A DNA stretch of 64,000 bases, taken from Prosthecobacter debontii. Its GTDB lineage: Bacteria > Verrucomicrobiota > Verrucomicrobiia > Verrucomicrobiales > Akkermansiaceae. Shown here one piece after another: positions 1 to 64,000 of the stretch. Below the pieces are notes generated by a model. That model was not told the origin of the DNA and did not search any database. It saw nothing but the letters and a program-made list of their open reading frames with translations. Within the stretch, counting starts at the first letter, position 1, and each line of letters starts with the position of its first letter. A program made the translations under genes and the position numbers. The stretch is taken from contig CAMBTP010000003.1 in assembly GCA_945870855.1 (NCBI GenBank), positions 1 through 64,000 of the forward strand. The letters are read 5' to 3'.

Positions 1-87
1 CCCCGTTTTCATCTCCGCCAACTCCAAAGGAGACCACACCTTTTGCCCCTCCAAATCCCTTTGTTTATTTTGTTTCAGCGTATCCAT
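1..87 (-). CDS. Hypothetical protein, N-terminal end only (cut by window edge)
   Basis: An ATG at 87 opens a 29-codon frame that reaches the window edge without a stop. The peptide starts MDTLKQNKQRDLEGQK and is hydrophilic; no family is recognised. It lies on the same strand as the integrase-like fragment and tRNA-Leu, downstream of both. Only 29 codons are visible and no clear ribosome-binding site precedes the ATG, so it may not be a real gene. Confidence 0.3.
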   Translation of the reverse strand, partial: MDTLKQNKQRDLEGQKVWSPLELAEMKTG

Positions 88-153
88 AGCGAAACCCTAC
101 CAGCCCAAAAAAGCATCCGCAAGTCAATTGTATGCCTGGCAGTTAATAGGCAG

Positions 154-597
154 TTAATTTACAGAGGCCATGGCGGCGAGCGATTCCGTTCCTGCCAGTT
201 CGCGGGCGCGGGTGTAATCCTCGATGGCAGCGACCAAGGGAATGCCAGTTTTCTCGAGCATCGCTATCGCCGCTTTGAAGCTGTCGCGCTCGTGCGGCTT
301 AAGGTCGGTCACATGCTGCATGCCGGACTTAATCCGCTGCGCCACGAAGAGTGCCTCCTTTTTGGCGGACTCCACGGTGTAGAACATTTTCCGCATTCGG
401 CGGCCGTCCCGGTAGAAACTCAGGGTGAAGCGGACTCGTCCTTTGGACTCCGTTCGATAGATTGGCACCACAGCGGACGCGAATTTCACCTTGAGAAAAA
501 GCCCGAGTTTTTTCTTAGCTCTGGATCGCTTTGGTTTCGTGCGGGTTGCAGATTCCGTACCCGCGTTTGTCACCATTTTGTCACCACCCTCGTTCAT
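154..597 (-). CDS. Integrase N-terminal-like protein, probably truncated
   Basis: This 147-aa protein has a basic N-terminus (residues about 17-30, rich in K and R), then a segment YRTESKGRVRFTLSFYRDG and a helical region ending in RARELAGTESLAAM. From memory this pattern matches the N-terminal arm and SAM-like region of tyrosine recombinases in Verrucomicrobia, which run to about 400 residues. Here the frame stops soon after, and no catalytic R..HxxR..Y region follows in the 153 bases left in the window. The gene starts about 60 bp beyond the 3' end of tRNA-Leu on the same strand, the usual place for a tRNA-integrating element. I read it as an integrase remnant; a short stand-alone protein is possible. 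Confidence 0.5.
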   Translation of the reverse strand: MNEGGDKMVTNAGTESATRTKPKRSRAKKKLGLFLKVKFASAVVPIYRTESKGRVRFTLSFYRDGRRMRKMFYTVESAKKEALFVAQRIKSGMQHVTDLKPHERDSFKAAIAMLEKTGIPLVAAIEDYTRARELAGTESLAAMASVN

Positions 598-657
598 GGG
601 GTAGTGGGGGTTGTCAACCGGTCGGGGTACATACCCCGTAACCCATTGATAATGAAA

Positions 658-744
658 TGGTGCGCGCGATAGGACTCGAACCTACACAGGGTTGCCCCTA
701 CTAGAACCTGAATCTAGCGCGTCTACCAATTCCGCCACGCGCGC
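658..744 (-). tRNA. tRNA-Leu (anticodon CAG)
   Basis: On the minus strand the sequence folds as a class II tRNA: 7-bp acceptor stem (GCGCGCG with CGCGCGC), a D-arm with AATTGGTAGAC, anticodon stem CTAGA/TCTAG around loop TTCAGGT (anticodon CAG), a long variable arm (GGGGCAACCC), and a T-arm with GGTTCGAGTCC. An A discriminator and CCA are encoded (661-658). The long variable arm and anticodon together give leucine. The integrase-like fragment lies directly downstream. Confidence 0.95.
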
Positions 745-753
745 ACTTTAAAA

Positions 754-773
754 CCGCCCTTGCGGACGGGCGG
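754..773. terminator. GC-rich hairpin upstream of tRNA-Leu
   Basis: CCGCCC (754-759) pairs with GGGCGG (768-773) across an 8-nt loop. It lies between the 3' end of yraN and the 5' end of tRNA-Leu, both on the minus strand, so it could end yraN transcription. There is no strong T-run on the minus strand, so this is a weak call. Confidence 0.3.
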
Positions 774-904
774 GAAAGCAACCATGCCCGCGCAGAGATG
801 GCAATCACCATTTTTGCATCACCATTTTTGCAGCGGCGCGCAGGATACCTACAACAGGGAGGTAAACCTGGCCGAATGGAAAAGAGAACCACGGATGAAA
901 TTCT

Positions 905-1282
905 TTAGTTTCTTTTGTGGAAACCATGGGGATGTGCATTTCCAAACACGTTTTCAATCCGCGTCACCATGGGTTTTTCGCCCTCAGCGACCTCGACCTC
1001 GATCACATCGAAGCGCCACGGCAAGTCGCGGCTGCCTAGCCTGCGCAGCCATTCGTTGGCACCGCGTTGGATCAGCGAACGTTTTTTGCGGTTCACTGCG
1101 GAGAGACCGCGGATCTTGGCATTCTTTTTCCGGGTCTTCACCTCGATAAAAAGAAGCTGCCTGCCTTCCCGCACGACGATATCAACCTCACCACCCCGCC
1201 TGCCTTTAAAATTTCTAGCGAGCACCTTGCCATTGCGGGCGCGCAGCCAGTGGGCAGCCACATTTTCGCCGTAGTCACCCAT
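905..1282 (-). CDS. yraN: YraN/UPF0102 family endonuclease-like protein
   Basis: A 125-aa UPF0102 protein with a nuclease-like core. GRRGGEVDIVV and FIEVKTRK carry the D and ExK of a PD-(D/E)XK fold. The family's cellular role is poorly known. The ATG at 1282 is chosen because GAGGAA stands a few bases upstream and because it overlaps the rnhB stop by 8 nt, a normal translational coupling. The frame stays open further upstream (another ATG at 1375), but no ribosome-binding site is seen there. The rnhB-yraN pairing is common in bacteria and supports the assignment. Confidence 0.88.
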   Translation of the reverse strand: MGDYGENVAAHWLRARNGKVLARNFKGRRGGEVDIVVREGRQLLFIEVKTRKKNAKIRGLSAVNRKKRSLIQRGANEWLRRLGSRDLPWRFDVIEVEVAEGEKPMVTRIENVFGNAHPHGFHKRN

Positions 1283-1925
1283 CCATTTCCTCGCGCCGCT
1301 GGTCCCCGTCCCCTGCCTGTAGGGCGAGTTGAGAAACCGGCTGAAACGACCGACGATGATGGCGACAAGGCCCATGTTTTCTGAGTGCTTCGAGATGCTG
1401 CCGCGTGCCATAGCCTTGGTGCTTGGCGAAACCATACGCGGGAAACTCGAAGTCGATCTTCTCCATAAAACGATCCCTTGTCACCTTCGCAATCACACTC
1501 GCGGCCGCGATGGAAAGTGACAGTCCGTCGCCCTTCACCAAGGCTTCATGAGGAACCGGCAGATCTTTCGCTGGCAATCCATCCACCAGCGCGATGTCCG
1601 GTGTTTCCGCAAGCGAACCGAGGGCAAGCGCCATTGCCTTGTAGGTGGCACGAAGGATATTAATCTGATCAATCTCCTCTGGCCCGACCAAGGCGACCGC
1701 CCACACCACATCGGAGTTTCCGGTGATTTCCGCGTAGAGAATCTCCCTGCGCCGCTTCGTCAGCTTCTTGGAATCATCGAGAAGTGGGCATGAAAAAGTA
1801 AAAGGCAAGATCACGGCCGCCGCAGCAACCGGTCCTGCCAAAGGTCCCCTACCCGCTTCATCGACTCCTGCCACCCGGGAAAATCCGCGGTTGGCGAGGT
1901 CGATTTCGTAGGCGAAGTCAGGCAC
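1275..1925 (-). CDS. rnhB: Ribonuclease HII
   Basis: RNase HII cleaves the RNA strand of RNA-DNA hybrids and removes single ribonucleotides left by replication. The 216-aa protein has the GVDEAGRGPLAGPV signature; the metal-binding acidic residues are likely D22, E23, D115 (LVDG) and D133 (KGDG). ASVIAKVTRDR follows and the KHQGYGT segment lies near residue 165. The start codon is GTG. A tail of about 19 residues extends past the usual C-terminus and is encoded where yraN begins. It is the first gene of an rnhB-yraN unit, divergent from coaE-rho. Confidence 0.96.
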   Translation of the reverse strand: MPDFAYEIDLANRGFSRVAGVDEAGRGPLAGPVAAAAVILPFTFSCPLLDDSKKLTKRRREILYAEITGNSDVVWAVALVGPEEIDQINILRATYKAMALALGSLAETPDIALVDGLPAKDLPVPHEALVKGDGLSLSIAAASVIAKVTRDRFMEKIDFEFPAYGFAKHQGYGTRQHLEALRKHGPCRHHRRSFQPVSQLALQAGDGDQRREEMDG

Positions 1926-2197
1926 GGAATTACCACTGTTGGATATAACGAGGATAGACGCCCGGAAAGAGGATTGCAGACAAGGGCGAACGAGGGCTGA
2001 GAAATATGGGGCGATGGAAAGATTGTCAATTCGGCGGAGACGGATTTTATAAATCGACGATTTAAGAAAAGAAGCAGTTATGATGAAGTTTTAATCTCAT
2101 CTGGGAAAAGCACCTAATCCAAGATCTACGAGCGCCCATTAGCTATGCGGTTATTTCATCCTTGGCGCATGCGGTATCTTGGCGGTTCAATCCCCCC
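1926..2197. other. Divergent intergenic region between rnhB and coaE-rho
   Basis: About 270 bp, AT-rich between roughly 2040 and 2110. It must hold the promoters of both flanking genes. I could not pick out a convincing -35/-10 pair, operator or RNA structure. Confidence 0.4.
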
Positions 2198-4147
2198 ATG
2201 CTCACAATCGCTCTCACCGGCGGCATTGCCACCGGTAAGTCCACCGCCGTCCGCCTTTTCCGCGAGTTCCTGACGGATATCGTGGTGTTCGACTGCGATC
2301 TCGCGGTGCGCAGCCTGCTAGAGACCGAATCGGTCGCCAAAGAACTCGCGGAGCTTTTCGGCGATGGCATTCTCGATCAGGAAACGGGAGCCATCGACCG
2401 CACGAAGCTTCGTGGCATCGTTTTCGCAGATACCGGCAAACGGGCGCTTCTGGAGGGAATTTTGCATCCGCGGGTGCGACAGGAATGTCTTGCCCTACGC
2501 GATGAGGCGGCTATGAAAGGGGCGCGGTGCTTCCTGGCGGATGTTCCGCTGCTTTTCGAAAACGGCTTCGATTTCGGCCAGACCCGGGCAATCACCGTCT
2601 CCACCTCCCGCGCCACGCAGGTCGCCAGACTCAAGGCTCGCAACGGTTGGGATGATGCCCTGATCGAGTCCATCCTCGCCGCCCAAATGCCCCTGGAGGA
2701 AAAGGAAGCTCGCGCCGACATCGTCTTCTGGAACGACGGCCGGCCCGACACCCTCAGGGCGCAAATCCAGCGATACTGCGAAACTTTTCCACCCATCTCC
2801 ATGTCAGACACAACCGAACAAACCTCCGAGGCAGTCGTTTCCGATGCCCCATCCACCGCTGTCGCCAAGGCGGCCGCCCCCTTCCTCGTGCCGGATCACA
2901 TCGATCTCAACGCATTCCGGCTCAAGCCGCTTTCCGAGTTGCAGAAGATCGCCACCGAGATCCCTGCCCGCATCCAAGGCGGACTCACCAAGGCGCAGCT
3001 CGTTTACGAAATTATCTGCTTCTTCGTCTGCAACGGCTCGAACGTGACCTGCGAAGGCGTGCTGGAATTCGGCAAGGAACACTTCGCCATGATCCGTGAT
3101 CCGGAGCGCTCGTTCCGCCCCTCACAGGACGACATCCATATCGGCGGCCCCGTGCTGAATAACGCGAAGATTCGCAGCGGCCAGCTCATCAAAGTGAAAG
3201 TCCGCCCGCCCGTGCAGCGCGACAAATACCTCACCACCGCCGAGATCCTGGAAATCGAGGGAAAGCCCGCCGCCGAGTGGGAAGAGCCAAAGGATTTCGA
3301 CAAGCTCACCCCGATGTTTCCCGACAGCCGTATTCACCTCGAAGGCGAGGGCACGGAATTCCTCGGCGTCCGCGTGATCGACCTCATCGCGCCGCTCGGC
3401 AAGGGTCAGCGCGGACTGATCGTGGCACCTCCACGCGGCGGAAAAACCATTTTACTCAAACAGATCGCTAAGTCGATCAAGGCGAACAACCCCGGCGTGG
3501 AACTTATCGTCCTGCTGCTCGACGAGCGCCCCGAGGAGGTCACCGATTTCGAGGAAACTGTGAACTGCCGCGTGTTCTCCTCCACCTTCGATGAAACGCC
3601 GAGGCGCCACGCCCAAGTGGCCGATCTCGTGATCGCCCGCGCCCAGCGCTTGGTGGAGCTCAACAGGCACGTAATCCTGTTGCTCGACTCCCTCACCCGC
3701 CTAGCCCGCGGCCACAACTCCGCCATGCAAGGTGGCCCGATTGGCTCCGGCGGCGTTTCCCCGGCGGCCCTCCAGAAGTCCCGGAAGTTTTTCGGCACCG
3801 CCCGCAATATTGAGAACGGCGGATCGCTCACCATCCTTGCCACTGCTCTGGTGGAAACGGAATCCCGCCTCGACGATGTGGTCTTCGAGGAGTTCAAGGG
3901 TACCGGAAATATGGAAGTCCGCCTCGACCGCGAGCTCGCTGAGCGCCGCGTCTATCCCGCAATCCACATCCCCCAATCCGGCACCCGCAACGACGACCGC
4001 CTCTACCACCCCGACGAATTCCAGAAAGTTGTCGATGTCCGCAAACAACTCGCCGGCCTACCCATCGGAGATGCCCTCGTCATGCTCCTCGAAAATCTCA
4101 AGAAAACCAAAACCAACGCAGAATTCCTCCTACGCGGGTTGCGATGA
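2198..4147 (+). CDS. coaE-rho: Fused dephospho-CoA kinase / transcription termination factor Rho
   Basis: One uninterrupted 649-codon frame encodes two housekeeping proteins. Residues 1 to about 201 are CoaE, which phosphorylates dephospho-CoA in the last step of CoA synthesis; the P-loop GGIATGKST is at 8-16. From about Met202 follow a low-complexity linker, the Rho N-terminal and RNA-binding domains, and the hexameric ATPase with Walker A APPRGGKT (410-417), LLDERPEEV, SLTRLARGHN and FFGTARNIENGG. ATG 2198 is chosen because it starts the CoaE fold directly. Met202 (ATG at 2801) could start a separate Rho, but no Shine-Dalgarno sequence precedes it (upstream bases are TTCCACCCATCTCC). So the product is either a true fusion or two proteins from one frame. 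Confidence 0.93.
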   Translation: MLTIALTGGIATGKSTAVRLFREFLTDIVVFDCDLAVRSLLETESVAKELAELFGDGILDQETGAIDRTKLRGIVFADTGKRALLEGILHPRVRQECLALRDEAAMKGARCFLADVPLLFENGFDFGQTRAITVSTSRATQVARLKARNGWDDALIESILAAQMPLEEKEARADIVFWNDGRPDTLRAQIQRYCETFPPISMSDTTEQTSEAVVSDAPSTAVAKAAAPFLVPDHIDLNAFRLKPLSELQKIATEIPARIQGGLTKAQLVYEIICFFVCNGSNVTCEGVLEFGKEHFAMIRDPERSFRPSQDDIHIGGPVLNNAKIRSGQLIKVKVRPPVQRDKYLTTAEILEIEGKPAAEWEEPKDFDKLTPMFPDSRIHLEGEGTEFLGVRVIDLIAPLGKGQRGLIVAPPRGGKTILLKQIAKSIKANNPGVELIVLLLDERPEEVTDFEETVNCRVFSSTFDETPRRHAQVADLVIARAQRLVELNRHVILLLDSLTRLARGHNSAMQGGPIGSGGVSPAALQKSRKFFGTARNIENGGSLTILATALVETESRLDDVVFEEFKGTGNMEVRLDRELAERRVYPAIHIPQSGTRNDDRLYHPDEFQKVVDVRKQLAGLPIGDALVMLLENLKKTKTNAEFLLRGLR

Positions 4148-4187
4148 TTTCGGAGTGCGGAGACATGTCTCCGCTTTCCAAACTCAA

Positions 4188-7100
4188 TCAAAGCCTCCGC
4201 TCCAACGCGGCGGCCACGCGTTTCTCGGAGATTTTGCCCTTCACCTCGACATCGGGGGCGAAGGTTTGCACTCGCCATTCTTCCAGCAGCCAGCCTGCTT
4301 CCCAGAGCCTCGCATCCTCTGGCGCGGCCATCCATTCCGTGAACCATCCCTGCCAATGACGGCGGACGATATCCATTTTCTCCAGATCCTTTACCAAAGG
4401 TAAACTTGCCACCCGACCTAGCCGTGAGCGAATGGCACGCAGCCGTCGTGGATAATCAATGAGCCGCGCGTAGCCCGCCCGCCATGCCCATTTTGCTCGG
4501 AACAGCCACGCGAGTTCCTCCTCAAGATCGGCGGCGATCTCACCATGGTTGCGATCATCTGCATGCGCGGAGATCCATTCCCGCACACTACGCACCGCAT
4601 CGACAATCCCATCCAGCGCCACTCCGATTTTCACCGCCGCCTCATACCAGCTGCCGTGCGTGGCTTCGTTGAGCTTCGCGAACGCCTCGGGGCTTCTCGG
4701 GAAATCGCCGCCTGCCACGCCCTCTGCTGTTAGAAGAATCAGATCTTCCATATCGATCCCAAACCTGCCCATCTCGACCTTTGCAAGCATGCCCATCGGG
4801 AATTTTTTCCGTAGGTAATCCACCTCTCGCTCCGCCGCCAAGATCAGCAAACGTGCTCCGCCCGCGCGATGCGATTCACGCGCCTCCTGAAGAATCGTGA
4901 AAGCCCGCACGCCCACCGTTTTTCCCTCATCCACCAAGGCAGGAAAAGTCGCACCACCCGCCGTCATGACTTCTTCCGGTAGGCACTCTCCATCCCAACG
5001 GCTCATACCACGACGCTCCACATCCGCCGTCGCCGCCGCCTCGAAGCGTGCCTTCATCCAGTCAGAGAGTTGTAATTTAAGCACGGCCACATCGGTGCCC
5101 ATCGCAAGCTCCCCGCCCTCGTCATCGCAGACCCAAATTTTCGTAATGAGGTGCTCGGGAAATTTCCCTGTATCGAACTCGCTGGGTGGAATCACGGCAC
5201 CCGTTCTATCGGAAACATAATCCGCAAGAGTAAACTCGATAGCCATCTCTTTCGGAGCACCCATCCAGAGCTCCGCAAAGCCACGCGCCACATCGCCGAT
5301 GGGCTGGCAGGCTTTGCGGTAATCCTTGGGCAACCCTCGCAGCAACAACTCCGCCCGCTCCTCCAGATTCCCATCGATCCCCCACCCCGGCAGCCACGCG
5401 GGCATTACTGGAAGCTGATCGACATGCACGCCGATGGTCACTCCATCGTCACGCTCGCCGGGCGCGCAATGGTAATAGACCGCATACTCCTCGCCCTCGT
5501 GGCGCAGGTTATCCGGGAAAAAATCCAGCCCTTTCAGCTCCTCCCAAACCACATCCGCCATACCCAGCATCAGCGAATCCTCGTTTGCCTCGCGCCACTT
5601 GTGGAAGGCCGCCGCCGTACTGATATCCAGCGGAATACGGTTTCCGAAAAACCTCACCACCGCATCCTCACTCCACAACATCCCGGGCCTTCTGAGCTTG
5701 TCCTCCAAGCCTTTAATCTCCTCCCGCATCGCCTCCATGTGATCGAGGAAACGCGTCTTTCTCCGCAGCCCGCCGCCTAAAATTCCCTCCCGTAGAAACA
5801 CCTCGTGCGCCGCCTTTTTGTCCACCCGCCCGTAATGCACACGCCGGCCCTCGATGACGTGCAGCCCGCCGCAGATCACCGTCTCCTTGCCATAGACAGC
5901 TCCCTGTTTCTCGTCCCAATGCGCCTCGCCGTAACGACTGCGGCACAGATGCGGCGCCACCGTCTCCACCCACTCCGGTTCGATCCGCGCCACCCGCCGC
6001 GCCCACAGCCGGCTCGTCTCCACCATCTCTAAGCCCATCACCCACTCGTTGCGTTTCTTCAGCGAAAACAAACACGACCCCGGAAACACCGCGAAGAAAC
6101 CACCCGCAGCACTCCGGTAAGCCTTGTTCTCCTTATCCCACAGCCCGAACTGCCGCGGTGCTCCCGCGAGCAAAGCACGGTGCAGCGCCGCATAATCCGG
6201 GTCTTCCCTCTTACTTGGGATTTGAATTTTGAAATTTGAAATTTCCGCCAACTCCTCGATCACATTCCCCCACTCTGTCACCCGCTTCGCGTTGAGAAAA
6301 TTCGCACCGCAGAATTTCCGAAGCTGGTTCCACTTCCACCTACGCCCATCGTAGTAGTTGGAAACGTCGCGCCACAGATTCAGGATCGCCATGAAATCGC
6401 TGTCCGCATCATTCCACTTCGCGTGAGCGGCATCCGCCTCGCGCTTTTTATCAGCCGGGCGCTCGCGCGGATCGCTGGTCTCCAGCGCGGCGACGATCAC
6501 CGTCACCTCATCCACGCATTTCTCGTGATGCGCCTCGATCAGCATCCGCCCCATGCGCGGATCCACCGGCAGACGCGCCAGCTCCTGGCCAATTTCTGTC
6601 AGCTCCCTGTCCGTATCGAGCGCGCCAACCTCGCGCAGCGTCCGGTATCCCTCGGCCACTGCTTTCGGGTTCGGCGGATCGAGGAAAGGGAACTCGGAAA
6701 TCTCCGGCAGCCCCAGCGATTTCATTCGCAGGATCACACCCGCCAGCGAGCTGCGGCGAATTTCCGGCTCCGTGAAATCAGGCCGATCCAGCAAATCCTC
6801 TTCTGCGTAGAGCCGCAGGCAAACGCCGTCCCGCACCCGCCCGCAACGCCCCTTCCGCTGCCGAGCGCTGGCTTGGCTCACCGGCTCCACCTGCAAGCGC
6901 TGCACGCCCTTCGCCGCATTCCACCGGCTAACCCGTGCCAGACCGCTGTCCAGCACGCAAGCGATGCGCGGGATGGTCAGGCTCGTTTCCGCCACGTTTG
7001 TCGCCAGCACAATGCGCCTTAGCCGCCCCGGCTCGAACACCCGTTGCTGATCTGCCATCCCCAGCCTCGCAAACAGCGGCAGCACCTCGGTATTCCGATA

Positions 7101-7913
7101 GCGCCTACCCTCCAGCGCATCCGCGCACTCGCGGATCTCGCGCTCGCCCGGCAGGAAAATAAGCGTGTCGCCCATGGGATCGATATCATTGAGCTGATCC
7201 ATCCCCCGCGCAACCAGCGAGGCCAGTTCTTCATCGTCCTTGCCCGGCAGGAAAAACTCCGCCACCGGAAACATCCGCCCCGGAGCCTCGATCACCGGCA
7301 CGCGTAGCTGCCGCGTCTCGCGGCAGTCCGTGGAATTGGCGTCTCGCCGATTGCTAAAAAACTCCGCAAAAGCCCCCGCATCCAAAGTCGCCGAGGAAAT
7401 CACTATCCGCAGATCCGGCCGCTTTTCTAACAGCCTTTTCAAATACCCCAGCAGGAAATCAATATTCAATGATCTCTCATGCGCCTCGTCGAGAATCAGC
7501 GCGTCGTATTTCGCCAATCCCGCATCCCCCTGCGTCTCCGCCAACAGGATGCCATCCGTCATAAACTTGATCCGCGTTTCCCGCGAAGTCTTGTCATCGA
7601 ACCTTACCTGATACCCCACGAACCCACCCAGCGGCACCGCCAGTTCCTCCGCCACCCGCTTCGCCACACTCACCGCCGCAATCCGCCGCGGCTGCGTACA
7701 CCCAATGATCTTCCTCTTACTTGAAATTTGAGATTTGAAATTTGAGATTTCAAGCGCCTCCGCGACCATTTTGGGCAACTGCGTCGTCTTCCCACTGCCC
7801 GTATCGGAAACCACCACCACCACCTGATTCTCCCGGATCGCGGCGATGATCTCCTCCCGCCTCTCCACAACCGGTAATTCACCCGGATAATTCCACCTGC
7901 CCGAAAAACTCAT
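4188..7913 (-). CDS. hrpA: ATP-dependent RNA helicase, HrpA type (DEAH box, DUF3418)
   Basis: A 1241-aa DEAH-box helicase close to the roughly 1300 residues of E. coli HrpA, which acts on mRNA and stalled ribosomes. Walker A is DTGSGKTTQLPK (37-48), motif Ia is TQPRRIAA (73-80), then DEAHERSLNIDF, SSATLD, and motifs V/VI with NVAETSLTIP and QRKGRCGR. The C-terminal half is the HrpA-specific helical/DUF3418 part. Two near-identical peptides, EISNFKSQISSKRK (about 55-68) and EISNFKIQIPSKRE (about 557-570), are encoded by AT-rich repeats inserted in the same codon phase. The first lies between motif I and motif Ia, where related helicases have a short variable loop. Core motifs are intact, so the enzyme should be functional. 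Confidence 0.93.
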   Translation of the reverse strand: MSFSGRWNYPGELPVVERREEIIAAIRENQVVVVVSDTGSGKTTQLPKMVAEALEISNFKSQISSKRKIIGCTQPRRIAAVSVAKRVAEELAVPLGGFVGYQVRFDDKTSRETRIKFMTDGILLAETQGDAGLAKYDALILDEAHERSLNIDFLLGYLKRLLEKRPDLRIVISSATLDAGAFAEFFSNRRDANSTDCRETRQLRVPVIEAPGRMFPVAEFFLPGKDDEELASLVARGMDQLNDIDPMGDTLIFLPGEREIRECADALEGRRYRNTEVLPLFARLGMADQQRVFEPGRLRRIVLATNVAETSLTIPRIACVLDSGLARVSRWNAAKGVQRLQVEPVSQASARQRKGRCGRVRDGVCLRLYAEEDLLDRPDFTEPEIRRSSLAGVILRMKSLGLPEISEFPFLDPPNPKAVAEGYRTLREVGALDTDRELTEIGQELARLPVDPRMGRMLIEAHHEKCVDEVTVIVAALETSDPRERPADKKREADAAHAKWNDADSDFMAILNLWRDVSNYYDGRRWKWNQLRKFCGANFLNAKRVTEWGNVIEELAEISNFKIQIPSKREDPDYAALHRALLAGAPRQFGLWDKENKAYRSAAGGFFAVFPGSCLFSLKKRNEWVMGLEMVETSRLWARRVARIEPEWVETVAPHLCRSRYGEAHWDEKQGAVYGKETVICGGLHVIEGRRVHYGRVDKKAAHEVFLREGILGGGLRRKTRFLDHMEAMREEIKGLEDKLRRPGMLWSEDAVVRFFGNRIPLDISTAAAFHKWREANEDSLMLGMADVVWEELKGLDFFPDNLRHEGEEYAVYYHCAPGERDDGVTIGVHVDQLPVMPAWLPGWGIDGNLEERAELLLRGLPKDYRKACQPIGDVARGFAELWMGAPKEMAIEFTLADYVSDRTGAVIPPSEFDTGKFPEHLITKIWVCDDEGGELAMGTDVAVLKLQLSDWMKARFEAAATADVERRGMSRWDGECLPEEVMTAGGATFPALVDEGKTVGVRAFTILQEARESHRAGGARLLILAAEREVDYLRKKFPMGMLAKVEMGRFGIDMEDLILLTAEGVAGGDFPRSPEAFAKLNEATHGSWYEAAVKIGVALDGIVDAVRSVREWISAHADDRNHGEIAADLEEELAWLFRAKWAWRAGYARLIDYPRRLRAIRSRLGRVASLPLVKDLEKMDIVRRHWQGWFTEWMAAPEDARLWEAGWLLEEWRVQTFAPDVEVKGKISEKRVAAALERRL
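6202..6245 (-). repeat. AT-rich interspersed repeat, in-frame copy 2 in hrpA
   Basis: On the minus strand this reads GAAATTTCAAATTTCAAAAT, continues with two more ATTC-type units, then CCCAAGTAAGAGGGAAGA. It aligns with the inverted-repeat arm at 62369-62406 apart from a TAAGAGG insertion before the terminal GAAGA. It adds about 14 codons (EISNFKIQIPSKRE) near residue 557 of the helicase and starts on the first base of a codon. Confidence 0.75.
7709..7754 (-). repeat. AT-rich interspersed repeat, in-frame copy 1 in hrpA
   Basis: On the minus strand this reads GAAATCTCAAATTTCAAATC and ends CAAGTAAGAGGAAGA. It is the close sister of the copy at 6202-6245: same orientation, same reading phase, nearly the same encoded peptide (EISNFKSQISSKRK). 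It is inserted between helicase motifs I and Ia. Confidence 0.75.
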
Positions 7914-7956
7914 CGCCGCGATTCTTTCCAGCGCCCCGCCCTAGGCAAGCCGGGAG

Positions 7957-8139
7957 TCAACAGCAGACAATGCACAGTTTCCTGCGTTTGTCCTTGCTGT
8001 GGATGTGCGGCTGCCACTCCGGCGTCCTCCGCGCAGCCGGTTCACCGGGCGCGAGGTGCGGCCCGTGCCCGTCCGCATAGCCCAGCTCCCCGAACCATTC
8101 GAGTGCGGCTTCTTCGATGATGGATTCGTTGATGCTTAT
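7957..8139 (-). pseudogene. Remnant of type I restriction HsdR N-terminus
   Basis: A 60-codon frame, beginning ISINESIIEEAALEWFGELG and continuing GYADGHGPHLAPGEPAA, matches the conserved opening of HsdR, the type I restriction motor/nuclease subunit of about 1000 residues. After about 36 residues the similarity ends and a stop follows at 7957. The codon where ATG would be expected is ATA (8139-8137), so even the start is lost. It overlaps the hipA stop codon, which suggests an ancestral hipB-hipA-hsdR unit. No other hsdR, hsdM or hsdS sequence is in the window. Confidence 0.7.
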
Positions 8140-9440
8140 TCTTTCGGGAAAGTCAGCCGGAGGGTTCTTTGGATCTTGTCCCGCCACTCGTCGGAAAGTT
8201 TTGCCTCGGCGGCAAAGTCCGGCCAGCGCTTCACCGCCGCCAGCACCTCCCCGATGATCGCCGCAGCGCGCCCCCGCTTCATGACCGCAGCCTTCGCGCA
8301 TGCCTCAAAATCCTCCAAAGTGAAAGCGTCGCGCTTGCCATTAAGCGTCATCTGATGGGTTGCCGTCCATGAGCCCGAGGGATTGTAGCTGTAGGTCACG
8401 TCGAACGCGGGCGCGAGCGACCACTTGCCCTGCTTGTCCATCAGGAAGGCGATGTTCTTCACGTGGTCGTCCTGATTCCGCGCGACGATATTAAACACCA
8501 TCCGCCGGAACTGTTCCTCCACCGCCGCCATGGGCAACCCGAGCTGGCGGATCGTGAACAGCGCCTGCTCATAGGCATGGGCACCCGCCTGGTTGAAATC
8601 GAAATGCGCCAGTGCACAGAGCGACTGCATATGCAGCTTCTCCCCATGTTCGAGCCTGTCAAAGCGTCGTGTCATGAAGTGCCGCCGTCCGTTCTCCTCC
8701 AGCAACCGGCACTCACTCATCGAGATTCCCGCCGCCTTCGCCATCAGGGAATAGGCATACTCGATGGTTCCGTAGCCTTTCGGATCCTCGATCTCCTTGT
8801 CCTTGTTGCCCGCCACGCCATCGAATTTCAGCAGCCAATAATTGAAACCCTCGCCCGCCGCGACCTGGCCGGAGCGCACCTCGTTCGTTTCACGGTTCCA
8901 GGCGATCACCGCCTTCGCCCGCGCACCTCCGGCGGATGTGCCAACACGCAGGATGTCGCGCAGCGCCTCTTCCTTTCCCGCTTTGTGGAAATGCCCTTTC
9001 AGGTCGCTTCGATGGGTGAGCACCTCACCCGCCAGCCGCACCAGCGCGTCCACCCCGATCTTCTTCGCCTCGCGGAGCTTGGGGCCGGTCACCGGAGCGA
9101 ACTCCAGCGCGCCCATGCCCCGGGCACCGGTGTAGCAAAGCCGCTCCACCGCATTAAAATCCGCAGCCCCACGGCCCTGTGTCGCCAGCCAGGCATCGAT
9201 CAGCACGTTCCCGAACTTGTCCGGCAGCGAATCCGCCAGAAGCCCCGGCAGGCCGTGAAACGTATTCCGTGGCAATGCGGGAAACTGGAAGACCCGCTCG
9301 CCCAACGGCATCACCAGTGGCGAAAGCTCGATTCCGCTCCGGGCAAATTCCCGGTCGTATTGGAAGTTCGCTACATCGCTGCCTTCCTCCAGCGACACCG
9401 CGCCAATCGTCCGCCCCCAAAGCTTCACCGCCGCGATCAT
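8136..9440 (-). CDS. hipA: HipA family serine/threonine kinase toxin
   Basis: A 434-aa HipA-like kinase. In characterised systems HipA phosphorylates targets such as GltX, stalling translation and causing dormancy. Visible motifs: the glycine-rich loop GTSAGGARAK (167-176), the ATP-site lysine in LLKFDG (K205), the catalytic loop RNQDDHVKN (321-329, likely catalytic D324), and the metal-binding APAFD (D347). All are intact, so it should be active. It overlaps the upstream HTH antitoxin gene by 4 nt (ATGA). A decayed hsdR start follows its stop. Confidence 0.93.
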   Translation of the reverse strand: MIAAVKLWGRTIGAVSLEEGSDVANFQYDREFARSGIELSPLVMPLGERVFQFPALPRNTFHGLPGLLADSLPDKFGNVLIDAWLATQGRGAADFNAVERLCYTGARGMGALEFAPVTGPKLREAKKIGVDALVRLAGEVLTHRSDLKGHFHKAGKEEALRDILRVGTSAGGARAKAVIAWNRETNEVRSGQVAAGEGFNYWLLKFDGVAGNKDKEIEDPKGYGTIEYAYSLMAKAAGISMSECRLLEENGRRHFMTRRFDRLEHGEKLHMQSLCALAHFDFNQAGAHAYEQALFTIRQLGLPMAAVEEQFRRMVFNIVARNQDDHVKNIAFLMDKQGKWSLAPAFDVTYSYNPSGSWTATHQMTLNGKRDAFTLEDFEACAKAAVMKRGRAAAIIGEVLAAVKRWPDFAAEAKLSDEWRDKIQRTLRLTFPKE

Positions 9441-9790
9441 GGCTGGTCACCCCACTTCCAGTTCTTCGGCTTGGCGGGAGCCGCCTTGCTGCCCGAGGCA
9501 CGCTGGCGCTTCCGACTCTGCCGTTTCAGCTGTTCCATCGGGCCGGGCACAAGCTCTGGAACGAAGAGATCGAAACCCTCCAGCAGCCCAAGCGCCCGGC
9601 ACACGCGGACAAATCCCGACAGCTGCGTCGCCGCCGCACCCAGCTCCAGCCGCTGCAGGGTTCGCAGACCAAGTCCTGCCTGTTCTGCCAGCTGTTGCTG
9701 TGTGAGGTTACGCGCCAGCCTGAGACCGGCCAAGCGCTCCCCTACCAAGCTCAACAGCGCTTCATCCGTCATCTTGGAATCGATCTTCAT
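9437..9790 (-). CDS. hipB: HipB-like XRE antitoxin
   Basis: A 117-aa protein with an XRE-type helix-turn-helix at about residues 17-55 (LARNLTQQQLAEQAGLGLRT). The C-terminal tail is basic and proline/alanine-rich. Such HipB proteins bind HipA and repress the operon by binding inverted repeats upstream. Three CGCC/GGCG palindromes lie just upstream (9794-9884), as expected for autoregulation. The gene is coupled to hipA by a 4-nt overlap. A second in-frame ATG (codon 7) is possible. Confidence 0.9.
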   Translation of the reverse strand: MKIDSKMTDEALLSLVGERLAGLRLARNLTQQQLAEQAGLGLRTLQRLELGAAATQLSGFVRVCRALGLLEGFDLFVPELVPGPMEQLKRQSRKRQRASGSKAAPAKPKNWKWGDQP

Positions 9791-9793
9791 ACG

Positions 9794-9884
9794 CGCCTAA
9801 AGTGGCGTATTATCGATAAAAGTCAATTTAAACTGCCGAAAATGGCGCTTTATTGGAATCCTTATTAAACGCCATAAGTGGCGT
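9794..9884. promoter_or_regulatory. Three palindromic HipB operators at the hipBA promoter
   Basis: Three sites share the pattern GCC-N6-GGC: CGCCTAAAGTGGCG (9794-9807), TGCCGAAAATGGCG (9834-9847) and ACGCCATAAGTGGCGT (9869-9884). Their centres are about 40 and 36 bp apart. The AT-rich stretch between the first two includes GATAAT on the minus strand, a possible -10 element. Position and repetition fit cooperative repression by HipB; binding itself is inferred. Confidence 0.7.
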
Positions 9885-9978
9885 CAGTTTCTGATTCCGA
9901 GGCTTAGAAGGCCGCATCAAAGTTCCTCGGTTTTAAATTCGCTATATCCCTCGTAGAAATAGCTGACATCGATGCCTT

Positions 9979-10551
9979 TCATCCGCAGTTCAATGCCCTG
10001 TCCCGCATGATCCTGTTCACCTCAGGATCAAGGTGTAGGATTTGAGTTTCCCCTTTCGCAATAGCGGCGCGGATCACTGTGGCGGAGGCTGGGTGCTCGC
10101 CGTGGACGGGGATCATTCGGTAGCCCTCGCGTGGGAGAACCTCGGAATTATTGCGGGCGAGGACGATGAACTCCACTAGGCTCGCAAGGATTTCCGGATG
10201 GCTCCACTCTGGCAGCGCCGTCCATTGGTCGCCGCCCATGATCCAGAACCATAGGTTGCCGGGGTGGCGGGAGATGAGTTTTTCCATGGTCAGGTAGGAA
10301 AACGAAGGGGCATCTGTTTCCAGTTCGGTGAGATCGGTTTTCGCCCAAGGGATTCCTGCGAGCGCTGCGCGCAGCCACTCGGTGCGGGTGGCGCCGGGGC
10401 TTGGCGGTCGGCCTGTTTTGTGCGGGGAGATATGGCATGGAAGGAACCATACCTCATCGAGTTGCGCGGCATCCTTAGCGAGGGTGGCGAGATGGATATG
10501 GCCATCGTGCACGGGATCGAAGGAGCCGCCGAAAATCCCAATCCGTTTCAT
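9979..10551 (-). CDS. nadD: Nicotinate-nucleotide adenylyltransferase
   Basis: A 190-aa enzyme that joins nicotinate mononucleotide with ATP to make deamido-NAD. It shows the nucleotidyltransferase opening GIFGGSFDPVHDGH (residues 5-18, with the HxGH motif), LPCHISPHK, the GGDQW segment, and SATVIR near the C-terminus in place of the usual ISSTxIR. Length is normal. It lies 9 nt downstream of the sensor-kinase gene on the same strand. Confidence 0.95.
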   Translation of the reverse strand: MKRIGIFGGSFDPVHDGHIHLATLAKDAAQLDEVWFLPCHISPHKTGRPPSPGATRTEWLRAALAGIPWAKTDLTELETDAPSFSYLTMEKLISRHPGNLWFWIMGGDQWTALPEWSHPEILASLVEFIVLARNNSEVLPREGYRMIPVHGEHPASATVIRAAIAKGETQILHLDPEVNRIMRDRALNCG

Positions 10552-10560
10552 GCGCGCAGC

Positions 10561-11775
10561 CTAGAACGGGGACTTAGGGATCGTCATTAGGAATTTTGTT
10601 TCAATACCGGGAACCGATGTCACGGAGATGGTGCCGTGGTGTGCCTCGACCGCGCGTTTCACAATGGAAAGCCCGAGGCCGGTGCCTTTCACATCAAGCT
10701 GAGAGTGATGCTTTTCTACCCGGTAGAACCTGCGGAAAATATGTGGGAGATCCGCGCTGGGAATTCCGATGCCGTTATCCTTTACCCAGATCAGGACATT
10801 GTCACCGCTTTCTGAACTGCCGACCACGATCTTCAGATCCTTGTAGGGATTCTGTTTCAGCGCGTTCTCGACGAGATTGAAGAGCACCTGCGTCCAGTAG
10901 AAGCGATCGCCCTGGAGGGTGACTTCATCATCCTGAAGGTGCATGAAAACATCTGCCTGCTGGCTGCGGACGACGGATTCGAGGCGCTCCAGGACATCCT
11001 TCACGCATAGGCGGAGCTTGAAGGGCTCGATCTTGATCGCGGAGGCCTCGCCGGATTCTAGGCGGGAAATCACCAGCATGTCCTCGACAATGCGTGAGAT
11101 CCTTTCCGTGTGTTTTTTCATCACCGTGAGGAACCGCTTCGCAATTTCCGTATCCTCGATCATCCCGTCGTCGAGGAGGTTTTCCAGATACCCGTTGATG
11201 ATCGCAAGCGGTGTGCGCAGTTCGTGAGAAGCGTTCGCCACGAAGTCTTTGCGGATCTGGTCGAGCTGATACTCGGATGTTGCGTCACGGATCACGACAC
11301 GGGTGTTTGGATTGCCGCCGAGGGTATCGCAGAGTTGGGCGGCATCGATAATCCACGCGTTGTTACCGCGGGTTTCGAGGTCGCCAAGGGGCGAGGTTTG
11401 TTGAGGGAGGACGACGCGGGAGCGCACCGGTTCTCCCGTTTCCAAGCATAGAAGCAAGGCTTCGGCGAGGCGGGGATCAAGGAACGCCTCGCGCACAGGC
11501 CGACCGGTGAGGACGCGCCCGCGGAAAAGCCGCTGTGCGGCTGAGTTGGCGAAGAGGATATTTGCCCGAGAATCCACGATGAGAAAGGCATCTCCAAGGG
11601 CGTCGAGAAGAAGGTCACGTTCATCTTTGGCTTGTATTAGTTCACGCTGAAATCGCTGTTGCGATGCCTTTAGTTGCGCTTCGTATTCCCTTTTGGAGCT
11701 TCTCAGCCGGATGACCTTTAGGAAAAGGAAGGCTATGGCGACTAGGGACGCAATGATGGCAAGTTTCTCTATCAT
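10561..11775 (-). CDS. PhoR-like membrane sensor histidine kinase
   Basis: About 404 aa. One N-terminal membrane segment (residues about 5-22) is followed by a coiled stretch, a PAS-like domain (about 50-165), and a HisKA domain with phospho-acceptor H184 in NASHELRTP. The ATPase has NLVENALK, DNGIGIP and GTGLGLSIV. ATG 11775 is chosen because it overlaps the regulator's stop as ATGA. The layout fits the PhoR family that senses phosphate status, but no pst/pho genes are visible here, so the signal is unknown. Confidence 0.85.
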   Translation of the reverse strand: MIEKLAIIASLVAIAFLFLKVIRLRSSKREYEAQLKASQQRFQRELIQAKDERDLLLDALGDAFLIVDSRANILFANSAAQRLFRGRVLTGRPVREAFLDPRLAEALLLCLETGEPVRSRVVLPQQTSPLGDLETRGNNAWIIDAAQLCDTLGGNPNTRVVIRDATSEYQLDQIRKDFVANASHELRTPLAIINGYLENLLDDGMIEDTEIAKRFLTVMKKHTERISRIVEDMLVISRLESGEASAIKIEPFKLRLCVKDVLERLESVVRSQQADVFMHLQDDEVTLQGDRFYWTQVLFNLVENALKQNPYKDLKIVVGSSESGDNVLIWVKDNGIGIPSADLPHIFRRFYRVEKHHSQLDVKGTGLGLSIVKRAVEAHHGTISVTSVPGIETKFLMTIPKSPF

Positions 11776-12455
11776 GTGACGGGGCTGGCCATACAATAGC
11801 CCACGCCGCGCACAGTTTCAATCATAGCTCCATGTTCGCCGAGTTTTTGTCGCAGCCGCTTCATGTGTGTGTCGAGCGTGCGGCTGTGGACTTCGTCGCT
11901 ATACCCCCAAACGGTGCGGAGCAGTTCGTTGCGATCCTGCGGCTTGCCGGAGCGCTCGCACAGGAAAAGCAGGAGCTTAAACTCAGTGCCGGTGAGATCG
12001 ATTGGTTCGTTATCCAGATAGAAACGCACGGAATTCTTGTCGAAACGGAACGGGCCGAACTCGTATTCCACCGCTCCGGGCGGGGCGTCGGTGCGCTTGA
12101 GGATCGCATTCACGCGCAAAACCAGTTCCTTGGGACTGAAGGGCTTGGTCAGGTAATCATCAGCTCCCGCCTCGAGTCCTTGTATGCGGTCTTCCGTTTG
12201 CGCCCGGGCGGTGAGCATGATCACTGGGATACGCGATGTCCTCGCGTCCCGGCGGATCTCGCGAAACACCGAGTAGCCGTCGCGCCCCGGCAGCATCAGA
12301 TCGAGCACGATTAAATCCGGCCTTTCTCGAATAGCCGTTTCCGTTCCTGCGATGCCATCGTGCGCCTTGAGCACCTCGTATCCTGCGCGTTGCAAGTTAA
12401 ACATGATCAGATCGGCGATGTCCACCTCGTCCTCGACAATCAAAACTCGCTTCAT
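11772..12455 (-). CDS. OmpR/PhoB-family response regulator
   Basis: A 227-aa two-domain regulator. The receiver has the acidic pair near residues 8-10, phospho-acceptor D52 (LDLMLPGRDG) and K104 (LTKPFSPKE). The C-terminal winged helix ends in RTLDTHMKRLRQKLGEHG and IETVRGVGYC, typical of PhoB. It is 4 nt overlapped with the kinase gene. MKRVLIVEDE is taken as the start; an ATG ten codons upstream is also open. Confidence 0.9.
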   Translation of the reverse strand: MKRVLIVEDEVDIADLIMFNLQRAGYEVLKAHDGIAGTETAIRERPDLIVLDLMLPGRDGYSVFREIRRDARTSRIPVIMLTARAQTEDRIQGLEAGADDYLTKPFSPKELVLRVNAILKRTDAPPGAVEYEFGPFRFDKNSVRFYLDNEPIDLTGTEFKLLLFLCERSGKPQDRNELLRTVWGYSDEVHSRTLDTHMKRLRQKLGEHGAMIETVRGVGYCMASPVT

Positions 12456-12515
12456 CTGTGTGTCATTTACGACGGAGTCGATCATATCAGGAATGGGTGA
12501 ATTGTGACGATTTGG

Positions 12516-13421
12516 TCACAGTATATCCTTATCGATATAGCTGCTAGGCTTTGTGGTGCGTGCGACACCGATTTTCACACCCGCCTCGATGGAAGTGTTC
12601 ACTCCCGTCCTGACGCCATCGCCAATAAATGTGCCGAGTTTAAAACGCCCTGTATCGACCATCTTACCGCGGATCTTGGAAACGTGATGCCTGCCATCGT
12701 GGCGGTGATTCTCAGTTCGCGTTCCCGATCCAAGCGTTACGTGAGATCCTATAATGGAATCTCCCACATAGCAGTGGCGTGAAATGTAACTGTTCGGGTA
12801 AATGATCGAGTTTTTAATTTCCGCCCCTTGTCCGATGTAGCAGTTCGCACCAATGCTGGTAGCGCCGCGGATCAGCGCATTGGGGCCGATCTGCACTCCT
12901 GGCCCGATGACCACCGGCCCTTCGATCACAGTGCCTGGATGAATGCGCGCCGTCGGTGCGACGCGAACGCACCCGCTGATCGTAGCCAGTGGGCTGATTT
13001 CCCCCGCAAGGGATGTCTCGTCCATCAGCGCAAGGACCTCCTCGTTCATACGCAATAAATCCCATGGATAGACAATTGGAAAACACCCCGCCTCCGTCCG
13101 CAACTCTTGCTCGCAGTCTTCAGGTTTTTCGAAACCTTTCCATGCCAACACCACACCATCCGAATCGCAAAGCCGCGCCGATTTCTCGTTGCGACCCAGC
13201 AAAAGGAGCGCACCTATCTCGATCCACGTATCGATGGGAATCCTCAGAGTCCGCACACCTACCTCAGAATGATCGAGAATCTGAAAACCTGCGCGGGTTA
13301 GTTCCGCAGAAAGCAGGTCGATCATCGGGACGTTTGCGATCAGGCATTGCGCCAGTTCACGATTCACTGTGACTGGGGAGCAGAACACAGAATGTTTAGG
13401 GGGTATAAGTGTTGCTTGCAT
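12516..13421 (-). CDS. GlmU-like hexapeptide-repeat protein (left-handed beta-helix)
   Basis: A 301-aa protein. Residues about 1-135 form an alpha/beta domain without a recognisable nucleotidyltransferase GxGTR signature. Residues about 140-285 are hexapeptide repeats (for example VIGPGVQIGPNALI, TSIGANCYIGQGAEI) of a trimeric beta-helix. Sugar-nucleotide pyrophosphorylases and acyltransferases related to GlmU share this architecture. The segment RTENHRHDGRHHVSKIRGKM resembles the sugar-phosphate transferase family used in cell-surface sugar metabolism. The substrate cannot be read from sequence. Confidence 0.7.
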   Translation of the reverse strand: MQATLIPPKHSVFCSPVTVNRELAQCLIANVPMIDLLSAELTRAGFQILDHSEVGVRTLRIPIDTWIEIGALLLLGRNEKSARLCDSDGVVLAWKGFEKPEDCEQELRTEAGCFPIVYPWDLLRMNEEVLALMDETSLAGEISPLATISGCVRVAPTARIHPGTVIEGPVVIGPGVQIGPNALIRGATSIGANCYIGQGAEIKNSIIYPNSYISRHCYVGDSIIGSHVTLGSGTRTENHRHDGRHHVSKIRGKMVDTGRFKLGTFIGDGVRTGVNTSIEAGVKIGVARTTKPSSYIDKDIL

Positions 13422-13507
13422 AGAATCAAGGGAATGAAATCACTATCATGAAACGGACACACGCAAAATTTCCTCTGACAGAGTAAATTCTTCGGGAAAA
13501 CGATATT

Positions 13508-13747
13508 TCATCCCAACCTACCGTTCCTACGCCGCAGGTTATGCTTATCACATGCAGGGCATTGGCAGATTATACCAGAGTGGGAAGTGATAAAGCTGCT
13601 TCCACAAATCCTGCAGACAGCTCTCATCCGCACTAACCGTTTCTCCGACCGCACGTGAAGGAATCTCGAAAACATGGAGGCGCAAGCAACCAATATCAGG
13701 GTGGCGAACAACACCATGGTCACCAACTCATTCAGGCTCATATTCAT
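13508..13747 (-). CDS. Small membrane protein with zinc-ribbon tail
   Basis: A 79-aa protein. A membrane segment at about residues 8-27 (LVTMVLFATLILVACASMF) is followed by CRICGSSF and later CQCPACDKH, two cysteine pairs that could bind zinc. It overlaps the preceding gene by 4 nt and ends the ExbB/ExbD-type operon. No family is recognised. The exact overlap and the preserved cysteines argue that it is real. Confidence 0.7.
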   Translation of the reverse strand: MNMSLNELVTMVLFATLILVACASMFSRFLHVRSEKRLVRMRAVCRICGSSFITSHSGIICQCPACDKHNLRRRNGRLG

Positions 13748-14499
13748 CGATCCCTCCTGTTCACGAAGTCAACCCGAAGCCCGAACCAGCGTTCGCCGAT
13801 ACCTTTTTTGAAACGAATACTTCGGAGCCAATCCTCCTGGGCTTCTTGCGCTTCCGCTTCCTGCGTTTTCTGCTCTTGATTCACAGCACCAGCCAGCGGG
13901 ATCAGTTCTGCCATACTCCCATCTTCTCGCAGACTCACTAGGAAACGCAGCGAATCCGTTGTCCGCTCGGCAATACGGGATAAATCAAAACTAGGCAGTT
14001 CTTCGGGCAGCCATTGCAGCGCCTCTTTATTATAGGGAACAAGGATCGGCTCGCTCAGCGAAGACACAGCACTTGGATTTTCTCCCGGCGTATCCACATC
14101 GATGATGGGAAACTCCTGCTTACCCTTTGGCATGATATCCACGCTCGCCACACCGGTTTCCTTTCGCATGGGACGCAGCTGTATTTCGTAATCCCTCCAC
14201 CACGCCAATCCCTCCTCCCCGGCAAACATCATACTCTCAGAATCCCTTTCCGATAACAGCCGCCCCGGAAACGGTCCGTTTTCCTGCGCCTCCAGCGCCC
14301 AGGATTTCATCATTTTCTCATCCACCGAGCGGATTAGCGTCGCCTGTGTCATGGAATCACTGCGTTGGGAGGGCAGATTCAGTTCGATTGCCCCTATCAG
14401 GAATGCAAAAAGCAGACCCACGATGATTACGGAAAAAAACTTATCCTTACGGCTCGATTCCGATTTGCTCCAATCAAAAATGAGAGGGTGCTTTGTCAT
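13744..14499 (-). CDS. Single-pass envelope protein of the ExbB/ExbD-like operon
   Basis: A 251-aa protein with a short cytoplasmic start, one membrane segment at about residues 23-40 (SVIIVGLLFAFLIGAIEL), and a periplasmic remainder ending in a charged region rich in EAQEAQE. It sits where TonB or TolA would be in an ExbBD/TolQR operon, but I see no TonB C-terminal fold signature or proline-rich spacer. It overlaps exbD and the next gene by 4 nt each. It may be the energy-transducing partner, but that is inference from position only. Confidence 0.7.
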   Translation of the reverse strand: MTKHPLIFDWSKSESSRKDKFFSVIIVGLLFAFLIGAIELNLPSQRSDSMTQATLIRSVDEKMMKSWALEAQENGPFPGRLLSERDSESMMFAGEEGLAWWRDYEIQLRPMRKETGVASVDIMPKGKQEFPIIDVDTPGENPSAVSSLSEPILVPYNKEALQWLPEELPSFDLSRIAERTTDSLRFLVSLREDGSMAELIPLAGAVNQEQKTQEAEAQEAQEDWLRSIRFKKGIGERWFGLRVDFVNRRDR

Positions 14500-14951
14500 T
14501 CCGGAAGACTCTCAACAGGTTTGGTGCTCTGATCACTCCCCTCCGGTTCTCCGACCAGCGCTAACCGAAAACCAGCTCCCAGAATAATCTCACTTACCTT
14601 ACGCTCCATCCCCACCGACGTGCGTTTATCGGTTTTGAGCAGGACGATCGCGCGCGCCATCCGCTCGTCCATCTTCAGTGCCTCTAGCTCTTTGGTAAGC
14701 TCCTCGATGGTCACCGCTCGCCTTCCAAGGTAAATCAAAACTGCCTCATCCCCTGGCCCCACAGTCACCACGATCGAATCCCCGTAGCGTTGCATCTGGA
14801 AACGTGAGGACGGCACTTCCACTGAGATCCCGCCCTGACTGAGAAACATGGGTCCCAGTAGCAGCAACATCGTGACCAGCGCAAACAGGTCAAACAACGG
14901 TATCAAGTGCAGTAATCCTGGCCTTTCCTCCAGTGACATCTCCAGCTTCAT
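14496..14951 (-). CDS. ExbD/TolR-like biopolymer transport protein
   Basis: A 151-aa protein with one membrane segment (about 15-38) containing IPLFDLFALVTMLLLL; the Asp within it corresponds to the proton-conducting Asp of ExbD/TolR. The periplasmic domain has the family's VVTVGPGDEAVLIYLGRR pattern. It works with the ExbB-like protein to turn the proton gradient into force. It overlaps both neighbours by 4 nt. Confidence 0.85.
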   Translation of the reverse strand: MKLEMSLEERPGLLHLIPLFDLFALVTMLLLLGPMFLSQGGISVEVPSSRFQMQRYGDSIVVTVGPGDEAVLIYLGRRAVTIEELTKELEALKMDERMARAIVLLKTDKRTSVGMERKVSEIILGAGFRLALVGEPEGSDQSTKPVESLPE

Positions 14952-15679
14952 TTCTCCAAGGTGGTCGAGGGTTTCGCTTTGGCTTGCGAGCGTTTCTTGG
15001 CATCGGTCACCTCTCCACGAAATGGTGCAAACTCTTCCTCTTCCCTAGCGTCGGCGATCATGTGAACGATCTCAATACCCGCCCGCTCGATCCTGTTAAC
15101 CAATCTCCGAGCCCTACCCACGAAGTATAGGTAGAAAATATACATGGGCACAGCCACCGTGAGCCCTACCACCGAGGTGATAAGTGCGATCATTACTCCC
15201 GCAGAAAGTTCGGTCGGGCCAGAAGCTCCTCCTTGCTCACCCACCCTTTGGAAAGCGTCCACCATACCAAGCATTGTACCCAGCATACCGATCAGAGGCG
15301 CCAATAGTGCAACAGCCAGAATCCCACGAATATTCTTCTCGATCCTAGGCACTTCCAGCTGCCCCGTCTCCCTCATCACATCCATCAGATCACGTCGCTC
15401 CAAGTAGTAGCGTTGCAGACCCGCATGCGCCACACGCCCCACCGGTCCGGGCGCGCGCGCCGCCTCATGCAATGCCTCCGCAAACGCACGCCGCCTTACA
15501 TGAACACCAAGCCCCACCAACAATGAACTCACATTAATTCTCGCACGATGAAAGTAGAACATCCGCTCCACCACGCACACCGCCCCGAAAAATCCCAGCG
15601 CCAGCAGCACCCACACAAGTGGCCCTCCTTTTTCGATCAGTCCCGTTACCTCCCACTGCGCTAAAATCATCCTGCCCAC
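14948..15679 (-). CDS. MotA/TolQ/ExbB proton-channel protein
   Basis: A 243-aa protein with three membrane segments: about 17-38 and two near the middle (AVALLAPLIGMLGTMLGMVD and VMIALITSVVGLTVAVPMYI). The central part carries the GMLGTMLGMVDAF signature of ExbB/TolQ. It is the first gene of a four-gene operon whose members all overlap by exactly 4 nt. The basic C-terminal tail (KKRSQAKAK) is cytoplasmic. Which outer-membrane process it drives is not shown by the neighbours. Confidence 0.9.
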   Translation of the reverse strand: MGRMILAQWEVTGLIEKGGPLVWVLLALGFFGAVCVVERMFYFHRARINVSSLLVGLGVHVRRRAFAEALHEAARAPGPVGRVAHAGLQRYYLERRDLMDVMRETGQLEVPRIEKNIRGILAVALLAPLIGMLGTMLGMVDAFQRVGEQGGASGPTELSAGVMIALITSVVGLTVAVPMYIFYLYFVGRARRLVNRIERAGIEIVHMIADAREEEEFAPFRGEVTDAKKRSQAKAKPSTTLEK

Positions 15680-15947
15680 AAATTACCCCCCACCACCCAT
15701 CCCAAGCAACACCGAAAATGCGGCACCCGCATCAATCCGGACTTACACGCTCAACGATCTAATCACAAACCACTCCTCCTGTGAGTGAAAGCCCATTTTG
15801 AAGTATCTTATTACCTTCAGAGCCATCGTAACCGAAAGATATGAGCCGACTCCGTTTTTTACGTGAAACTTCCTATTGCGCGCATCAGATTTTCAGTCAT
15901 AGAATATCTCCCCCGGCATTTGAATGCCCGGTTGTCATAACACGCCT
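15680..15947. other. Divergent intergenic region, exbB-like operon and SNF2 gene
   Basis: About 268 bp between two divergent start sites. It includes an AT-rich stretch (about 15795-15905). No convincing operator, RNA gene or repeat is seen; presumably it holds both promoters. Confidence 0.35.
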
Positions 15948-18900
15948 ATGAATCCTGATCGCGCCACACTCAATTTCCTCAACTCTTTTCCAGAAGAAGC
16001 CCGCAAGCGCGGCGACATGCTCCAGAAGGATGGAGCAGTCACCCAGATTTTCGGAAACCACCTCTTCATCCAAGGCCGCGTTGAGGACGAAACCGGAATA
16101 CACCGCACTTCCCTCCGCCTTCAGGGCAACCGCTGGTTCGGCTCGTGCACCGCAGAAGACGAACTCGTTTCCGGTGCCTGCCAATACGCCACGATGATGG
16201 AGCGCATGCATCGCGGGGAGGATCTCCCGGAATCGCCCAACGAATTCGATGACACGCCCGTGCTCGACATCATCGAGGACAAACTCGGCCGCGAGCTTGA
16301 TGACAAGGAAGCCGACTACGTCACGAAAATCGAGAAGCGCTACCGCCGTTACGTGATCGAGGGCGAGCTCCATGACCACGACATGGTGCGCATCAATCCG
16401 CGCTGGGATATCACCACGTATGAACCGCTCGAACTCTGGCCCATGCCGCCCGGCGATATCCTCGAGTTCTGGAACTTCCTCGCATACGCCTTCTATAAAC
16501 GGAAACTCCCCTACCCCGAGTTCATGTCCGTCATCACGGATCTCGCCTCAGTGCAGAAGAAAATGGCGGAGTGGGAACAGGAACGCGAGGTCGCCTCCTG
16601 GTATGACCGCATCGAGCAGGTCAACGAACGCCCGCCCCAAGACGCGCCGCTCACCGTCGCCTTCCGCCTCGTCGCCACCATCAACGAGGCTCGCATGGAA
16701 GTCCGCGAGAGCCGTCCTAACGCTCAATACATCCAGCTTCGCGAAAAATCCGATATCGAGAAATATATCTCCCTCCACCAAGAAGGCGCCCTCCTCATGG
16801 ATGCCTCTTCACAAACGCTGTGGGAGCATTACCTCGCCTTCTACCGCAAACACGGCGATACCACCCTCGACTTCGATCAGGAGGAATCCTGCCGTTTCAT
16901 GAACCGCGTGTTCCAGCAACCCGCACTCGCCGGATACCTCGTCAACCTCGACGAAAGGCCATTCCGCGTCTCCGAGGAAGCTCTCTCCTGGGTCTGCGAG
17001 GACGAACCCTTCGATCCCAACTCCTTCGCCCTCCAGCTTGTCACAGCCTCCGGCGAAAATGTTTCCCACTCCGTCCGTCTCCTGCCCGGCCGCAAGGAAC
17101 TCTACCAGTCCGACGAAACAGTTTTCCCCGGCCCGCCACGCTGGCTCGAAGAAACCGAGGTTATGCCCCGCTATCTCATCCCGCGGAAAGTCATCGATTC
17201 CCTAGAAGGCGTTGAATACCTCAGAAAAATCGGCGCTTCACTGCCCGAGTCCCTCGTCAAGCGCGTCGTCGATCTCGAACTCAATCCCAAGCTGGAAATG
17301 AAACTCATCGCCGGCCTCACCGCCGCCGAGACCGAGCATTTGGTGATCGATGTCACCGCCATTGAAACAAAAGGCCGCCGCACCGAGCGCCTCACCAAGG
17401 ACGGCTGGGAACTCGTCGAGCAGCAGGCAGTAAAAGGTAAACAACTCCTCCGCTTCGCCCGCGAACCGCTCCACTCCATCCCACCCATCCTAGATGAAAT
17501 GGCTCTCGCCTATGACGAGAAACTCATCTCCTTCAAATCCCGAATCACCAAACAGTTCCCCGAGAAATTTGCGGAGTGGGTGCGCGCCATGCCTCCGGAG
17601 ATCGAGCTCGATATCGACCTCCGCCTCAAATCCATCCTCAACGATCCTGTCACTGCCGCCGTCCGCTTCGAAGTCGTCGGCCAGGACATCGACTGGTTTG
17701 ACCTCCGTATCGTCATCGACGTCCAGGGTGCGAACCTTTCCAAAGCCCAGATCCGCCAGCTCGTTGCCGCGCGCGGTGGTTATGTCCGCATGGACGACGG
17801 CACCTGGATGCGCCTTGAAATCAAGCTCGACGCCGACCAGCGCGAGGCCGTCACCCGCCTCGGGCTCGATCCCTTCGATCTTTCCGGCGAGACACACCGC
17901 ATGCACGCACTCCAGCTTGCCGATCCAAAGGCCGCCGAGGTCTTTGATCCAAAAGCATGGGAGCGAATCAAGAACCGCGCCAACGACATCAAGCTCGAGG
18001 TCATGCCGCCCCTTCCCGAAGGCCTCAACGCCACACTGCGCCCCTACCAGATCGATGGCTTCCACTTCCTCGCCTACCTCTCCGAAAACAACTTCGGCGG
18101 CATCCTCGCCGATGACATGGGTCTCGGAAAAACCATCCAGTCCCTCACCTACCTGCTCTGGCTTTTCGATAAGCAAAAGGCCATCGGCGCGCCTCACAAA
18201 CCCGCCCTCATCGTTTGTCCGAAATCCGTGCTCGATGTCTGGTATTCCGAGGCCGAGAAATTCTGCCCGCAGCTCCGCGTCAAGATCCTGAAAAACCGCG
18301 ACGACATCAACGTCAACCACATCCAGAACAACATCGACATGCTCGTTCTGAACTACGCCCAGCTCCGCGTCTGCGGTGAGGAACTCGGCGGCATCAAATG
18401 GCTTACCACCATTCTCGACGAGGGTCAGCAAATCAAGAACCCAGACTCCAAGGCCGCCAAGTGCGCCCGCGATCTCGACTCCCAGAACCGCCTTGTCCTT
18501 ACAGGCACGCCTATCGAGAACCGCTTGCTCGACATGTGGTCGCTCATGGCCTTCGCGATGCCCGGCGTGCTCGGCTCCCGCGCCTACTTCAAGAAGCGTT
18601 TCGACAAACGGAAGGATCCTCTTTCCCAACAACGCCTCGCCTCCCGCCTCCGCCCCTTCCTCCTGCGCCGCACCAAACTTCAGGTCGCTCAAGATCTCCC
18701 ACCGCGGACAGAAGAAGAGGTGTATTCGAAAATGGAAGGCATACAGCTCGAACTCTACAAAAACGAACTCAAGCGCATCCAGAAAGCCTTGCTAGGACTC
18801 GATTCCGACGAGTCAGTGAAGAAAAATTCCTTCGCCATCCTCCAAGGCCTCATGCGCCTCCGGCAGATTTGTTGCCATCCGGGTCTGATCGACGCAAAAT

Positions 18901-19526
18901 ACCTCAAAGAGGAATCCGCTAAGATGGAATCCCTCTTCTACCTCCTCGATCAACTCCACGAATCAGGCCACAAGGTGCTCGTCTTCTCCCAATTCGTCTC
19001 GATGCTCGATCTCATCAAGGCACGCCTCGAACTCGACGCCCGCCCCTTCCATTACCTCACCGGCCAGACGAAGGACCGCAAAGGCGAAATCGAGCGTTTC
19101 CAAACAACGAAAGACCCATCCGTTTTCATGCTCTCGCTGAAAGCCGGCGGCGCGGGACTCAACCTCACCTCTGCCTCTTACGTAATCCTCTATGATCCAT
19201 GGTGGAACCCCGCCGTCGAGAACCAAGCCATCGACCGCACGCACCGCATCGGCCAGAAGAATAAGGTTATCGCCTACCGCTTGCTTACTAGAGATACCGT
19301 AGAAGAAAAAATCCGCATCCTCCAACACCAGAAGACGCAACTCGTCACCAATGTGCTTGGCGATGAAGGCTTTGCTTCCAACCTCGGTATCGACGATCTC
19401 CAGTTCATCCTCACCCACACCATCGACGACGACGAAATGGACGAGGAAAAGGAAAAAGCCAAAGCCGCCGCGAAACCCGTCAAGAAGGCCGCTCGCAAGA
19501 AAAGCAACAGCAAGGACAACCTTTGA
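15948..19526 (+). CDS. SNF2-family DEAD/DEAH helicase
   Basis: A large Swi2/Snf2-type ATPase of about 1192 aa. The N-terminal 690 residues are poorly conserved. The ATPase follows: Walker A ADDMGLGKTIQ, a Walker B variant DEGQQIKNPDSK in place of DEAH, then LTGTPIENRLLDMWSL. The helicase C domain has LVFSQFVSMLDLI, SLKAGGAGLNLT and DRTHRIGQ. Such proteins remodel nucleoprotein or RNA polymerase complexes (compare RapA/HepA). The C-terminus is a lysine/alanine-rich tail. ATG 15948 starts MNPDRATLNFLNSFPEEA; an ATG 24 bp upstream is also open. No phage or restriction genes flank it. Confidence 0.9.
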   Translation: MNPDRATLNFLNSFPEEARKRGDMLQKDGAVTQIFGNHLFIQGRVEDETGIHRTSLRLQGNRWFGSCTAEDELVSGACQYATMMERMHRGEDLPESPNEFDDTPVLDIIEDKLGRELDDKEADYVTKIEKRYRRYVIEGELHDHDMVRINPRWDITTYEPLELWPMPPGDILEFWNFLAYAFYKRKLPYPEFMSVITDLASVQKKMAEWEQEREVASWYDRIEQVNERPPQDAPLTVAFRLVATINEARMEVRESRPNAQYIQLREKSDIEKYISLHQEGALLMDASSQTLWEHYLAFYRKHGDTTLDFDQEESCRFMNRVFQQPALAGYLVNLDERPFRVSEEALSWVCEDEPFDPNSFALQLVTASGENVSHSVRLLPGRKELYQSDETVFPGPPRWLEETEVMPRYLIPRKVIDSLEGVEYLRKIGASLPESLVKRVVDLELNPKLEMKLIAGLTAAETEHLVIDVTAIETKGRRTERLTKDGWELVEQQAVKGKQLLRFAREPLHSIPPILDEMALAYDEKLISFKSRITKQFPEKFAEWVRAMPPEIELDIDLRLKSILNDPVTAAVRFEVVGQDIDWFDLRIVIDVQGANLSKAQIRQLVAARGGYVRMDDGTWMRLEIKLDADQREAVTRLGLDPFDLSGETHRMHALQLADPKAAEVFDPKAWERIKNRANDIKLEVMPPLPEGLNATLRPYQIDGFHFLAYLSENNFGGILADDMGLGKTIQSLTYLLWLFDKQKAIGAPHKPALIVCPKSVLDVWYSEAEKFCPQLRVKILKNRDDINVNHIQNNIDMLVLNYAQLRVCGEELGGIKWLTTILDEGQQIKNPDSKAAKCARDLDSQNRLVLTGTPIENRLLDMWSLMAFAMPGVLGSRAYFKKRFDKRKDPLSQQRLASRLRPFLLRRTKLQVAQDLPPRTEEEVYSKMEGIQLELYKNELKRIQKALLGLDSDESVKKNSFAILQGLMRLRQICCHPGLIDAKYLKEESAKMESLFYLLDQLHESGHKVLVFSQFVSMLDLIKARLELDARPFHYLTGQTKDRKGEIERFQTTKDPSVFMLSLKAGGAGLNLTSASYVILYDPWWNPAVENQAIDRTHRIGQKNKVIAYRLLTRDTVEEKIRILQHQKTQLVTNVLGDEGFASNLGIDDLQFILTHTIDDDEMDEEKEKAKAAAKPVKKAARKKSNSKDNL

Positions 19527-19541
19527 GCGAGGCCCGAGGAA

Positions 19542-19560
19542 GGGCTGCATTCTGCAGCCC
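19542..19560. terminator. Bidirectional hairpin between SNF2 and 2OG-oxygenase genes
   Basis: GGGCTGCA (19542-19549) pairs perfectly with TGCAGCCC (19553-19560) around loop TTC. It lies between two convergent genes, 16 bp past the SNF2 stop and 17 bp before the stop of the oxygenase. There is no long T-run, so it may act together with Rho. Confidence 0.5.
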
Positions 19561-19576
19561 AGCATCCTTGGCTATT

Positions 19577-20203
19577 CTAAATCGTAGCGCCCCGGAACCA
19601 TCCCGTGACGCTAGCTCTAGTCTTGTGCGCAGGTAACACCTCGTGCCAAAAATCTCCGGCGAGAAAGCACACCAGTGTGCCCATCCGCGGCTCTACGGTG
19701 ATGAACTCCCCTCCTTGCTCTCCGGGCGTTGTCTGCATCCTCAGTTCACCTCCATCACCACACTGCCATGCGGGGTTGAGGTATAGGATTACAGAAAGGA
19801 TCCTGTCCTGAGTCTCCCGATGACGATCGAGGTGAGCTTTGTAGAAACCGCCTGGCGGATACACCGCAAAGTGCCCCTCAAAATCCACCAACCCAAGGAA
19901 AAGCGACCGGTTCAACGCCACTCGAATCTCGTCCAGCGTATCCAGATAAGCCCGCTGGCAAGGCAACATGTCTCCATCACCCAGCCACATCACATGATCC
20001 GTCCGCACATCCCCGCGTATGGCGAGCGTTTCTCCTCTTCCCACACCCGCAGGGCGGAACAAACCCTCCTCCCACGATCTCAAACTCTCACGGGAGAGAT
20101 TCGCAGCCAAACCCTCCTCAAGGAACCCCGGCCAAACGCCCCAACCAGTCTCCCGGATCGCATCCACAAGTTCACCCAATCCATCCACATATATTCCGTT
20201 CAA
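19577..20203 (-). CDS. 2OG-Fe(II) oxygenase (prolyl-4-hydroxylase-like)
   Basis: A 208-aa protein of the Fe(II)/2-oxoglutarate dioxygenase superfamily. The iron ligands are visible as HLD in KAHLDRH and the distal His in FWHEVLPA; the Arg in KTRASVTGWFR is the likely 2-oxoglutarate anchor. The middle has VILYLNPAW and GGELRMQT, typical of P4H/PKHD-type enzymes. These hydroxylate protein side chains (proline or others); the substrate here is unknown. It is convergent with the SNF2 gene. Confidence 0.85.
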   Translation of the reverse strand: MNGIYVDGLGELVDAIRETGWGVWPGFLEEGLAANLSRESLRSWEEGLFRPAGVGRGETLAIRGDVRTDHVMWLGDGDMLPCQRAYLDTLDEIRVALNRSLFLGLVDFEGHFAVYPPGGFYKAHLDRHRETQDRILSVILYLNPAWQCGDGGELRMQTTPGEQGGEFITVEPRMGTLVCFLAGDFWHEVLPAHKTRASVTGWFRGATI

Positions 20204-20411
20204 TCACGCACCATGCGGATTCAAAGCGCCACTTACTAGGTAAATCTCAGTAATGGATTTTCACCGAAATATGATAGCTTCCGGGATGCGTCGAGCTGCC
20301 TTCCTTGCCGGCGGCAAAGGAAGAGGCGGCAAGGAGCATCTTTTTGAAATAAATATTCCCTTTTCCCAACATCATTGAAATAAACATCTCACCAAACCCG
20401 TTTTTACTACA

Positions 20412-21824
20412 ATGTTTCCTCCCAGATTGCTCTTTCCGCTCATCCCACTCCTGCTGCATTCTCATCTGAAAGCGCAGGACGGCGAGCAACTCTACGGCCT
20501 ATACTGCGCAGCCTGTCACGCACCTGACGGCAAAGGCGCTACCGGCGGTGCCTTCCCTCCCCTCGCAGGCAGCGAATGGTTACACGGAAATCCGAAACGA
20601 TCGGTCGCCATCGTCCTCAAGGGTCTCCACGGCCCCATCGAGGTCGGCGGGAAATCCTACAACCTCGAAATGCCCCCTCAGGGCGATGCCCTCGGCGATG
20701 ACCAGATCGTAGCGATACTCAACTTCGTTCACAAGGCTTGGGGCAACAAAGGACAGGAGGTGAAGCGCGACCTCGTCCGCGTCGTCCGCGCGGAGTTCAC
20801 AACGCGAACCACGCCATGGACTGCACCCGAGCTATTGAAACTTTTCCCCTTTGAGAAAAAGCCCACCGCTCTGGCAAACCTCACCTCCAGAGTTTACAAA
20901 GGCCAGTGGAACCAGACTCCGGACTTTACCAAGATCCAGTCGGAGAACGTCGAAGAGGAGCACAGCGGCATCCTCGACACCGCTCTTGCAGCGATGAAAG
21001 AAGACTTCGGCATCGTCTGGGAGGGCGATTTCATGGCTCCCGCAGATGGCGAATACTCCTTCATCCTCGACGCCGATGATGGCGCAAAGCTGATTCTTGA
21101 TGGCAAGACCGTGGCCGAGGTGAAAGGCCTCGGCCCGATAGACGGCAGCCGCGTGGCGAAAGGAAAAGCCACTTTGAAAGCCGGAGCAAACCCGATCCGC
21201 ATCGAATATTTCCAAGGCAAAGGGCAACAAGGAATCTCACTCGGCTGGAAGACGGCGAGCACCAAGAAATGGCAGTGGGTCTCCGCATCCAGCCAGAAAA
21301 ACACCGGCGGCAACCCGCAGATCCCACTGATGCCGCAAGATGGCAAGACCGTGATTTACCGCAATTTCATCAAGGGCAGCACGGCGCGAGGCATCGGCTT
21401 CGGTTTCCCCGGCGAAGTGAATATGGTATATTCTGCGGACAACCTCGCACCGGAACTCATCTGGGCGGGCGACTTCATGGACGCCGGCCTCCACTGGACA
21501 AACCGCGGTCAAGGCTTTCAAACACCAATGTCGGACGAGGTGATCACGCTCACCGCACAGCGCTCTCTCGCTCCCACCGCCCGTTTCAAAGGCTACAGCC
21601 TCGATCCGAAAGGCAATCCCACCTTCCACGTCAAGATCGACGGACAACTCCTCAGCGATGCCTTCGCCCTCGGCGCAGATGGCACGCTTGTCCGAACCCT
21701 CAAACTTTCGGGCGGCACATCCGTCCTAGAAATCCCGCTCGGCGACAACCCTTCCGTCACAACCGAAAAATCAGTAAGCCTTGCACCCGACAAACCCGTC
21801 ACCGTTACCTACAAGCTCCGCTGA
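20412..21824 (+). CDS. Secreted cytochrome c with PA14 domain
   Basis: A 470-aa exported protein. A signal peptide (about 1-21) precedes a class I cytochrome c domain with heme motif CAACH (32-36) and likely axial Met87 (NLEMPPQG). Residues about 160-290 form a PA14-like domain (VWEGDFMAPADGEYSFILDA, DDGAKLILDG), often used for carbohydrate binding. A beta-rich C-terminal region follows. The next gene is a secreted beta-propeller protein in the same direction. Together they look like a periplasmic sugar- or alcohol-oxidising pair, but no substrate can be named. Confidence 0.85.
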   Translation: MFPPRLLFPLIPLLLHSHLKAQDGEQLYGLYCAACHAPDGKGATGGAFPPLAGSEWLHGNPKRSVAIVLKGLHGPIEVGGKSYNLEMPPQGDALGDDQIVAILNFVHKAWGNKGQEVKRDLVRVVRAEFTTRTTPWTAPELLKLFPFEKKPTALANLTSRVYKGQWNQTPDFTKIQSENVEEEHSGILDTALAAMKEDFGIVWEGDFMAPADGEYSFILDADDGAKLILDGKTVAEVKGLGPIDGSRVAKGKATLKAGANPIRIEYFQGKGQQGISLGWKTASTKKWQWVSASSQKNTGGNPQIPLMPQDGKTVIYRNFIKGSTARGIGFGFPGEVNMVYSADNLAPELIWAGDFMDAGLHWTNRGQGFQTPMSDEVITLTAQRSLAPTARFKGYSLDPKGNPTFHVKIDGQLLSDAFALGADGTLVRTLKLSGGTSVLEIPLGDNPSVTTEKSVSLAPDKPVTVTYKLR

Positions 21825-21870
21825 GATTGTTGATTGGAGATGAACCATTGATCATTGGTGCGAATCCCCA

Positions 21871-21907
21871 TCTTCCGAATACTCCATATCCAATATCCAA
21901 TTTTCCC
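21871..21907 (+). repeat. Diverged AT-rich repeat abutting a start codon
   Basis: On the minus strand this reads GAAAATTGGATATTGGATAT and ends CGGAAGA. It has the same architecture as the 62.4-kb repeats (GAAAATT unit iterated about three times, then GGAAGA) but with GGAT instead of CAAA in the units. The AT end touches the ATG of the next gene at 21908. The relation to the main family is by pattern and is less sure than for the other copies. Confidence 0.4.
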
Positions 21908-23347
21908 ATGCGCTCTCTCCTTTTCCTAGCCGCCCTTTGCACCGCTACTCTGGCACAGCAGAAACAATCCGACTTCTACACCATTGAGTCCATCCCCCTG
22001 CCTCCGGGTGAGGTCATGGAAATGGGCTCGATCGCCCTCATGCCTGGTGACAAAGTCGCCGTCACCACCCGCCGCGGCGATCTCTGGATCTGCGAGGGCG
22101 CTTACGGCACAGATCTCTCACAGGTGAAATGGACACGCTTCGCCCAAGGTCTCCACGAGCCACTCGGCATGTATTGGAAAGACGGATCGCTCTACCTCAC
22201 CCAGCGTCCGGAATTCTCCCGCCTCCAAGACTCCGATGGCGATGGCTCCGCCGATGTCTTCGAGACCATCAACTCCGACTGGGGCATTAACGGCGACTAC
22301 CACGAATATGCCTTCGGCACTTCCCCAGACAAAAACGGCGACGTCTGGATCACTCTCTGCCTCACTGGCTCCGGCGGCGCGGCTTCGGACTGGCGCGGTT
22401 GGACTGTCCGTGTAACGCCGGATGGAAAAATGATCCCCACCTGCTCCGGCATCCGCTCCCCCGGCGGCATCGGTTTCAACGCAGAAGGCGATGTTTTCTA
22501 CACCGACAACCAAGGCCTCTGGAATGGCTCATCCTCCTTGAAATGGCTCAAGCCCGGCTCCTTCCAAGGTAATCCCACCGGCAACAAATATCACAAACTC
22601 GCGAACCTCCCCGCTCCTCCCGAACCCGTCAGCGGCTCTCGTGTCCTCGCTGAGCGCCTGAAATTTCCCGACTACATCCCCCCCGCCATCATCCTGCCCC
22701 ACGGCAAGGTCGGCCAATCCCCCACCGCCATCGTCCCCGACCTCGGCGGCGGTAAATTTGGCCCTTGGGCTGGCCAGGTTTACATCGGAGAGCAAACCCA
22801 CTCCCAAGTGCAGCGTGCCTGCCTCGAAAAGGTCAACGGCATCTATCAAGGCGCTGTGTTCCATTTCCTCGAAGGCTTCCAATGCGGAATTATCCCTGCC
22901 AAACTCGATGAGCGCGGCATGCTCTTCGTCGGTGGCTCCAACCGCGGTTGGGCATCCCGTGGCAACCAACCCTTCAACTTCGACCGCGTCAAATGGAACG
23001 GCAAAACCCCTTTCGAGATCCACACCATGAGCGCCCAGCCCGATGGCTTCAGCCTCACTTTCACCGAACCCGTTGAGCCCGCTTCTGCCGCTAACCCCGC
23101 CTCTTACTCGATGGAGGCATGGACTTACATTCTCCAATCAGGCTACGGCTCTCCCGAGGTCGATCAGGCTACACCAGTCGTGAAATCTGCCTCCGTCGCA
23201 CCCGATGGTAAATCCGTCCGCCTCGTCATCGATGGCCTCGTCCGCAGCCACGTTCACCACCTTAAAGCACCCGGCGTGAAATCCGCCAACGGTCTCACCC
23301 TCTGGCATCCAGAAGCATTCTACACGCTGAACGAAATTCCCAAGTAG
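21908..23347 (+). CDS. Secreted beta-propeller protein (sorbosone-dehydrogenase-like)
   Basis: A 479-aa exported protein; the signal peptide is MRSLLFLAALCTATLAQQ. The body has repeated propeller-blade features (GDKVAVTTRRGDLWICEG, GLHEPLGMYWKDGSLYLTQR, RLQDSDGDGSADVFE) like the glucose/sorbosone dehydrogenase-related domain often seen in Planctomycetes and Verrucomicrobia. Residues about 370-470 form a C-terminal beta domain (FSLTFTEPVEPASAANPASY). The ATG at 21908 is chosen because it starts the signal peptide; the frame is open further upstream but overlaps the cytochrome gene. It probably oxidises a substrate with the upstream cytochrome c as electron acceptor (inferred from adjacency). 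Confidence 0.8.
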   Translation: MRSLLFLAALCTATLAQQKQSDFYTIESIPLPPGEVMEMGSIALMPGDKVAVTTRRGDLWICEGAYGTDLSQVKWTRFAQGLHEPLGMYWKDGSLYLTQRPEFSRLQDSDGDGSADVFETINSDWGINGDYHEYAFGTSPDKNGDVWITLCLTGSGGAASDWRGWTVRVTPDGKMIPTCSGIRSPGGIGFNAEGDVFYTDNQGLWNGSSSLKWLKPGSFQGNPTGNKYHKLANLPAPPEPVSGSRVLAERLKFPDYIPPAIILPHGKVGQSPTAIVPDLGGGKFGPWAGQVYIGEQTHSQVQRACLEKVNGIYQGAVFHFLEGFQCGIIPAKLDERGMLFVGGSNRGWASRGNQPFNFDRVKWNGKTPFEIHTMSAQPDGFSLTFTEPVEPASAANPASYSMEAWTYILQSGYGSPEVDQATPVVKSASVAPDGKSVRLVIDGLVRSHVHHLKAPGVKSANGLTLWHPEAFYTLNEIPK

Positions 23348-23475
23348 TCACTGCTCTAGCGCGAAGGGCATGCGATACGCCGCTGGTATGAATGAAAATC
23401 CCAACCTCTCGTCCAACGAGCGGTTACAGGCGAAATCCTGCTTTCCTTTTCCGCCAGAAATCCTAGATTGTTACT

Positions 23476-24195
23476 ATGAAAGCAGAGTTGATTCTTATTC
23501 TCTCATTGGTATTCGCCCTCCTCATATCAACAGAAGCGAAAAGCGAGCGTAAATCACTCCTCAACTCGGAACCTGGTGTGATTTACCTTGAGGAAATTCT
23601 AGAGATACCAATCAAACTCAAAGTAATCAAAGAAGCTCCCGTTTATTCCGACAAGGAGGGTAAAATCCGGCTCGGTTTCCTGAAGGCCAATCAGACGGTA
23701 GAGCTGGAAGGCATGACGGAGAAAGCTTACCGCGTGCGCGGACAGGGTCGGTCGAACAATGGCATCGTCGGCTGGGTGGGACCGCACGCATTCAGCCACC
23801 CTCAGGAAGACTTTATAGCGAAACTCAAACAGCTCTACGAACGTCAGATCTTGGTGAAAAAAGTTATTGATGATAAGGGAATCGCCATTGGCATGACTCT
23901 GGATGAGGTTGATAAATCACGCGGCAAACCAACGAAAACCTCGGTCCGCCGAACGGCAAAGGGCGAGGCTGGAAGCTGGGAATACATCGATTACGACGAG
24001 GTGAAACACTATGTGACGCGCATCGACCCCGTATCCGGGCAGGCATTTCGGCAGCTTTCCCACGTCACCCGCGAGGAAACAGGCAAGACGGTGGTGGAGT
24101 TTGAGGATGGGCTTGTCAGCGCACTGCAAGAAGACGTGGATAACGGCCCGGGCAACGTCCGAATCATCATTCCGCCCCTTGTATTCGGCTGGTGA
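23476..24195 (+). CDS. Secreted protein with SH3-like domain
   Basis: A 239-aa protein with a signal peptide (about 1-21, LILILSLVFALLISTEA). Residues about 45-105 look like a bacterial SH3-type fold (VIKEAPVYSDKEGKIRLGFL, YRVRGQ, IVGWVGPHAF). A second region with GIAIGMTLDEVDKSRGKPT resembles the small domain found in BamE/OmlA-like proteins. Function is unknown; a cell-wall or envelope role is suggested by export and the SH3-like fold. It is convergent with the next gene. Confidence 0.65.
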   Translation: MKAELILILSLVFALLISTEAKSERKSLLNSEPGVIYLEEILEIPIKLKVIKEAPVYSDKEGKIRLGFLKANQTVELEGMTEKAYRVRGQGRSNNGIVGWVGPHAFSHPQEDFIAKLKQLYERQILVKKVIDDKGIAIGMTLDEVDKSRGKPTKTSVRRTAKGEAGSWEYIDYDEVKHYVTRIDPVSGQAFRQLSHVTREETGKTVVEFEDGLVSALQEDVDNGPGNVRIIIPPLVFGW

Positions 24196-24200
24196 AAACC

Positions 24201-25832
24201 TCAGCGCGAGCCGTTTTTGTAAATTCCCTCGGCCTGCTTGAGGGTGATGTTGTAAATGACGTCATCAAGCGGCACCCGCATCAAGACGCGCCCTGAAGGG
24301 TCCCTGAGAGGATACTCTTCGATGAGCTTGGGTGCCTTCTCAAAAACTTCCTTTGGCAGGCTAATTTCCAACTCACCTTCATAACGCATGGAGCGAGAAA
24401 GCTGCTGGGCCTCATACTCATTCAATTTATAGTTCTCGAGGCTGATTCCAAGTTTCTCAAAAAGGGTTTCCTTGTCCTTTTTATCAAATCCTTGCTGCTT
24501 CGCTTCCTCGGACTGCCTTCCAGCGTCCTGCAGAGTGAAATCCAGCTCGTCTTCATTAAGAATTAATTCATTCTCTTCAACTTCGTATTCTTTGCCTGAG
24601 GATGTGTAAGACATGACCTCTTCAGTAGTCGCCGGCCGCGCCGTCAGAATGCCCTTCATCCGGAACAAATCGCCTGCGGCCAGATCCATTCCTGTGATAT
24701 CGATTCTACCTGCATGTGTTCTCATGTGGAAGCCACCTTTGCGGAAGTCAATTCGCTTATAGTTATTGAACGCATCTACCACGCTGATTGCTCGTAAGAT
24801 GTGGATACGATCTCGGATCGTGATTTGATCCTCTCCCTCAAGCACCAAATCCCCTTCGAAGCCAACTCCTTCGGTAGAGTTTGTAGAGCCAAAAACGTTC
24901 AACTCTGCTGAGATGGCACCTTCGACAAAATTACGGGCGGCCACTGGTAGCACCGAGGTCACATCAATTTTACGCAGTATCACTTTGCCGCTGACTTCCG
25001 GTCTCTCGCCCGCCGCCACCTTCATATCGACAAATGAAACAAGACCCTCGTTTTTTTTGAAATTCGCCTTCTCAAATACGAGGCCTTTTTTTCCGAATTG
25101 GACAACGAGCTCCTCAATTTCGAGGCGTTTGAGCCAATTTTGTGAAAAGGTTCCTCCTTTAAATCTGAGTTTCCAGCCATCAGCCAAACGGTCTGCTGTC
25201 ATACGACTGCCGATGATCGAGCCACGGGTGCGATCCGAATAACCCCACCTGATGGACATTTCATTCACCACAATCTTTTCCAACTTCAGTTTACCAGTAT
25301 CCTGAAAATACACTTTAGCCATCGATTCTGCGGCCTCGAGTGAGTCCGATCCAGCGCGCAAGCCAAGATCAACACGGGTAATGGAGACCACACCGGGATC
25401 CCATTCGTTTTGAAAGTCATTAAAGATATTGCGGTTGCACTTCAAGTTACGCATCTCCAGTTCTGAAAAGAACGATCCTTCTTTACCCGTCATAGCAAGG
25501 CGGTTGATGGAAAATATCCCGCGCGCGCATGCGAGTCCTATCATTTCGAGTTCTTCGCCACCAAGCTTATCGATGAAGGCGGCCTGCCTATTGTTTTGGA
25601 AAGACGCGGAGCCAGTTTGCTTTACGAGGAACAGTAGAAAACCAGCTGCAATAACCAGCAGAAACAGAAAAGCGCGCAGCGATAGCCTCAATAGATGAAA
25701 TGCATACATCCCTTTCCCGCTTCCTCCTGAAAGAGAATACCTAAGCTGGAACAAGAAACCCTGGCTGGAAACCCACTGACTAAGGCGTTGGTGAAAGTTT
25801 TGCGATTGCTCTGTCTCTGTCTGTGCGCTCAT
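24201..25832 (-). CDS. AsmA-like single-pass envelope protein
   Basis: A 543-aa protein with a cytoplasmic start, one membrane segment at about residues 50-70 (LRAFLFLLVIAAGFLLFLV), then a long periplasmic region of beta-strand-rich repeats (IEELVVQFGKKGLVFEKANF, ISAELNVFGSTNSTEGVGFE, FHMRTHAGRIDITGMDLAAG). The pattern resembles AsmA/DUF3971-like proteins of lipid transport, but no single motif proves it. The start lies within 70 bp of the divergent scpA start. Confidence 0.5.
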   Translation of the reverse strand: MSAQTETEQSQNFHQRLSQWVSSQGFLFQLRYSLSGGSGKGMYAFHLLRLSLRAFLFLLVIAAGFLLFLVKQTGSASFQNNRQAAFIDKLGGEELEMIGLACARGIFSINRLAMTGKEGSFFSELEMRNLKCNRNIFNDFQNEWDPGVVSITRVDLGLRAGSDSLEAAESMAKVYFQDTGKLKLEKIVVNEMSIRWGYSDRTRGSIIGSRMTADRLADGWKLRFKGGTFSQNWLKRLEIEELVVQFGKKGLVFEKANFKKNEGLVSFVDMKVAAGERPEVSGKVILRKIDVTSVLPVAARNFVEGAISAELNVFGSTNSTEGVGFEGDLVLEGEDQITIRDRIHILRAISVVDAFNNYKRIDFRKGGFHMRTHAGRIDITGMDLAAGDLFRMKGILTARPATTEEVMSYTSSGKEYEVEENELILNEDELDFTLQDAGRQSEEAKQQGFDKKDKETLFEKLGISLENYKLNEYEAQQLSRSMRYEGELEISLPKEVFEKAPKLIEEYPLRDPSGRVLMRVPLDDVIYNITLKQAEGIYKNGSR

Positions 25833-25897
25833 GCTTAATCCACATAGAGCACGAACCGCTGTCGGCTTGCCAGAAAAATTTTGCCCACCCAGAAACC

Positions 25898-26665
25898 TTG
25901 GAAACCTCCGAATACAAAGTCCACCTCGAGATCTTCGAGGGTCCGCTCGACCTCCTCCTCTACCTGATCAAGAAGGACGAGCTCGATATCCACTCGATTT
26001 CCATCGAGAGGATCACCAAGCAATACTTGGATTACATCAATACCTTCAAGCTCCTCAATATCGATCTCGCCTCCGAGTTCATCGTGATGGCCGCGAACCT
26101 GATGTATCTCAAGTCGCGCACGCTCCTGCCGCGCACCGAACAGCCTCCCGAAGAGGACGCGGAAGATGACGATCCTCGCTGGGAGCTAATCCGCCAGCTC
26201 ATCGAGTATAAAAAATTCAAGGATGCCGCCGGATTTCTCTCGCTCCGCGAGCTGGAACAACAGGGTCGCTTCGCCCACCAACCAGATCCCGGCAGCAAGC
26301 CACCCGAGGAACCCGCCACACTCGCCGAGGTGTCGATCTTCGACCTAATCCGTGCTTTCCAAAATGTCCTAAAGCGCTTCGAGGAGAACCATGACTTCGC
26401 CGACATCGTCGATGATCGCTACACCGTCTCCGACAAGATCGAGTTTCTCCTCACTCGCTTCACCCCCGGCGAGGCACTCTCTTTTGATGCCCTTTTCCAG
26501 ACCGCCACCACCAAGGCGGAGGTTATCGTCACCTTCCTCGCCGTGCTGGAGCTGATGAAACTCAACCAATTCGTCGTCCGCCAAGATCACCTACTCGGCA
26601 CCATCACCGTGGAGCGCCGGACGGCCATGGAAATGGGTCACGAAGAGGGCGGTGAAAAGGACTGA
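25898..26665 (+). CDS. scpA: Segregation and condensation protein A
   Basis: ScpA is the kleisin subunit of the Smc-ScpAB condensin. The conserved N-terminal helix YKVHLEIFEGPLDLLLYLIK and the C-terminal winged helix (AEVIVTFLAVLELMKLNQF) are both present. Length is about 255 aa. There is no in-frame ATG near the start: TTG at 25898 gives ETSEYKVHLEIF directly, while GTG at 25823 would add 25 residues and overlap the divergent gene. I favour TTG but the start is uncertain. scpB is not next to it in this window. Confidence 0.9.
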   Translation: METSEYKVHLEIFEGPLDLLLYLIKKDELDIHSISIERITKQYLDYINTFKLLNIDLASEFIVMAANLMYLKSRTLLPRTEQPPEEDAEDDDPRWELIRQLIEYKKFKDAAGFLSLRELEQQGRFAHQPDPGSKPPEEPATLAEVSIFDLIRAFQNVLKRFEENHDFADIVDDRYTVSDKIEFLLTRFTPGEALSFDALFQTATTKAEVIVTFLAVLELMKLNQFVVRQDHLLGTITVERRTAMEMGHEEGGEKD

Positions 26666-26705
26666 AGTCTTATCGTCTCTTTCCCGGCAATTTCCTCATA
26701 TCCTC

Positions 26706-27206
26706 ATGAAAAAAAACATCGCCACCGCACTCTTCGCCGCACTCTTCGCCCTTGCCATTTCCGTCATGCTTAGCTCTTGCCTAGAGCCACCGAAAAAACC
26801 GATCCCTTCGCTCGAACCCTCCAAAGTGATTGAAAAGGACAAACCCGCCAAGACTCCCGCTGTGTCTGCAAGTCCGGGACAGGTTTCACGCATGCCGCTA
26901 GGCGATCTTTTCCAACTCGTTCAGGGTAACGCCGCCGCCATCTTTGACGTTCGCCCAGCTATTTTTCATAAAATGGGTAACATCCCCGGCTCCATCAACT
27001 GGCCAGAGGCTAATTTTGATCGTGATCTCGCCAAACACGAACCCCGCATCCGCACCGCCAACTCACAAAATACACCTGTCGTGATTTATTGCACAGATCT
27101 TGCTTGCCCGGATGCCGTAATCGTCGCCACAAAGCTGGCCGCGCGAGGCTATAACGTTTCCGTCCTCCAGGGCGGATACGAGGCATGGAAAGTCGCAGCA
27201 CCCTGA
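26706..27206 (+). CDS. Rhodanese-domain lipoprotein
   Basis: A 166-aa protein. A signal with lipobox SSC (about residues 23-25, VMLSSCLEPP) anchors it to a membrane. A linker rich in P and K leads to a rhodanese domain (about 75-166): AAIFDVRPAIFHKMGNIPGS, IYCTDLACPDAV with the candidate active-site Cys, and VLQGGYEAWK. Rhodaneses transfer sulfane sulfur or act as redox and sensor domains. ATG 26706 is chosen to start the signal peptide; an earlier in-frame ATG overlaps scpA. Confidence 0.85.
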   Translation: MKKNIATALFAALFALAISVMLSSCLEPPKKPIPSLEPSKVIEKDKPAKTPAVSASPGQVSRMPLGDLFQLVQGNAAAIFDVRPAIFHKMGNIPGSINWPEANFDRDLAKHEPRIRTANSQNTPVVIYCTDLACPDAVIVATKLAARGYNVSVLQGGYEAWKVAAP

Positions 27207-27235
27207 AACGTCCATAATTAGCAAAGATACCTACC

Positions 27236-27556
27236 ATGAAATCCTTTACCAACGTCACTGTTGATTCCCTCGCAAACATCTACTTCGATGGCCGCGTGAT
27301 CTCCCACTCCGTCCATTTCCCCGACGGCACTAAGAAAACCCTCGGTATCATTTTCCCCGGCACCTACCGCTTCACTACCGGCGCACCAGAAATCATGGAA
27401 ATCATCGACGGCACCTGCGAGGTCTCTATCGATGACTCGACCTCCACGAAATTCGTCCCCACCGACGAGTCCTTCGAGGTTCCCGGCGACAGTGCGTTCA
27501 CCATCACCGTTAATTCCGGCTACTGCCAATACATCTGCTCCTTCCTGCCCGCCTGA
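27236..27556 (+). CDS. ppnP: Pyrimidine/purine nucleoside phosphorylase PpnP
   Basis: A 106-aa single-domain cupin of the UPF0345/DUF1255 family. Characterised PpnP cleaves many nucleosides with phosphate. Visible family features: NIYFDGRVISHSVHFPDGTK, GIIFPGTYRFTTGAPEIMEI and FEVPGDSAFTITV. Full length. It starts 29 bp after the rhodanese gene and is followed by a lipoprotein gene on the same strand. Confidence 0.92.
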   Translation: MKSFTNVTVDSLANIYFDGRVISHSVHFPDGTKKTLGIIFPGTYRFTTGAPEIMEIIDGTCEVSIDDSTSTKFVPTDESFEVPGDSAFTITVNSGYCQYICSFLPA

Positions 27557-27576
27557 TCGGGTCTCCCCTTTCTGCG

Positions 27577-28317
27577 ATGTCCTGTCTCCGTATCCTGTCG
27601 GCCATCGTCCCCGCGCTCTTCGCGGTATCGTGTAATTTTGTCACGCTCCCGCCCGCCCCGAAGCCCTCTCCCATCCTCGTCCAGCGCAACACCGTTTCCA
27701 CCTACACCCCGCAGCGCCCGCCGGAAGTGCAGGTCTGGCTCCTCGCCGACAAGCTCCACACCGGTATGGTTTTCCAATACGACTGGCTATTGGAGTCTGG
27801 CTTCATCCCCCCAGAAAATTTTCCGAAGTGCAAGTTCGTCACCTTCTCATGGGGCGACCGCCAGGCCTACGTGAACAAGCGCTGGCTCACACCCGCCGAG
27901 GTCTTCAACGCGATCTTTCTGCCCTCCGCCTCGGTCATGGAATGCATCCCCATCCACTGGAATGTCACCGAGGTCTCGCCAAATCAGCAGATCTGGATGA
28001 AATCAATCCCACGCGAGCGCGGCCCCTACGTCGCGGCCTTCCTCAACCACTGCACGATCTCTGACGAAAACGGCTTCCCCACCTCCGTCGGCACCTCAAG
28101 CTGGGGCGGCGGCGAACTCTTAGCCTCCCCTCAATCCTACTATTTCCCCCGCATCTGCAACGTCTGGACCGGCCAAATGCTCGAAGCCTGCGGTGCGAAC
28201 ATCAATCCTCTCATGTCCATCCACAGAGATACCCTAGCCTGGGAAGCGGAGAAAAATGGCTTCTCTGAAATCTGGGATGGATCGGGAAATGCGTATATGA
28301 AACAGAAAAGGGAGTGA
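27577..28317 (+). CDS. DUF2459-like lipoprotein
   Basis: A 246-aa protein with a lipobox (AVSC at about residues 16-19) after a short signal. The body shows VWLLADKLHTGMVFQYDWLL and FSWGDRQAYVNKRWLTPAE, the pattern of the DUF2459 family (conserved, function unknown). RICNVWTGQMLEACG near the C-terminus fits the same family. It begins 20 bp after ppnP. No biochemical role is known to me. Confidence 0.7.
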   Translation: MSCLRILSAIVPALFAVSCNFVTLPPAPKPSPILVQRNTVSTYTPQRPPEVQVWLLADKLHTGMVFQYDWLLESGFIPPENFPKCKFVTFSWGDRQAYVNKRWLTPAEVFNAIFLPSASVMECIPIHWNVTEVSPNQQIWMKSIPRERGPYVAAFLNHCTISDENGFPTSVGTSSWGGGELLASPQSYYFPRICNVWTGQMLEACGANINPLMSIHRDTLAWEAEKNGFSEIWDGSGNAYMKQKRE

Positions 28318-28322
28318 GGAAC

Positions 28323-28445
28323 TCAGAAATCCGTCTCCTCATCCCCTAAATCTAGTTCTTTGATCCAGATGTTGCGATAGCGGACGTCGTGTCCTTCGCA
28401 TTGCAGTTTGATGCCGCCGGGGCGGTCGGTGAGCGATTTAAACAT
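28323..28445 (-). pseudogene. C-terminal remnant of a DUF1080 (3-keto-disaccharide hydrolase) gene
   Basis: Forty codons on the minus strand end in GGIKLQCEGHDVRYRNIWIK and ELDLGDEETDF. The RNIWIKEL motif after a GxIxLQ strand is the typical C-terminus of DUF1080 proteins, which are abundant in Verrucomicrobia and Planctomycetes and usually exceed 200 residues. An in-frame stop occurs about 13 codons upstream of the only ATG, so the rest of the gene is gone. It lies between the DUF2459 gene and cstA. Confidence 0.6.
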
Positions 28446-28519
28446 GGCGAAACACGCAGCTCCAAGCTCCTGATTTTACAGCTCGACTCACCCCTGTCCA
28501 CTTTGTGTTAATCTTTGAT

Positions 28520-30613
28520 ATGCCCCGTATCGCTCGCATTATTCTGTGGATCGTCATTTCTCTACTCGGTGTCACCGCCGTCGCGGTTGCTGCTTTTCAA
28601 CGTGGTGAACCCGTAAACGCCTTGTGGCTCGTTGTCGCTGGTGTCTGCACGTTTGCGGTTTCATACCGATTCTATTCCGCATGGCTCATGGCCAAAGTGC
28701 TTACCATCGACGATAGCCGCGCTCCGGCCGCCGTCACTTGCAGCGATGGCAAAGATTTTGTCCCGACTCCGAAATGGGTGGTGTTCGGTCACCACTTCGC
28801 CGCCATCGCAGGGCCGGGGCCGCTCGTCGGTCCTGTGCTCGCCGCTCAATTTGGTTACTTACCCGGCATGATCTGGATCCTCGTGGGTGCCACCCTCGGT
28901 GGTGGTGTGCATGATGCAGTCATTCTATTTGCCTCGATGCGCCGCAATGGAAAGTCGTTAGGCCAGATGCTCAAAGACGAAATAAATCCCGTCATCGGTC
29001 TGATCGCGATGATTAGTTTGCTCGCCATCATGACCATTTTACTAGCTGTGCTAGGTCTCGTTGTTGTGAAAGCTTTAGCAGAAAGTCCTTGGGGGCTTTT
29101 CACCATCGCCGCCACCATTCCATTGGCATTTGTCATGGGACTGATGATTAAGAGCGGGAAAGTCAGCGTTACCGCAGCCTCAGTGTTTGGTGTGATCGGG
29201 CTGTTGGCCGCTGTGGTTGCTGGAAAATATTTACCACCATCTCTAACAGAAGCTCTCACTCTCAAGCCCACCCAGCTCGCATGGGCGATCATGATCTACG
29301 GCTTCGCTGCCAGCGTCTTGCCGGTTTGGATGTTACTAGCTCCGCGTGACTATTTAAGCACCTTCATGAAACTCGGCACGGTTGCGATCCTTGGGATTTT
29401 CATCGTGATCTTAGCGCCACCTCTACACATGCCGGCACTCACACCATTTATCCATGGTGGTGGCTTCGTAGTGCCGGGTCCGGTATTTCCCTTCGTTTGT
29501 ATCACCATCGCTTGCGGAGCAATCAGCGGTTTCCACTCGCTCATCGCATCTGGCACAACCCCAAAACTCTTAGCCCGTGAAAAAGACATCCGTCTAGTCG
29601 GCTACGGCGCGATGGTCGTTGAAATGCTCGTTTCACTGATGGCCATCATCGCCGCCTGCGCCCTCCAACCAGGAGAATATTTCGCCATTAACTCCCCCGT
29701 CCAACCCGGTGACACCGCCGCTCTAACGACCCAGATCGAAAAAATCAGCAATATCGACGACAAAGGCACCTACGCGGTCACCAAGGAAGACATGCTGCGC
29801 ATGACCCGCGACATGGGTGAACCCACGACTGTAAAACTTGCTGATGGCACGGTCGTTAACGACTACCCCACCATGGTCGGAAAAACCGGTGGAGCGCCAA
29901 CCTTCGCGGTCGGCATGGCACATCTTTTTGCAAAAGTCATCCCCGGCAAAACCGCTCTCTCGCTCTGGTATCACTTCGCCATCATGTTTGAGGCGCTGTT
30001 TATTCTAACAACTCTCGACGCTGGAACACGGGTCGGTCGCTTCATTCTTCAAGATCTGTTAGGAAACATCTCTCCGAGACTTGGCAAAACCGATTCATGG
30101 CTCGGCAACGTCCTCGCCACGGGTCTATTGGTCGCCGCATGGGGATTCTTTCTCTATCAAGGAGCACTTGATCCCGCCGGCATCGCCAAAAGCCTCTGGC
30201 CTATCTTCGGTATTTCCAACCAACTCCTAGCCGTGATCGCACTCTGCCTTGGCACGGTGATCATCATCAAAATGGGCAAAGCCAGATACTGCTGGGTCAC
30301 CGCCGTGCCGATGATATTTCTATCCATCGTAACCTTCTCGGCTGGCTACCTGAAACTCTTCTCCGCTGGATCAGCAGGCTTCATCCCAGAAATCGAAAAA
30401 CAACAAGCCCTCATTGCCAACGGTCTCACTGGCCCAGCCCTTAAAGTAGCTGAGACCTCACTCTTCAACGCCCGCGTCGATGTCGCTGTCACCATCACGT
30501 TCCTATTCTTTGTCACCATCATCGTCATAGGAACCGCCCGCGAATGTTGGTTACTGATCACGAAACAAAAGGAATCTTTTCTACGTGAAAGTCCCTACGT
30601 TCACCATTCCTAA
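28520..30613 (+). CDS. cstA: Carbon starvation protein A (peptide/pyruvate transporter)
   Basis: About 697 aa with many membrane segments spread along its length. CstA family signatures are visible: FGHHFAAIAGPGPLVGPVLA, GYLPGMIWILVGATLGGGVH, and ALFILTTLDAGTRVGRFILQ. Known members import peptides or pyruvate under carbon limitation. ATG 28520 is chosen; a GTG five codons upstream is also open. A hydrophilic loop at about 400-470 (KISNIDDKGTYAVTKEDM) is probably periplasmic. It is preceded by a DUF1080 remnant and followed by an FAD oxidoreductase gene. Confidence 0.93.
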   Translation: MPRIARIILWIVISLLGVTAVAVAAFQRGEPVNALWLVVAGVCTFAVSYRFYSAWLMAKVLTIDDSRAPAAVTCSDGKDFVPTPKWVVFGHHFAAIAGPGPLVGPVLAAQFGYLPGMIWILVGATLGGGVHDAVILFASMRRNGKSLGQMLKDEINPVIGLIAMISLLAIMTILLAVLGLVVVKALAESPWGLFTIAATIPLAFVMGLMIKSGKVSVTAASVFGVIGLLAAVVAGKYLPPSLTEALTLKPTQLAWAIMIYGFAASVLPVWMLLAPRDYLSTFMKLGTVAILGIFIVILAPPLHMPALTPFIHGGGFVVPGPVFPFVCITIACGAISGFHSLIASGTTPKLLAREKDIRLVGYGAMVVEMLVSLMAIIAACALQPGEYFAINSPVQPGDTAALTTQIEKISNIDDKGTYAVTKEDMLRMTRDMGEPTTVKLADGTVVNDYPTMVGKTGGAPTFAVGMAHLFAKVIPGKTALSLWYHFAIMFEALFILTTLDAGTRVGRFILQDLLGNISPRLGKTDSWLGNVLATGLLVAAWGFFLYQGALDPAGIAKSLWPIFGISNQLLAVIALCLGTVIIIKMGKARYCWVTAVPMIFLSIVTFSAGYLKLFSAGSAGFIPEIEKQQALIANGLTGPALKVAETSLFNARVDVAVTITFLFFVTIIVIGTARECWLLITKQKESFLRESPYVHHS

Positions 30614-30698
30614 CTTAGGTGAGCCTGTGGTGAAATGAGTTTGGAATTTGTCGCGTGACGGCAAGGACTTGGTGGGGCATTCATTCGGTATGGGGTTT

Positions 30699-31652
30699 AT
30701 GAAAACACCGCTCATTGTCGGGCAGGGTCTGGCGGGAACTTGCCTCGCATGGGAGTTTCTGCGGCGCGGTGTTGACTTCCACATCACCGATCTCGGCAAG
30801 GGGGGCAGCACACGGGTTGCGGCGGGACTGATCAATCCCATTACCGGAAAAAACTTCGAGCCGAGCTGGCGTATCGCGGATTTTTATCCGCAGGCCATCG
30901 CGTTCTACCGCTCGCTGGAGGAAGAGTTCTGCGAGAACCTCTGGCATCCTCTTCCGGTCCTGCGGCTGGCTTCCTCAGAAAAGGAATGGGCGAAAATTTC
31001 CATGAAACTCAATCTACCCGAGGTGAGATCATGGATGGGCAATGCTCAGGAGGCACCGACGGGATTCCTCGGCGGCGTTGAGTTGGTCGGCGGCGGCTGG
31101 CTCGATACTCGGAAATTTCTCGAACTCTCTGCCGACCGTTTCCGCGAACTCGGACTCTGGGCAGAAACCGGCAGCCCGCACATCCGCTGCGAGGGAGCTG
31201 CCGGATTAATCTCCGGTAGCATGGGCGAGCATCGCTGCGCGAAAGGAGAAATCCTCACTGTCCGCGCGGATTGGCCGGAGACGCATATCCGCATCGGCGC
31301 GGGCGGTTGGCTGGTTCCGATTGGCGGCGGCTGTTTCCGTATCGGCTCCACTTATGATTGGGACAATCTTGACGAAACGCCTACCACCGCCGGACTCGAT
31401 CGCATCACAGCACTAGCAGTGAAGCTCGGTGGAGAGGCGTTCGAAATCATCGCCCATGTCGCGGGGATAAGACCCATCCTTCGGCGTAGTCAGCCACTGG
31501 TCGGGAAAGATGAATCCGAGGATTGGTTTTTCAACGGCCTTGGATCAAAGGGCACGCTCTACGCCCCGGGGATGTCTGCGATGCTCGCCGACTGGATCCT
31601 TGACGACACCCGCCCCGCGCCAGAGTTTGTGTTTCCCGATGCCCTTTCTTGA
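30699..31652 (+). CDS. DAAO-family FAD oxidoreductase, probable MnmL/MnmC-like tRNA modification enzyme
   Basis: About 317 aa. The N-terminus has the FAD-binding Rossmann motif LIVGQGLAGTCLAWEF and then STRVAAGLINPITGK. The C-terminal half shows IGGGCFRIGSTYDW and GIRPILRRSQPLVG, typical of D-amino-acid-oxidase folds such as ThiO and the MnmC oxidase domain. The gene ends 7 bp before a YtqB/MnmM methyltransferase gene. In Bacillus and Streptococcus an oxidoreductase (MnmL) and MnmM together convert cmnm5(s2)U34 to mnm5(s2)U34, so the pairing suggests the same job here. ThiO is an alternative, but no thi genes are near. Confidence 0.7.
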   Translation: MKTPLIVGQGLAGTCLAWEFLRRGVDFHITDLGKGGSTRVAAGLINPITGKNFEPSWRIADFYPQAIAFYRSLEEEFCENLWHPLPVLRLASSEKEWAKISMKLNLPEVRSWMGNAQEAPTGFLGGVELVGGGWLDTRKFLELSADRFRELGLWAETGSPHIRCEGAAGLISGSMGEHRCAKGEILTVRADWPETHIRIGAGGWLVPIGGGCFRIGSTYDWDNLDETPTTAGLDRITALAVKLGGEAFEIIAHVAGIRPILRRSQPLVGKDESEDWFFNGLGSKGTLYAPGMSAMLADWILDDTRPAPEFVFPDALS

Positions 31653-31659
31653 ATAAGCC

Positions 31660-32220
31660 ATGTTCCCTCCCCTTCCAACAGAACTGCTCCAGCTGTTGCT
31701 GAAAAGCGAGATCGCCATCGGTGATTTTGCCATCGACGCCACAGCAGGCAATGGCCACGACACCGTCTTTCTCGCTCAAGCCGTCGGGGAAAATGGCAAG
31801 GTGCTGGCCATCGATATCCAAAAGCAGGCAATCGACTCCACCACAGCCCGTTTGGAAAACGCAGGCCTGCGGGATCGGGTGCATCTGCACCACGGATGCC
31901 ACTCGGAGCTGGCGAAAATAGCCGGAGAGCAACGCCCACGCGCCATCGTCTTCAATCTCGGCTACCTGCCTGGAGGTGACCACAACCTGATCACCCAGAC
32001 GGAAAAAACGCTCAAAGCAATCTCCGCCGCCTGGGAAATTCTAATTTCGGGCGGTTTGCTTGCGGTCGTTTGTTACCCTGGCCATGATGGCGGCGGCGAT
32101 GAAGCGGCAGCGGTTGAGTTTCTCATCACCTCCTTCGCAGATCACCATACTGCACGCTACGGCATGCTCTATAATGAAAAACCGGCGCCATTCCTATTGC
32201 TATCTAGGAAATTAGGTTGA
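31660..32220 (+). CDS. mnmM: MnmM (YtqB) class I methyltransferase for tRNA wobble uridine
   Basis: A 186-aa SAM-dependent methyltransferase of the PF06962 family. Motif I is FAIDATAGNGHDTVFLA; AIDIQ marks the SAM ribose contact, and NLGYLPGGDH is the family's characteristic motif IV. B. subtilis YtqB (MnmM) methylates nm5s2U in tRNA. The close spacing (7 bp) to the FAD oxidoreductase suggests they are co-transcribed and act in sequence on the same nucleoside. Confidence 0.85.
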   Translation: MFPPLPTELLQLLLKSEIAIGDFAIDATAGNGHDTVFLAQAVGENGKVLAIDIQKQAIDSTTARLENAGLRDRVHLHHGCHSELAKIAGEQRPRAIVFNLGYLPGGDHNLITQTEKTLKAISAAWEILISGGLLAVVCYPGHDGGGDEAAAVEFLITSFADHHTARYGMLYNEKPAPFLLLSRKLG

Positions 32221-32289
32221 AGTCCCGACTTATCTTCCAACTTGCCCCGCCGCCCATCTTTGTCTAAAACTCGAACCAACACGAACGCT

Positions 32290-33039
32290 ATGAAACGATT
32301 TTTATTCCCCTGCCTGCTACTCCTCAGCCCGCTTCACGCTCAAGAAGCAGCGCCCTCAGATGTCGAAAATATAGAAGCCCCGATCCCAGCCGACTTACTT
32401 CCCAATCAAAAAGAGTTCCTGAATCTCTCCGAAGAAGTCAGGACAGAGTTCGCCAAGCACTTTGGAGACGCCAGTCGTTTTTTCCAACAGAAGCGCATTT
32501 TTGAATGCCTCAATGCAGTCCGCGATGCGGAAGCCCTATTCTCGCAAAGCTCCGAGCTCATTAACCTGCGCGGCTCTTGCTACGTCGAGATTCGCGATTT
32601 CGACAAAGCAATGGTCGCTTTCACCGAGGCTCGCAAAATCAGCCCGAAGAACACCAGCATCTGTTTCAATATAGGAGAGGTTCTTTTCGTTACTAAGCAG
32701 TGGCAACAAGCCCACGATATTTTTAAGGAAGTTCTGCCCGAAATCCCCGCGAACAGCACCGCGCTATCGCGACTCGTTGAGTTCAAAATCTTACTTTGTA
32801 AGATGAGGCTCGGCTTGGATGATGAAGTTACTATCCTCGCTGAAAAATACGATTTCCAAGACGATTCTCCCTATCACTACTATGCGCTCGCCGCTCTGGC
32901 TTATGAGAAAAAGCAACTCTTGGAAGCAGAAGGGTGGCTAGGCCGCGCAAACCGTATTTTCCGAGATCCCAACATCATTGCCCCTTGGCAAGACACACTT
33001 GTAGAGTTCGGATATATCAAAAGCTTCTACGGCGAATAA
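32290..33039 (+). CDS. Secreted TPR-repeat protein
   Basis: A 249-aa protein with a signal peptide (MKRFLFPCLLLLSPLHAQ). Residues about 75-170 hold TPR-like helix pairs (LFSQSSELINLRGSCYVEIR, FDKAMVAFTEARKISPKNTS, CFNIGEVLFVTKQWQQAHDI). More helices follow to the C-terminus. Such proteins scaffold protein complexes in the periplasm. No partner is evident. ATG 32290 is chosen because it begins the signal peptide. Confidence 0.7.
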   Translation: MKRFLFPCLLLLSPLHAQEAAPSDVENIEAPIPADLLPNQKEFLNLSEEVRTEFAKHFGDASRFFQQKRIFECLNAVRDAEALFSQSSELINLRGSCYVEIRDFDKAMVAFTEARKISPKNTSICFNIGEVLFVTKQWQQAHDIFKEVLPEIPANSTALSRLVEFKILLCKMRLGLDDEVTILAEKYDFQDDSPYHYYALAALAYEKKQLLEAEGWLGRANRIFRDPNIIAPWQDTLVEFGYIKSFYGE

Positions 33040-33059
33040 GACCTAGCAGCCGAGAAACC

Positions 33060-34088
33060 CTAAACATTAAGCTCCGCCACCATCGTGTGAAACGCAGCGG
33101 AGACCTTGTTTTCCGAAGCGGGGAGCAGGGCCACTGGCCTCCCCTCATCACCACCTCGTCCAGTCGGAAGGTCGATGGGGATCCGTGCAAGCAAGGGAAC
33201 ATTCATATCTTCCGCCTCGCGGACACCGCCGCCTTCGCCGAAAATGTAATATTTTTTCCCATCGTCACCCTCGAACCAAGCCATGTTTTCGATGAGGCCG
33301 AGGATGGGCACATTGACCTTGGCAAACATCGCCACAGCCTTGCGGGCATCGATCAGCGCGACCTCCTGCGGCGTCGTCACGATCACCACGCCATCCACTG
33401 CCACGGTCTGCACAATGGTGAGCTGAATGTCACCGGTGCCGGGCGGTAGATCGAGCACCAGCACGTCGAGCTCGCCCCACGCGACCTGGCGGAGGAACTG
33501 CTGAGTGTAGCGCGTTGCCATCGGGCCGCGGACGATCACTGGTGATTTATCCTCCAGCAGGAAACCCATAGACATGAGCTTCAGCCCATGCGCCTCGATC
33601 GGGATGATCTCGTCATTCTCGTTCGCATCAGGGCGTTCCGTGGTGCCGAACATCATGGCGATAGAGGGACCGTAAAGATCGCAATCGCAGAGACCCACCT
33701 TCAATCCCCTCGCGGAAAGCGCGACGGCGAGGTTCGCGGCGACCGTGGATTTTCCTACCCCGCCCTTGCCGGATGCAACCGCGATGATGCGTTTCACGCC
33801 GGGAATGGAGCTTTTCCCCACCGCTCCACCCGCCGCCTCGGGTGCGTCTTTCACCTCGATATCGACCTTCGCATGGCTGATGCCCTCGATCCTCTCCAAG
33901 ACCGCATGGACATCCTTGAAAATTGTCTGCGGCACCTGCGCGTCCTTTGTAGCCACCTCGATGCGCACGGTCACCTCCCCGCCCGCCACCTCAACGGCCT
34001 TCACCAACCCAAAGGATACGATGTCCCTTGAAAATCCCGGATACTTCACCTGTTTCAATAACTCCTTGATCTCTTCCACGCTCATCAT
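33060..34088 (-). CDS. mrp: Mrp/NBP35-type P-loop ATPase (Fe-S carrier), CxxC-less variant
   Basis: About 342 aa. An N-terminal MIP18/DUF59-like domain (about 1-80) is followed by a deviant Walker A, SGKGGVGKST (106-115), CDLYGPSIAMMFG, VLVLDLPPGTGD, and IFGEGGG. Mrp proteins transfer Fe-S clusters. The CPxC cysteine pair of E. coli Mrp is absent: after ENMAWF the sequence is EGDDGKKYYIFG. Related CxxC-less Mrp forms occur in Bacteroidetes-type proteins. The start MMSVEEIKELL overlaps the divergent AEC gene's first ATG; the true start of one of them may lie further inside. Confidence 0.88.
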   Translation of the reverse strand: MMSVEEIKELLKQVKYPGFSRDIVSFGLVKAVEVAGGEVTVRIEVATKDAQVPQTIFKDVHAVLERIEGISHAKVDIEVKDAPEAAGGAVGKSSIPGVKRIIAVASGKGGVGKSTVAANLAVALSARGLKVGLCDCDLYGPSIAMMFGTTERPDANENDEIIPIEAHGLKLMSMGFLLEDKSPVIVRGPMATRYTQQFLRQVAWGELDVLVLDLPPGTGDIQLTIVQTVAVDGVVIVTTPQEVALIDARKAVAMFAKVNVPILGLIENMAWFEGDDGKKYYIFGEGGGVREAEDMNVPLLARIPIDLPTGRGGDEGRPVALLPASENKVSAAFHTMVAELNV

Positions 34089-35142
34089 GTCGGCGTCACT
34101 CTCTCCTTTTTCACCCGGTTCGCAACCCAATACCCGCACTCCACAATCGACAATCCTCCTCCGCCGTCCGAACCTGCCGCTCTTGTCCGCGCCATCGCCT
34201 ATCTCCAGCCTGCTCGCCGTTCTCCCCATCTATATCCTGATGGTCAGCGGGGCAGTGCTACGAAAAACCGGCGTGCTCAAGCGCGAGCACGACGTTGGGG
34301 TGATGCACGTGGTTTTCTCCGTGATGCTCCCCTGCTACATCCTCGATCGCACCCTCGGCGCAGAGGTGCTGCGCGACGCCAGCACTCTGCTCACCGGCGC
34401 GGGATTAGGCTTCTGCCTGATCATCGCCGGGATCAGCCTCGGGTATTTGGCAGGGAAATTGATCGGACTAGAACCTGGCCGAGGGAGGAGAACCTTCGCG
34501 CTTGCCTCGGGCTGCCAAAATTTCGGTTTTGCCGCCGTGCCTGTGGTTGAAATTCTATGGGGAGGTTCCGCCGTGGCGCTTCTCTTCGTCCACAATCTCG
34601 GCGTTGAAGTTGCCATCTGGTCTGTCGGCGTAATGCTTGTTTCGGGCGGCACCGGCATACCATGGAAGCGCCTTATCAACGGCCCCATCATCGCTGTCGC
34701 CATCAGTCTCATACTTGTCGCCCTGCGAGTGGACGACAAAATCACCGGCCCTGTCCGCGAGGCGATTTCCATGATCGGCGTCGGCGCATTTCCCCTCGTG
34801 ATCATGATGACCGGAGCGGCGATCATGGATCTCGCTGTTACCGAGAAACCTTCTTGGAAAATTATCATTGCCGGCTGCATCGTGCGCCTCGGATTAGCTC
34901 CCGCCGTCATCATCCTGTGCGCGAGGGTCATCCCGATGGCAGTGGAGATGAAACAGATCCTCGTTGTGCAGGCCGCCATGCCCGCCGCGCTGACTCCCAT
35001 CCTCCTTGCCCGGCTCTATGGAGGACGTCCCGCCGTTGCTGTTCAAGTAGTAGTCGCGACAACAGTTGTCTCGCTTTTCACCCTACCCTACATCATCACC
35101 TACGGCATCCGCCTCTTGGATCTGACTCCTCTTGCCCCGTAA
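34087..35142 (+). CDS. AEC-family permease
   Basis: About 351 aa with roughly ten membrane segments (for example LLAVLPIYILMVSGAVLRK, TGAGLGFCLIIAGISLGYLA, IISLGVG-type helices later). The GCQNFGFAAVPVVE segment is typical of auxin-efflux-carrier/malate-type transporters. Substrate unknown. ATG 34087 overlaps the divergent mrp start; a TTG at 34183 that begins SAPSPISSLLAVLP is a credible alternative because the first 32 residues are not membrane-like. It stops 1 nt before glnD. Confidence 0.75.
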   Translation: MSASLSPFSPGSQPNTRTPQSTILLRRPNLPLLSAPSPISSLLAVLPIYILMVSGAVLRKTGVLKREHDVGVMHVVFSVMLPCYILDRTLGAEVLRDASTLLTGAGLGFCLIIAGISLGYLAGKLIGLEPGRGRRTFALASGCQNFGFAAVPVVEILWGGSAVALLFVHNLGVEVAIWSVGVMLVSGGTGIPWKRLINGPIIAVAISLILVALRVDDKITGPVREAISMIGVGAFPLVIMMTGAAIMDLAVTEKPSWKIIIAGCIVRLGLAPAVIILCARVIPMAVEMKQILVVQAAMPAALTPILLARLYGGRPAVAVQVVVATTVVSLFTLPYIITYGIRLLDLTPLAP

Positions 35143-35143
35143 C

Positions 35144-37879
35144 ATGTCCGAACCCACGACCCACAAACCTATTTCCCTTCAGCCCGCCATCGATGGCCAA
35201 CTCTCGCCTGCCGAGCTGATCTCCCTATACAAACGTTTCATCGAAACGGAACGGGAAAGCATCCTCAACCGGCATCGCGAGGGCGCGTGCGGCATCGAGA
35301 TTTGCGAGGCTCGATCCCAGATGATCGACACCCTCATCTCTGCGATCCTAGATGCCAACGTTAAATCACAAGGCATAATCGAATCTCCCATCGCCCTCGT
35401 CGCCATCGGCGGATACGGGCGTGGCACACTAAATCCAGCCTCAGATATCGATCTCCTATTCCTCCTGCCACGTGCCTCCTCCAAGCTTCCAAAGAACGTC
35501 CAGGAACTCGTCCAGAGCATCCTCTATCCGCTATGGGATATGGGTTTTAAGTTAGGCCACTCGTGCCGCTCCATTGCCGAGTGTATCCATGAAGCGCGCG
35601 CTGATCCACAGAACCTCACTGCACTGTTAGACAGCCGACTAATCGCTGGGAACGAGGCATTGTTCAAAGACCTACAAGTAGCCTTTCAGAAAAACTGCGT
35701 CGCTAAAGGCCAAGACGGGTTCTTCGAGATGCGTCGCACGGATCTACGCTCACGCCACAAAAAAAGCTCCTACACTGTTTTCCTACAAGAGCCGAACGTG
35801 AAGGAATCCTGCGGCGGCCTGCGCGATTATCAGAACATGTTGTGGGTCGCCCGCATCAAGGCCGGCGCGAAGGATTTGAGAAAACTCGTCGATGACCGAC
35901 TCATCACCGCCAACACCCTACGCGAGATCGAGGAAGCCCACGATTTCATCATGCGCGTCCGCAACGAGCTGCACTACCACACCGGCAAGGCCACCGACAT
36001 CCTCACCCTCCAGCTCCAGGGCGTCGTCGCCACCGAGTTTGCCTACCCGCAGCGCAGCATTCTGCGCCGCACCGAGGCCTTCATGCGGGATTACTATACT
36101 CACACCCGCCACCTCTACCGCCACGCCACCTCTTTAATGGAGCACTTTCAAATCCAAAAAGAGGCGGTCGCCGAAACGGGCTTCCGCTCCTACCTCACCT
36201 TCCGGAAAAAAAAGCGCGAGGAGTTCGATGCTTTCATCGCCCGCGACGGTCGTATCTACCCCGCGAACAATGATATTTTCAAGGAGGACATCCACCGCAT
36301 CATGCGGCTCTTCCAGCACTGCCAAGTGCGTAACCTCCGCCTCTCTCCGCCCATGCGCCGCCTTATCGCAAGCCATTGGGACGATGTAGATCGCACATTC
36401 CGCTACGACAAGGCAAACCGCGAGACATTCCAAGCCATCCTTGAGCGGAAAGGCGAAGTCGCCCGAACCCTGCGTCAGATGCACCGTATCGGGTTCCTCG
36501 GGCGATACTTGCCGGAGTTCGGCGCGCTTGATTGCCTCGTCCAGCACGAGTTCTTCCACCGCTACACCGCCGACGAGCATACTCTCCGGTGCATCGAAGA
36601 GCTCGACAAGTTGATCGGCGAGACGAACCCGAAACTGGAAATTTTCAGCCGCCTGTTTCATCAAATCGTCGATCCATACGCCCTCTACCTCGCCCTCATT
36701 CTACATGACACTGGGCGCTCGGAAAACGTCCGCGAGCACATCGATGGTTCCGCCATGCTAGCTACCAAGCTTTGCTCCCGCTTACAGATCACCGGTCGCC
36801 GCCGCGCCATGATCATGTTTCTCGTGGATAACCATCTTACGTTCTGGCGCACTGCCACAACCAGGAACCTTGAGGATTCGGAGGTCATCGCCGAGTTCGC
36901 CGCGATCATGAAAACCCCGGAGAACCTCGATGCGCTTTTGCTCTTCACCTACTGCGATACGAACGGCACCGCCCCCGACGCATGGAATGGTTGGAAGGAA
37001 TCGCTCATGCTTCAGCTGCACAAGGCCACCCGCCGCTTCCTCGCGGATGGCAGGGAAAACTTCACCCGTCAGCTCGACGCAGAACGCCTTGCCCTCCGCG
37101 CCGAGGTCACCTCCCTGATGTCGGAGGATTTCTCCACGGAGATCCACCAGCACTTCGACCGCACGCCTGCTGCCGCCTTCGCCTACCGCGAGTCAGCGTT
37201 CATCGCCGCACAGGTGAAGGCAGTGCGAAACTTCAGCGAGGAGGAAATCACAGGGAACATAAACGCCTTTTCCGTGCGCTGGCTCGAACACCCGGACAAG
37301 GGTTACTCGGAGCTCATCCTCGCCACGCGCGACAGACCACTGCACTTGGAGAAACTCTGCTGTGCCCTCGCCTCCGAGCAGATCAACATCCTCTCTGCCG
37401 ATCTCTTCACGCGCACCGACGGCATCGTGCTGAATATCTTCCGCGTCTGCACCACCAACTTCGAGCCCGTCTCCGACGAAGCCACCCGCCAGCGTTTCCT
37501 CTACACCTTCACCACCATCTTCGGCACCGAGCGCTACGATCCCGAAACCTACCTGAAACGTAAGGTGAACTTTCTCAAACCCCGCACCGAAACCGGACTC
37601 TCCGTGCCCGTCCGCGCCTATGTTTCCAACGACCTCCACCCCACCTGCACCACCGTCGAGATCCAGGCGCTCGACCGCATCGGCCTCCTTCACGACCTTT
37701 TCCACACCGTCAACGAAGCCGGCCTCGATACCACCCACGCCCGCATCTGCACCGAGAAAGGCGTCGCCATGGACACCCTCTACATCACCATCCCCGGCGG
37801 CGGCAAAGTAACCGGCGAAGAGCAGCTCCGCGCGTTGGAGGAAAAATTCAACAGCCTCGTCGCGCGGGCGGAGGCGTGA
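35144..37879 (+). CDS. glnD: [Protein-PII] uridylyltransferase GlnD
   Basis: About 911 aa, close to the usual 850-950. GlnD adds and removes UMP on PII proteins in response to glutamine. Domains: nucleotidyltransferase with GGYGRGTLNPASDIDLLFL (about 88-106), an HD domain with LHDTGR and VDNHLTF, and two C-terminal ACT domains (IQALDRIGLLHDLFHTVN). It lies 1 nt after the AEC gene. PII and glutamine-synthetase genes are not in the window. Confidence 0.93.
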   Translation: MSEPTTHKPISLQPAIDGQLSPAELISLYKRFIETERESILNRHREGACGIEICEARSQMIDTLISAILDANVKSQGIIESPIALVAIGGYGRGTLNPASDIDLLFLLPRASSKLPKNVQELVQSILYPLWDMGFKLGHSCRSIAECIHEARADPQNLTALLDSRLIAGNEALFKDLQVAFQKNCVAKGQDGFFEMRRTDLRSRHKKSSYTVFLQEPNVKESCGGLRDYQNMLWVARIKAGAKDLRKLVDDRLITANTLREIEEAHDFIMRVRNELHYHTGKATDILTLQLQGVVATEFAYPQRSILRRTEAFMRDYYTHTRHLYRHATSLMEHFQIQKEAVAETGFRSYLTFRKKKREEFDAFIARDGRIYPANNDIFKEDIHRIMRLFQHCQVRNLRLSPPMRRLIASHWDDVDRTFRYDKANRETFQAILERKGEVARTLRQMHRIGFLGRYLPEFGALDCLVQHEFFHRYTADEHTLRCIEELDKLIGETNPKLEIFSRLFHQIVDPYALYLALILHDTGRSENVREHIDGSAMLATKLCSRLQITGRRRAMIMFLVDNHLTFWRTATTRNLEDSEVIAEFAAIMKTPENLDALLLFTYCDTNGTAPDAWNGWKESLMLQLHKATRRFLADGRENFTRQLDAERLALRAEVTSLMSEDFSTEIHQHFDRTPAAAFAYRESAFIAAQVKAVRNFSEEEITGNINAFSVRWLEHPDKGYSELILATRDRPLHLEKLCCALASEQINILSADLFTRTDGIVLNIFRVCTTNFEPVSDEATRQRFLYTFTTIFGTERYDPETYLKRKVNFLKPRTETGLSVPVRAYVSNDLHPTCTTVEIQALDRIGLLHDLFHTVNEAGLDTTHARICTEKGVAMDTLYITIPGGGKVTGEEQLRALEEKFNSLVARAEA

Positions 37880-38017
37880 AAGGATCGGGAGGAAGTCGCG
37901 ACTACCAGTAGCGCAGGCCGTATGTGGTGTTCCGCTTAATGTGCTTCACCGGCATGGCGCTGACCAAAACACAGAGGAGGAACCAGATGGGGAGGACAAC
38001 GATTCCCTAGAGGCAAC

Positions 38018-39742
38018 TCATGACTCCACCCGCTCGACGCCTTCGGGTAGCTCGATGATGGATTTCACGGAGCCGTCGGGCTGTTTTTCGTGGCGGAGCT
38101 TGATGACGCCTTTCGGGGTCGGGTAGGTGCCTTCCACCCAATCGAGGTGGCCAAGCTTCGGTGTGATCCTGACCTTCGCGCAGCCGGGGGCGACTGGCTC
38201 CACGCCGAGGACGTTGCGGCTGAGCCAAGCCGTCGGGCCGCCGGCCCAACCGTGTGCGAAGCTGTGGCGGAAGCCGATGTAGCAGTGCGCGCCGAAATCC
38301 CCGTGGATGTCCTTTTTTCCGGCGGGCACCAGCTCATCGATGCGGCCCGCGTTCTCCGTCCACGCGAGATCGAAGTCCTCCCAAAATGAGGTTGCACCGA
38401 CATCGAGCATACCACCCCAATACTTGCTAATGAAATCAAGACCGGTGGGAATATCGCCGGATTTCGCGAGGGCGTTGAGAACATAGAATCCGTAGAAAGT
38501 ACTGAGATCCTTGGGGCCGTCCTTTTTGAGGACATTATCGGAAACCTCCTTGGCCTCGCGCATCCCGGCGAGGGAGAGCAGGGCGGCGGGGGATTTCCGG
38601 CCGCTCGGCTCCGGAGTATGGAGGCGCAGGCGGGCGGCGGTATCGGCACAGAGTTTTGCAGTCTCCGCATCGCCGAGTATGGTGGCAAGGCGGACTCCGC
38701 TTTCCATGGTCGTCCCCATCATCGCTTGGAGTCCTTCATGGACAGCCTTCGTGTCGTTCGCCGTGGGCCAATCGAGAAAACGCATGCCGTCGAGCGTTTC
38801 CCTGCCGTCTTTATCGACGAAAGTGGAGAGCCTTTTCAACAAGTCCATGAGGTAGGGCTTCTGCTCGCGAAGGTAAGCGAGATCTCCGTTCTGGAGATAC
38901 CATTCCTCGTGGATGATGATCCACCACATCGAATAGGAGCTGATGCCGTTCATCCAATCGGTCACGGGGGTGATATCGCGAATGAGGTCGAGGCTTTCCG
39001 GGACGACTTCGTTGTGCCCGAAGACCGCGCTGATGACACTGACCTCCGGGTGCATGTCGCCGAGCCAGACAAGGCGGTCCCGCTTCACGCCGTCCCACAG
39101 GTATTCCTGCATGTTGAGATGGACGGTGTAGGCACCGGTCTCCCAGATTTTATTGAGTCGCTCGTCGGAGCTTTTGAAAGAGCCGAGGTAAGGCACGTCA
39201 CGCAGGGTGAGGACGGCCTGGACGTGGGGGACATCCACGGTGGCTTTCGCGTCGAGGTTGTCGATTCGGACGAAACGGAAGCCGCTGGGGCCGAGCGTGG
39301 TCTTGCCGAGCCACGGGACGTTCACGGTCATGTCTCGGATGGCGTGGTCGTTCTGTGCGCCGCGCTCGCCGAGCTCCGCCATCGTCTCCGCAACCGATTC
39401 GCCGAAGCGGACACGGAAGCGCGGGGTGGTATCCTTCTGAAAACTCGTAATGATCTCCAGCGAGCCGGTGATCTCGCGCCCGAAGTCGATTACCAGCGCG
39501 CCGCCGGGGGCGAGCTTGAGCGGCGGGGAGGCATCCTTAAGCACCGCCTGACCGGGATGCTGCTTGAGCAGTGCATCGGCGTTTACCACGCCCTTTTCCG
39601 AAGTCCAGACGATGCGCTGCGGCTGGATGAAAAAGTTAGAGAGCGGGCTTTTCTCCGCCTCCCCGGCAAGGAATTCGGGAAGGGCGCAGGCGTGGCCAGT
39701 GAGGAGTCCCGTCAGCGCGGAGACGATAGAGAGTTTTTTCAT
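38018..39742 (-). CDS. GH78-like alpha-L-rhamnosidase, secreted
   Basis: A 574-aa protein with a signal peptide (about 1-20, ending HACA). The central (alpha/alpha)6-barrel region includes DGVKRDRLVWLGDMHPE, which carries the acidic residues conserved in GH78, and SSYSMWWIIIHEEW. It is shorter than many GH78 enzymes (800-1000 aa) and lacks some N-terminal beta domains. It is the last gene of a rhamnose import operon, so it probably releases L-rhamnose from glycans in the periplasm or outside. Catalytic residues were not assigned individually. Confidence 0.85.
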   Translation of the reverse strand: MKKLSIVSALTGLLTGHACALPEFLAGEAEKSPLSNFFIQPQRIVWTSEKGVVNADALLKQHPGQAVLKDASPPLKLAPGGALVIDFGREITGSLEIITSFQKDTTPRFRVRFGESVAETMAELGERGAQNDHAIRDMTVNVPWLGKTTLGPSGFRFVRIDNLDAKATVDVPHVQAVLTLRDVPYLGSFKSSDERLNKIWETGAYTVHLNMQEYLWDGVKRDRLVWLGDMHPEVSVISAVFGHNEVVPESLDLIRDITPVTDWMNGISSYSMWWIIIHEEWYLQNGDLAYLREQKPYLMDLLKRLSTFVDKDGRETLDGMRFLDWPTANDTKAVHEGLQAMMGTTMESGVRLATILGDAETAKLCADTAARLRLHTPEPSGRKSPAALLSLAGMREAKEVSDNVLKKDGPKDLSTFYGFYVLNALAKSGDIPTGLDFISKYWGGMLDVGATSFWEDFDLAWTENAGRIDELVPAGKKDIHGDFGAHCYIGFRHSFAHGWAGGPTAWLSRNVLGVEPVAPGCAKVRITPKLGHLDWVEGTYPTPKGVIKLRHEKQPDGSVKSIIELPEGVERVES

Positions 39743-39826
39743 GGGGATCAGGCTTGGGATTTGTTGGGGAATATCATCTTGCCGAAGATGGCGTCGAGGA
39801 TGGTGGAGACGAGCGGCACGCCCCGA

Positions 39827-40816
39827 TCAGAAATCGAACTGGTCGATGTTTTCCTTGGTGAAGACGAAGGGCCTGCCGAGGATGACGTTGTCTCCCTCGA
39901 CCTTCATTTTCCCGAGCTTACCGGCGGTGAACTCCGTGGCGCCGGGGGCGAGTTCGCCCTTTGCTAAGGCGGCGCCCGCCATGACGGAGAGGTAGCCGAG
40001 TTCCTCGACATTCCAGAGGATGACGGCCTGAGTAACACCTTCCTTCACGTAAGCGCTGTTCTCGCTGGGCAGGCCGAGCCCGACCAATTTCACGGCGCCC
40101 GCCTTGCCTGCTTGTTTGATCGCCTCCGCCGCACCGGGGACCGATGGCGAACAGACACCGATGATCGCCTTGAGGTTCGGATGTGCACTGAGGAGGTTGG
40201 TGGCTTCTTGCTGTGCCTTGTCTTTTTGGTCGTCGCAAGGCTTCGTATCCACGAGCTTCATATTCGGATATTTCTCCGCCTGGCGCACCTTGATGAACTT
40301 GATCCACTCATTGAGGTTCGCCGCTGTCAGGGTGCCGGTGATAATTGCGAATTCACCTTCGCCTCCAGTGAGCGCGGCGGCGGTATCGATCAGTTGCTCG
40401 CCGATGCCTTGGGCGGTGGCTTGGTTGACGAAAAACGAGCGGGCGTCGGGCTGCGCATCCGCATCGTAAGTGACGACCTTGATACCTGCTTCCTGCGCTT
40501 TGCGGAGTGCAGTGGAAATGGAGTCCTTGTTTTCGCAAGCGGCGACGATGACGTCCACGCCGTCGGTGATCCAGTTCTCGACGATCTCGTTCTGTTTGGC
40601 GGGATCGGAGTTGATGGGGCCGTCGAAAAGAAGCTCGGCTCCAAGTTCCGCGGCGGCGGCGCGCGCGCCTTTTTCACAAGTGACGAAATACTGATTGCCC
40701 TTGCTCTTCGGAAGCAGGGCGATAGTGAGATTGCCCTTGGGTTCGGATTTTTTGCACGATGCGAGTGGCAGCGCGGCGAGGATCAGGAGTGAGACGATGA
40801 AGGATTTGCGTTTCAT
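39827..40816 (-). CDS. rhaS: Rhamnose ABC transporter, substrate-binding lipoprotein
   Basis: A 329-aa periplasmic binding protein. The lipobox is LASC (about residues 18-21). The fold is that of the RbsB/RhaS sugar-binding family (TIALLPKSKGNQYFVTCEKG, DGVDVIVAACENKDSISTAL). It overlaps the upstream permease gene by 4 nt. Ligand specificity for rhamnose is inferred from the rhaA gene at the head of the operon. Confidence 0.88.
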   Translation of the reverse strand: MKRKSFIVSLLILAALPLASCKKSEPKGNLTIALLPKSKGNQYFVTCEKGARAAAAELGAELLFDGPINSDPAKQNEIVENWITDGVDVIVAACENKDSISTALRKAQEAGIKVVTYDADAQPDARSFFVNQATAQGIGEQLIDTAAALTGGEGEFAIITGTLTAANLNEWIKFIKVRQAEKYPNMKLVDTKPCDDQKDKAQQEATNLLSAHPNLKAIIGVCSPSVPGAAEAIKQAGKAGAVKLVGLGLPSENSAYVKEGVTQAVILWNVEELGYLSVMAGAALAKGELAPGATEFTAGKLGKMKVEGDNVILGRPFVFTKENIDQFDF

Positions 40817-41865
40817 GGGGTTGCTGGATCAGGTTTGGAAAGAGGGATAGGTTGCTGGCGCGCGCGGCGGACGGCGAGCGTTTTTATAGAGGCACCGATG
40901 GCGAGTGCAGTGAGAAGCAGGAGACCGGTGAGGAGACCGGAGAGCTCGCGCGCGACGCTGGCGACAGTTTGATCCATGATTTTGAAGTCAGAGATTCGGG
41001 TCAGTCCGTTGTTCAGAATAGCGAGAGCAATCCATCCTAGAAACGTGCCGAACACCGTGCCTGATCCGCCGAAAATGCTCACGCCGCCGAGGACTACCGC
41101 AGTGATCGCGAGAAGCTCATAGCCGATACCCGCATTCGCGCGGGCTTCGCCGAGACGCGCGACAAGGATGACAGCGGCGAGCCCGGCCACCGCCCCGGCG
41201 ATGACGTAGGCAAGGCCGGTATTTCTAGCGACTGGGATGCCCGCGTAACGAGCTCCTTCCGGCGCGTAGCCGATCGCGCGGAAAGAGCGGCCGAAAGTCG
41301 TTCGGTGCACTAGGAACCAGATCCCGGCGGCGACAGCGAAAAACACCCAGATCTGGGCGGGAAGCCCGGCCACAGTGGAATTTCCGAGAGCTAGGAAAGA
41401 CGCTGGAAATCCGGAAAATGATTCTGCGCCCTTGGTCAGCGCCTCCGCAAGGCCGCGGAACAGCGAAAAGGTACCGAGCGTCACGATCAAGGGCGGCAGA
41501 TTGAGTCGAGTGATGAGAGTGGCGTTGATGCCACCGCCAAGCGCGCCACTAGCCACCGCCAACGCCGCCGCGACCCATGGATCCATTCCCAGCGCGTTCA
41601 CCATCATGCCGAACAATACCGCACAAAGACCCATCATCGAGCCAACCGACAGATCAATGCCGCCTGTTAGAATCACCGGCGTCATCGCCACCGCCAGCAG
41701 GCCGATTTCCACCGAGTGCCTGAACACGTTGGAAAAATTTCTCTCCGTGAGGAAATTCCGCCCCAGCACCTGGAACAGGATCACCTCGAAAAGAATCACG
41801 AACACCAGAACCGCCTCATGACGGGCGAGCAAAGATTTGAAGGACATCGACCTTGGATTGGACAT
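40813..41865 (-). CDS. rhaQ: Rhamnose ABC transporter permease (second)
   Basis: A 350-aa inner-membrane protein of the RbsC type with eight or more membrane segments (VETGLLAVAMTPVILTGGIDL-type signature: VAMTPVILTGGIDLSVGSMM). GTVFGTFLGWIALAILNNGL is the usual C-terminal motif. It forms a heterodimer with the other permease gene, 12 bp upstream. Whether it corresponds to RhaP or RhaQ is a naming choice. Confidence 0.85.
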   Translation of the reverse strand: MSNPRSMSFKSLLARHEAVLVFVILFEVILFQVLGRNFLTERNFSNVFRHSVEIGLLAVAMTPVILTGGIDLSVGSMMGLCAVLFGMMVNALGMDPWVAAALAVASGALGGGINATLITRLNLPPLIVTLGTFSLFRGLAEALTKGAESFSGFPASFLALGNSTVAGLPAQIWVFFAVAAGIWFLVHRTTFGRSFRAIGYAPEGARYAGIPVARNTGLAYVIAGAVAGLAAVILVARLGEARANAGIGYELLAITAVVLGGVSIFGGSGTVFGTFLGWIALAILNNGLTRISDFKIMDQTVASVARELSGLLTGLLLLTALAIGASIKTLAVRRARQQPIPLSKPDPATP

Positions 41866-41877
41866 GGCAGTGGAAAG

Positions 41878-42807
41878 TTAAAGTTGATTTTTCCTGCTGC
41901 GTAAACCGTCAGCAAGGACAGCCAGCAGGATCACCAAGCCCTGGATCGCCTTCTCCCAATACGGCGGCTGATGGAAATGAGTGAGCGCTGGATTCACGTT
42001 AGCGAGCAACAACATCCCCAGCAAGACGCCAAACAAAGTTCCTCTCCCGCCGCTGATCGCCACACCACCGACAACGGCTGCGGCGATGGTTTTGAGTTCG
42101 AGCCCGTCACCGCAGTTCGGCTGCACTTGAGGCGATTGCACGAGATTCAAGACCGCCGCCAGCCCGGCCAGCGCACCCATCAGCACGAAGACACCGAACG
42201 TCGTGCGTTTCGGATCGATACCCGCGAGACGGGCTGCCTCTGCATCCGTGCCGATGGCGTATATGAACCGTCCGGCGGAGAGGTGTTTCATCGCAAGCGC
42301 CGCGCCGATAAGCAGGATAAATGCAATTGAGATCACCACCGTCTGACCCACCGGCTGGCTCAAACCGAACCACTGGATGCCATCGGGAAGACTAAGTAAA
42401 CGCCCTTGCTGCCAAAGCCGCAAAGCTTCCTGCCATGTCACCATGGTCGCAAGCGTGACCACAATACTCGGCAGCTTGAGATAGGCGACAAGCACTCCGT
42501 TGAGTGCACCCATCATTGCTCCCGCGCCGATCGCTGCGATGATGGAAACCCCCAACGGCAAACCTGACGCGGCTGTCACACCCGCGATAATCGCACACAT
42601 CGAAAACTGCGAACCAATTGAGATATCGATCTGCCGAGATATGATAATCAACGCGATCCCGATAGCCGCCACCAACGCGGGCATCTGCGAGGTCAGCCGA
42701 GAAACGAATGGCTGAGATTGGAAAAAGTGTGGAGCGAAGACTGCCAACGACAACAACAACAAACACAGAGCCGCCGCGACCGTGATCTCCCGGAAATATT
42801 TATTCAT
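41878..42807 (-). CDS. rhaP: Rhamnose ABC transporter permease (first)
   Basis: A 309-aa RbsC-type permease. IIISRQIDISIGSQFSMCAI and AVVGGVAISGGRGTLFGVLL are the conserved membrane motifs of this class. It overlaps the ATPase gene by 4 nt (ATGA). With the second permease it forms the channel of the importer. Confidence 0.85.
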   Translation of the reverse strand: MNKYFREITVAAALCLLLLSLAVFAPHFFQSQPFVSRLTSQMPALVAAIGIALIIISRQIDISIGSQFSMCAIIAGVTAASGLPLGVSIIAAIGAGAMMGALNGVLVAYLKLPSIVVTLATMVTWQEALRLWQQGRLLSLPDGIQWFGLSQPVGQTVVISIAFILLIGAALAMKHLSAGRFIYAIGTDAEAARLAGIDPKRTTFGVFVLMGALAGLAAVLNLVQSPQVQPNCGDGLELKTIAAAVVGGVAISGGRGTLFGVLLGMLLLANVNPALTHFHQPPYWEKAIQGLVILLAVLADGLRSRKNQL

Positions 42808-44312
42808 ATCGCCACTTCCTTTCCGTTCGTTCCAAGCGCGGCTGCCATCACCGAATGGGCATCCGCTTGATCCTTGTCGATGACTCCGACCATTTCTCCG
42901 CCGCGCATCACCGCGATACGATCGCTCATTCCTAGGACTTCGGGCAGGTCGCTGGAAATCATCAGCACCGCGAGGCCGTCCTTAGCGAGGCCACGGATAA
43001 TCTTGTGGATCTCGCTTTTCGCACCGACATCAACCCCCTGTGTCGGTTCGTCGAGAATGAGCAGTTTGGGCTCCGTCGCCAGCCAGCGGGCAACGCTGAC
43101 TTTCTGCTGGTTCCCACCGCTCAAGCTGCCGCCCGGCGCTTCCGGCCCGTAGGCCTTGATCCCGAGATCACGGATGAAATTCGCGGCCAGCAGGCTTTCC
43201 GCTTTGAACCGAAGGATCGAGCCGGGAAATAATTTCGGGTGGATAGCCATCGTCATGTTTTGGGCAATGGGCATCTCAAGAATCACCCCGTGCCTGCGGC
43301 GGTCTTCCGGTACGTATGCGATACCGCGGGCTATCGCTTCACCGGGGTTGGAAATCGTGATCTTAGCACCGTCCAAAACGATCTCCCCCGTATCGGCGGG
43401 AGTGATACCGAATAAGATCCGTGCCAATTCGGTGCGACCCGCACCAACGAGTCCCGCCATACCGACAATCTCGCCCGCCCTTACATCCAGAGTTACACCC
43501 TTCACCCCGCTCGCCGCACAGCCGAGGTTTTTCAGAGAAAGGACCACCTTCCCCGGCGCGCCTTCGCACGGTGGATAGATTGAGGCAACCTCGCGCCCGA
43601 CCATTAGTTTGATCATCTGGGATTCCGTTAGTGTATCCACTGCGTTGGTCCCGACACTCTCACCATCGCGCAGAACTGTAACGCGATCCGCAAGAGCGAA
43701 AATTTCCTCCAGCCGGTGGGAAATATAAACCACGCCGACACCGCTGGCACGGAGGTCACGCACCACTTTGAAGAGGAGATGCTGCTCCTTCTGCGTGAGC
43801 GACGCCGTCGGCTCGTCCATGATCACAATCTTCGCGCCGGAACCAAGCGCACATGCGATTTCGACCAGCTGTTGCTCCGGCATCGAAAGCGAACGGACTT
43901 CCGAATCGGGAGAGATCTCCGCCCCGATTCGCTGTAGCAACTCCACGGCATTGGCGCGCTGCTGCTGCCAGCGCACTCGGCTAAATATGCCCGTCTTCTT
44001 CAGTCGCAGCGCGATATTCTCGGCGACACTGAGGTCAGGAAAAAGCGCTGGTTGCTGATAGATGCAGGCGATACCGAGTTCGCGGGCTTTTGAGGGCGAC
44101 AAGTGAGAGACTTCCGCTCCAGCCACCTCCAGCTTGCCGCCGTCCGGTAGATGTGCCCCGGTGATCACCTTGATCAACGTGGATTTCCCGGCACCGTTCT
44201 CGCCCAACAGGGCATGGACTTCTCCAGCCAAAAGCTCGAAGGAAACTCCCTTCAACGCACGCACGGCACCGAAGGATTTCCTGATCTCAGTGAGTTTTAG
44301 GATAGGTTTCAA
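42804..44312 (-). CDS. rhaT: Rhamnose/sugar ABC transporter ATPase, two nucleotide-binding domains
   Basis: A 502-aa protein of the RbsA/RhaT type with two ABC modules. Module 1: Walker A LGENGAGKSTLIK (about 36-48), signature LSMPEQQLVEIA, Walker B IVIMDEPTASLT. Module 2: degenerate P-loop (GLVGAGRTELARI), signature SGGNQQKVSVARW, Walker B LLILDEPTQGVD. It powers sugar import with the two permeases. It starts 19 bp after rhaA. The name rhaT follows the Rhizobium rhaSTPQ naming, not the E. coli symporter. Confidence 0.88.
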   Translation of the reverse strand: MKPILKLTEIRKSFGAVRALKGVSFELLAGEVHALLGENGAGKSTLIKVITGAHLPDGGKLEVAGAEVSHLSPSKARELGIACIYQQPALFPDLSVAENIALRLKKTGIFSRVRWQQQRANAVELLQRIGAEISPDSEVRSLSMPEQQLVEIACALGSGAKIVIMDEPTASLTQKEQHLLFKVVRDLRASGVGVVYISHRLEEIFALADRVTVLRDGESVGTNAVDTLTESQMIKLMVGREVASIYPPCEGAPGKVVLSLKNLGCAASGVKGVTLDVRAGEIVGMAGLVGAGRTELARILFGITPADTGEIVLDGAKITISNPGEAIARGIAYVPEDRRRHGVILEMPIAQNMTMAIHPKLFPGSILRFKAESLLAANFIRDLGIKAYGPEAPGGSLSGGNQQKVSVARWLATEPKLLILDEPTQGVDVGAKSEIHKIIRGLAKDGLAVLMISSDLPEVLGMSDRIAVMRGGEMVGVIDKDQADAHSVMAAALGTNGKEVAI

Positions 44313-44331
44313 TCCGATGGGTGATGCGTTA

Positions 44332-45600
44332 TCAGGCCCGCTTGTTCAGCACGGCATTCTCGTAGCGTTTCGTTTCGGCAAGCCACGCGGCACCGACGGG
44401 CACGCCCTGCTTCTCGCAATATTGATCCCACACCGCGCCCCAGGGCATGCCTTTCAGCTCCTCCATGAGGGCTAGGCGGGTGGTGAGATCTCCAGATGCC
44501 TCCGCCTCTTTAAGCGCGGCGGGTTCAAGCAAAGCGATTAGCAAGGACTTGAGCGTGTTGCGCGTACCGATCGTCCATGCGGCGATGCGGTTGATGCTGG
44601 CGTCAAAGAAATCGAGGCCGATGTGCGTGCGGGAAAGTAGGTCGTCGCGGACGAGCGCGGAGGAAATAGATTGGAGCGCGTCATCGAGCGTGACGACGTG
44701 ATCGCTATCCCAACGCACGCCGCGGCTGACGTGGAGCAAAATTTCCGGCACGAACATGAGCGCCGAGCCGAGCTTGTCGGCGATCGTTTCGGTGGGATGG
44801 AAATGCCCGGCATCGAGGCAGAGCAGCTTCTGATTTTTCACCGCGTAGCCCATGTAGAATTCATGCGAGCCAACCACGTAGCTCTCGCTGCCGATGCCGA
44901 AGAGCTTGCACTCCACGGCGTCGAGCATGTGCGCGGGGTTTTGTGCTTTCGCAAAAACCCGATCCAGGGATTCCGCGAGGCGGCGACGCGGTGATACGCG
45001 ATCAACCGGCGTGTCCTTGTAACCGTCCGGCACCCATACGTTCATCACGCACGGCGAGCCGAGTTCCTTACCCATCACAGCGGAAATTTCGCGCGAGCGG
45101 ACGCAGTGCTCCACCCAGAAATCGCGGATACCTTTGTCGGCGTGGGAGAGAGTGAAACCGTCCGCCGCTTTCGGATGAGAAAAGCAGGTGGGGTTAAAAT
45201 CCATGCCTATCCCTTTTGCCTTTGCCCACGCGATCCAGTTTGAGAAATGTTCCGGCGTGATCTCGTCGCGCTCCACTTTTTTCCCGCCGAACTCGCCGTA
45301 GAAGGCGTGTAGGTTCAGGCGGTGCTTGCCGGGGATCAGGGAAAGCGCCTCGTCAAGATCCACGCGGAGTTCGTCTGGCGTGCGCGCGCGACCCGGATAA
45401 TTTCCCGTCACAGCGATCCCGCCGCTCAAGCCCTCACCGGTATTTTCAAAACCGCCCACGTCATCACCCTGCCAGCAGTGAAGGGAGATCGGAATCGTCG
45501 CCAGCTTCGCCATCGCGGCTTCTGTATCGACGCCCATCGCGGCGTAGCGTTCTTGGGCAAAGGAATAGGAAGTAGAGGCGCTGGCGGAATTTGCTGACAT
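44332..45600 (-). CDS. rhaA: L-rhamnose isomerase
   Basis: A 422-aa enzyme nearly colinear with E. coli RhaA (419 aa). It converts L-rhamnose to L-rhamnulose. Strong segments: [62 protein letters not shown] and [14 protein letters not shown], which contain metal and substrate ligands. It heads the rhamnose operon. The kinase RhaB and aldolase RhaD, needed to finish catabolism, are not in the window. Confidence 0.96.
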
Positions 45601-45720
45601 TTTTGATTTTTATGAAGCTGCCCAAAGAAGACGAGACGCAGGCATGCTTGCCAAGAAAAACCTCACAGATTTTCACAGAAATTCCCTAACCCTCAGAGGA
45701 CACCCGCCGATCAAAACCAT

Positions 45721-45737
45721 GGCGGATGTAATCCGCC
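45721..45737. terminator. Short perfect hairpin past the 153-aa gene
   Basis: GGCGGAT (45721-45727) pairs with ATCCGCC (45731-45737) around GTA. It lies 7 nt past the stop of the 45745-46206 gene, with a T-richer run on the minus strand after it (GGTTTTGAT). It may end that transcript before the rhamnose operon. Confidence 0.4.
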
Positions 45738-45744
45738 GCCACTC

Positions 45745-46206
45745 TCACCAACCCAAAATGCGATCGGTGGCCGTGCGCAGTGCGGTTTCCAGGATCGCCG
45801 CCTCAGCATGGATTAGCGGGATGGAGACTTTGCGGAGTGATTTATCGGCTTCTTCCTGGCGGGAGATCGTCAGCAAGTAGGGTGCGCGCTCTGGATCTTC
45901 TTGGAAAGTTAGCTCGAAGGTGCTGTTGGCTTTTTCAGTTTTGTGAAAAAGCTTTGCCTTGGTAGTGCGGCCTTGAATGGTGGCGAGAGCGGCGCCGATA
46001 TCGGATAGCCCCCACTTCATGATGATTTTACTGTCCCAGTCGAACTGCTTCTCGCCGTTTTGAGAGGCTGCCTCAATGAAGATCGCGCCCTTCTCCGCAT
46101 TGAGGTTGAAGCGGACGACACCGCCGGTGCCGCGCTGGTTTGGTTTGTAGATCGTGTAACCGTTGGAATACGCCTTGGTGTTTTCAGGATAGGTGGTGTC
46201 GCTCAT
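45745..46206 (-). CDS. Conserved hypothetical protein, possibly Whirly-like nucleic-acid binder
   Basis: A 153-aa soluble protein without signal or membrane segment. The opening YSNGYTIYKPNQRGTGGVV is followed by alternating strands and by KIIMKWGLSDIGAALATIQG. Arrangement and the KWGLSDIGA.L pattern recall Whirly/p24-type ssDNA-binding folds, and I recall close homologues across Verrucomicrobia, but the fold call is tentative. No operon partner. Confidence 0.6.
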   Translation of the reverse strand: MSDTTYPENTKAYSNGYTIYKPNQRGTGGVVRFNLNAEKGAIFIEAASQNGEKQFDWDSKIIMKWGLSDIGAALATIQGRTTKAKLFHKTEKANSTFELTFQEDPERAPYLLTISRQEEADKSLRKVSIPLIHAEAAILETALRTATDRILGW

Positions 46207-46286
46207 AGTGAGTTCATAAGAACACTACTTTAAGACATCCTGCAAGAACTATTTCTTAATGCTTATTCCGGGATATTTCACCTTCA

Positions 46287-46321
46287 TCTGCGGTGGCATA
46301 ACCGGCGTAGCGTTTTTAGCG
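46287..46321 (-). repeat. Duplicated copy of the uvrB 3' end
   Basis: These 35 bp match the uvrB coding end at 46444-46479 with only a few differences (shared core TCTGCGGTGGCAT and GCGTTTTTAGCG). On the minus strand both encode KNATPVMPPQ, and the copy continues MKVKYPGISIKK to a stop at 46249. The two copies are separated by the palindromic element at 46323-46416. Confidence 0.75.
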
Positions 46322-46322
46322 C

Positions 46323-46416
46323 AATATGGAGAAGGGGTTTGAAACCCCTTTGCAGAGGATCGGGAAATGGGTTCGCTTTGGTTGTGTAAAGGGGTTTCAA
46401 ACCCCTTCTCCATATT
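46323..46416. mobile_element. 94-bp palindromic element at the uvrB 3' end (MITE-like)
   Basis: Perfect 29-bp inverted arms (46323-46351 and 46388-46416) enclose a 36-bp core. Each arm starts AATATGGAG and contains GGGGTTTGAAACCCC, itself almost a palindrome, so the whole could form a cloverleaf. TTAGCGC occurs at both borders (46316-46322 and 46415-46421). It has no coding capacity. It may be a MITE/REP-like insertion that also serves as the uvrB terminator; the uvrB stop codon lies at its right border. Confidence 0.65.
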
Positions 46417-48580
46417 AGCGCTTCTTTGCATACTTTACCTTTTTCTGCGGTGGCATGACGGGCGTGGCGTTTTTTAGCGTGGCGATCTGGTCGCGGAGGT
46501 GGGCGGCGCGTTCGAACTCAAGCTTGGAAGATGCTTCGCGCATTTCCTGCTCCAGCTCGGCAATGACTCGGAGCTTGTCGTAGGTAGTTTCGTCTTCGCC
46601 GACGAGAGAGGCGTTGAGTTTTTCGGCGTGCTGCTTGCCTTTTTCGTAGGAATGGAGGCTCTGTTGGACGGAACGGATGACGGATTGCGGGGTGATGCAG
46701 TGCTCCTCGTTGTGGGCGATCTGGCGGGCGCGGCGGTATTCGGTGACGTTGATTAAGGTCTGGATGGAATCAGTGACGACATCCGCGAAAAGCACGCACT
46801 CGCCGTTGAGGTGGCGGGCGGCGCGGCCTGCGGTCTGGATAAGAGAGGTTTCGTTGCGGAGGAAACCTTCCTTGTCGGCGTCGAGGATGCAGACGAGCGA
46901 AACTTCCGGGAGGTCGAGGCCCTCGCGGAGGAGGTTTATGCCGATGAGGATGTCGAAGGTGGCGGCGCGGAGCTGGCGCAGGATTTCCACTCGCTCGATC
47001 GCATCGATATCGGAGTGGAGGTAGCGGCATTTCAGGCCGGTAGAGGAAAGGTATTCGGCGAGGTCTTCGGCGGTTTTCTTGGTGAGTGTGGTGACGAGGA
47101 CGCGCTCGCCTTTCTCCACCCGCTGGCGGCAGAGCTCGATGGTCTCGTCGATCTGGCTCTTGAGCGGGCGGATCGTGAGCACCGGATCGAGCAGGCCTGT
47201 GGGGCGGATGATCTGTTCTACTACGAGCGGCGTACCTCGTTTGTCTGGATGGAAATCGGCGATGGACTCTGCGTTGCCCGAGGGCTTGACCTTGATTTTC
47301 TTGAAATCGAAGGGAGTCAACCCGTCCTCGCCAAGCCTGCCTTTCGTGGCGATGAACTTTGTGTTTTCAGGCCGCGAGTTGACGATATCAAACGGCCCCG
47401 GCGTGGCGGAGACATAGACGCGCTGGCTCGTCATTTCCATGAACTCGTCGAAGCGCAGAGGGCGGTTGTCCATTGCAGAGGGCAGGCGAAAGCCGTGCTC
47501 GACCAAGGTCGTCTTCCGTGATTTATCGCCCTCGAACATCCCGCCGATCTGCGGGATCGTGGCATGGGATTCATCGACAAGCAGGAGGAAATCGCGCGGA
47601 AAGAAATCGAGCAGCGTATGCGGGCGCGAGCCGGGCGGTCGACCTGTTAGATGGCGCGAGTAGTTTTCGATGCCTTGGCAGAAACCCATTTCCGACATCA
47701 TCTCCAGATCGTATTCCGTCCGCATCCGCAGGCGCTGTGCCTCGATGAGCTTCCCCCCCTTTTCCAGCTCCGGGATGCGCGTGTCGAGCTCCTCACGGAT
47801 TTTTCCAATCGCGGTCTTCATCTTATCACCGGCGGTGACGAACTGCTTGGCGGGGTAGAGTGTGTGATTTTCCAAAATCTCGATCACTTTCCCGCTGACC
47901 GTGTGGATGGAGGATATGCGCTCCACCTCATCGCCGAAGAACTCGATACGGATCGCGGTCTCATCGAGGTAAGCGGGATGGACTTCAACCACGTCTCCCC
48001 TCACCCGGTATTTCCCGCGACCGAAAGCGATGTCATTTCTTTCGAAAAGCATTCCGACGAGGGCGTTAAGCAATTCCTCGCGGGTAATGCGTTGGCCCGT
48101 AAAAACCGGGAACATCATGTCCTTGTAATCCTCCGGCGACCCCAGGCCGTAGATGCAGGATACGGAGGCGATTACGATCGTGTCCTCGCGTGTGAGTAGC
48201 GAGCCCATCGTCGAGAGCCGGAGCCGCTCGATCTCCTCGTTGATCGAAGAATCCTTCTCGATGTAGGTGTCGGAGCGAGGGATATAGGCCTCGGGTTGGT
48301 AGTAATCGAAATAGGAGACGAAATACTCGACCGCGTTGTGTGGAAAAAAGTTTTTGAACTCGGAGTAAAGCTGTGCGGCGAGGGTTTTATTGTGGCTCAT
48401 CACCAGCGCGGGCTTGCCGTGGCGTGCGATGAGATTCGCCATGGTGAACGTTTTTCCAGAACCTGTGACCCCGAGCAAAGTCTGGTGCTTATTCCCCGCT
48501 TCCAGGGATTTCACCAGCTTCTCGATCGCCTGATGCTGGTCGCCCTGGGGGCTGTATTCGCTGGAGAGGCGGAAAGGCAT
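46415..48580 (-). CDS. uvrB: Excinuclease ABC subunit B
   Basis: A 721-aa protein. UvrB verifies DNA damage in nucleotide excision repair. Walker A is GVTGSGKTFT; the beta-hairpin YFDYYQPEAYIPRSDTYIEK, VDESHATIPQ, and QTAGRAARHLNG (motif VI) are all present. The C-terminal UVR motif (KLEFERAAHLRDQIATL) binds UvrC. MPFRLSSEYSPQGDQ is taken as the start. The 3' end was altered by a palindromic element: the tail KNATPVMPPQKKVKYAKKR has a diverged second copy beyond the stop. Confidence 0.96.
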   Translation of the reverse strand: MPFRLSSEYSPQGDQHQAIEKLVKSLEAGNKHQTLLGVTGSGKTFTMANLIARHGKPALVMSHNKTLAAQLYSEFKNFFPHNAVEYFVSYFDYYQPEAYIPRSDTYIEKDSSINEEIERLRLSTMGSLLTREDTIVIASVSCIYGLGSPEDYKDMMFPVFTGQRITREELLNALVGMLFERNDIAFGRGKYRVRGDVVEVHPAYLDETAIRIEFFGDEVERISSIHTVSGKVIEILENHTLYPAKQFVTAGDKMKTAIGKIREELDTRIPELEKGGKLIEAQRLRMRTEYDLEMMSEMGFCQGIENYSRHLTGRPPGSRPHTLLDFFPRDFLLLVDESHATIPQIGGMFEGDKSRKTTLVEHGFRLPSAMDNRPLRFDEFMEMTSQRVYVSATPGPFDIVNSRPENTKFIATKGRLGEDGLTPFDFKKIKVKPSGNAESIADFHPDKRGTPLVVEQIIRPTGLLDPVLTIRPLKSQIDETIELCRQRVEKGERVLVTTLTKKTAEDLAEYLSSTGLKCRYLHSDIDAIERVEILRQLRAATFDILIGINLLREGLDLPEVSLVCILDADKEGFLRNETSLIQTAGRAARHLNGECVLFADVVTDSIQTLINVTEYRRARQIAHNEEHCITPQSVIRSVQQSLHSYEKGKQHAEKLNASLVGEDETTYDKLRVIAELEQEMREASSKLEFERAAHLRDQIATLKNATPVMPPQKKVKYAKKR

Positions 48581-48632
48581 GTGGCGGGAAGATGGGGCTT
48601 CTCCGGGATATTTCCAGCGGGGAAATCCCACC

Positions 48633-49793
48633 TCACTGCGGCAAGCCATCGCCTGCCGTTACACCGACGCGGGCGAACCCTTTTGTAGCTCCCTCGGGAA
48701 CCGGACGTCGGGACGTCACTTTTTCCCAAGCCGCATTCAGCGCCGCCTGTTCGGGCGGGAAATCGCTCGCTGCGGTTGTCACTGAGGCGGAGCTCCACGT
48801 GCCATCGAGAGCATCGGAAAACCACGGCTGATAGATCTCCGTCAGCAGCCGCGAACCGACGCGGCGGCGGGGATAGGTGAGCGTCTGATAGAGTGTGCCC
48901 CCTTCATTCACGAGCGAGAAAACCGGCATGCCCAGGCCGTCGGCGGCGGGAACGGGGCCGCCATGGAGCGGTTTCGTGCCGAAGGCGTATTCGAGGACGT
49001 TCGGGATGTCATCCCCATCCGGATCGGCGGCGAGCGAACTGATTTCCGGATCGGCCAACTGGACGGCTTCGAACGACTCACCCTGCCAGCGGGCGGTGGT
49101 GCCGACGGCGAAAATCAGCGTGAAAGGCTCGCTCAAACCGGTGGGATTCGTCGCGCCCGGGCCGAGAAACGCCGAGGCACGGAGGGTTACGCGGTGGATG
49201 CCTTGGGCGGTGAAACCGAACGATGCGTGGGTATGCGAACCGGCCGCGAAATAATAGGAATTTTCCACCGCCGTATTGAATGTGCTCATCCAGACTGTCG
49301 GCTGACCCGACACGGTGTTCCAGAGCGAGAAATGAGAGGTGGTTCCGTACGGGGGCTGGTAATCCACCAGCTGGATTCGGATCCATGGGCGGGCCGTGCC
49401 CTGTGGCACCCGGGGATCGCTCGGGATGTAACTCCCGAAGGTGCCTTCGGCTTGGTCGTTTCTGAAACCCGGCCAAGTCTCGCCGATACCGGGTGTGCCC
49501 TGTACCGCAATCCAAAGCGGCTGCCCGGCAGGAGCGCCGGTGAAAGAGAAAGCGGTGTTCGCGGGCTGGGTATGGCGAGCTCCGGCTATCGCGGGATTGC
49601 CGTTCACGTAGGGCTTGTCGGCCAGGGGCAGGAACGCGGCGGACGGTTCGTAGGAAGCCCCGTCCGTTTTGACGATGCAGTCCCATTCGCCGGCGGAAAA
49701 GTGGCAGCGGATATCGACGTGCTCTCCCAGCGCTTCCAGGCCCGCATGGGCGACGCCGGATGTGAGCAGGATGGAAATAAAGACAGCTTTCAT
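48633..49793 (-). CDS. Secreted choice-of-anchor-M protein
   Basis: A 386-aa protein with a signal peptide ending VAHA (about residue 17). Residues about 195-220 (AAGSHTHASFGFTAQGIHRV) match the surface-anchored repeat domain TIGR03769. Further on, DPDGDDIPNVLEYAFGTKP is a calcium-binding type motif common in Verrucomicrobia secreted proteins. It lacks a PEP-CTERM tail. It overlaps the upstream pseudopilin gene by 4 nt. The PEP-CTERM protein at 50598 carries the same AAGTHTHYNWGFTELGIH motif, so the two are paralogous partners. Confidence 0.75.
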   Translation of the reverse strand: MKAVFISILLTSGVAHAGLEALGEHVDIRCHFSAGEWDCIVKTDGASYEPSAAFLPLADKPYVNGNPAIAGARHTQPANTAFSFTGAPAGQPLWIAVQGTPGIGETWPGFRNDQAEGTFGSYIPSDPRVPQGTARPWIRIQLVDYQPPYGTTSHFSLWNTVSGQPTVWMSTFNTAVENSYYFAAGSHTHASFGFTAQGIHRVTLRASAFLGPGATNPTGLSEPFTLIFAVGTTARWQGESFEAVQLADPEISSLAADPDGDDIPNVLEYAFGTKPLHGGPVPAADGLGMPVFSLVNEGGTLYQTLTYPRRRVGSRLLTEIYQPWFSDALDGTWSSASVTTAASDFPPEQAALNAAWEKVTSRRPVPEGATKGFARVGVTAGDGLPQ

Positions 49794-50464
49794 GGCAATC
49801 CGGGAGGCAGGGCGATGTTGGTGCCCGAAGAGGTTTTTCGTTTCAGCACGTCGGCCGCTATGGATTCCACCCGGCCATCGGCATAGAGATAATTGGAGCG
49901 ACCTGCGTCGGCGCTCCCAAAACGGCTGACAGCGACGTCCGCTGTGACCCCGCTCCAGCTAGACCATAGGTTCGAGTGCGTGTGGTCGTTGCCGGGGCCC
50001 GGGCCAATCTTATCGGAGCAAACGAAAGCAAGGAGAGTCCGCGTCGGGTCGGGAATGGAGGCGGGGCGGTTTAGCGCCGGGCCGATCGATTCCCCGAACG
50101 CGTCGGTTTCGGGAACGAAAAGGAAACTATTGAGGATGTAGCTCGTCCCCCCGGCGGCAAGCCGCTCCTTGGCGCGCGGATCGGCGGGGCAAATCCGGGT
50201 TTCATCGTATTCCCCCAGATATCCCTCCAGAGCGGCGATCCAGGCATGATCCAGCGAAACGGTATGGGAAGTTTCCGGATATTTACCGCCGTTGTCTGCG
50301 GCATAGGACTGCAACGCGATACCCACATGACGCATATTGGACATGCAGCTCGACTCCTTGGCCCTCAGGACAAAGGAGCGGGACGCCGCAGCGGTCAGAG
50401 TGGCGAGGATTGCCAGGATCGCGATGACAGCAAGCAACTCCACCAGGGTGAATCCAGGATTCAT
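49790..50464 (-). CDS. Type II secretion-like pseudopilin (H-X9-DG type)
   Basis: A 224-aa protein. A prepilin peptidase site with GFTLVELLAVIAILAILATL (residues 4-23) starts the helix. The rest is a globular domain with the CPADPRAK region and NYLYADGRVESI, as in the DUF1559/H-X9-DG pseudopilins of Planctomycetes and Verrucomicrobia. ATG 50464 places the glycine in the usual position; 15 codons upstream are also open. It is translationally coupled (4-nt overlap) to the anchor-M protein gene. Confidence 0.85.
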   Translation of the reverse strand: MNPGFTLVELLAVIAILAILATLTAAASRSFVLRAKESSCMSNMRHVGIALQSYAADNGGKYPETSHTVSLDHAWIAALEGYLGEYDETRICPADPRAKERLAAGGTSYILNSFLFVPETDAFGESIGPALNRPASIPDPTRTLLAFVCSDKIGPGPGNDHTHSNLWSSWSGVTADVAVSRFGSADAGRSNYLYADGRVESIAADVLKRKTSSGTNIALPPGLP

Positions 50465-50539
50465 TTTTCGATCTCCGGGAATGCGCCCGTCTGTTAACCC
50501 TATTTTCACGCCCCCTGATTACAAAATCACAAAATAAAA

Positions 50540-50564
50540 ACAACAACAAAAATTTTGTTGTTGT
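50540..50564. promoter_or_regulatory. 12+1+12 perfect palindrome between divergent secretion genes
   Basis: ACAACAACAAAA (50540-50551) is an exact inverted repeat of TTTTGTTGTTGT (50553-50564) with one base between. It sits in the 133-bp space between the pseudopilin/anchor-M operon and the PEP-CTERM anchor-M gene, so one regulator could control both. The regulator is not known. Confidence 0.6.
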
Positions 50565-50597
50565 AATTTAATTGCGTTAATGGATAATTTGTCCACC

Positions 50598-51320
50598 ATG
50601 AAACGCATCACCGCATTGACCCTACCGCTCGCGCTGGCCATTTCCCAGCCCGTTTCCGCCGCCTCCCTATTGACAGGCGGTCACATCGATGGCCCAGCCT
50701 TCGGCTACATCTCCGCAGCTGACGCCTTAAGCGATCCCCTTCTCACCCAGGGCTTCGAGCCGCATTTCCACAACGAAGGCGGCCCAGATGGCGCGATCAT
50801 CGATGGAGTCCGTCAAGAGACCGAATCGGAGTTCGACCCTGACGATTTGATCGTGGTGGTCGGCTTGACCTCCACCACTACCCTGGGAGCCACTAGCTAT
50901 TACTTGCTGCCGGAAACCGAAACGGCGGCGGCAACCAACAACGTGCCGTTTCTTGGCATAGGGCTTGAGGAGCTGACCGCTGCGGACTGGGCGGGCGGCA
51001 TCGTGACCCTCACGCTGCTAAGCCATGTCGGCCCGGGCGAATTTCGCCTTTGGCAAGACGACGGATTAGGTGGAGCAATCGATTTCATCCATACGGATGG
51101 CGGACCGATGAGCTTCAACATCGCTGCGGGCACGCACACCCACTACAACTGGGGCTTCACCGAGCTTGGTATCCACGAATTGGAGTTCCAAATTTCCGGC
51201 ACGCATGTCGTGGACAATGAGCAGATCGGAGCGGCCACATACACTTTCGCCGTCCCGGAACCCTCCACCACCCTGCTCGGCGCCCTAGGAGCCCTCGCAC
51301 TGCTTCGTCGCCGTCGTTGA
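50598..51320 (+). CDS. PEP-CTERM protein with choice-of-anchor-M domain
   Basis: About 240 aa with a signal peptide (about 1-22, ISQPVSAAS). Residues about 165-200 hold AAGTHTHYNWGFTELGIHEL, the TIGR03769-type motif. The C-terminus VPEPSTTLLGALGALALLRR is a classical PEP-CTERM sorting signal processed by an exosortase, followed by arginines. It is divergent from a pseudopilin and a second anchor-M protein with a shared palindrome between them. ATG 50598 starts the signal; an ATG 18 bp upstream is also open. Confidence 0.85.
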   Translation: MKRITALTLPLALAISQPVSAASLLTGGHIDGPAFGYISAADALSDPLLTQGFEPHFHNEGGPDGAIIDGVRQETESEFDPDDLIVVVGLTSTTTLGATSYYLLPETETAAATNNVPFLGIGLEELTAADWAGGIVTLTLLSHVGPGEFRLWQDDGLGGAIDFIHTDGGPMSFNIAAGTHTHYNWGFTELGIHELEFQISGTHVVDNEQIGAATYTFAVPEPSTTLLGALGALALLRRRR

Positions 51321-51440
51321 GGACAGCAACCAAAGTCCCCCCCATCCGTCGGCATGATCCATGCCGGCGGATTTTTGTGTCCGTATGATTCTGCCCTAGA
51401 CTACACTTCTAGGTATCGGCGGAAATTTTCAGAAAGCTCG

Positions 51441-52607
51441 TCAACTGAGCGCGGCGAGTTCCCCGGCGAGTTCTAGCAGGCCGATGGCCTCTGTCTCGCG
51501 GGTGAGCGGGAAACGGTCGGTGCCACCGTGAGCCAGGAACGAGCGCTTCGGGGCGATGTCGGTGATGGCGTGGTGGTTTCCCTTTTGCAGACCCTGTGCC
51601 GGGCTGCGCTTGATCTCGACCACCCAGACTCCGTGCCTGCCTCCGAGATCCAGCACTAGGTCGATTTCCGCGCCTGCGGCTGTCCGGTAAAAGTATGCCT
51701 GTGTGCCGACCGGGGCGGACGCGATGAGGTTCTCGATGACCATGCCCTCCCAGCTCGCGCCAACCACCGGATGGCCGAGCAGCGCATCCACATCCGCGAT
51801 CCCAAGCAGGGCGTGCAGCAGCCCGCTGTCGCGCACATACGTTTTGGGCGATTTCACGAGCCGCTTGCCCACGTTGCGGTGGTAGGGCGGCAGCCGGCGC
51901 ACCAGCAACAGATCCGCGAGGAGTCCGAGGTAGCTAGTCACCGTCGGGGCGCTCACGCCGAGGTTGGCGGCAAACTTCGAGGCGTTGAGCAAGCCGCCCT
52001 GGGAGTGGGCGAGCATCGTCCAGAACCTCCCCAGCGTCTCCGCCGGAATGCGCGGCCCGAACATCGGCACATCCCGCTCCAGATACGTGCGGATGAAATC
52101 CCGCCGCAAAGCCATGCTCAGCGAATCATCGTCCGCGAGAAAACTGTCGGGAAAACCACCTCGCAGCCACAAAGTTTCGGTGGGTTGATTCGCGGTCTCC
52201 AGAGTATCCAGCGGCCCCATTTCCACAAAGGCGATCCTGCCCGCGAGAGTTTCGCTCTGGCGCATCAGTTCGATGGCCGCCGATCCTAGCATGAGAAACC
52301 GCCCGGTGCGCCGACCGGCTCTGCGTCCTTTGTCGATCACCCCGCGCAACACCATGAACAGATCCGGCGCACGGTGGATCTCATCCAAAATCACCAATTT
52401 GTCCTCATGCTGCGCCAAGAACAATTCCGGCTCGGCAAGCTTCGCACGATCCGTCGGGTTCTCCAGATCCAGATAAACGCTGGGACGTGATGCCGCAACT
52501 TCCAGCGCCAATGTCGTCTTCCCCACCTGCCTTGGCCCCAACAACGCGACCGCCGCCTGCCGCGATATGGCCAAATCGACTTCTTGTTTGATACGCCTAC
52601 GGATCAT
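51441..52607 (-). CDS. AAA+ ATPase with DUF4143 domain
   Basis: A 388-aa protein. Walker A ALLGPRQVGKTTLA (about 21-34) and Walker B KLVILDEIHRAPD are clear. The C-terminal DUF4143 region includes AYFYRTAAGAEIDLVLDLGG and VWVVEIKRS, with D and ExK residues of a PD-(D/E)XK-like fold. The family is frequent in accessory regions, sometimes near toxin-antitoxin genes; its role is unsettled. The start codon touches a large inverted repeat (52608-52644). Confidence 0.85.
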   Translation of the reverse strand: MIRRRIKQEVDLAISRQAAVALLGPRQVGKTTLALEVAASRPSVYLDLENPTDRAKLAEPELFLAQHEDKLVILDEIHRAPDLFMVLRGVIDKGRRAGRRTGRFLMLGSAAIELMRQSETLAGRIAFVEMGPLDTLETANQPTETLWLRGGFPDSFLADDDSLSMALRRDFIRTYLERDVPMFGPRIPAETLGRFWTMLAHSQGGLLNASKFAANLGVSAPTVTSYLGLLADLLLVRRLPPYHRNVGKRLVKSPKTYVRDSGLLHALLGIADVDALLGHPVVGASWEGMVIENLIASAPVGTQAYFYRTAAGAEIDLVLDLGGRHGVWVVEIKRSPAQGLQKGNHHAITDIAPKRSFLAHGGTDRFPLTRETEAIGLLELAGELAALS

Positions 52608-52644
52608 CCTTGTATTTTAAAATACATATTTTTAAAATACAAGG
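52608..52644 (-). promoter_or_regulatory. Inverted repeat over the start of the DUF4143 ATPase gene
   Basis: CCTTGTATTTTAAAA (52608-52622) and its exact complement (52630-52644) are 7 bp apart and end directly at the ATG. GTATTTTAAAATAC (52612-52625) is a perfect 14-bp palindrome by itself, with an imperfect second copy beside it. On the minus strand the arm also supplies AAGG before ATG. It could be an operator or an mRNA hairpin masking the start. Confidence 0.6.
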
Positions 52645-52727
52645 ATAAAGCGGGTTAGGAAAATAACCTACTCCTCTTGCTCCGCTTTTGCTGCGGCTGA
52701 GGCGCAATTGATCCTGTAAGCAAGGCT

Positions 52728-53033
52728 TCAGTAAAAGGAACCGAATACCGGCGGAATCTCCCTTACAATCACCCGCAGGCTGAGACCTTGCTCGCGAAGA
52801 GCTGTGTCGAGCGCTTGGTCATCCGCAGGGGAAGCCTCGAGCAATTTGACGACATGAGGCAGGTATTGCTCCGAAAAACGCTCCGCGTAAGGATGGCGCG
52901 GGTCTGCCCAGTGTGCGAACAAGCGCTTGCGGACGTGGGGTCTCTTCCAGAGCAGGCGGGTGTATTCCAGCCGTGTTTGGTCATGGATGAGCAATGGCCA
53001 ACGGGTTTGCGGGATTTCTGTCTCCGGGGTCAT
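52728..53033 (-). CDS. Small hypothetical protein
   Basis: A 101-aa frame with composition unlike a random shadow: LLWKRPHVRKRLFAHW, HPYAERFSEQYLPHVVKLLE and a C-terminus VIVREIPPVFGSFY. No family is recognised and there is no signal or membrane segment. It lies between the DUF4143 ATPase and PEP-CTERM debris. It could be a real small gene or a decayed one. Confidence 0.4.
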   Translation of the reverse strand: MTPETEIPQTRWPLLIHDQTRLEYTRLLWKRPHVRKRLFAHWADPRHPYAERFSEQYLPHVVKLLEASPADDQALDTALREQGLSLRVIVREIPPVFGSFY

Positions 53034-53072
53034 ATCAGTCCAAGGTGGCGGGCGAGTTGTTCGTGTTGGCGG

Positions 53073-53243
53073 TCACGGGGTTCGTTCCGCCGCAATTTTG
53101 GTGCCAGGAGGTCTGCGGGCGATGTGCCAGAGAAGTCCGGCGGATCCGATCAAGGTCATAGAGCCTGGCTCGGTGAGCGCTCGTCCCCACTCTTCGAGCC
53201 ATCCGATGATCTGGTGAGGATATTTGAGTTCTCGCCGCGGCAC
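53073..53243 (-). pseudogene. Remnant of a PEP-CTERM protein gene
   Basis: This minus-strand frame contains ALTEPGSMTLIGSAGLLWHI followed by ARRPP, which is a PEP-CTERM sorting tail (EPGS, hydrophobic stretch, arginines). Only about 30 residues precede it in frame and no signal peptide or domain is seen, so the body of the gene has been lost. It lies in a 500-bp stretch without an intact gene. Confidence 0.55.
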
Positions 53244-53331
53244 AGATGGCAGAGAATCACATATTGAGAGCTAACGCAAGCTGGGAACGTTCCACGCCGA
53301 TCAGGTTTGAAGAAACGCATCGAAAGCAGTT

Positions 53332-53463
53332 TCACGCCCAGAGCCCCGCATCGGAAGCGATCTCTGCGCGGGTGAGCAGGCATGACTCGAACATGGCGGT
53401 GAGGTCGCGCAGGATCGAGGAAGGTGGGCGGGCGTTGCGGGGCATGGCTTGCGCGACGGACAT
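53332..53463 (-). pseudogene. Possible short gene fragment
   Basis: A 43-codon frame with an ATG at 53463 encodes SVAQAMPRNARPPSSILRDL and then TAMFESCLLTRAEIASD. Codon use resembles neighbouring genes better than the other frames here do, but no family is recognised. With the PEP-CTERM remnant it suggests that 53.0-53.5 kb is gene debris upstream of the subtilase. Confidence 0.25.
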
Positions 53464-53542
53464 AAACGTAAGTGAATTGCGTCAATTACACAGCGAGAAA
53501 TCGGCGAGAGACAAATCCGTCTTTTCGGTGTTCATTGGGCGG

Positions 53543-55132
53543 ATGGAAAAACGGAAGGAATGGGTGAGAAACATCGCCATGCTCGCGCTGCTATGTGGCG
53601 TGGGTCTGATGTCCTATCTCGCAACCACGTTCACCATTTCCGAGGCTACAGAGAAAACGGTGAAGCCCGTACAAACCACAAAGCCGAGATTTTCCGCTCA
53701 GTATGATCCCGCACTGAAAACGAAAACCGGACAAAGGGAAGCTCGCAACCGCCTCGACACAGCCGCGATTAATGACGGCGCGCTCCCCAACCAGCGGGTG
53801 ATTATTTTCAAAGATCAGGCTGCGCTCGAAGCATTTCTCGCGAAGCTCGGTAACGGCGTGAACCTGCTCGGCCGACTCGATAAACTCAACGCACTGCGCG
53901 TCGGCTTCGGCAACGAGGACGATCTACTCGGCTTGTTAGATGGCACTGAGGAAACGGGTATGATTTATCCGGTGAACATCCCGGAAATCAGCGCCGGTGC
54001 GCAAGCGGGCGCCGCTCCTCTCGGCAACGAGCTGCTTGATTGGCTGGGTGTGGCGGGCGATAATTCACTTTGGGGAAAAGGCGTGAAAATCGCGATCCTA
54101 GATACCGGCATCGCCGATCACATCGCTTTTAAAAACGCCATCGAGCGCATCAACCTCGTCCCACTTCCCGCGAACTCCGCAGACATCAACGGCCACGGCA
54201 CCTCCGTCGCATCACTCATTTTCAGCTCGAACCCGCTGGCCCCCGGGATCGCGCCGGGAGCGACTCCACTTTCCGTCCGGATCGCCGACGATAAAGGCAG
54301 CTCTAACAGTTTTCTGATCGCTCAAGGAATCATCGCAGCGGTGGATGCCGGGGCGCAGCTGATCAATATTTCACTCGGCGGTCACGGTAGTAGCAGCCTA
54401 GTAGAAAAGGCCCTCAGCTATGCGCAGCAGGCGGGTGTGGTCGTGGTCGCGGCGGCGGGCAACAGCGGCACGGAAGGTGTGATGCATCCCGCTGCAAGCC
54501 CCTCGGTGATTGCCGTCGGCGCGGTGGATGCGAAGAACCAACCCATGGCTTTCTCCACGACCGGCAAGAAGGTCGCGGTGGCTGCGCCCGGTTATTCCGT
54601 CACCACCGCCTATCCGGGAAACATGGCTGCCTCCGTGTCCGGCACATCGTTTTCCTCTCCGATCGTCACCGGTGTGATCGCCGCGACGATGAGCCAAGGT
54701 GGCAGCAAAAACCTCAGCAGCACCGCCGCACTCAGCGCGATGAACTCAAACCTCAACGACATCGGTGTACCCGGCAGTGATTCCGCAACAGGAGCTGGCG
54801 TGCCCGATATGTGGCGGATCTTCAATGGCAAGACACCCGGCATCCACGACGCGGCCGTCACGTCGATCACCACCTCCGGCGGACAAGTGAAGGCACTCGT
54901 TCAGAATCTGGGCACCGAAACTTTGGTCAACGCGGGCGTGTCAGTCCGCATCAACGGGGTCACCACCAACGCGAACATCACCAACCTCGCACCCGGCGAC
55001 ACCCGAGTCATCAGCGTGCCCACCGGCGGCGCTGAAAACTTGAACATCCAAGGCACCGTGAAACTCTCCGGCAGCCAGACCGACCTTCGCCCGTCGAATA
55101 ATTCGATTTCCCAGACCAGCGCCGCTCCTTAG
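53543..55132 (+). CDS. Membrane-anchored subtilisin-like serine protease
   Basis: A 529-aa S8 peptidase. A signal or anchor helix at about residues 10-28 (NIAMLALLCGVGLMSYLA) is followed by a propeptide-like region (about 85-150). The catalytic triad is D187 (ILDTG), H218 (NGHGTSVAS) and S369 (GTSFSSP), with oxyanion N307 (AAAGNSG). The C-terminal 90 residues look like a CARDB-type beta domain. ATG 53543 is chosen because it starts the helix; 99 codons upstream are open but not protein-like. Confidence 0.9.
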   Translation: MEKRKEWVRNIAMLALLCGVGLMSYLATTFTISEATEKTVKPVQTTKPRFSAQYDPALKTKTGQREARNRLDTAAINDGALPNQRVIIFKDQAALEAFLAKLGNGVNLLGRLDKLNALRVGFGNEDDLLGLLDGTEETGMIYPVNIPEISAGAQAGAAPLGNELLDWLGVAGDNSLWGKGVKIAILDTGIADHIAFKNAIERINLVPLPANSADINGHGTSVASLIFSSNPLAPGIAPGATPLSVRIADDKGSSNSFLIAQGIIAAVDAGAQLINISLGGHGSSSLVEKALSYAQQAGVVVVAAAGNSGTEGVMHPAASPSVIAVGAVDAKNQPMAFSTTGKKVAVAAPGYSVTTAYPGNMAASVSGTSFSSPIVTGVIAATMSQGGSKNLSSTAALSAMNSNLNDIGVPGSDSATGAGVPDMWRIFNGKTPGIHDAAVTSITTSGGQVKALVQNLGTETLVNAGVSVRINGVTTNANITNLAPGDTRVISVPTGGAENLNIQGTVKLSGSQTDLRPSNNSISQTSAAP

Positions 55133-55198
55133 CCTCCTTCTAGCAGCCTGCTTTACAGCACCCGCGTTTCACGAAGGGCAAAATACCCGCGCAAAGCC

Positions 55199-55432
55199 CT
55201 ACAACCTGCATGATCTAGCAGGCAACGCCTGTTGCCGCGCCGCCTTGCTGAACTCCTCACGCTTCGATTCCCCTGCATAACGAAAAATACGAACCTGAAA
55301 GCCCTCTTCCCCGATGTCACTGTCGGCAATCGGTAAGTCCGCGCAGGAGAAGAATCCATCCTCGTCGCCTCGGGTGTTTTGGGGAGGTTCTGAAACTATT
55401 CCCGCCCGGATGATTATGTGTCTTGCCAGTTC
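55199..55432 (-). pseudogene. Start-less open frame, probable gene remnant
   Basis: A 77-codon frame on the minus strand with plausible protein features (IIIRAGIVSEPPQNTRGDED, IGEEGFQVRIFRYAGESKRE) but no ATG, GTG or TTG start before an upstream stop at 55433-55435. It fills the 350-bp space between the subtilase and DUF2167 genes. The 5' part appears to have been lost. No family is recognised. Confidence 0.35.
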
Positions 55433-55483
55433 TCAGCTGGGATGAGAGATAATGTTGTCCCAATAGAGGCGGACATTTCAAAC

Positions 55484-56362
55484 ATGAAAAACATGACCCG
55501 CACATTGATATTCGGCACCGCGCTACTTCTGGCGCTGACTTCGCCACTCCACTCACAGGAAGAGGAACTCAGTGCGGAGGACGCCGCCGCTCTCAAGTCC
55601 CATGAGGATTTCATGAACTCCCTTTCCTGGAAAACGGAAGGATCCGGCTCACTCGGATCGCGTGCCGACCTCGTCATTCCCGAGGGCTACCGTTTCCTTG
55701 GTTCAGGTGATTCCTCGAAGCTGATGGAGTATTACGGGAACCTCAGCAACGGCGCCGAACTGGGCTTCATCTCGCCGGATCACATGGAGTGGTTCGCGGT
55801 GTTCGAGTTCGATGATGTCGGCTACGTGAAGGACGACGAAAAAGACAAACTCGACGCGGACGAAATCCTCGATCAACTCAAAGAAGGCCAGAAGGCTGCC
55901 AACGAGGAACTGTCCCGGCTCGGACACTCCACCCTAAACGTCCTTGGCTGGCACACCCCGCCGTTTTACAACAAGGAGACGAATAACCTCGAATGGGCGA
56001 TCAGACTTTCCTCCAGCGACGGAAGCGAGATTCTCAACTACAAGACCAAGCTGCTCGGTCGCCGGGGCGTGATGGATGTTGTGCTCGTATGCAGCGAAGA
56101 GCAACTCGCCAGCGTGATCCCCGAGTATCAGGGATTGCTCAATGGCTTCGCATACAAGAAGGAAGATAACTACGCCTCTTTCACAGATGGCGACAAGATC
56201 GCCGAATACGGCCTAGTCGGACTGATCGCCGGCGGAGGCCTTCTCGTGGCGGCAAAATCCGGCCTACTCGCCAAACTCTGGAAACCGATTGCCTTTGGCC
56301 TTGTAGCCATCGGTGTGTTCATCAAGCGCATCTTCAGGGGCAAAACCCCGGACAGCATCTGA
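55484..56362 (+). CDS. DUF2167 family membrane protein
   Basis: About 292 aa. A signal peptide (ending LHSQ) is followed by a periplasmic region with ADLVIPEGYRFLGSGDSSKL, LGFISPDHMEWFAVFEFDDV and GYVKDDEKDKLDADEILDQL, the hallmark of DUF2167. Two C-terminal hydrophobic stretches (EYGLVGLIAGGGLLVAAKSG and the next) anchor it in the membrane. Function is unknown. It is followed 10 bp later by another membrane protein gene. Confidence 0.85.
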   Translation: MKNMTRTLIFGTALLLALTSPLHSQEEELSAEDAAALKSHEDFMNSLSWKTEGSGSLGSRADLVIPEGYRFLGSGDSSKLMEYYGNLSNGAELGFISPDHMEWFAVFEFDDVGYVKDDEKDKLDADEILDQLKEGQKAANEELSRLGHSTLNVLGWHTPPFYNKETNNLEWAIRLSSSDGSEILNYKTKLLGRRGVMDVVLVCSEEQLASVIPEYQGLLNGFAYKKEDNYASFTDGDKIAEYGLVGLIAGGGLLVAAKSGLLAKLWKPIAFGLVAIGVFIKRIFRGKTPDSI

Positions 56363-56372
56363 CCTGCCGCAC

Positions 56373-57449
56373 ATGCCGGTATTCCTAGAGTTCCTTCTGA
56401 TCGCCGCGCTGATCTACCTCTGGGAATCCGCGCTCTGGCTTCCGAAACGCGGCCATGCCCTGCGGCGGCGCTGGTTCGGGAAAAAGTGGCGTGTCATCCC
56501 CGCCACGCGCCTGCTCTCCACCCGAGAGCTGGGGGTGGTGCCGATGCTGCCGGTTCCTCCCGATTCCGGCCTCGCACCCTGCCCCGGCTTCCCGCTCGCA
56601 ACCGATGATACGGGAGCCATTTTCATCGAAACCGCTGACGGCGATTTTCGTAAAACCGACGCCCGCACCTGGGATCAGATCCGCTACGCAGCACCGCACC
56701 TGATCGCAGGAAACCTCAGCATACGCTGCCAGTCACCGGCCGCGATGGAACCCCTGCGCGAGGGGAAATCCCTCGGACTCGACTCCCAGTCTGCGATCCG
56801 CCGCTGCGCCGCTCTCGCCCTTTCCCCAGCCCGTGCGAAACGGGATCTGAAGCGCTGGCGCATCGTTTCCACTCCGCTGCGTCTCTACTGTCCGGCACTG
56901 ACCCTCGGTTTCTTCGGAGGCATCCCCGCCGCCTACATTTTCATCGGTTCGGCGTCCGCGCTCTATCTCGGGGCTTGGCTATGGTGCGTAATGCTCGCGA
57001 TATCTCTCCATCTGTTTTGGATCGCGAAACATGCCTATCCATCCTGCCGCAGCGAGATCCGCCAGAATGCGTTTCTTTCCCTGATCGTCCCTTTCCATGC
57101 GATGCGGGCATTGGAAATCACTTCTGTCCATGTCTTCGCCCGCACTCATCCGGCGGCCATCCTGTTCGCTTCGAACTCCACCGATCACCCTTGGCTCCAC
57201 TCCTTCATACGCAACCTCCTTTACCCCAGACCCAACCAACCCGGCGATGCCGCGCGTGCTACTACATTTCTGCCCGAGATCGAAACAATCCTCCAAAGGA
57301 AAAATATGAAGTCTGCGGATTTCGATGTCGCACCCAAGCAAGAGGACGACCCGGATGCCTCGTCGTATTGCCCGCGCTGCCACGGTATGTTCCTCAGAGG
57401 TAGGGGAACTTGTGGTGATTGTGGTGACATGCCGCTGAAACTGTTCTGA
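56373..57449 (+). CDS. Membrane protein with C-terminal zinc ribbon
   Basis: A 358-aa protein: one membrane segment near the N-terminus (PVFLEFLLIAALIYLWES), two in the middle (about residues 195-240, LTLGFFGGIPAAYIFIGSAS and the next), and a C-terminal pair of CxxC motifs (CPRCHGMF and CGDCG) fit for zinc. It lies 10 bp after the DUF2167 gene, probably co-transcribed. No family name is recognised. Confidence 0.7.
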   Translation: MPVFLEFLLIAALIYLWESALWLPKRGHALRRRWFGKKWRVIPATRLLSTRELGVVPMLPVPPDSGLAPCPGFPLATDDTGAIFIETADGDFRKTDARTWDQIRYAAPHLIAGNLSIRCQSPAAMEPLREGKSLGLDSQSAIRRCAALALSPARAKRDLKRWRIVSTPLRLYCPALTLGFFGGIPAAYIFIGSASALYLGAWLWCVMLAISLHLFWIAKHAYPSCRSEIRQNAFLSLIVPFHAMRALEITSVHVFARTHPAAILFASNSTDHPWLHSFIRNLLYPRPNQPGDAARATTFLPEIETILQRKNMKSADFDVAPKQEDDPDASSYCPRCHGMFLRGRGTCGDCGDMPLKLF

Positions 57450-57524
57450 GCTTAGCATACCTTTACCTCCACGGCTCCCGTCTTCGTGTTTGACCACAAA
57501 CCCCCGCCTCAGCATTCTGCGCCT

Positions 57525-58409
57525 ATGACTTTGCTGAAGCCACTGGCCGTATGCCTGTTCGCCGTCTTTTCCATTTCCTCCTGCGGAGTAGATCCACCAC
57601 CGCGCCCTGGTAACTATAATCAGGGCGGAAGACAGCCGATTCCTACCAGTTCAATCCCTCGCACACCGCCGCCAGCCGTCGCTGCAGAGAGTGTCCTCGT
57701 CATGGATGCCGATAGCGGGCGGGTTTTTTACGCGAAAAACGCCGACACCGTGCGCCCTGTTGCCTCCACGCAGAAAATCATCACCGCCCTCTGCGTGTTG
57801 GACGCAGGAAACATCGACAAGCCTGTAGTGATCACTGCCTACGACACCGCCTGTGAGCCTACGAAGCTTTACCTAAAACCAGGCGACAGCTACACCCGCC
57901 GCGAACTACTCAAGGTGCTGATGGTGAAAAGCGCGAACGACGTCGCCCGGGCTCTGGCGCGCGATGTCGGCGGCAGCGTCGAGGGTTTTGCGGCGATCAT
58001 GAACAACAAGTGCCAACAGCTTGGCATGCGCAATTCGAACTTCGTGAACCCGCATGGCCTCACTGAGCCCGGCCAGTATTCCACCGCCCGCGACATGGCC
58101 ATCGCCGCCCGCGTCGCTCACCGCAGTCCGCTGCTCCGCAGTTACACCTCCACAAAAACCTACACCTTCAAATTCAATGACGGCCGCACCCGCTTGATCG
58201 TGAACACTAATAAGCTCCTGAAGACGGTTCCATTCTGTGACGGCATGAAAACCGGCACCACCAACGCGTCAGGGCGCTGCCTGATTTCCAGCGGCAGCAT
58301 CAACGGACGCTCGGTGATCTGCGTCGTCCTGAAGTCGAATACTCCAAATATCTGGTCGGATTCGGAAAAACTTCTCCGCTGGTCACTCGAACGGCCCGCT
58401 GCGGAATGA
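57525..58409 (+). CDS. D-alanyl-D-alanine carboxypeptidase (S11), lipoprotein
   Basis: A 294-aa penicillin-binding enzyme that trims peptidoglycan stem peptides. Active-site motifs: S81-TQK (ASTQK), SAN at 136-138 and KTGT at 242-245. The N-terminus has a lipobox (ISSC, C20) and a proline-rich linker. The PBP5 C-terminal domain is absent. The stop overlaps the next gene's start by 4 nt. Confidence 0.9.
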   Translation: MTLLKPLAVCLFAVFSISSCGVDPPPRPGNYNQGGRQPIPTSSIPRTPPPAVAAESVLVMDADSGRVFYAKNADTVRPVASTQKIITALCVLDAGNIDKPVVITAYDTACEPTKLYLKPGDSYTRRELLKVLMVKSANDVARALARDVGGSVEGFAAIMNNKCQQLGMRNSNFVNPHGLTEPGQYSTARDMAIAARVAHRSPLLRSYTSTKTYTFKFNDGRTRLIVNTNKLLKTVPFCDGMKTGTTNASGRCLISSGSINGRSVICVVLKSNTPNIWSDSEKLLRWSLERPAAE

Positions 58410-59527
58410 CTCCGCGCCAACAGCTCGAGGATCTTGCGGAGCGGAAACTTCTCCGCAGCCTCACGACCTTGCCCGCCACAGGTACGAGAGTCACCGTAGA
58501 TGGACGTGAGCTGTGGAACTTCGCCTCCAACGATTACCTCGGCCTCGCCCATCACCCGGCGCTTACTGCGGCCTTTATCGACGGTATCGGGAAATACGGA
58601 ACCGGCGCCACCGCATCGCGCCTCGTCACGGGAAGTACCGCCCCACACCTCTTGTTGGAAGAAACCATCGCCACCGCGAAACGCACCGAGGCCGCCCTCA
58701 CTTTCACCTCCGGCTACAACACCGCCCTCAGCGCGATTCCGGTCATCATCGGGACAGGTGATTTCGTCCTGTTAGACAGGCTTGCCCATGCCTGTCTCAT
58801 CGATGCCGCACGCATGTCCGGTGCTACCCTCCGCGTCTTTCCCCACAACGATACCACAAAACTCGACGGTATTCTTTCCAAGCTCCGCGCCAAAAACTCG
58901 GCTGCCCGCATCCTCGTCGTCACCGAATCTATTTTCTCCATGGACGGCGATCTCTGCCCGCTCGCGGAAATCCTCAACGTCTGCGAAACGCACGAGGCAC
59001 TACTTCTGTTAGATGAGGCACACGCCACCGGCATCCTTGGCCCGCACGGCATGGGTCTCGCGGAGCAACTCGGGCTCCAAGGAAAAATCCCTTTCCAAAT
59101 GGGCACGCTTAGTAAGGCGGTGGGTCTCTCCGGCGGATACCTCGCCGCATCGCGGGACTGGATCGATCTCATCGCGAACCGCGCCCGCCCTTTCATCTAC
59201 ACCACCGCCCCGCCGCCTGCGCTCGCCCACGCCGCTCTCGCCGCTCTCGCGATCATCCGCTCCGACGAGGGAAAATTGCTGCGTGAAATGCTATTCCAAA
59301 ACATTGCGATCCTTCGGAAAAACCATCCCAGCGCGATCATTCCCCACATCCTCGGCGACAACGAAAGCACTCTCGCCACCTCCGCCGCCCTGCGGGAAAA
59401 AGGTTTCCTCGCGCCCGCCATCCGTTTCCCCACCGTCCCCCAAGGCACCGCCCGCCTGCGTATCACCGTTTCCTCTGGGCATCCTGCGGAAGCTGTCAAG
59501 GCGCTTACCGCAGCGCTGACGGGCTGA
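58406..59527 (+). CDS. bioF: 8-amino-7-oxononanoate synthase-like PLP enzyme
   Basis: A 373-aa alpha-oxoamine synthase. FASNDYLGLA (39-48) and the PLP lysine K237 in TLSKAVGLSGG are conserved, as is D203 (LLLDEAHATG). BioF joins pimeloyl-ACP and alanine in biotin synthesis; related enzymes make other amino ketones. Translational coupling to a D,D-carboxypeptidase and the absence of bioA/D/B nearby mean the biotin role is probable, not proven. Confidence 0.85.
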   Translation: MTPRQQLEDLAERKLLRSLTTLPATGTRVTVDGRELWNFASNDYLGLAHHPALTAAFIDGIGKYGTGATASRLVTGSTAPHLLLEETIATAKRTEAALTFTSGYNTALSAIPVIIGTGDFVLLDRLAHACLIDAARMSGATLRVFPHNDTTKLDGILSKLRAKNSAARILVVTESIFSMDGDLCPLAEILNVCETHEALLLLDEAHATGILGPHGMGLAEQLGLQGKIPFQMGTLSKAVGLSGGYLAASRDWIDLIANRARPFIYTTAPPPALAHAALAALAIIRSDEGKLLREMLFQNIAILRKNHPSAIIPHILGDNESTLATSAALREKGFLAPAIRFPTVPQGTARLRITVSSGHPAEAVKALTAALTG

Positions 59528-59576
59528 GCACGCATCCGCTCTTGCGCTCCCGCTCCGTTTCCTGAAACCTTCACGT

Positions 59577-60584
59577 ATGGAATACGCTACCGAGTCCGAA
59601 GTCGCCGAAGCAGCGAAGCATCTCCGCTCCCTCAGCCAAGGCCTCAACCACGTGCTTTTCGGCCAAGAGGAAATCATCGAGCTGGTCATCACCGGCGTCC
59701 TCGCCCGTGGCCATATTCTTCTGGAGGGCTTGCCCGGTCTTGGCAAAACAGAACTCGTAAAAGGCCTCTCCAAGCTCCTGCGCCTGGAAAATAAACGCGT
59801 CCAGTTCACTCCCGATCTCCTCCCCGGTGATATTACGGGAAACCCCGTACTTCAGGAAGTCGATGGCCGCCGCGAGTTCGTGTTCCAGCCCGGGCCGCTG
59901 TTTGCGAACATCGTCCTCGCCGACGAGATCAACCGCGCCTCGCCAAAAACGCAATCGGCCCTGCTCGAAGCAATGCAAGAGCGCTGCGTGACCGTGCTGG
60001 GAAAAACCCACGAACTGCCGCTGCCATTCTTCGTCCTCGCCACGCAAAACCCCATCGAACTCGAGGGCACCTACCCACTGCCCGAGGCTCAGCTTGATCG
60101 CTTCCTTTTCAAGCTGGAGATCACCCGCAACAATGTGGAGACGCTCCAGCGCATCGTTTCCCAACGCGAGATCGGCACCGAGCCTGTCGTCGAGCCAATC
60201 ATGACCGGCGAAACGCTCACCAGCCTGCTCGCCCTAGTCCGCCGCATCCACATGCCGGATGTCGTCGCAAATTACATCGCCCGCCTTGTCGATTCCACCC
60301 ACCCCGGCCAATCCGACACCGCCGCGCTAATCCGCTTCGGAGCCAGCCCCCGCGCCGCCCTCGCCATGGCCTCCGCCGCGAAGGCCCGTGCCCTCCTCCA
60401 CGAGCGCATGAACGCCTCTTTCGAGGACGTCAAAGCCATCGCTCCCTCCGTGCTGCGCCACCGCATCGTGCTGGATTACAACGCACGCGTAGATGGTCAC
60501 TCGCCGAACTCTGTCGTCGCAACCCTTCTCAAACAGGTGCCCTTCCAGGACTCCCCCACCCCGAAAACCCTCGTCCCCGCATAA
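59577..60584 (+). CDS. MoxR-family AAA+ ATPase
   Basis: A 335-aa MoxR chaperone-like ATPase. Walker A GLPGLGKTEL (51-60), Walker B VLADEINRASPKTQSALLEA, sensor-type ATQNPIELEGTYPLPEAQLD. Such proteins often act with DUF58/VWA proteins or membrane complexes. Here it precedes a secreted membrane protein and an ABC transporter in one direction; no DUF58 gene follows directly. Confidence 0.9.
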   Translation: MEYATESEVAEAAKHLRSLSQGLNHVLFGQEEIIELVITGVLARGHILLEGLPGLGKTELVKGLSKLLRLENKRVQFTPDLLPGDITGNPVLQEVDGRREFVFQPGPLFANIVLADEINRASPKTQSALLEAMQERCVTVLGKTHELPLPFFVLATQNPIELEGTYPLPEAQLDRFLFKLEITRNNVETLQRIVSQREIGTEPVVEPIMTGETLTSLLALVRRIHMPDVVANYIARLVDSTHPGQSDTAALIRFGASPRAALAMASAAKARALLHERMNASFEDVKAIAPSVLRHRIVLDYNARVDGHSPNSVVATLLKQVPFQDSPTPKTLVPA

Positions 60585-60589
60585 TGTAG

Positions 60590-60632
60590 CTGCGGCGTCT
60601 CGCCGCAGGCCGTGCAAGCTGCGTCTCGCAGC
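60590..60632. repeat. Two tandem hairpins with TCT loops
   Basis: CTGCGGCG-TCT-CGCCGCAG (60590-60608) is followed by GCTGCG-TCT-CGCAGC (60618-60632). Both have the same stem end and the same TCT loop. They lie between the MoxR gene and the 573-aa protein gene. The terminator at 19542 (GGGCTGCA-TTC-TGCAGCCC) has a related form. They may be copies of one small intergenic palindrome or attenuators. Confidence 0.45.
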
Positions 60633-60649
60633 GAATCCCAAATCCATTT

Positions 60650-62371
60650 ATGAGCCGCCTCCTCCTCGCTCTCCTCATTTTCCTCAGCACCCTTCACGCT
60701 CAGGAAACTCTCTTCCGCGTGGTCGCTGACACCAAGACCGACACCCACATCGAGGCCACCGCCCTGTTCTCGAACCCCAGCCTCGGCGGCTACCACCCCG
60801 TCCGCATCACCATCTCGAACAACCAGAAAATCCCGCACAAAGTCTTCCTCAATTTCAACAACACATCGGCCTACAGCCAGGGAATCAGCGCCTCCTCGAG
60901 TTTCTCATTCGAAGCCCCCCCGGGCGATGTGGTCGTGAGGGATATTCTCGTGCCCCTTACCGTCCAGAACGGAGACCACAATGCCCCCTCATTCAGCGTC
61001 CAGCTCAGTGGCTCGATGGGTAAAGCCCAAGGCTCCGCGAGTCCCATTTTCACCCCCACACTCGCCTGCGTCCTTCTCAGCGAGGCTCTTTACACCCCCA
61101 ATGGCTCAGCACTCGACACCGAGTCCGCCTCGCGCGGCACCTCCGGCTACGGTGGCATCAGAAATTTCTCCTCGAAATTCGATCCCAAACGCCTCCCCGA
61201 TGACTGGCGCGCCTTCTCGGGGTTCGACACCATCATCCTCACCGAGACAGATTGGGCGGATGTCCCACCCGGCCCGCGCAACGCCATCAACTCATGGGTG
61301 CGCCTCGGCGGACAGCTAATCGTTTATGCCACCGGCAATCCCACTCCTGCTTCCCTCGGGTTGCCCGAAGACTCGGGTTTCGGTGAAACTCTTATCGAAT
61401 CTATCGCCTCCGATCTCCGCCTCAAAGCCGCAGACACCGTCAACCTCGCCTACAAGAAGCGCGCCATCAAACACCGCCTCGCGGCGATCAGCAACGATTT
61501 CAATTCCGTATGGCCGTTGCAGATAGCATTCGGGGAGAAATCATTTAATTACATCCTCTTCGTCGTCATACTACTCGCCTTCGGCATTGTCGTCGGTCCC
61601 GTGAACCTCTTCGTCTTCGCGAAATCCGGCCGCCGCCACCGCCTTTTCATCACCACCCCGCTGATCTCCATAGGCACCTCGTTCATCCTCATCGCACTGA
61701 TTATTTTCGAGGATGGATTCGGCGGAAATGGCACACGCATTACATTGATGGAAGTCCGCCCGGACGGAAACCAGAACGCCGCCTTCATCCAGCAGGAGCA
61801 GTTTTCCCGCAGCGGCGTGATGACCTCAACCTCCTTCACCGTGGAAACGCCGGCTCTCATCGCTCAAACCCCGCTCGCCATGAGCCGTTGGGCACGTTTC
61901 ACCTCCGGCTTCCGCTCCTCGGGAACCTATGATCTCCAACCCACATCCGGCGGTCTCTTCGCCAGCGGCGATTGGTTCCAGAGCCGCTCCGAGCAAGGCC
62001 AACTCGTCACCGCCGTGCTCCCCACCCGCGGCCGCATCGAGGCCACCAACGACCCCGCCACCATCGTCTCCACCTTCGATTTCTCCATCGAAATCCTCCT
62101 CTACCGCGACCCCTCCGGCCAATGGCACCGCGGTGAAAATATAGGAAAAGGCAAGCCCACCAAGCTCACCCCCGTCGATCCCACCATGGTGCAGCCCATC
62201 CTCAACGACACCGCCAAACTCTTCACCGACCGCAACCAAGCCTTCCTCCGCCGCGTCGCCGACCGCAACGACGCATACATCGCCTTCGCCAAACAAGCGC
62301 CCGCCATCGAGACCCACCCCGGCATCAACTGGCAGTCCGACACAGTCATCACCGGCCCCATCGCCCGCTGA
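60650..62371 (+). CDS. Secreted/membrane protein of the MoxR-ABC operon
   Basis: A 573-aa protein. The signal peptide is MSRLLLALLIFLSTLHAQE. A beta-rich domain (about 20-300) includes FNNTSAYSQGISASSSFSFE. Then two membrane segments (about 300-350): YILFVVILLAFGIVVGPVNL and LISIGTSFILIALIIFEDGF. A C-terminal periplasmic part follows. Context (MoxR before, ABC transporter after) recalls gliding-type or exopolysaccharide export operons, but no specific family is recognised. Its TGA stop forms the left edge of the repeat-bounded unit at 62369. Confidence 0.75.
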   Translation: MSRLLLALLIFLSTLHAQETLFRVVADTKTDTHIEATALFSNPSLGGYHPVRITISNNQKIPHKVFLNFNNTSAYSQGISASSSFSFEAPPGDVVVRDILVPLTVQNGDHNAPSFSVQLSGSMGKAQGSASPIFTPTLACVLLSEALYTPNGSALDTESASRGTSGYGGIRNFSSKFDPKRLPDDWRAFSGFDTIILTETDWADVPPGPRNAINSWVRLGGQLIVYATGNPTPASLGLPEDSGFGETLIESIASDLRLKAADTVNLAYKKRAIKHRLAAISNDFNSVWPLQIAFGEKSFNYILFVVILLAFGIVVGPVNLFVFAKSGRRHRLFITTPLISIGTSFILIALIIFEDGFGGNGTRITLMEVRPDGNQNAAFIQQEQFSRSGVMTSTSFTVETPALIAQTPLAMSRWARFTSGFRSSGTYDLQPTSGGLFASGDWFQSRSEQGQLVTAVLPTRGRIEATNDPATIVSTFDFSIEILLYRDPSGQWHRGENIGKGKPTKLTPVDPTMVQPILNDTAKLFTDRNQAFLRRVADRNDAYIAFAKQAPAIETHPGINWQSDTVITGPIAR

Positions 62372-62406
62372 AAATTCAAAATTCAAAATTCAACTCTCAA
62401 GGAAGA
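62369..62406 (+). repeat. Left 38-bp inverted repeat of the four-helix-bundle unit
   Basis: It reads TGAAAATTCAAAATTC, another AAAATTC unit, then CAACTCTCAAGGAAGA. It is the exact reverse complement of 62798-62835. The first three bases are the stop codon of the upstream gene; GGAAG near the inner end sits 6 nt before the ATG at 62412 and probably serves as its ribosome-binding site. Confidence 0.9.
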
Positions 62407-62411
62407 AAAGG

Positions 62412-62807
62412 ATGTCGGCTCAACGGAACAAAGAGAAACCATACGATCTGGAGGAGCGCACTTACGCCTTCGCACTCGAAGTCCGACATTTTCTCCGAAA
62501 CACCAAGTGGGATCCAGTCTCTTGGTCTGATATCAAGCAGGTTCTCCGCTCCTCAGGCTCCGTTGCGGCGAATTATCTCGAAGCTCTCGAATCTCTCAGC
62601 CCAGACGATTACCTTTACCGTATCCGCATTTGCAAAAAAGAAGCACGCGAATCGGGACTCTGGCTTCAGCTTATAAGTGACAGCAACCCCATCGACGAAT
62701 CGATCCACCGCTCCCTCGACGACCTGATTGGCGAAACCAGTGAACTCGTTAAAATCTTCTCATCCATAATCCGTAACAAAACCACGCAAAACCAACATCT
62801 TCCTTGA
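62412..62807 (+). CDS. Four-helix-bundle protein (TIGR02436/S23 family)
   Basis: A 131-aa protein. RSSGSVAANYLEALESLSPD and YRIRICKKEARESGLWLQLI match the core of the four-helix-bundle family first seen in intervening sequences of 23S rRNA genes. Members form small pentamers with basic surfaces; bacterial DGR Avd proteins are relatives. The ribosome-binding site lies in the left inverted repeat, and the last residues (HLP) and the stop codon TGA lie in the right one. Role unknown; presence between inverted repeats suggests it helps the unit spread or be kept. Confidence 0.88.
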   Translation: MSAQRNKEKPYDLEERTYAFALEVRHFLRNTKWDPVSWSDIKQVLRSSGSVAANYLEALESLSPDDYLYRIRICKKEARESGLWLQLISDSNPIDESIHRSLDDLIGETSELVKIFSSIIRNKTTQNQHLP

Positions 62808-62835
62808 GAGTTGAATTTTGAATTTTGAATTTTCA
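62798..62835 (+). repeat. Right 38-bp inverted repeat of the four-helix-bundle unit
   Basis: It reads TCTTCCTTGAGAGTTGAA and continues with GAATTTT units to TTCA. It is the exact reverse complement of the left repeat. It contains the stop codon of the four-helix-bundle gene at its inner end, and its last base is the A of the ATG of the ABC ATPase gene. Confidence 0.9.
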
Positions 62836-63857
62836 TGAGTGCCGCTATCACCGTCCACAACCTTTACCGCTTCTTCGGGCCACTTCAGGCTGTCAACGGC
62901 GTGTCTTTTGAAATCCCGCATGGCTCCGTCTGCGGATTCGTCGGCGCGAATGGGGCGGGGAAAACCACCACGATGCGCATCCTCGCATCGCTCGACTACC
63001 CGACCATGGGCCATGCCGAAATCTGCGGGATCAATGTGATCCATCATCCCGCCGAAGTCCGCCGTCTTATCGGATGGATGCCGGATCATTTCGGCAACTA
63101 CGATAACATGACCGTCCTAGAATACCTGGACTTCTACGCCCGCGCTCTCGGCTATAAGGGCGCGGAGCGCCGCCAGCGCATCGATGAGGTCATGGATTTC
63201 ACCGACCTCGTTCCGCTCGCCGACCGCTTTTCCAACAAGCTCTCCAAGGGCATGACCCAGCGCCTCTGCCTCGGCCGCTCCCTGCTTCACGATCCGCAAG
63301 TGCTCATCATGGACGAGCCCGCTGCCGGTCTCGATCCCAAGGCACGTGTCGAACTCAAACACCTCATCCGCGTCCTCGCCAAGGAGGGTAAAACTATTTT
63401 CATCTCCTCCCACATCCTCTCCGAACTCGGCGAAATGTGCGATTCCCTGCTCTTCATCAACAACGGCCGCATCGTCCACCACGGCGATGCGGAGAGCCTG
63501 AAAAAATCCACCGATCTTCTCGGCGGAGTCCTTTACGATGTGCAGCTCGATGGCGATCCGCAGGCACTCTCCGATTGGGCGGTTCTCCAGCCGAACATCG
63601 AGTTCCTCGAGTCCCGGAAAAACGGCGGGCGCATCCGCATCGACACCGAGGACCCCAACAAAGCCGCGGATGTCCTCGCCCGCATGGTCAAGGATCAGCT
63701 CCGCGTCGTCGATTTCCACCGCGAGCAACGCAACCTCGAGGACGCCTTCATCGATATCCTCGCCAACCTGGAGAAAAACCAGCCCGCCTTCACCACCCCA
63801 CCCCCGCTCCCACCACAGGGCAGCCTCCTCCCCGCCGAGCCCCCCTACGAGCCGTAA
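62835..63857 (+). CDS. ABC transporter ATP-binding protein (ABC-2 type)
   Basis: A 340-aa ATPase. Walker A GANGAGKT (37-44), signature LSKGMTQRLCLG, Walker B VLIMDEPAAGLDP, and H-loop SSHILSE are intact. The C-terminal 100 residues are the extra domain of GldA/CcmA-type exporters, ending in a proline-rich tail. The following gene, cut by the window edge, is its probable permease. The ATG begins on the last base of the right inverted repeat, so the local promoter or ribosome-binding region was rebuilt by the insertion. Confidence 0.92.
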   Translation: MSAAITVHNLYRFFGPLQAVNGVSFEIPHGSVCGFVGANGAGKTTTMRILASLDYPTMGHAEICGINVIHHPAEVRRLIGWMPDHFGNYDNMTVLEYLDFYARALGYKGAERRQRIDEVMDFTDLVPLADRFSNKLSKGMTQRLCLGRSLLHDPQVLIMDEPAAGLDPKARVELKHLIRVLAKEGKTIFISSHILSELGEMCDSLLFINNGRIVHHGDAESLKKSTDLLGGVLYDVQLDGDPQALSDWAVLQPNIEFLESRKNGGRIRIDTEDPNKAADVLARMVKDQLRVVDFHREQRNLEDAFIDILANLEKNQPAFTTPPPLPPQGSLLPAEPPYEP

Positions 63858-63863
63858 CCAGCC

Positions 63864-63900
63864 TCTTCCTTGAGAGTTGAACTTTGAAATTTGAATTTTA
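63864..63900 (+). repeat. Solo copy of the AT-rich repeat
   Basis: It reads TCTTCCTTGAGAGTTGAA, then CTTTGAAATTTGAATTTTA. It matches the right inverted repeat (62798-62835) at all but about three positions, in the same orientation. It lies between the ABC ATPase stop and the permease ATG, with no four-helix-bundle gene. AACCA occurs near both sides (63856 and 63900), too weak to call a target duplication. Confidence 0.8.
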
Positions 63901-63907
63901 ACCACAC

Positions 63908-64000
63908 ATGCACCTCTTCGATTTCCCAGACCGCCTATCCCCGATGCTCGTGAAAGAGCTACGGCAAGGCATGCGCACGAAGGCCTTCGTCGGCGTGTTT
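63908..64000 (+). CDS. ABC-2 permease-like protein, N-terminus only (cut by window edge)
   Basis: An ATG at 63908 opens 31 codons to the window end: MHLFDFPDRLSPMLVKELRQ then GMRTKAFVGVF. The MLVKELRQGMRTKAF start is typical of the cytoplasmic N-terminal helix of ABC-2 permeases preceding the first membrane segment. It follows the ATPase gene by 50 bp. Confidence 0.7.
   Translation, partial: MHLFDFPDRLSPMLVKELRQGMRTKAFVGVF

Follow-up and report, generated by a model that had tools for sequence, protein, structure and literature searches.

The window, a stretch of 64,000 nucleotides from Prosthecobacter debontii, contains hrpA, whose product matched the TIGR01967 profile at 1129 bits. Two heptad arms lie in this gene. 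Each consists of a tandem 7-mer array of the AAATTTC type, followed by an inner tail, CAAG(G/T)AAGAGG. The site 1 arm (7754–7713, as read on the coding strand) occupies residues 54–67 and encodes L-EISNFKSQISSKR, while the site 2 arm (6245–6207) is read from residue 557 as the peptide listed in Table 1. According to the original prediction, hrpA carries two copies of one repeat family on the same strand and in frame, the first placed between motifs I and Ia, the second near residue 557; both copies would start on the first base of a codon and leave the helicase motifs intact. This was borne out, and the repeat is a dispersed one. Site 1 falls between GSGKTTQ and QPRRIAA, which we take to be motifs I and Ia, and both are undamaged. 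When 71 nt around the 6.2-kb copy were used as a query, 33 places in the 2.98-Mb genome matched at E ≤ 0.001, the second hrpA copy among them (86%, E = 1.9e-7); therefore, the resemblance is more than chance.

Table 1. Positions of hrpA, the heptad arms and the complete element in the window
Feature	Position	Strand	Remarks
hrpA, ATP-dependent RNA helicase HrpA	4188..7913	-	1241 aa; contains the two in-frame arms
Lone heptad arm, site 2	6207..6245	-	AAATTTC/AAAATTC units + tail CAAGTAAGAGG; encodes EISNFKIQIPSKR
Lone heptad arm, site 1	7713..7754	-	four AAATYTC units + tail CAAGTAAGAGG; encodes EISNFKSQISSKR
Complete heptad-armed IVP element	62369..62835	.	two arms around TIGR02436 gene
Left arm of complete element	62369..62406	+	38-nt, 100% inverted repeat
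Four-helix-bundle / 23S rRNA intervening-sequence protein gene (TIGR02436, PF05635)	62412..62807	+	131 aa
Right arm of complete element (inverted)	62798..62835	+	terminates at ABC transporter gene ATG
Third arm copy, after ABC transporter gene	63862..63899	-	repeat match

A complete element of 467 nt was found at 62.4 kb, and the site 2 arm shows 86% identity to its arms over 37 nt. The gene upstream of the element takes its TGA stop codon from the first bases of the left arm, and the stop codon of the element's TIGR02436 gene lies inside the right arm. The tails at 62.4 kb (CAAGGAAGA) and in hrpA (CAAGTAAGA) are one base apart. The TAAGAGG insertion originally proposed was an alignment artefact and was rejected, the genome-wide tail being CAAG(G/T/A)AAGAGG. 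We use the term heptad-armed TIGR02436 (IVP) element for a group defined here, to which the 62.4-kb element belongs; the HrpA copies are arms without the gene. The element is absent from the orthologous site of the closest relative, empty sites being found in G005 and G009. G004 has a decayed gene between arms, and in G015 and G017 the gene is intact and both arms have changed together. At the one empty-versus-filled junction compared base by base, no target-site duplication was visible. G005 has a different 12-nt spacer there, so the change resembles spacer replacement. The element thus differs from a MITE both in this junction and in its gene, which is TIGR02436 rather than that of a transposase-encoding parent. 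At the place of the third arm copy, G005 has a TTTAAAG-type arm instead.

Because 7 = 1 mod 3, each of the three frames of a perfect (AAATTTC)n array gives one and the same cyclic peptide, (KFQISNF)n, whereas the opposite strand has TGA in every frame. The reading phase common to both hrpA copies is real, but since any frame gives (KFQISNF)n, it is weak evidence, and we discarded it as an argument for repeat insertion.

Comparison with related HrpA proteins gave different results at the two sites. At site 1, 15 residues separate EAL from IGCT as compared with 6 in congeners, which is a net gain. At site 2, there are 19 residues against 25 in G009, and the loop is no longer than in relatives. 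Site 2 is therefore a replacement and not the clean insertion that was expected. Both loops vary strongly within the genus. The site 1 peptides are missing from 15 of the 19 other readable HrpA sequences (L038 was the wrong ORF; L031, L032, and L035 lacked the N-terminus; L041–L046 were left out). The peptides are thus not conserved over long distances on unrelated DNA, which would have pointed to ordinary protein sequence; instead, loop variation follows DNA repeat families, and this ruled out a conserved protein motif as their origin. In five sister genomes of the clade, at least three unit families are represented among the arms in the loops. Each of them matches the arms of TIGR02436 elements, and different families occupy one and the same loop. 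With shuffles that preserve base composition but not tandem structure, 10/10 clade loops matched IVP-element arms, eight above all 100 shuffles and two equal to the best shuffle; the site 1 arm exceeded all 100. In ten other congeners, 0/20 loops exceeded all shuffles. We also considered that the segments are ordinary fast-evolving, AT-rich or charged surface loops, whose likeness to the repeat is low-complexity convergence. The strong variation of both loops, the unremarkable length of site 2 and the composition-only controls fit such loops. However, the match to the 33 dispersed places includes the non-periodic tail, the same test separates the clade loops from those of other congeners (even with the two ties), and site 1 of G005 contains both inverted arms. 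This explanation is already disfavoured and hardly tenable.

The arms are not confined to HrpA. By the same composition-only shuffles, they scored above all shuffles in LigA in six of nine genomes, in LeuRS in three of ten, and in IleRS in one of the six readable genomes (G015, G017, and G004 fell outside the search pattern). The original prediction compared the copies to Rickettsia palindromic elements, short dispersed repeats that are tolerated in frame in protein genes. The analogy holds for tolerated in-frame insertion in conserved genes (HrpA twice, LigA, LeuRS). It does not extend to membership: the window copies are single, non-palindromic 7-mer arms, the units differ between sister genomes, and the full form, an IVP element, carries a protein gene. 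The G005 insert is the only palindromic hrpA copy, and its folding is no better than that of shuffles (z = −1.03).

We then compared TIGR02436 genes within the genus, where 191 matches were found in 41 genomes. The 102 distinct genes analysed were chosen mostly by rank, with sister genomes added, before their flanks were inspected; 100 or 98 of them lay within the flank-length limits. The inverted flank score was at least 13 in 76/100 genes as compared with 1/72 control genes, and the other 24 genes fell short of this threshold. Against matched windows at the same loci, inverted arms were present in 74/98 cases versus 0/94 at 350 nt and 1/90 at 600 nt away, and lag-7 periodicity in 47/98 versus 1/94 and 4/90, respectively. 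A cross-phylum sample yielded inverted arms at 46 of 77 loci, with 31 failing the criterion; the 77 come from the 80 top-ranking loci among at least 584 matches (three were too short), and at least one (L228) is also in the genus set. This sample is biased toward the NIAEG-type branch because the alignment used for the scan (A2) contains that branch alone. Matched windows gave 45/74 versus 1/71, 0/70, and 0/66. Outside Verrucomicrobiota and Lentisphaerota, 33/60 loci had inverted arms. The phenomenon extends beyond Verrucomicrobiota and beyond hrpA. Among named plasmids, inverted arms were found in 9/12 and a lag of 7 or 8 in 11/12; the set comprised 12 of 19 records, leaving out H9–H12 (all Riemerella), H14, H17, and H19. 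For GxxExxY loci, 27/30 were analysed, the other three not being parsed by the motif.

The arm period is almost always 7 and sometimes 8, and the units differ between elements. Left and right arms of one element have a common unit (5.67/7 versus 3.61 between elements). Units were shared (at least 6/7 bases) by 65% of pairs at protein identities of at least 80%, and by about 3% or less below 60%. A Mantel-type test of protein against arm gave r = 0.16 for all pairs, above all 1000 permutations; below 60% identity r was 0.06, with 5/1000 permutations as high, which ruled out strong protein–arm co-evolution. Arm units thus follow the protein among close homologues but not beyond, which does not suggest fixed protein–arm recognition. 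Of the eight TIGR02436 loci in the window genome, just one has an AAATTTC arm, yet that arm is found at 33 places, so the AAATTTC arms outnumber their possible sources.

The heptanucleotide repeats of Calothrix are called STRRs. As dispersed, mostly intergenic tandem 7-nt repeats, the copies described here also belong to the heptanucleotide simple repeats (STRR/SSR). The excerpted text of PMC4692102 mentions three such repeats in Calothrix and describes GGGAATC repeats in Xanthomonas, sometimes as inverted pairs, with no general association with mobile elements; that of PMC4679880 proposes translational control for TAACTGA heptamers in Beggiatoaceae. In these accounts, as far as excerpted, the likeness lies in the 7-nt unit, the mostly intergenic position near start codons, the variation between relatives and the occasional inverted pairs of Xanthomonas; there, however, the arrays are regulatory, G-quadruplex or slippage repeats, whereas here they are arms of TIGR02436 elements. 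Our arrays could likewise be regulatory or simple-sequence repeats of the host that replication slippage generates and that are retained near start codons to control translation, TIGR02436 genes and loops merely gathering them and nothing being mobile. Arms do border directly on start codons: among the 44 rows scanned, 6 terminate exactly at CAT (7 of the 44 are second readings of an arm already counted). Heptamers immediately upstream of start codons are likewise reported in the excerpt of MacGregor 2015, and arm units turn over quickly. We nevertheless regard this explanation as unlikely, because an inverted arm pair flanks one gene family far above matched windows, an orthologous site holds the complete element in some genomes and lacks it in others, a conserved inner tail extends beyond the array, and alternating families, each like TIGR02436-element arms, occupy one HrpA loop.

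The small dispersed repeats of REP/RAYT systems are related to a full form that has a single gene, and REPs are 20–40 nt long. The heptad arms share this arrangement, but TIGR02436 is not a transposase, and the arms are tandem arrays rather than 20–40-nt REPs. Enterobacterial RU elements (PMC2759123) and Coxiella QMITEs (PMC5896051) are MITE-like repeats inside ORFs, some in frame; tandem 7-mer arms and a four-helix-bundle gene are not among the features reported in the excerpts of these papers. A close counterpart is the 23S rRNA intervening sequence (IVS) of Coxiella burnetii, for which the excerpt of PMC4990558 gives a length of 428 nt (467 nt here), tandem GACAGAT heptamers by the S23p start codon, and RNase III excision. 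The 62.4-kb element shares the PF05635/TIGR02436 (S23p/IVP) protein, the terminal inverted repeats and the size class; the HrpA copies have neither gene nor inverted pair. IVSs are inserted in helix 25 or 45 of 23S rRNA, whereas the present copies are located between or within protein genes, the 62.4-kb element between two of them and the HrpA copies within one. The common protein family, the Coxiella heptamers with their excision and the inverted arms of complete elements would agree with inserts that act at the RNA level, where RNase III cuts arm hairpins and spread proceeds by RNA processing or reverse transcription, not through DNA. We consider this very unlikely: the lone hrpA arms of the window genome, each without a palindrome, have no second arm to pair with, their folding gives no hairpin of clear stability (z = −1.8 and +0.74), and cutting would destroy the hrpA mRNA. 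A search of the open-access PMC literature found no statement of a general link between the TIGR02436 family and inverted 7-mer arrays.

We consider it probable that the HrpA peptides result from translation through lone arms that belong to a transposase-less, heptad-armed IVP element and have been captured in frame recurrently, and that elements and arms are inserted and lost at junctions and loops. The dispersed copies, the complete and empty orthologous sites, the TIGR02436 arms across phyla and the arm families alternating at HrpA loops can be read directly from the sequences; from these we infer the mobility of the element as a unit and its mechanism. In a complete element, a (7-mer)n array and its purine-rich tail would be followed by the four-helix-bundle gene of the TIGR02436 family and then by the same arm as its inverted complement. 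Elements or arms would come and go at gene junctions, and occasionally in variable loops of conserved genes. A unit that lacks stop codons stays open in every frame, since 7 = 1 mod 3; the arrays would thus be stop-free on one strand in all three, and an arm in this orientation would therefore add a short peptide whenever its length preserves the frame. Purifying selection would retain in-frame, stop-free, loop-located copies alone. The elements may transfer as units, assisted by the four-helix-bundle protein binding the arms as DNA or RNA hairpin; a relative of this protein has a solved structure and was described as a homopentamer. Cutting and joining would be left to host enzymes, arm units would be homogenised through slippage and hairpin-templated repair, and the arm peptides presumably remain in the mature helicase.

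More tentatively, it is quite possible that a single class of transposase-less mobile elements, ending in inverted 7-nt (sometimes 8-nt) arrays, has the TIGR02436/S23p genes found across bacteria as its coding part. 23S rRNA IVSs would then be members that landed in rRNA, much of the unexplained heptamer excess would be lone arms, arms would seed peptides in loops of essential enzymes, and the four-helix-bundle ring would be a new mobility or arm-binding factor. The function of S23p/IVP proteins is given as unknown in the excerpt of PMC4990558, and that of PMC4692102 notes an excess of heptamers in bacterial genomes for which no explanation is generally accepted; linking the two through one element makes each testable. 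The TIGR02436 family has so far been known mainly from rRNA insertions, and in many bacteria its gene is carried by the full-length heptad-armed element. Essential enzymes (HrpA, LigA, LeuRS, IleRS) would gain new peptide segments from the arms, sister species having different inserts at one HrpA loop. When the window genome was searched for the pattern of the CAGAG unit, four sites matched, of which two overlap, as compared with one control site.

The presence of two in-frame copies of one repeat in hrpA, as stated in the original prediction, was borne out by sequence and repeat comparison. At E ≤ 0.001, a 71-nt query around the site-2 copy matched the 2.98-Mb genome in 33 places, one of them the site-1 copy (86%, E = 1.9e-7). 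The repeat is a tandem array of the 7-mers AAATTTC/AAAATTC/AAATCTC, followed by the tail CAAG(G/T/A)AAGAGG; the seven-base insertion (TAAGAGG) that had been read between copies vanished once the tails were aligned in this form. Since 7 = 1 mod 3, a perfect array encodes one cyclic peptide whatever the frame. The identical phase of the hrpA copies is therefore weak evidence. The reverse strand contains TGA in all three frames, so that a single array orientation is tolerable inside genes.

hrpA and its repeat copies in the window
Feature	Location	Strand	Description
hrpA	4188-7913	minus	TIGR01967, 1129 bits
hrpA repeat copy, site 1	residues 55-67, between motifs I and Ia		in frame, encodes EISNFKSQISSKR
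hrpA repeat copy, site 2	from residue 557		in frame, encodes EISNFKIQIPSKR

The HrpA loops were compared across congeneric genomes. The site-1 loop was short (e.g., GDDGGR) outside a five-genome clade comprising the window genome, G004, G005, G015, and G017. Among the 19 other readable HrpA sequences, repeat-derived inserts were found at site 1 in these four relatives and in none of the remaining 15. The inserted unit alternated within the clade. At site 1, the window genome and G015 carried the AAATTTC type, G005 and G017 the CCAGAGA type, and G004 the CAGGGAT type; the G005 insert was palindromic and in frame, with a net gain of 39 residues. Site 2 had AAATTTC arms (array plus inner tail) in the window genome, G015, and G017, the CCGGAGA type in G004, and the TAAGCACGAAATC type in G005. 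Set against the HrpA proteins of congeners, site 1 shows a net gain, and site 2 a replacement rather than a clean insertion. All 10 clade loops matched arms of TIGR02436 elements, 8 exceeding all 100 shuffles and 2 tying with the best shuffle, as compared with 0 of 20 loops exceeding all shuffles (1 of 20 exceeding 95%) in ten other congeners; these shuffles preserve composition only.

The original prediction had proposed to count copies in further genes; in the window genome, in-frame arms of a similar kind occur in LigA, LeuRS, and IleRS, the last with an AATATCC unit. Including relatives, the readable loops exceeding all shuffles, again preserving composition only, were 6/9 for LigA, 3/10 for LeuRS, and 1/6 for IleRS; the window IleRS loop ties with its best shuffle. 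One LeuRS loop of the congeners G017 (L315), G014 (L317), and G018 (L319) holds an in-frame domain of ~200 residues that leaves the frame open and resembles a Y1/RAYT-type transposase; the G017 copy, the one searched against Pfam, matched Y1_Tnp (2.8e-7) and has an MPNHVHVLF motif.

The complete element at 62.4 kb has 38-nt inverted arms, 100% complementary and 391 nt apart, enclosing a 131-aa gene of the four-helix-bundle/23S rRNA intervening-sequence protein family (TIGR02436/PF05635). Stop codons lie in both arms, the preceding gene's in the left and the four-helix-bundle gene's in the right, and the right arm stops at the following gene's ATG. At the orthologous junction, the element is absent from G009 and from G005 (HrpA 93% identical), where a 12-nt spacer is found. 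G013 has a palindrome without a gene, from a different family with 8-nt units, and G004 retains both arms and the two gene ends. The gene is intact in G015 and G017, with both arms jointly changed to TTTAAAA/TTTAAAG units. Arm families likewise alternate between five genomes at further intergenic sites of a second region; at one of these, G005 and G004 carry a GxxExxY-type gene between inverted arms of its own. Arms often abut gene starts (window 62369, 62835, and 63899; loci L005, L006, L047, L050, L051, and L057); of 44 scanned rows, which include 7 second readings of the same arm, 6 stop precisely at CAT, which is ATG on the opposite strand. At L108 4115-4886 (contig C25), ~770 nt of the window genome, apparently with two short ORFs resembling a putative toxin-antitoxin pair, give way to ~10 nt in G005.

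Eight TIGR02436 genes were counted in the window genome, and several of them have an arm unit of their own. The genus sample gave 191 matches summed over 41 congeneric genomes, and 102 distinct genes were examined. An inverted flank score of at least 13 was obtained for 76/100 of these genes versus 1/72 control genes. Matched windows on the same loci gave inverted flanks in 74/98 at the gene versus 0/94 and 1/90 at 350 and 600 nt away, and lag-7 periodicity in 47/98 versus 1/94 and 4/90; lag 8 occurred in 13/98 and the remaining lags in 0-1. For named genomes, among the best 80 of at least 584 matches to an alignment of the NIAEG-type branch only, inverted arms flanked 46 of the 77 testable loci (33/60 outside Verrucomicrobiota/Lentisphaerota); matched windows gave 45/74 versus 1/71, 0/70, and 0/66, and lag 7 in 47/74 versus 3, 2, and 6. 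The third set (12 of 19 plasmid records found, mostly cyanobacteria) had inverted arms in 9/12 versus 0/12 at 350 nt away, and tandem arrays in 11/12 (lag 7 in 10, lag 8 in 1). The two arms of one element agreed at 5.67/7 bases in the 57/102 genus genes for which both flanks had a unit, and at 5.44/7 in 48/80 of the named-genome loci (best 80 of at least 584 matches), as compared with 3.6/7 between different elements. The unit tracks the protein among close homologues only, indicating that the arms change more rapidly than the gene does.

Sequence comparison establishes the anatomy of these elements, their presence or absence at given sites, the TIGR02436 association, and the alternation of in-frame inserts. 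The elements may move as units or as lone arms. The four-helix-bundle protein would act on the arms; a Xanthomonas relative has a solved structure (2GSC), and PMC4990558 describes X. campestris S23p as a homopentamer. Strand transfer would be left to host enzymes, and slippage and hairpin repair might homogenise the units. A conventional transposon is disfavoured, as the 62.4-kb element and its junction have neither a transposase nor a visible target duplication. The Coxiella 23S IVS, a true rRNA IVS reportedly excised by RNase III, shows the same pairing, tandem GACAGAT heptamers lying by an S23p gene (PMC4990558). Heptamer repeats are treated as regulatory or G-quadruplex repeats in work on Beggiatoaceae (PMC4679880) and on Xanthomonas and Nostoc (PMC4692102), the latter remarking on heptamer excess and inverted pairs. 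Other kinds of repeat that occur in ORFs are Coxiella QMITEs (PMC5896051) and enterobacterial RU elements (PMC2759123). No statement of a general link between TIGR02436 and heptad arms was found in the open-access literature searched, which does not prove its absence.

On a Pseudanabaena galeata plasmid (L331 1-1939), a four-helix-bundle gene lies between cas6 and cas4 with long AAAAGCT/AAAAGCC arrays on both sides; Anabaena sp. 90 has a similar placement. GxxExxY genes (TIGR04256; loci L192-L221, genomes G000-G051) had inverted arms with units of roughly 8-10 nt in 24 of the 27 loci parsed out of 30, and seem to represent a small-element class parallel to this one. At window 46323-46416, beside the ORF 46415-48649, two 32-nt arms that are 97% complementary form an inverted repeat with 30 nt between them.

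Follow-up and report, generated by a model that had tools for sequence, protein, structure and literature searches.

Introduction

The intervening sequence (IVS) of the Coxiella burnetii 23S rRNA is 428 nt long and has a 28-bp terminal stem, tandem GACAGAT heptamers and an AG-rich, Shine-Dalgarno (SD)-like AGAAGA upstream of its S23p/IVP gene (PMC4990558). Mobility of the IVS was proposed in 1993 by Ralph and McClelland (cited in PMC4990558). Structures of S23/IVP proteins have been solved since 2006, and no function has been assigned to them; one of these structures, 2GSC, is a pentamer (PMC4990558, PMC3936711). A second system, the REPIN/RAYT partnership, joins one gene to a population of short repeats (Bertels and Rainey, PMC3116915). 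The gene product, RAYT, is a transposase of the Y1/HUH type, and the repeats (REPs) are palindromes rich in GC. Intergenic heptamers, known for decades, have also been described, without a mechanism, in Xanthomonas and Nostoc (PMC4692102) and in Beggiatoaceae (PMC4679880). In the text searched, neither PMC4692102 nor PMC4679880 ties a four-helix-bundle gene to these heptamers, and no paper in the open-access literature searched links heptamer repeats to the S23/IVP family (subscription papers were mostly outside the search).

Here we describe a unit of 467 bp in a 64,000-nucleotide stretch of DNA from Prosthecobacter debontii, the whole of which is called the window below. It carries one small helix-bundle gene between inverted copies of a 7-base-periodic repeat.

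Results

A single gene between perfect inverted arms

The features of the unit, its insertion context and the single arms found by comparing arms across the window are as follows.

60650..62371, + strand: upstream host gene, 573-aa predicted membrane protein (insertion context, outside the unit)
62369..62406, + strand: left arm, 38 bp, TGA(AAATTCA)n ... CTCTCAAGGAAGA; its outer end overlaps the upstream gene's stop codon
62401..62405, + strand: GGAAG, ribosome-binding-like site inside the left arm at its inner end, 6 nt ahead of the ATG (read directly)
62412..62807, + strand: four-helix-bundle gene, 131 aa, PF05635/TIGR02436 S23/IVP family; sole gene inside the unit
62798..62835, - strand: right arm, reverse complement of the left arm without a mismatch; its outer end extends into the start codon (ATG) of the ABC ATPase gene
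62835..63857, + strand: downstream host gene, ABC transporter ATPase (insertion context, outside the unit)
63864..63901, - strand: single arm, 35/38, filling the gap from the ABC ATPase gene to the next gene
6209..6246, - strand: single diverged arm, 32/38
7715..7752, - strand: single diverged arm, 30/38

The two arms are exact reverse complements at 38 of 38 positions, with no further match outward. A perfect 38-bp inverted repeat with its copies 391 bp apart is far beyond chance, and a chance origin of the arms was rejected. The stop codon (TGA, 62805-62807) of the 131-aa gene lies within the right arm. In a computed fold, the RNA of the unit formed the full 38-bp stem (z -4.3); a known RNA family was rejected, as Rfam gave no match in 60000-64000. 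The 573-aa upstream membrane protein had no Pfam match. At the inner arm end (62394-62406 in the window; likewise at loci L001, L003 and L210) we observed AAGGAAGA or a similar purine-rich, SD-like sequence, which looks conserved although the heptamers differ by family. The AGAAGA of the Coxiella IVS is found at the matching position.

A preliminary description, made from the sequence alone, had reported perfect 38-bp inverted arms at 62369-62406 and 62798-62835, a lone 131-aa four-helix-bundle gene inside them, a ribosome-binding site (GGAAG, 6 nt before the ATG) and a stop codon supplied by the arms, the absence of a transposase from the unit and diverged single copies of the arm elsewhere in the window. 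All of these points held: the arms match 38/38, the only gene is the four-helix bundle, now matched to PF05635/TIGR02436, and three single arms were found (35/38, 32/38 and 30/38). Three things had escaped the description: each arm is a tandem array of 7-nt repeats, the arms directly adjoin stop and start codons, and the gene family in general has this layout, in phylum after phylum.

The encoded protein belongs to the S23/IVP family

The 131-aa protein scored above the curated cut-offs of both family profiles, with 39.2 bits for PF05635 (cut-off 33.8, E 9e-10) and 58.1 bits for TIGR02436 (cut-off 24, E 9e-16). Its AF2 model (pLDDT 88) has a four-helix fold like that of the solved members, and a structure search returned 2RLD and 2GSC as the best PDB matches. 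Avd of diversity-generating retroelements (DGRs) was a weaker structure match, both alone (4DWL) and in an RNA-protein complex (8UB7). Eleven residues were invariant over 44 relatives (R16, Q43, S50, N54, E57, K75, K76, E77, E80, E108 and I115). Comparison of the IVP gene with those of the related genomes G151 and G179 gave a Ka/Ks of ~0.06-0.07, which indicates strong purifying selection on the protein.

Inverted arms accompany the gene family across phyla

The genome of the window (G000, 2.98 Mb) contains 8 TIGR02436 genes, 6 of them with clear flanking inverted repeats and 2 (L005, L006) with weak arms only. The repeat differs by gene (AAAATTC, AGTGAGA, GTTATTC, AAGACAT, GTTGATG and the period-8 AAACGCTG). 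Flanking repeats whose sequence varied by gene were likewise present at 79 loci from Verrucomicrobia, Planctomycetes, Patescibacteria and others. The inverted-repeat score reached 12 or more at 88% of 69 IVP loci, compared to 11% of 154 control genes, which were small neighbouring genes (p 6e-28). Where flanks were self-periodic, the period was 7 nt in 37 of 47 and 9 nt in 8. Heptamer-like arrays were also found beside IVP genes of plasmids from cyanobacteria (Nostoc, Anabaena), Bacteroidota, Treponema and Chloroflexota; on a Nostoc plasmid the arms were (CAATTCG)n and matched at 34/34 positions.

Among close relatives, arm type was shown to track protein type. Over 54 loci, mean arm similarity rose from ~0.1-0.2 at protein identities under 60% to 0.43 at 60-80% and to 0.85 at identities over 80%. 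Below 60% identity there was no correlation between arm and protein distance (rho -0.10), so the tracking is limited to closer relatives. Two IVP genes that are 58% identical and lie in one genome had different arms, while pairs at 85-88% had a common arm family. When neighbours were compared, no gene family was common to more than 6 of 68 loci, and a helper gene in cis was rejected on this ground.

One alternative is that the protein is merely a passenger, the heptamer arms having spread by other means (slippage, recombination or another element's transposase) and the gene having been caught between them. In its favour, no catalytic function is known for the protein, many arms lack a gene, and some nearby heptamer arrays have no assigned gene. 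Against it, nearly every family member across phyla lies between inverted arms, unlike other small genes; moreover, arm type tracks protein type and the gene is under strong purifying selection. We consider the passenger reading unlikely.

On cyanobacterial plasmids, four-helix-bundle genes with heptamer-like arrays of their own were seen between or beside cas1 and cas2 (L222, L225, L228). IVP genes in cas loci have been noted earlier (PMC3936711), and it is possible that those reported there are insertions of arm-flanked units. On a Nostoc plasmid (L221), the gene has a DDE transposase gene on one side and xisH/xisI on the other, and a very long array of AAGTCGC heptamers follows downstream.

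The unit is present, absent or exchanged as a cassette

At 30 orthologous junctions in the family, 6 carried complete units (the window's included), 2 carried remnants, 7 had gene-less repeats and the rest had nothing. At some of the junctions without anything, the stop and start codons overlap. Similarity between the left and right arm within one genome was 0.91, compared to 0.80 for left arms between genomes, and the arm type at the junction switches as a block: GAATTTT in G000, G179 and G151, GTTTAAA in G111 and others, and ACTTGGA at L141. At L134, the orthologous junction has only TAActtggaacttcATG, apparently the relic of an ACTTGGA arm, which touches both the stop and the start codon.

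The unit and its flanks gave different pictures of relatedness. Between G000 and G179 the units were 95.2% identical in DNA and the flanks 87.8/89.8%, while between G000 and G111 the units were 72% identical and the flanking genes 88/94%. The flank tree joined G000 with G111, and a grouping of G000 with G179 and G151 was rejected (AU 7e-6); with the IVP data, it was the grouping of G000 with G111 that was rejected (AU 8e-4). The switch of identity pattern along the sequence falls at the arms. These conflicting trees, together with the switch at the arms, indicate that the cassette, arms included, differs in history from its surroundings. This separate history is compatible with replacement by homologous recombination and with re-insertion alike.

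Another unit of the window's genome, L003, is shared by G000 and G098. It is missing from G151, G111, G090, G189, G158 and G156, where the flanks are conserved and no arms are left. The filled and empty sites are too diverged to define any target-site duplication. At the L007 junction, arms of different families lie against one start codon in different genomes. Two Patescibacteria genomes each carry two units (L063/L068 and L084/L096) that are 79-81% identical arm to arm and have unrelated flanks. The similarity stops at or near the arms, that is, at defined ends common to copies at different sites. Boundaries, presence or absence, exchange and whole-unit duplication of the cassette are shown by these comparisons.

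A neutral inherited spacer was rejected by the empty sites and the conflicting trees. Maintenance of arm pairing by single compensatory changes only is less likely, as the arms switch type as a block and partnerless single arms switch type as well. The empty orthologous sites, the conflict between unit and flank trees at the arms and the whole-unit duplicates elsewhere together support mobility of this one-gene unit. We conclude that the 467-bp unit is real and transferable as a cassette and that its movement is well supported.

Could it be a non-autonomous, MITE-like offshoot of a classical insertion sequence that relies on the transposase of that element for its movement? Its terminal inverted repeats and small size would fit. 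However, the arms are 7-nt tandem arrays that vary by unit while the gene family is constant, no target duplication was seen (with the caveat given above for L003), and distant phyla have the same one-gene layout with arms of unrelated sequence. This explanation appears very unlikely, a judgement made without a genome search for a transposase with matching ends.

Arms are dispersed through genomes that carry the gene

A search of the whole G000 genome with an 18-nt arm core found 58 sites at up to 3 mismatches, compared to 0 for the reversed control. Exact matches to TTYAANNYTCAAGGAAGA, the core of the window's arm, numbered 37 in the genome. Two other arm families of this genome were likewise dispersed, as judged by whole-genome patterns (a 184-kb sample was uninformative). 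Of 28 copies, 17 had the start or stop codon of a long reading frame no more than 12 nt from the outer arm end, and 3 had one that close to the inner end.

Over 61 genomes of the genus, at least 5 arm cores were present in 11/11 genomes with the orthologous gene or a remnant of it and in 1/50 of the others (Fisher 3e-11). This statistic is uncorrected for phylogeny, and G098 was counted by its remnant. Core density was 1.6-4.7 per Mb with a broken gene and 5.2-12.4 per Mb with an intact one (p 0.006). One genome, G148, has 18 arms, yet no close copy of the gene was found in it. Dispersal of the arms and their co-occurrence with the gene are shown by these counts; that dispersal requires the protein is inferred.

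Several single arms contain a conserved insert of ~63 nt, GTGAGCATAGCGAAC...CATAGCCATCAGGCAA, at a fixed point inside the array (L009, L011 and L021 in the window's own genome, L193 in G151, L245 in G148). The G151 orthologue of the window's single arm at 63864-63901 is interrupted by this insert, which could be another small mobile repeat or represent a long form of the arm. The single arm after the ABC gene (63864..63901 in the window) is of another type in G111. At L044 (G158) and L045 the helix-bundle gene is frameshifted and the arms are still recognisable.

The position of the arms raises the possibility that the protein is a post-transcriptional regulator. The arms would be RNA-binding sites before start and after stop codons, and the 38-bp hairpin, a possible substrate of RNase III, would serve to autoregulate the protein's own gene. 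Consistent with this, outer arm ends adjoin start and stop codons far more often than inner ends do (17/28 and 3/28 within 12 nt), the unit RNA forms the full 38-bp stem (z -4.3), Avd, of like fold, acts in an RNA-protein complex (8UB7), and regulation has been proposed for TAACTGA heptamers at start codons (PMC4679880). However, the sites are not conserved in relatives, where one start codon can have arms of different families depending on the genome. The unit itself was gained, lost and exchanged, and units at different sites point to spread and not to a fixed regulon. Regulation remains a rather unlikely possibility, and we rank it below the cassette partnership proposed next.

Discussion

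The family-wide layout leads us to regard a partnership like that of REPIN and RAYT as the best explanation. By this analogy, the unit would be a minimal mobile or transferable cassette that works with an Avd-like helix-bundle protein, a reading to which we incline without regarding it as settled. There would be one gene per repeat family, and the window's arm would belong to a dispersed family linked to this gene. The pentamer-forming, Avd-like S23/IVP protein would recognise the periodic arm as DNA or as an RNA hairpin; this binding, like the role of the protein as a whole, is inferred. Whole cassettes and, more often, arms alone would be copied or exchanged into gaps between genes, a step for which the need for the protein is likewise an inference. 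Neighbouring genes would survive, the outer arm ends abutting stop and start codons. The chemistry is also inferred: the enzyme that cuts and joins may be supplied in trans by the host or by an element, or the conserved polar residues of the protein may have such an activity that has gone unrecognised.

Several points count against this REPIN/RAYT-like reading. There is no recombinase inside the unit, and no gene family recurs next to it at more than 6 of 68 loci. A target-site duplication could not be defined. The arms of the 8 G000 units are all different, so that none is a recent copy of another within this genome. The unit has stayed at the window's junction in two genera, and its exchange there may be no more than ordinary homologous recombination after transfer. 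Finally, the co-occurrence statistic lacks a phylogenetic correction, G148 has its 18 arms with no close gene copy found, and 2 of the 8 genes of G000 have weak arms only.

The constant pairing of gene and heptamers across phyla, taken with exchange and co-occurrence, makes a single testable hypothesis of two open questions. Should the protein drive movement, it would be a mobility protein unlike known transposases and belong to one of the smallest gene-bearing mobile units. A bolder reading, which at present we would sooner doubt than adopt, is that S23/IVP proteins are the mobility factors of a widespread, hitherto unrecognised class of minimal mobile elements, which end in inverted heptamer arrays of variable sequence and move without a known transposase fold. 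Such a class would cover the 23S rRNA IVS and explain the heptamers of cyanobacteria, Xanthomonas and Beggiatoaceae.

The preliminary description had also read the locus as a minimal non-autonomous or helper-dependent mobile unit. The mobility part is supported, while for helper-dependence no transposase or other enzyme has been identified. Kinship to proteins of 23S rRNA IVSs held by profiles, and likeness to DGR accessory proteins held by fold (Avd); nucleic-acid binding, which it had thought plausible, remains an inference without binding data. It had proposed looking for the arm across the genome, for units with different helix-bundle genes, for empty orthologous sites and for target duplications. 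The arm proved abundant outside the window, units with different genes and different arms were found as predicted, and empty sites were found; no target duplication could be shown. Presence at the same place in all relatives with neutral drift of the arms, or absence of the arm from the rest of the genome, would have refuted the idea. The unit is missing in some relatives, there is no independent drift of its two arms, and copies of the arm are common elsewhere in the genome.

Comparison with known systems

The Coxiella IVS and the window unit share the arrangement of one S23p/IVP gene between terminal inverted repeats and are similar in size (428 nt and 467 bp). Unlike the 23S IVS, the window unit lies between protein genes, not in rRNA; its arm belongs to a family dispersed genome-wide, and its gene is intact and under purifying selection. 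We believe that the unit is likely a free-standing relative of the 23S rRNA intervening sequences.

Compared to DGRs, the likeness is limited to the common fold with Avd, at a sequence identity of ~10-12%. There is no reverse transcriptase and there are no template or variable repeats inside the unit, which lies between the genes of a membrane protein and an ABC ATPase.

With REPIN/RAYT, the unit shares one gene that persists at one site and short repeats dispersed between genes, single or in inverted pairs. The difference lies in the components, as the window unit pairs a four-helix-bundle protein with tandem 7-nt arrays rich in AT, and has no Y1/HUH transposase and no known recombinase. The heptamers of cyanobacteria, Xanthomonas and Beggiatoaceae are likewise intergenic tandem arrays, often near start codons and partly in inverted pairs. 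What sets arms of the window's type apart from these described heptamers is that the gene is their constant partner.
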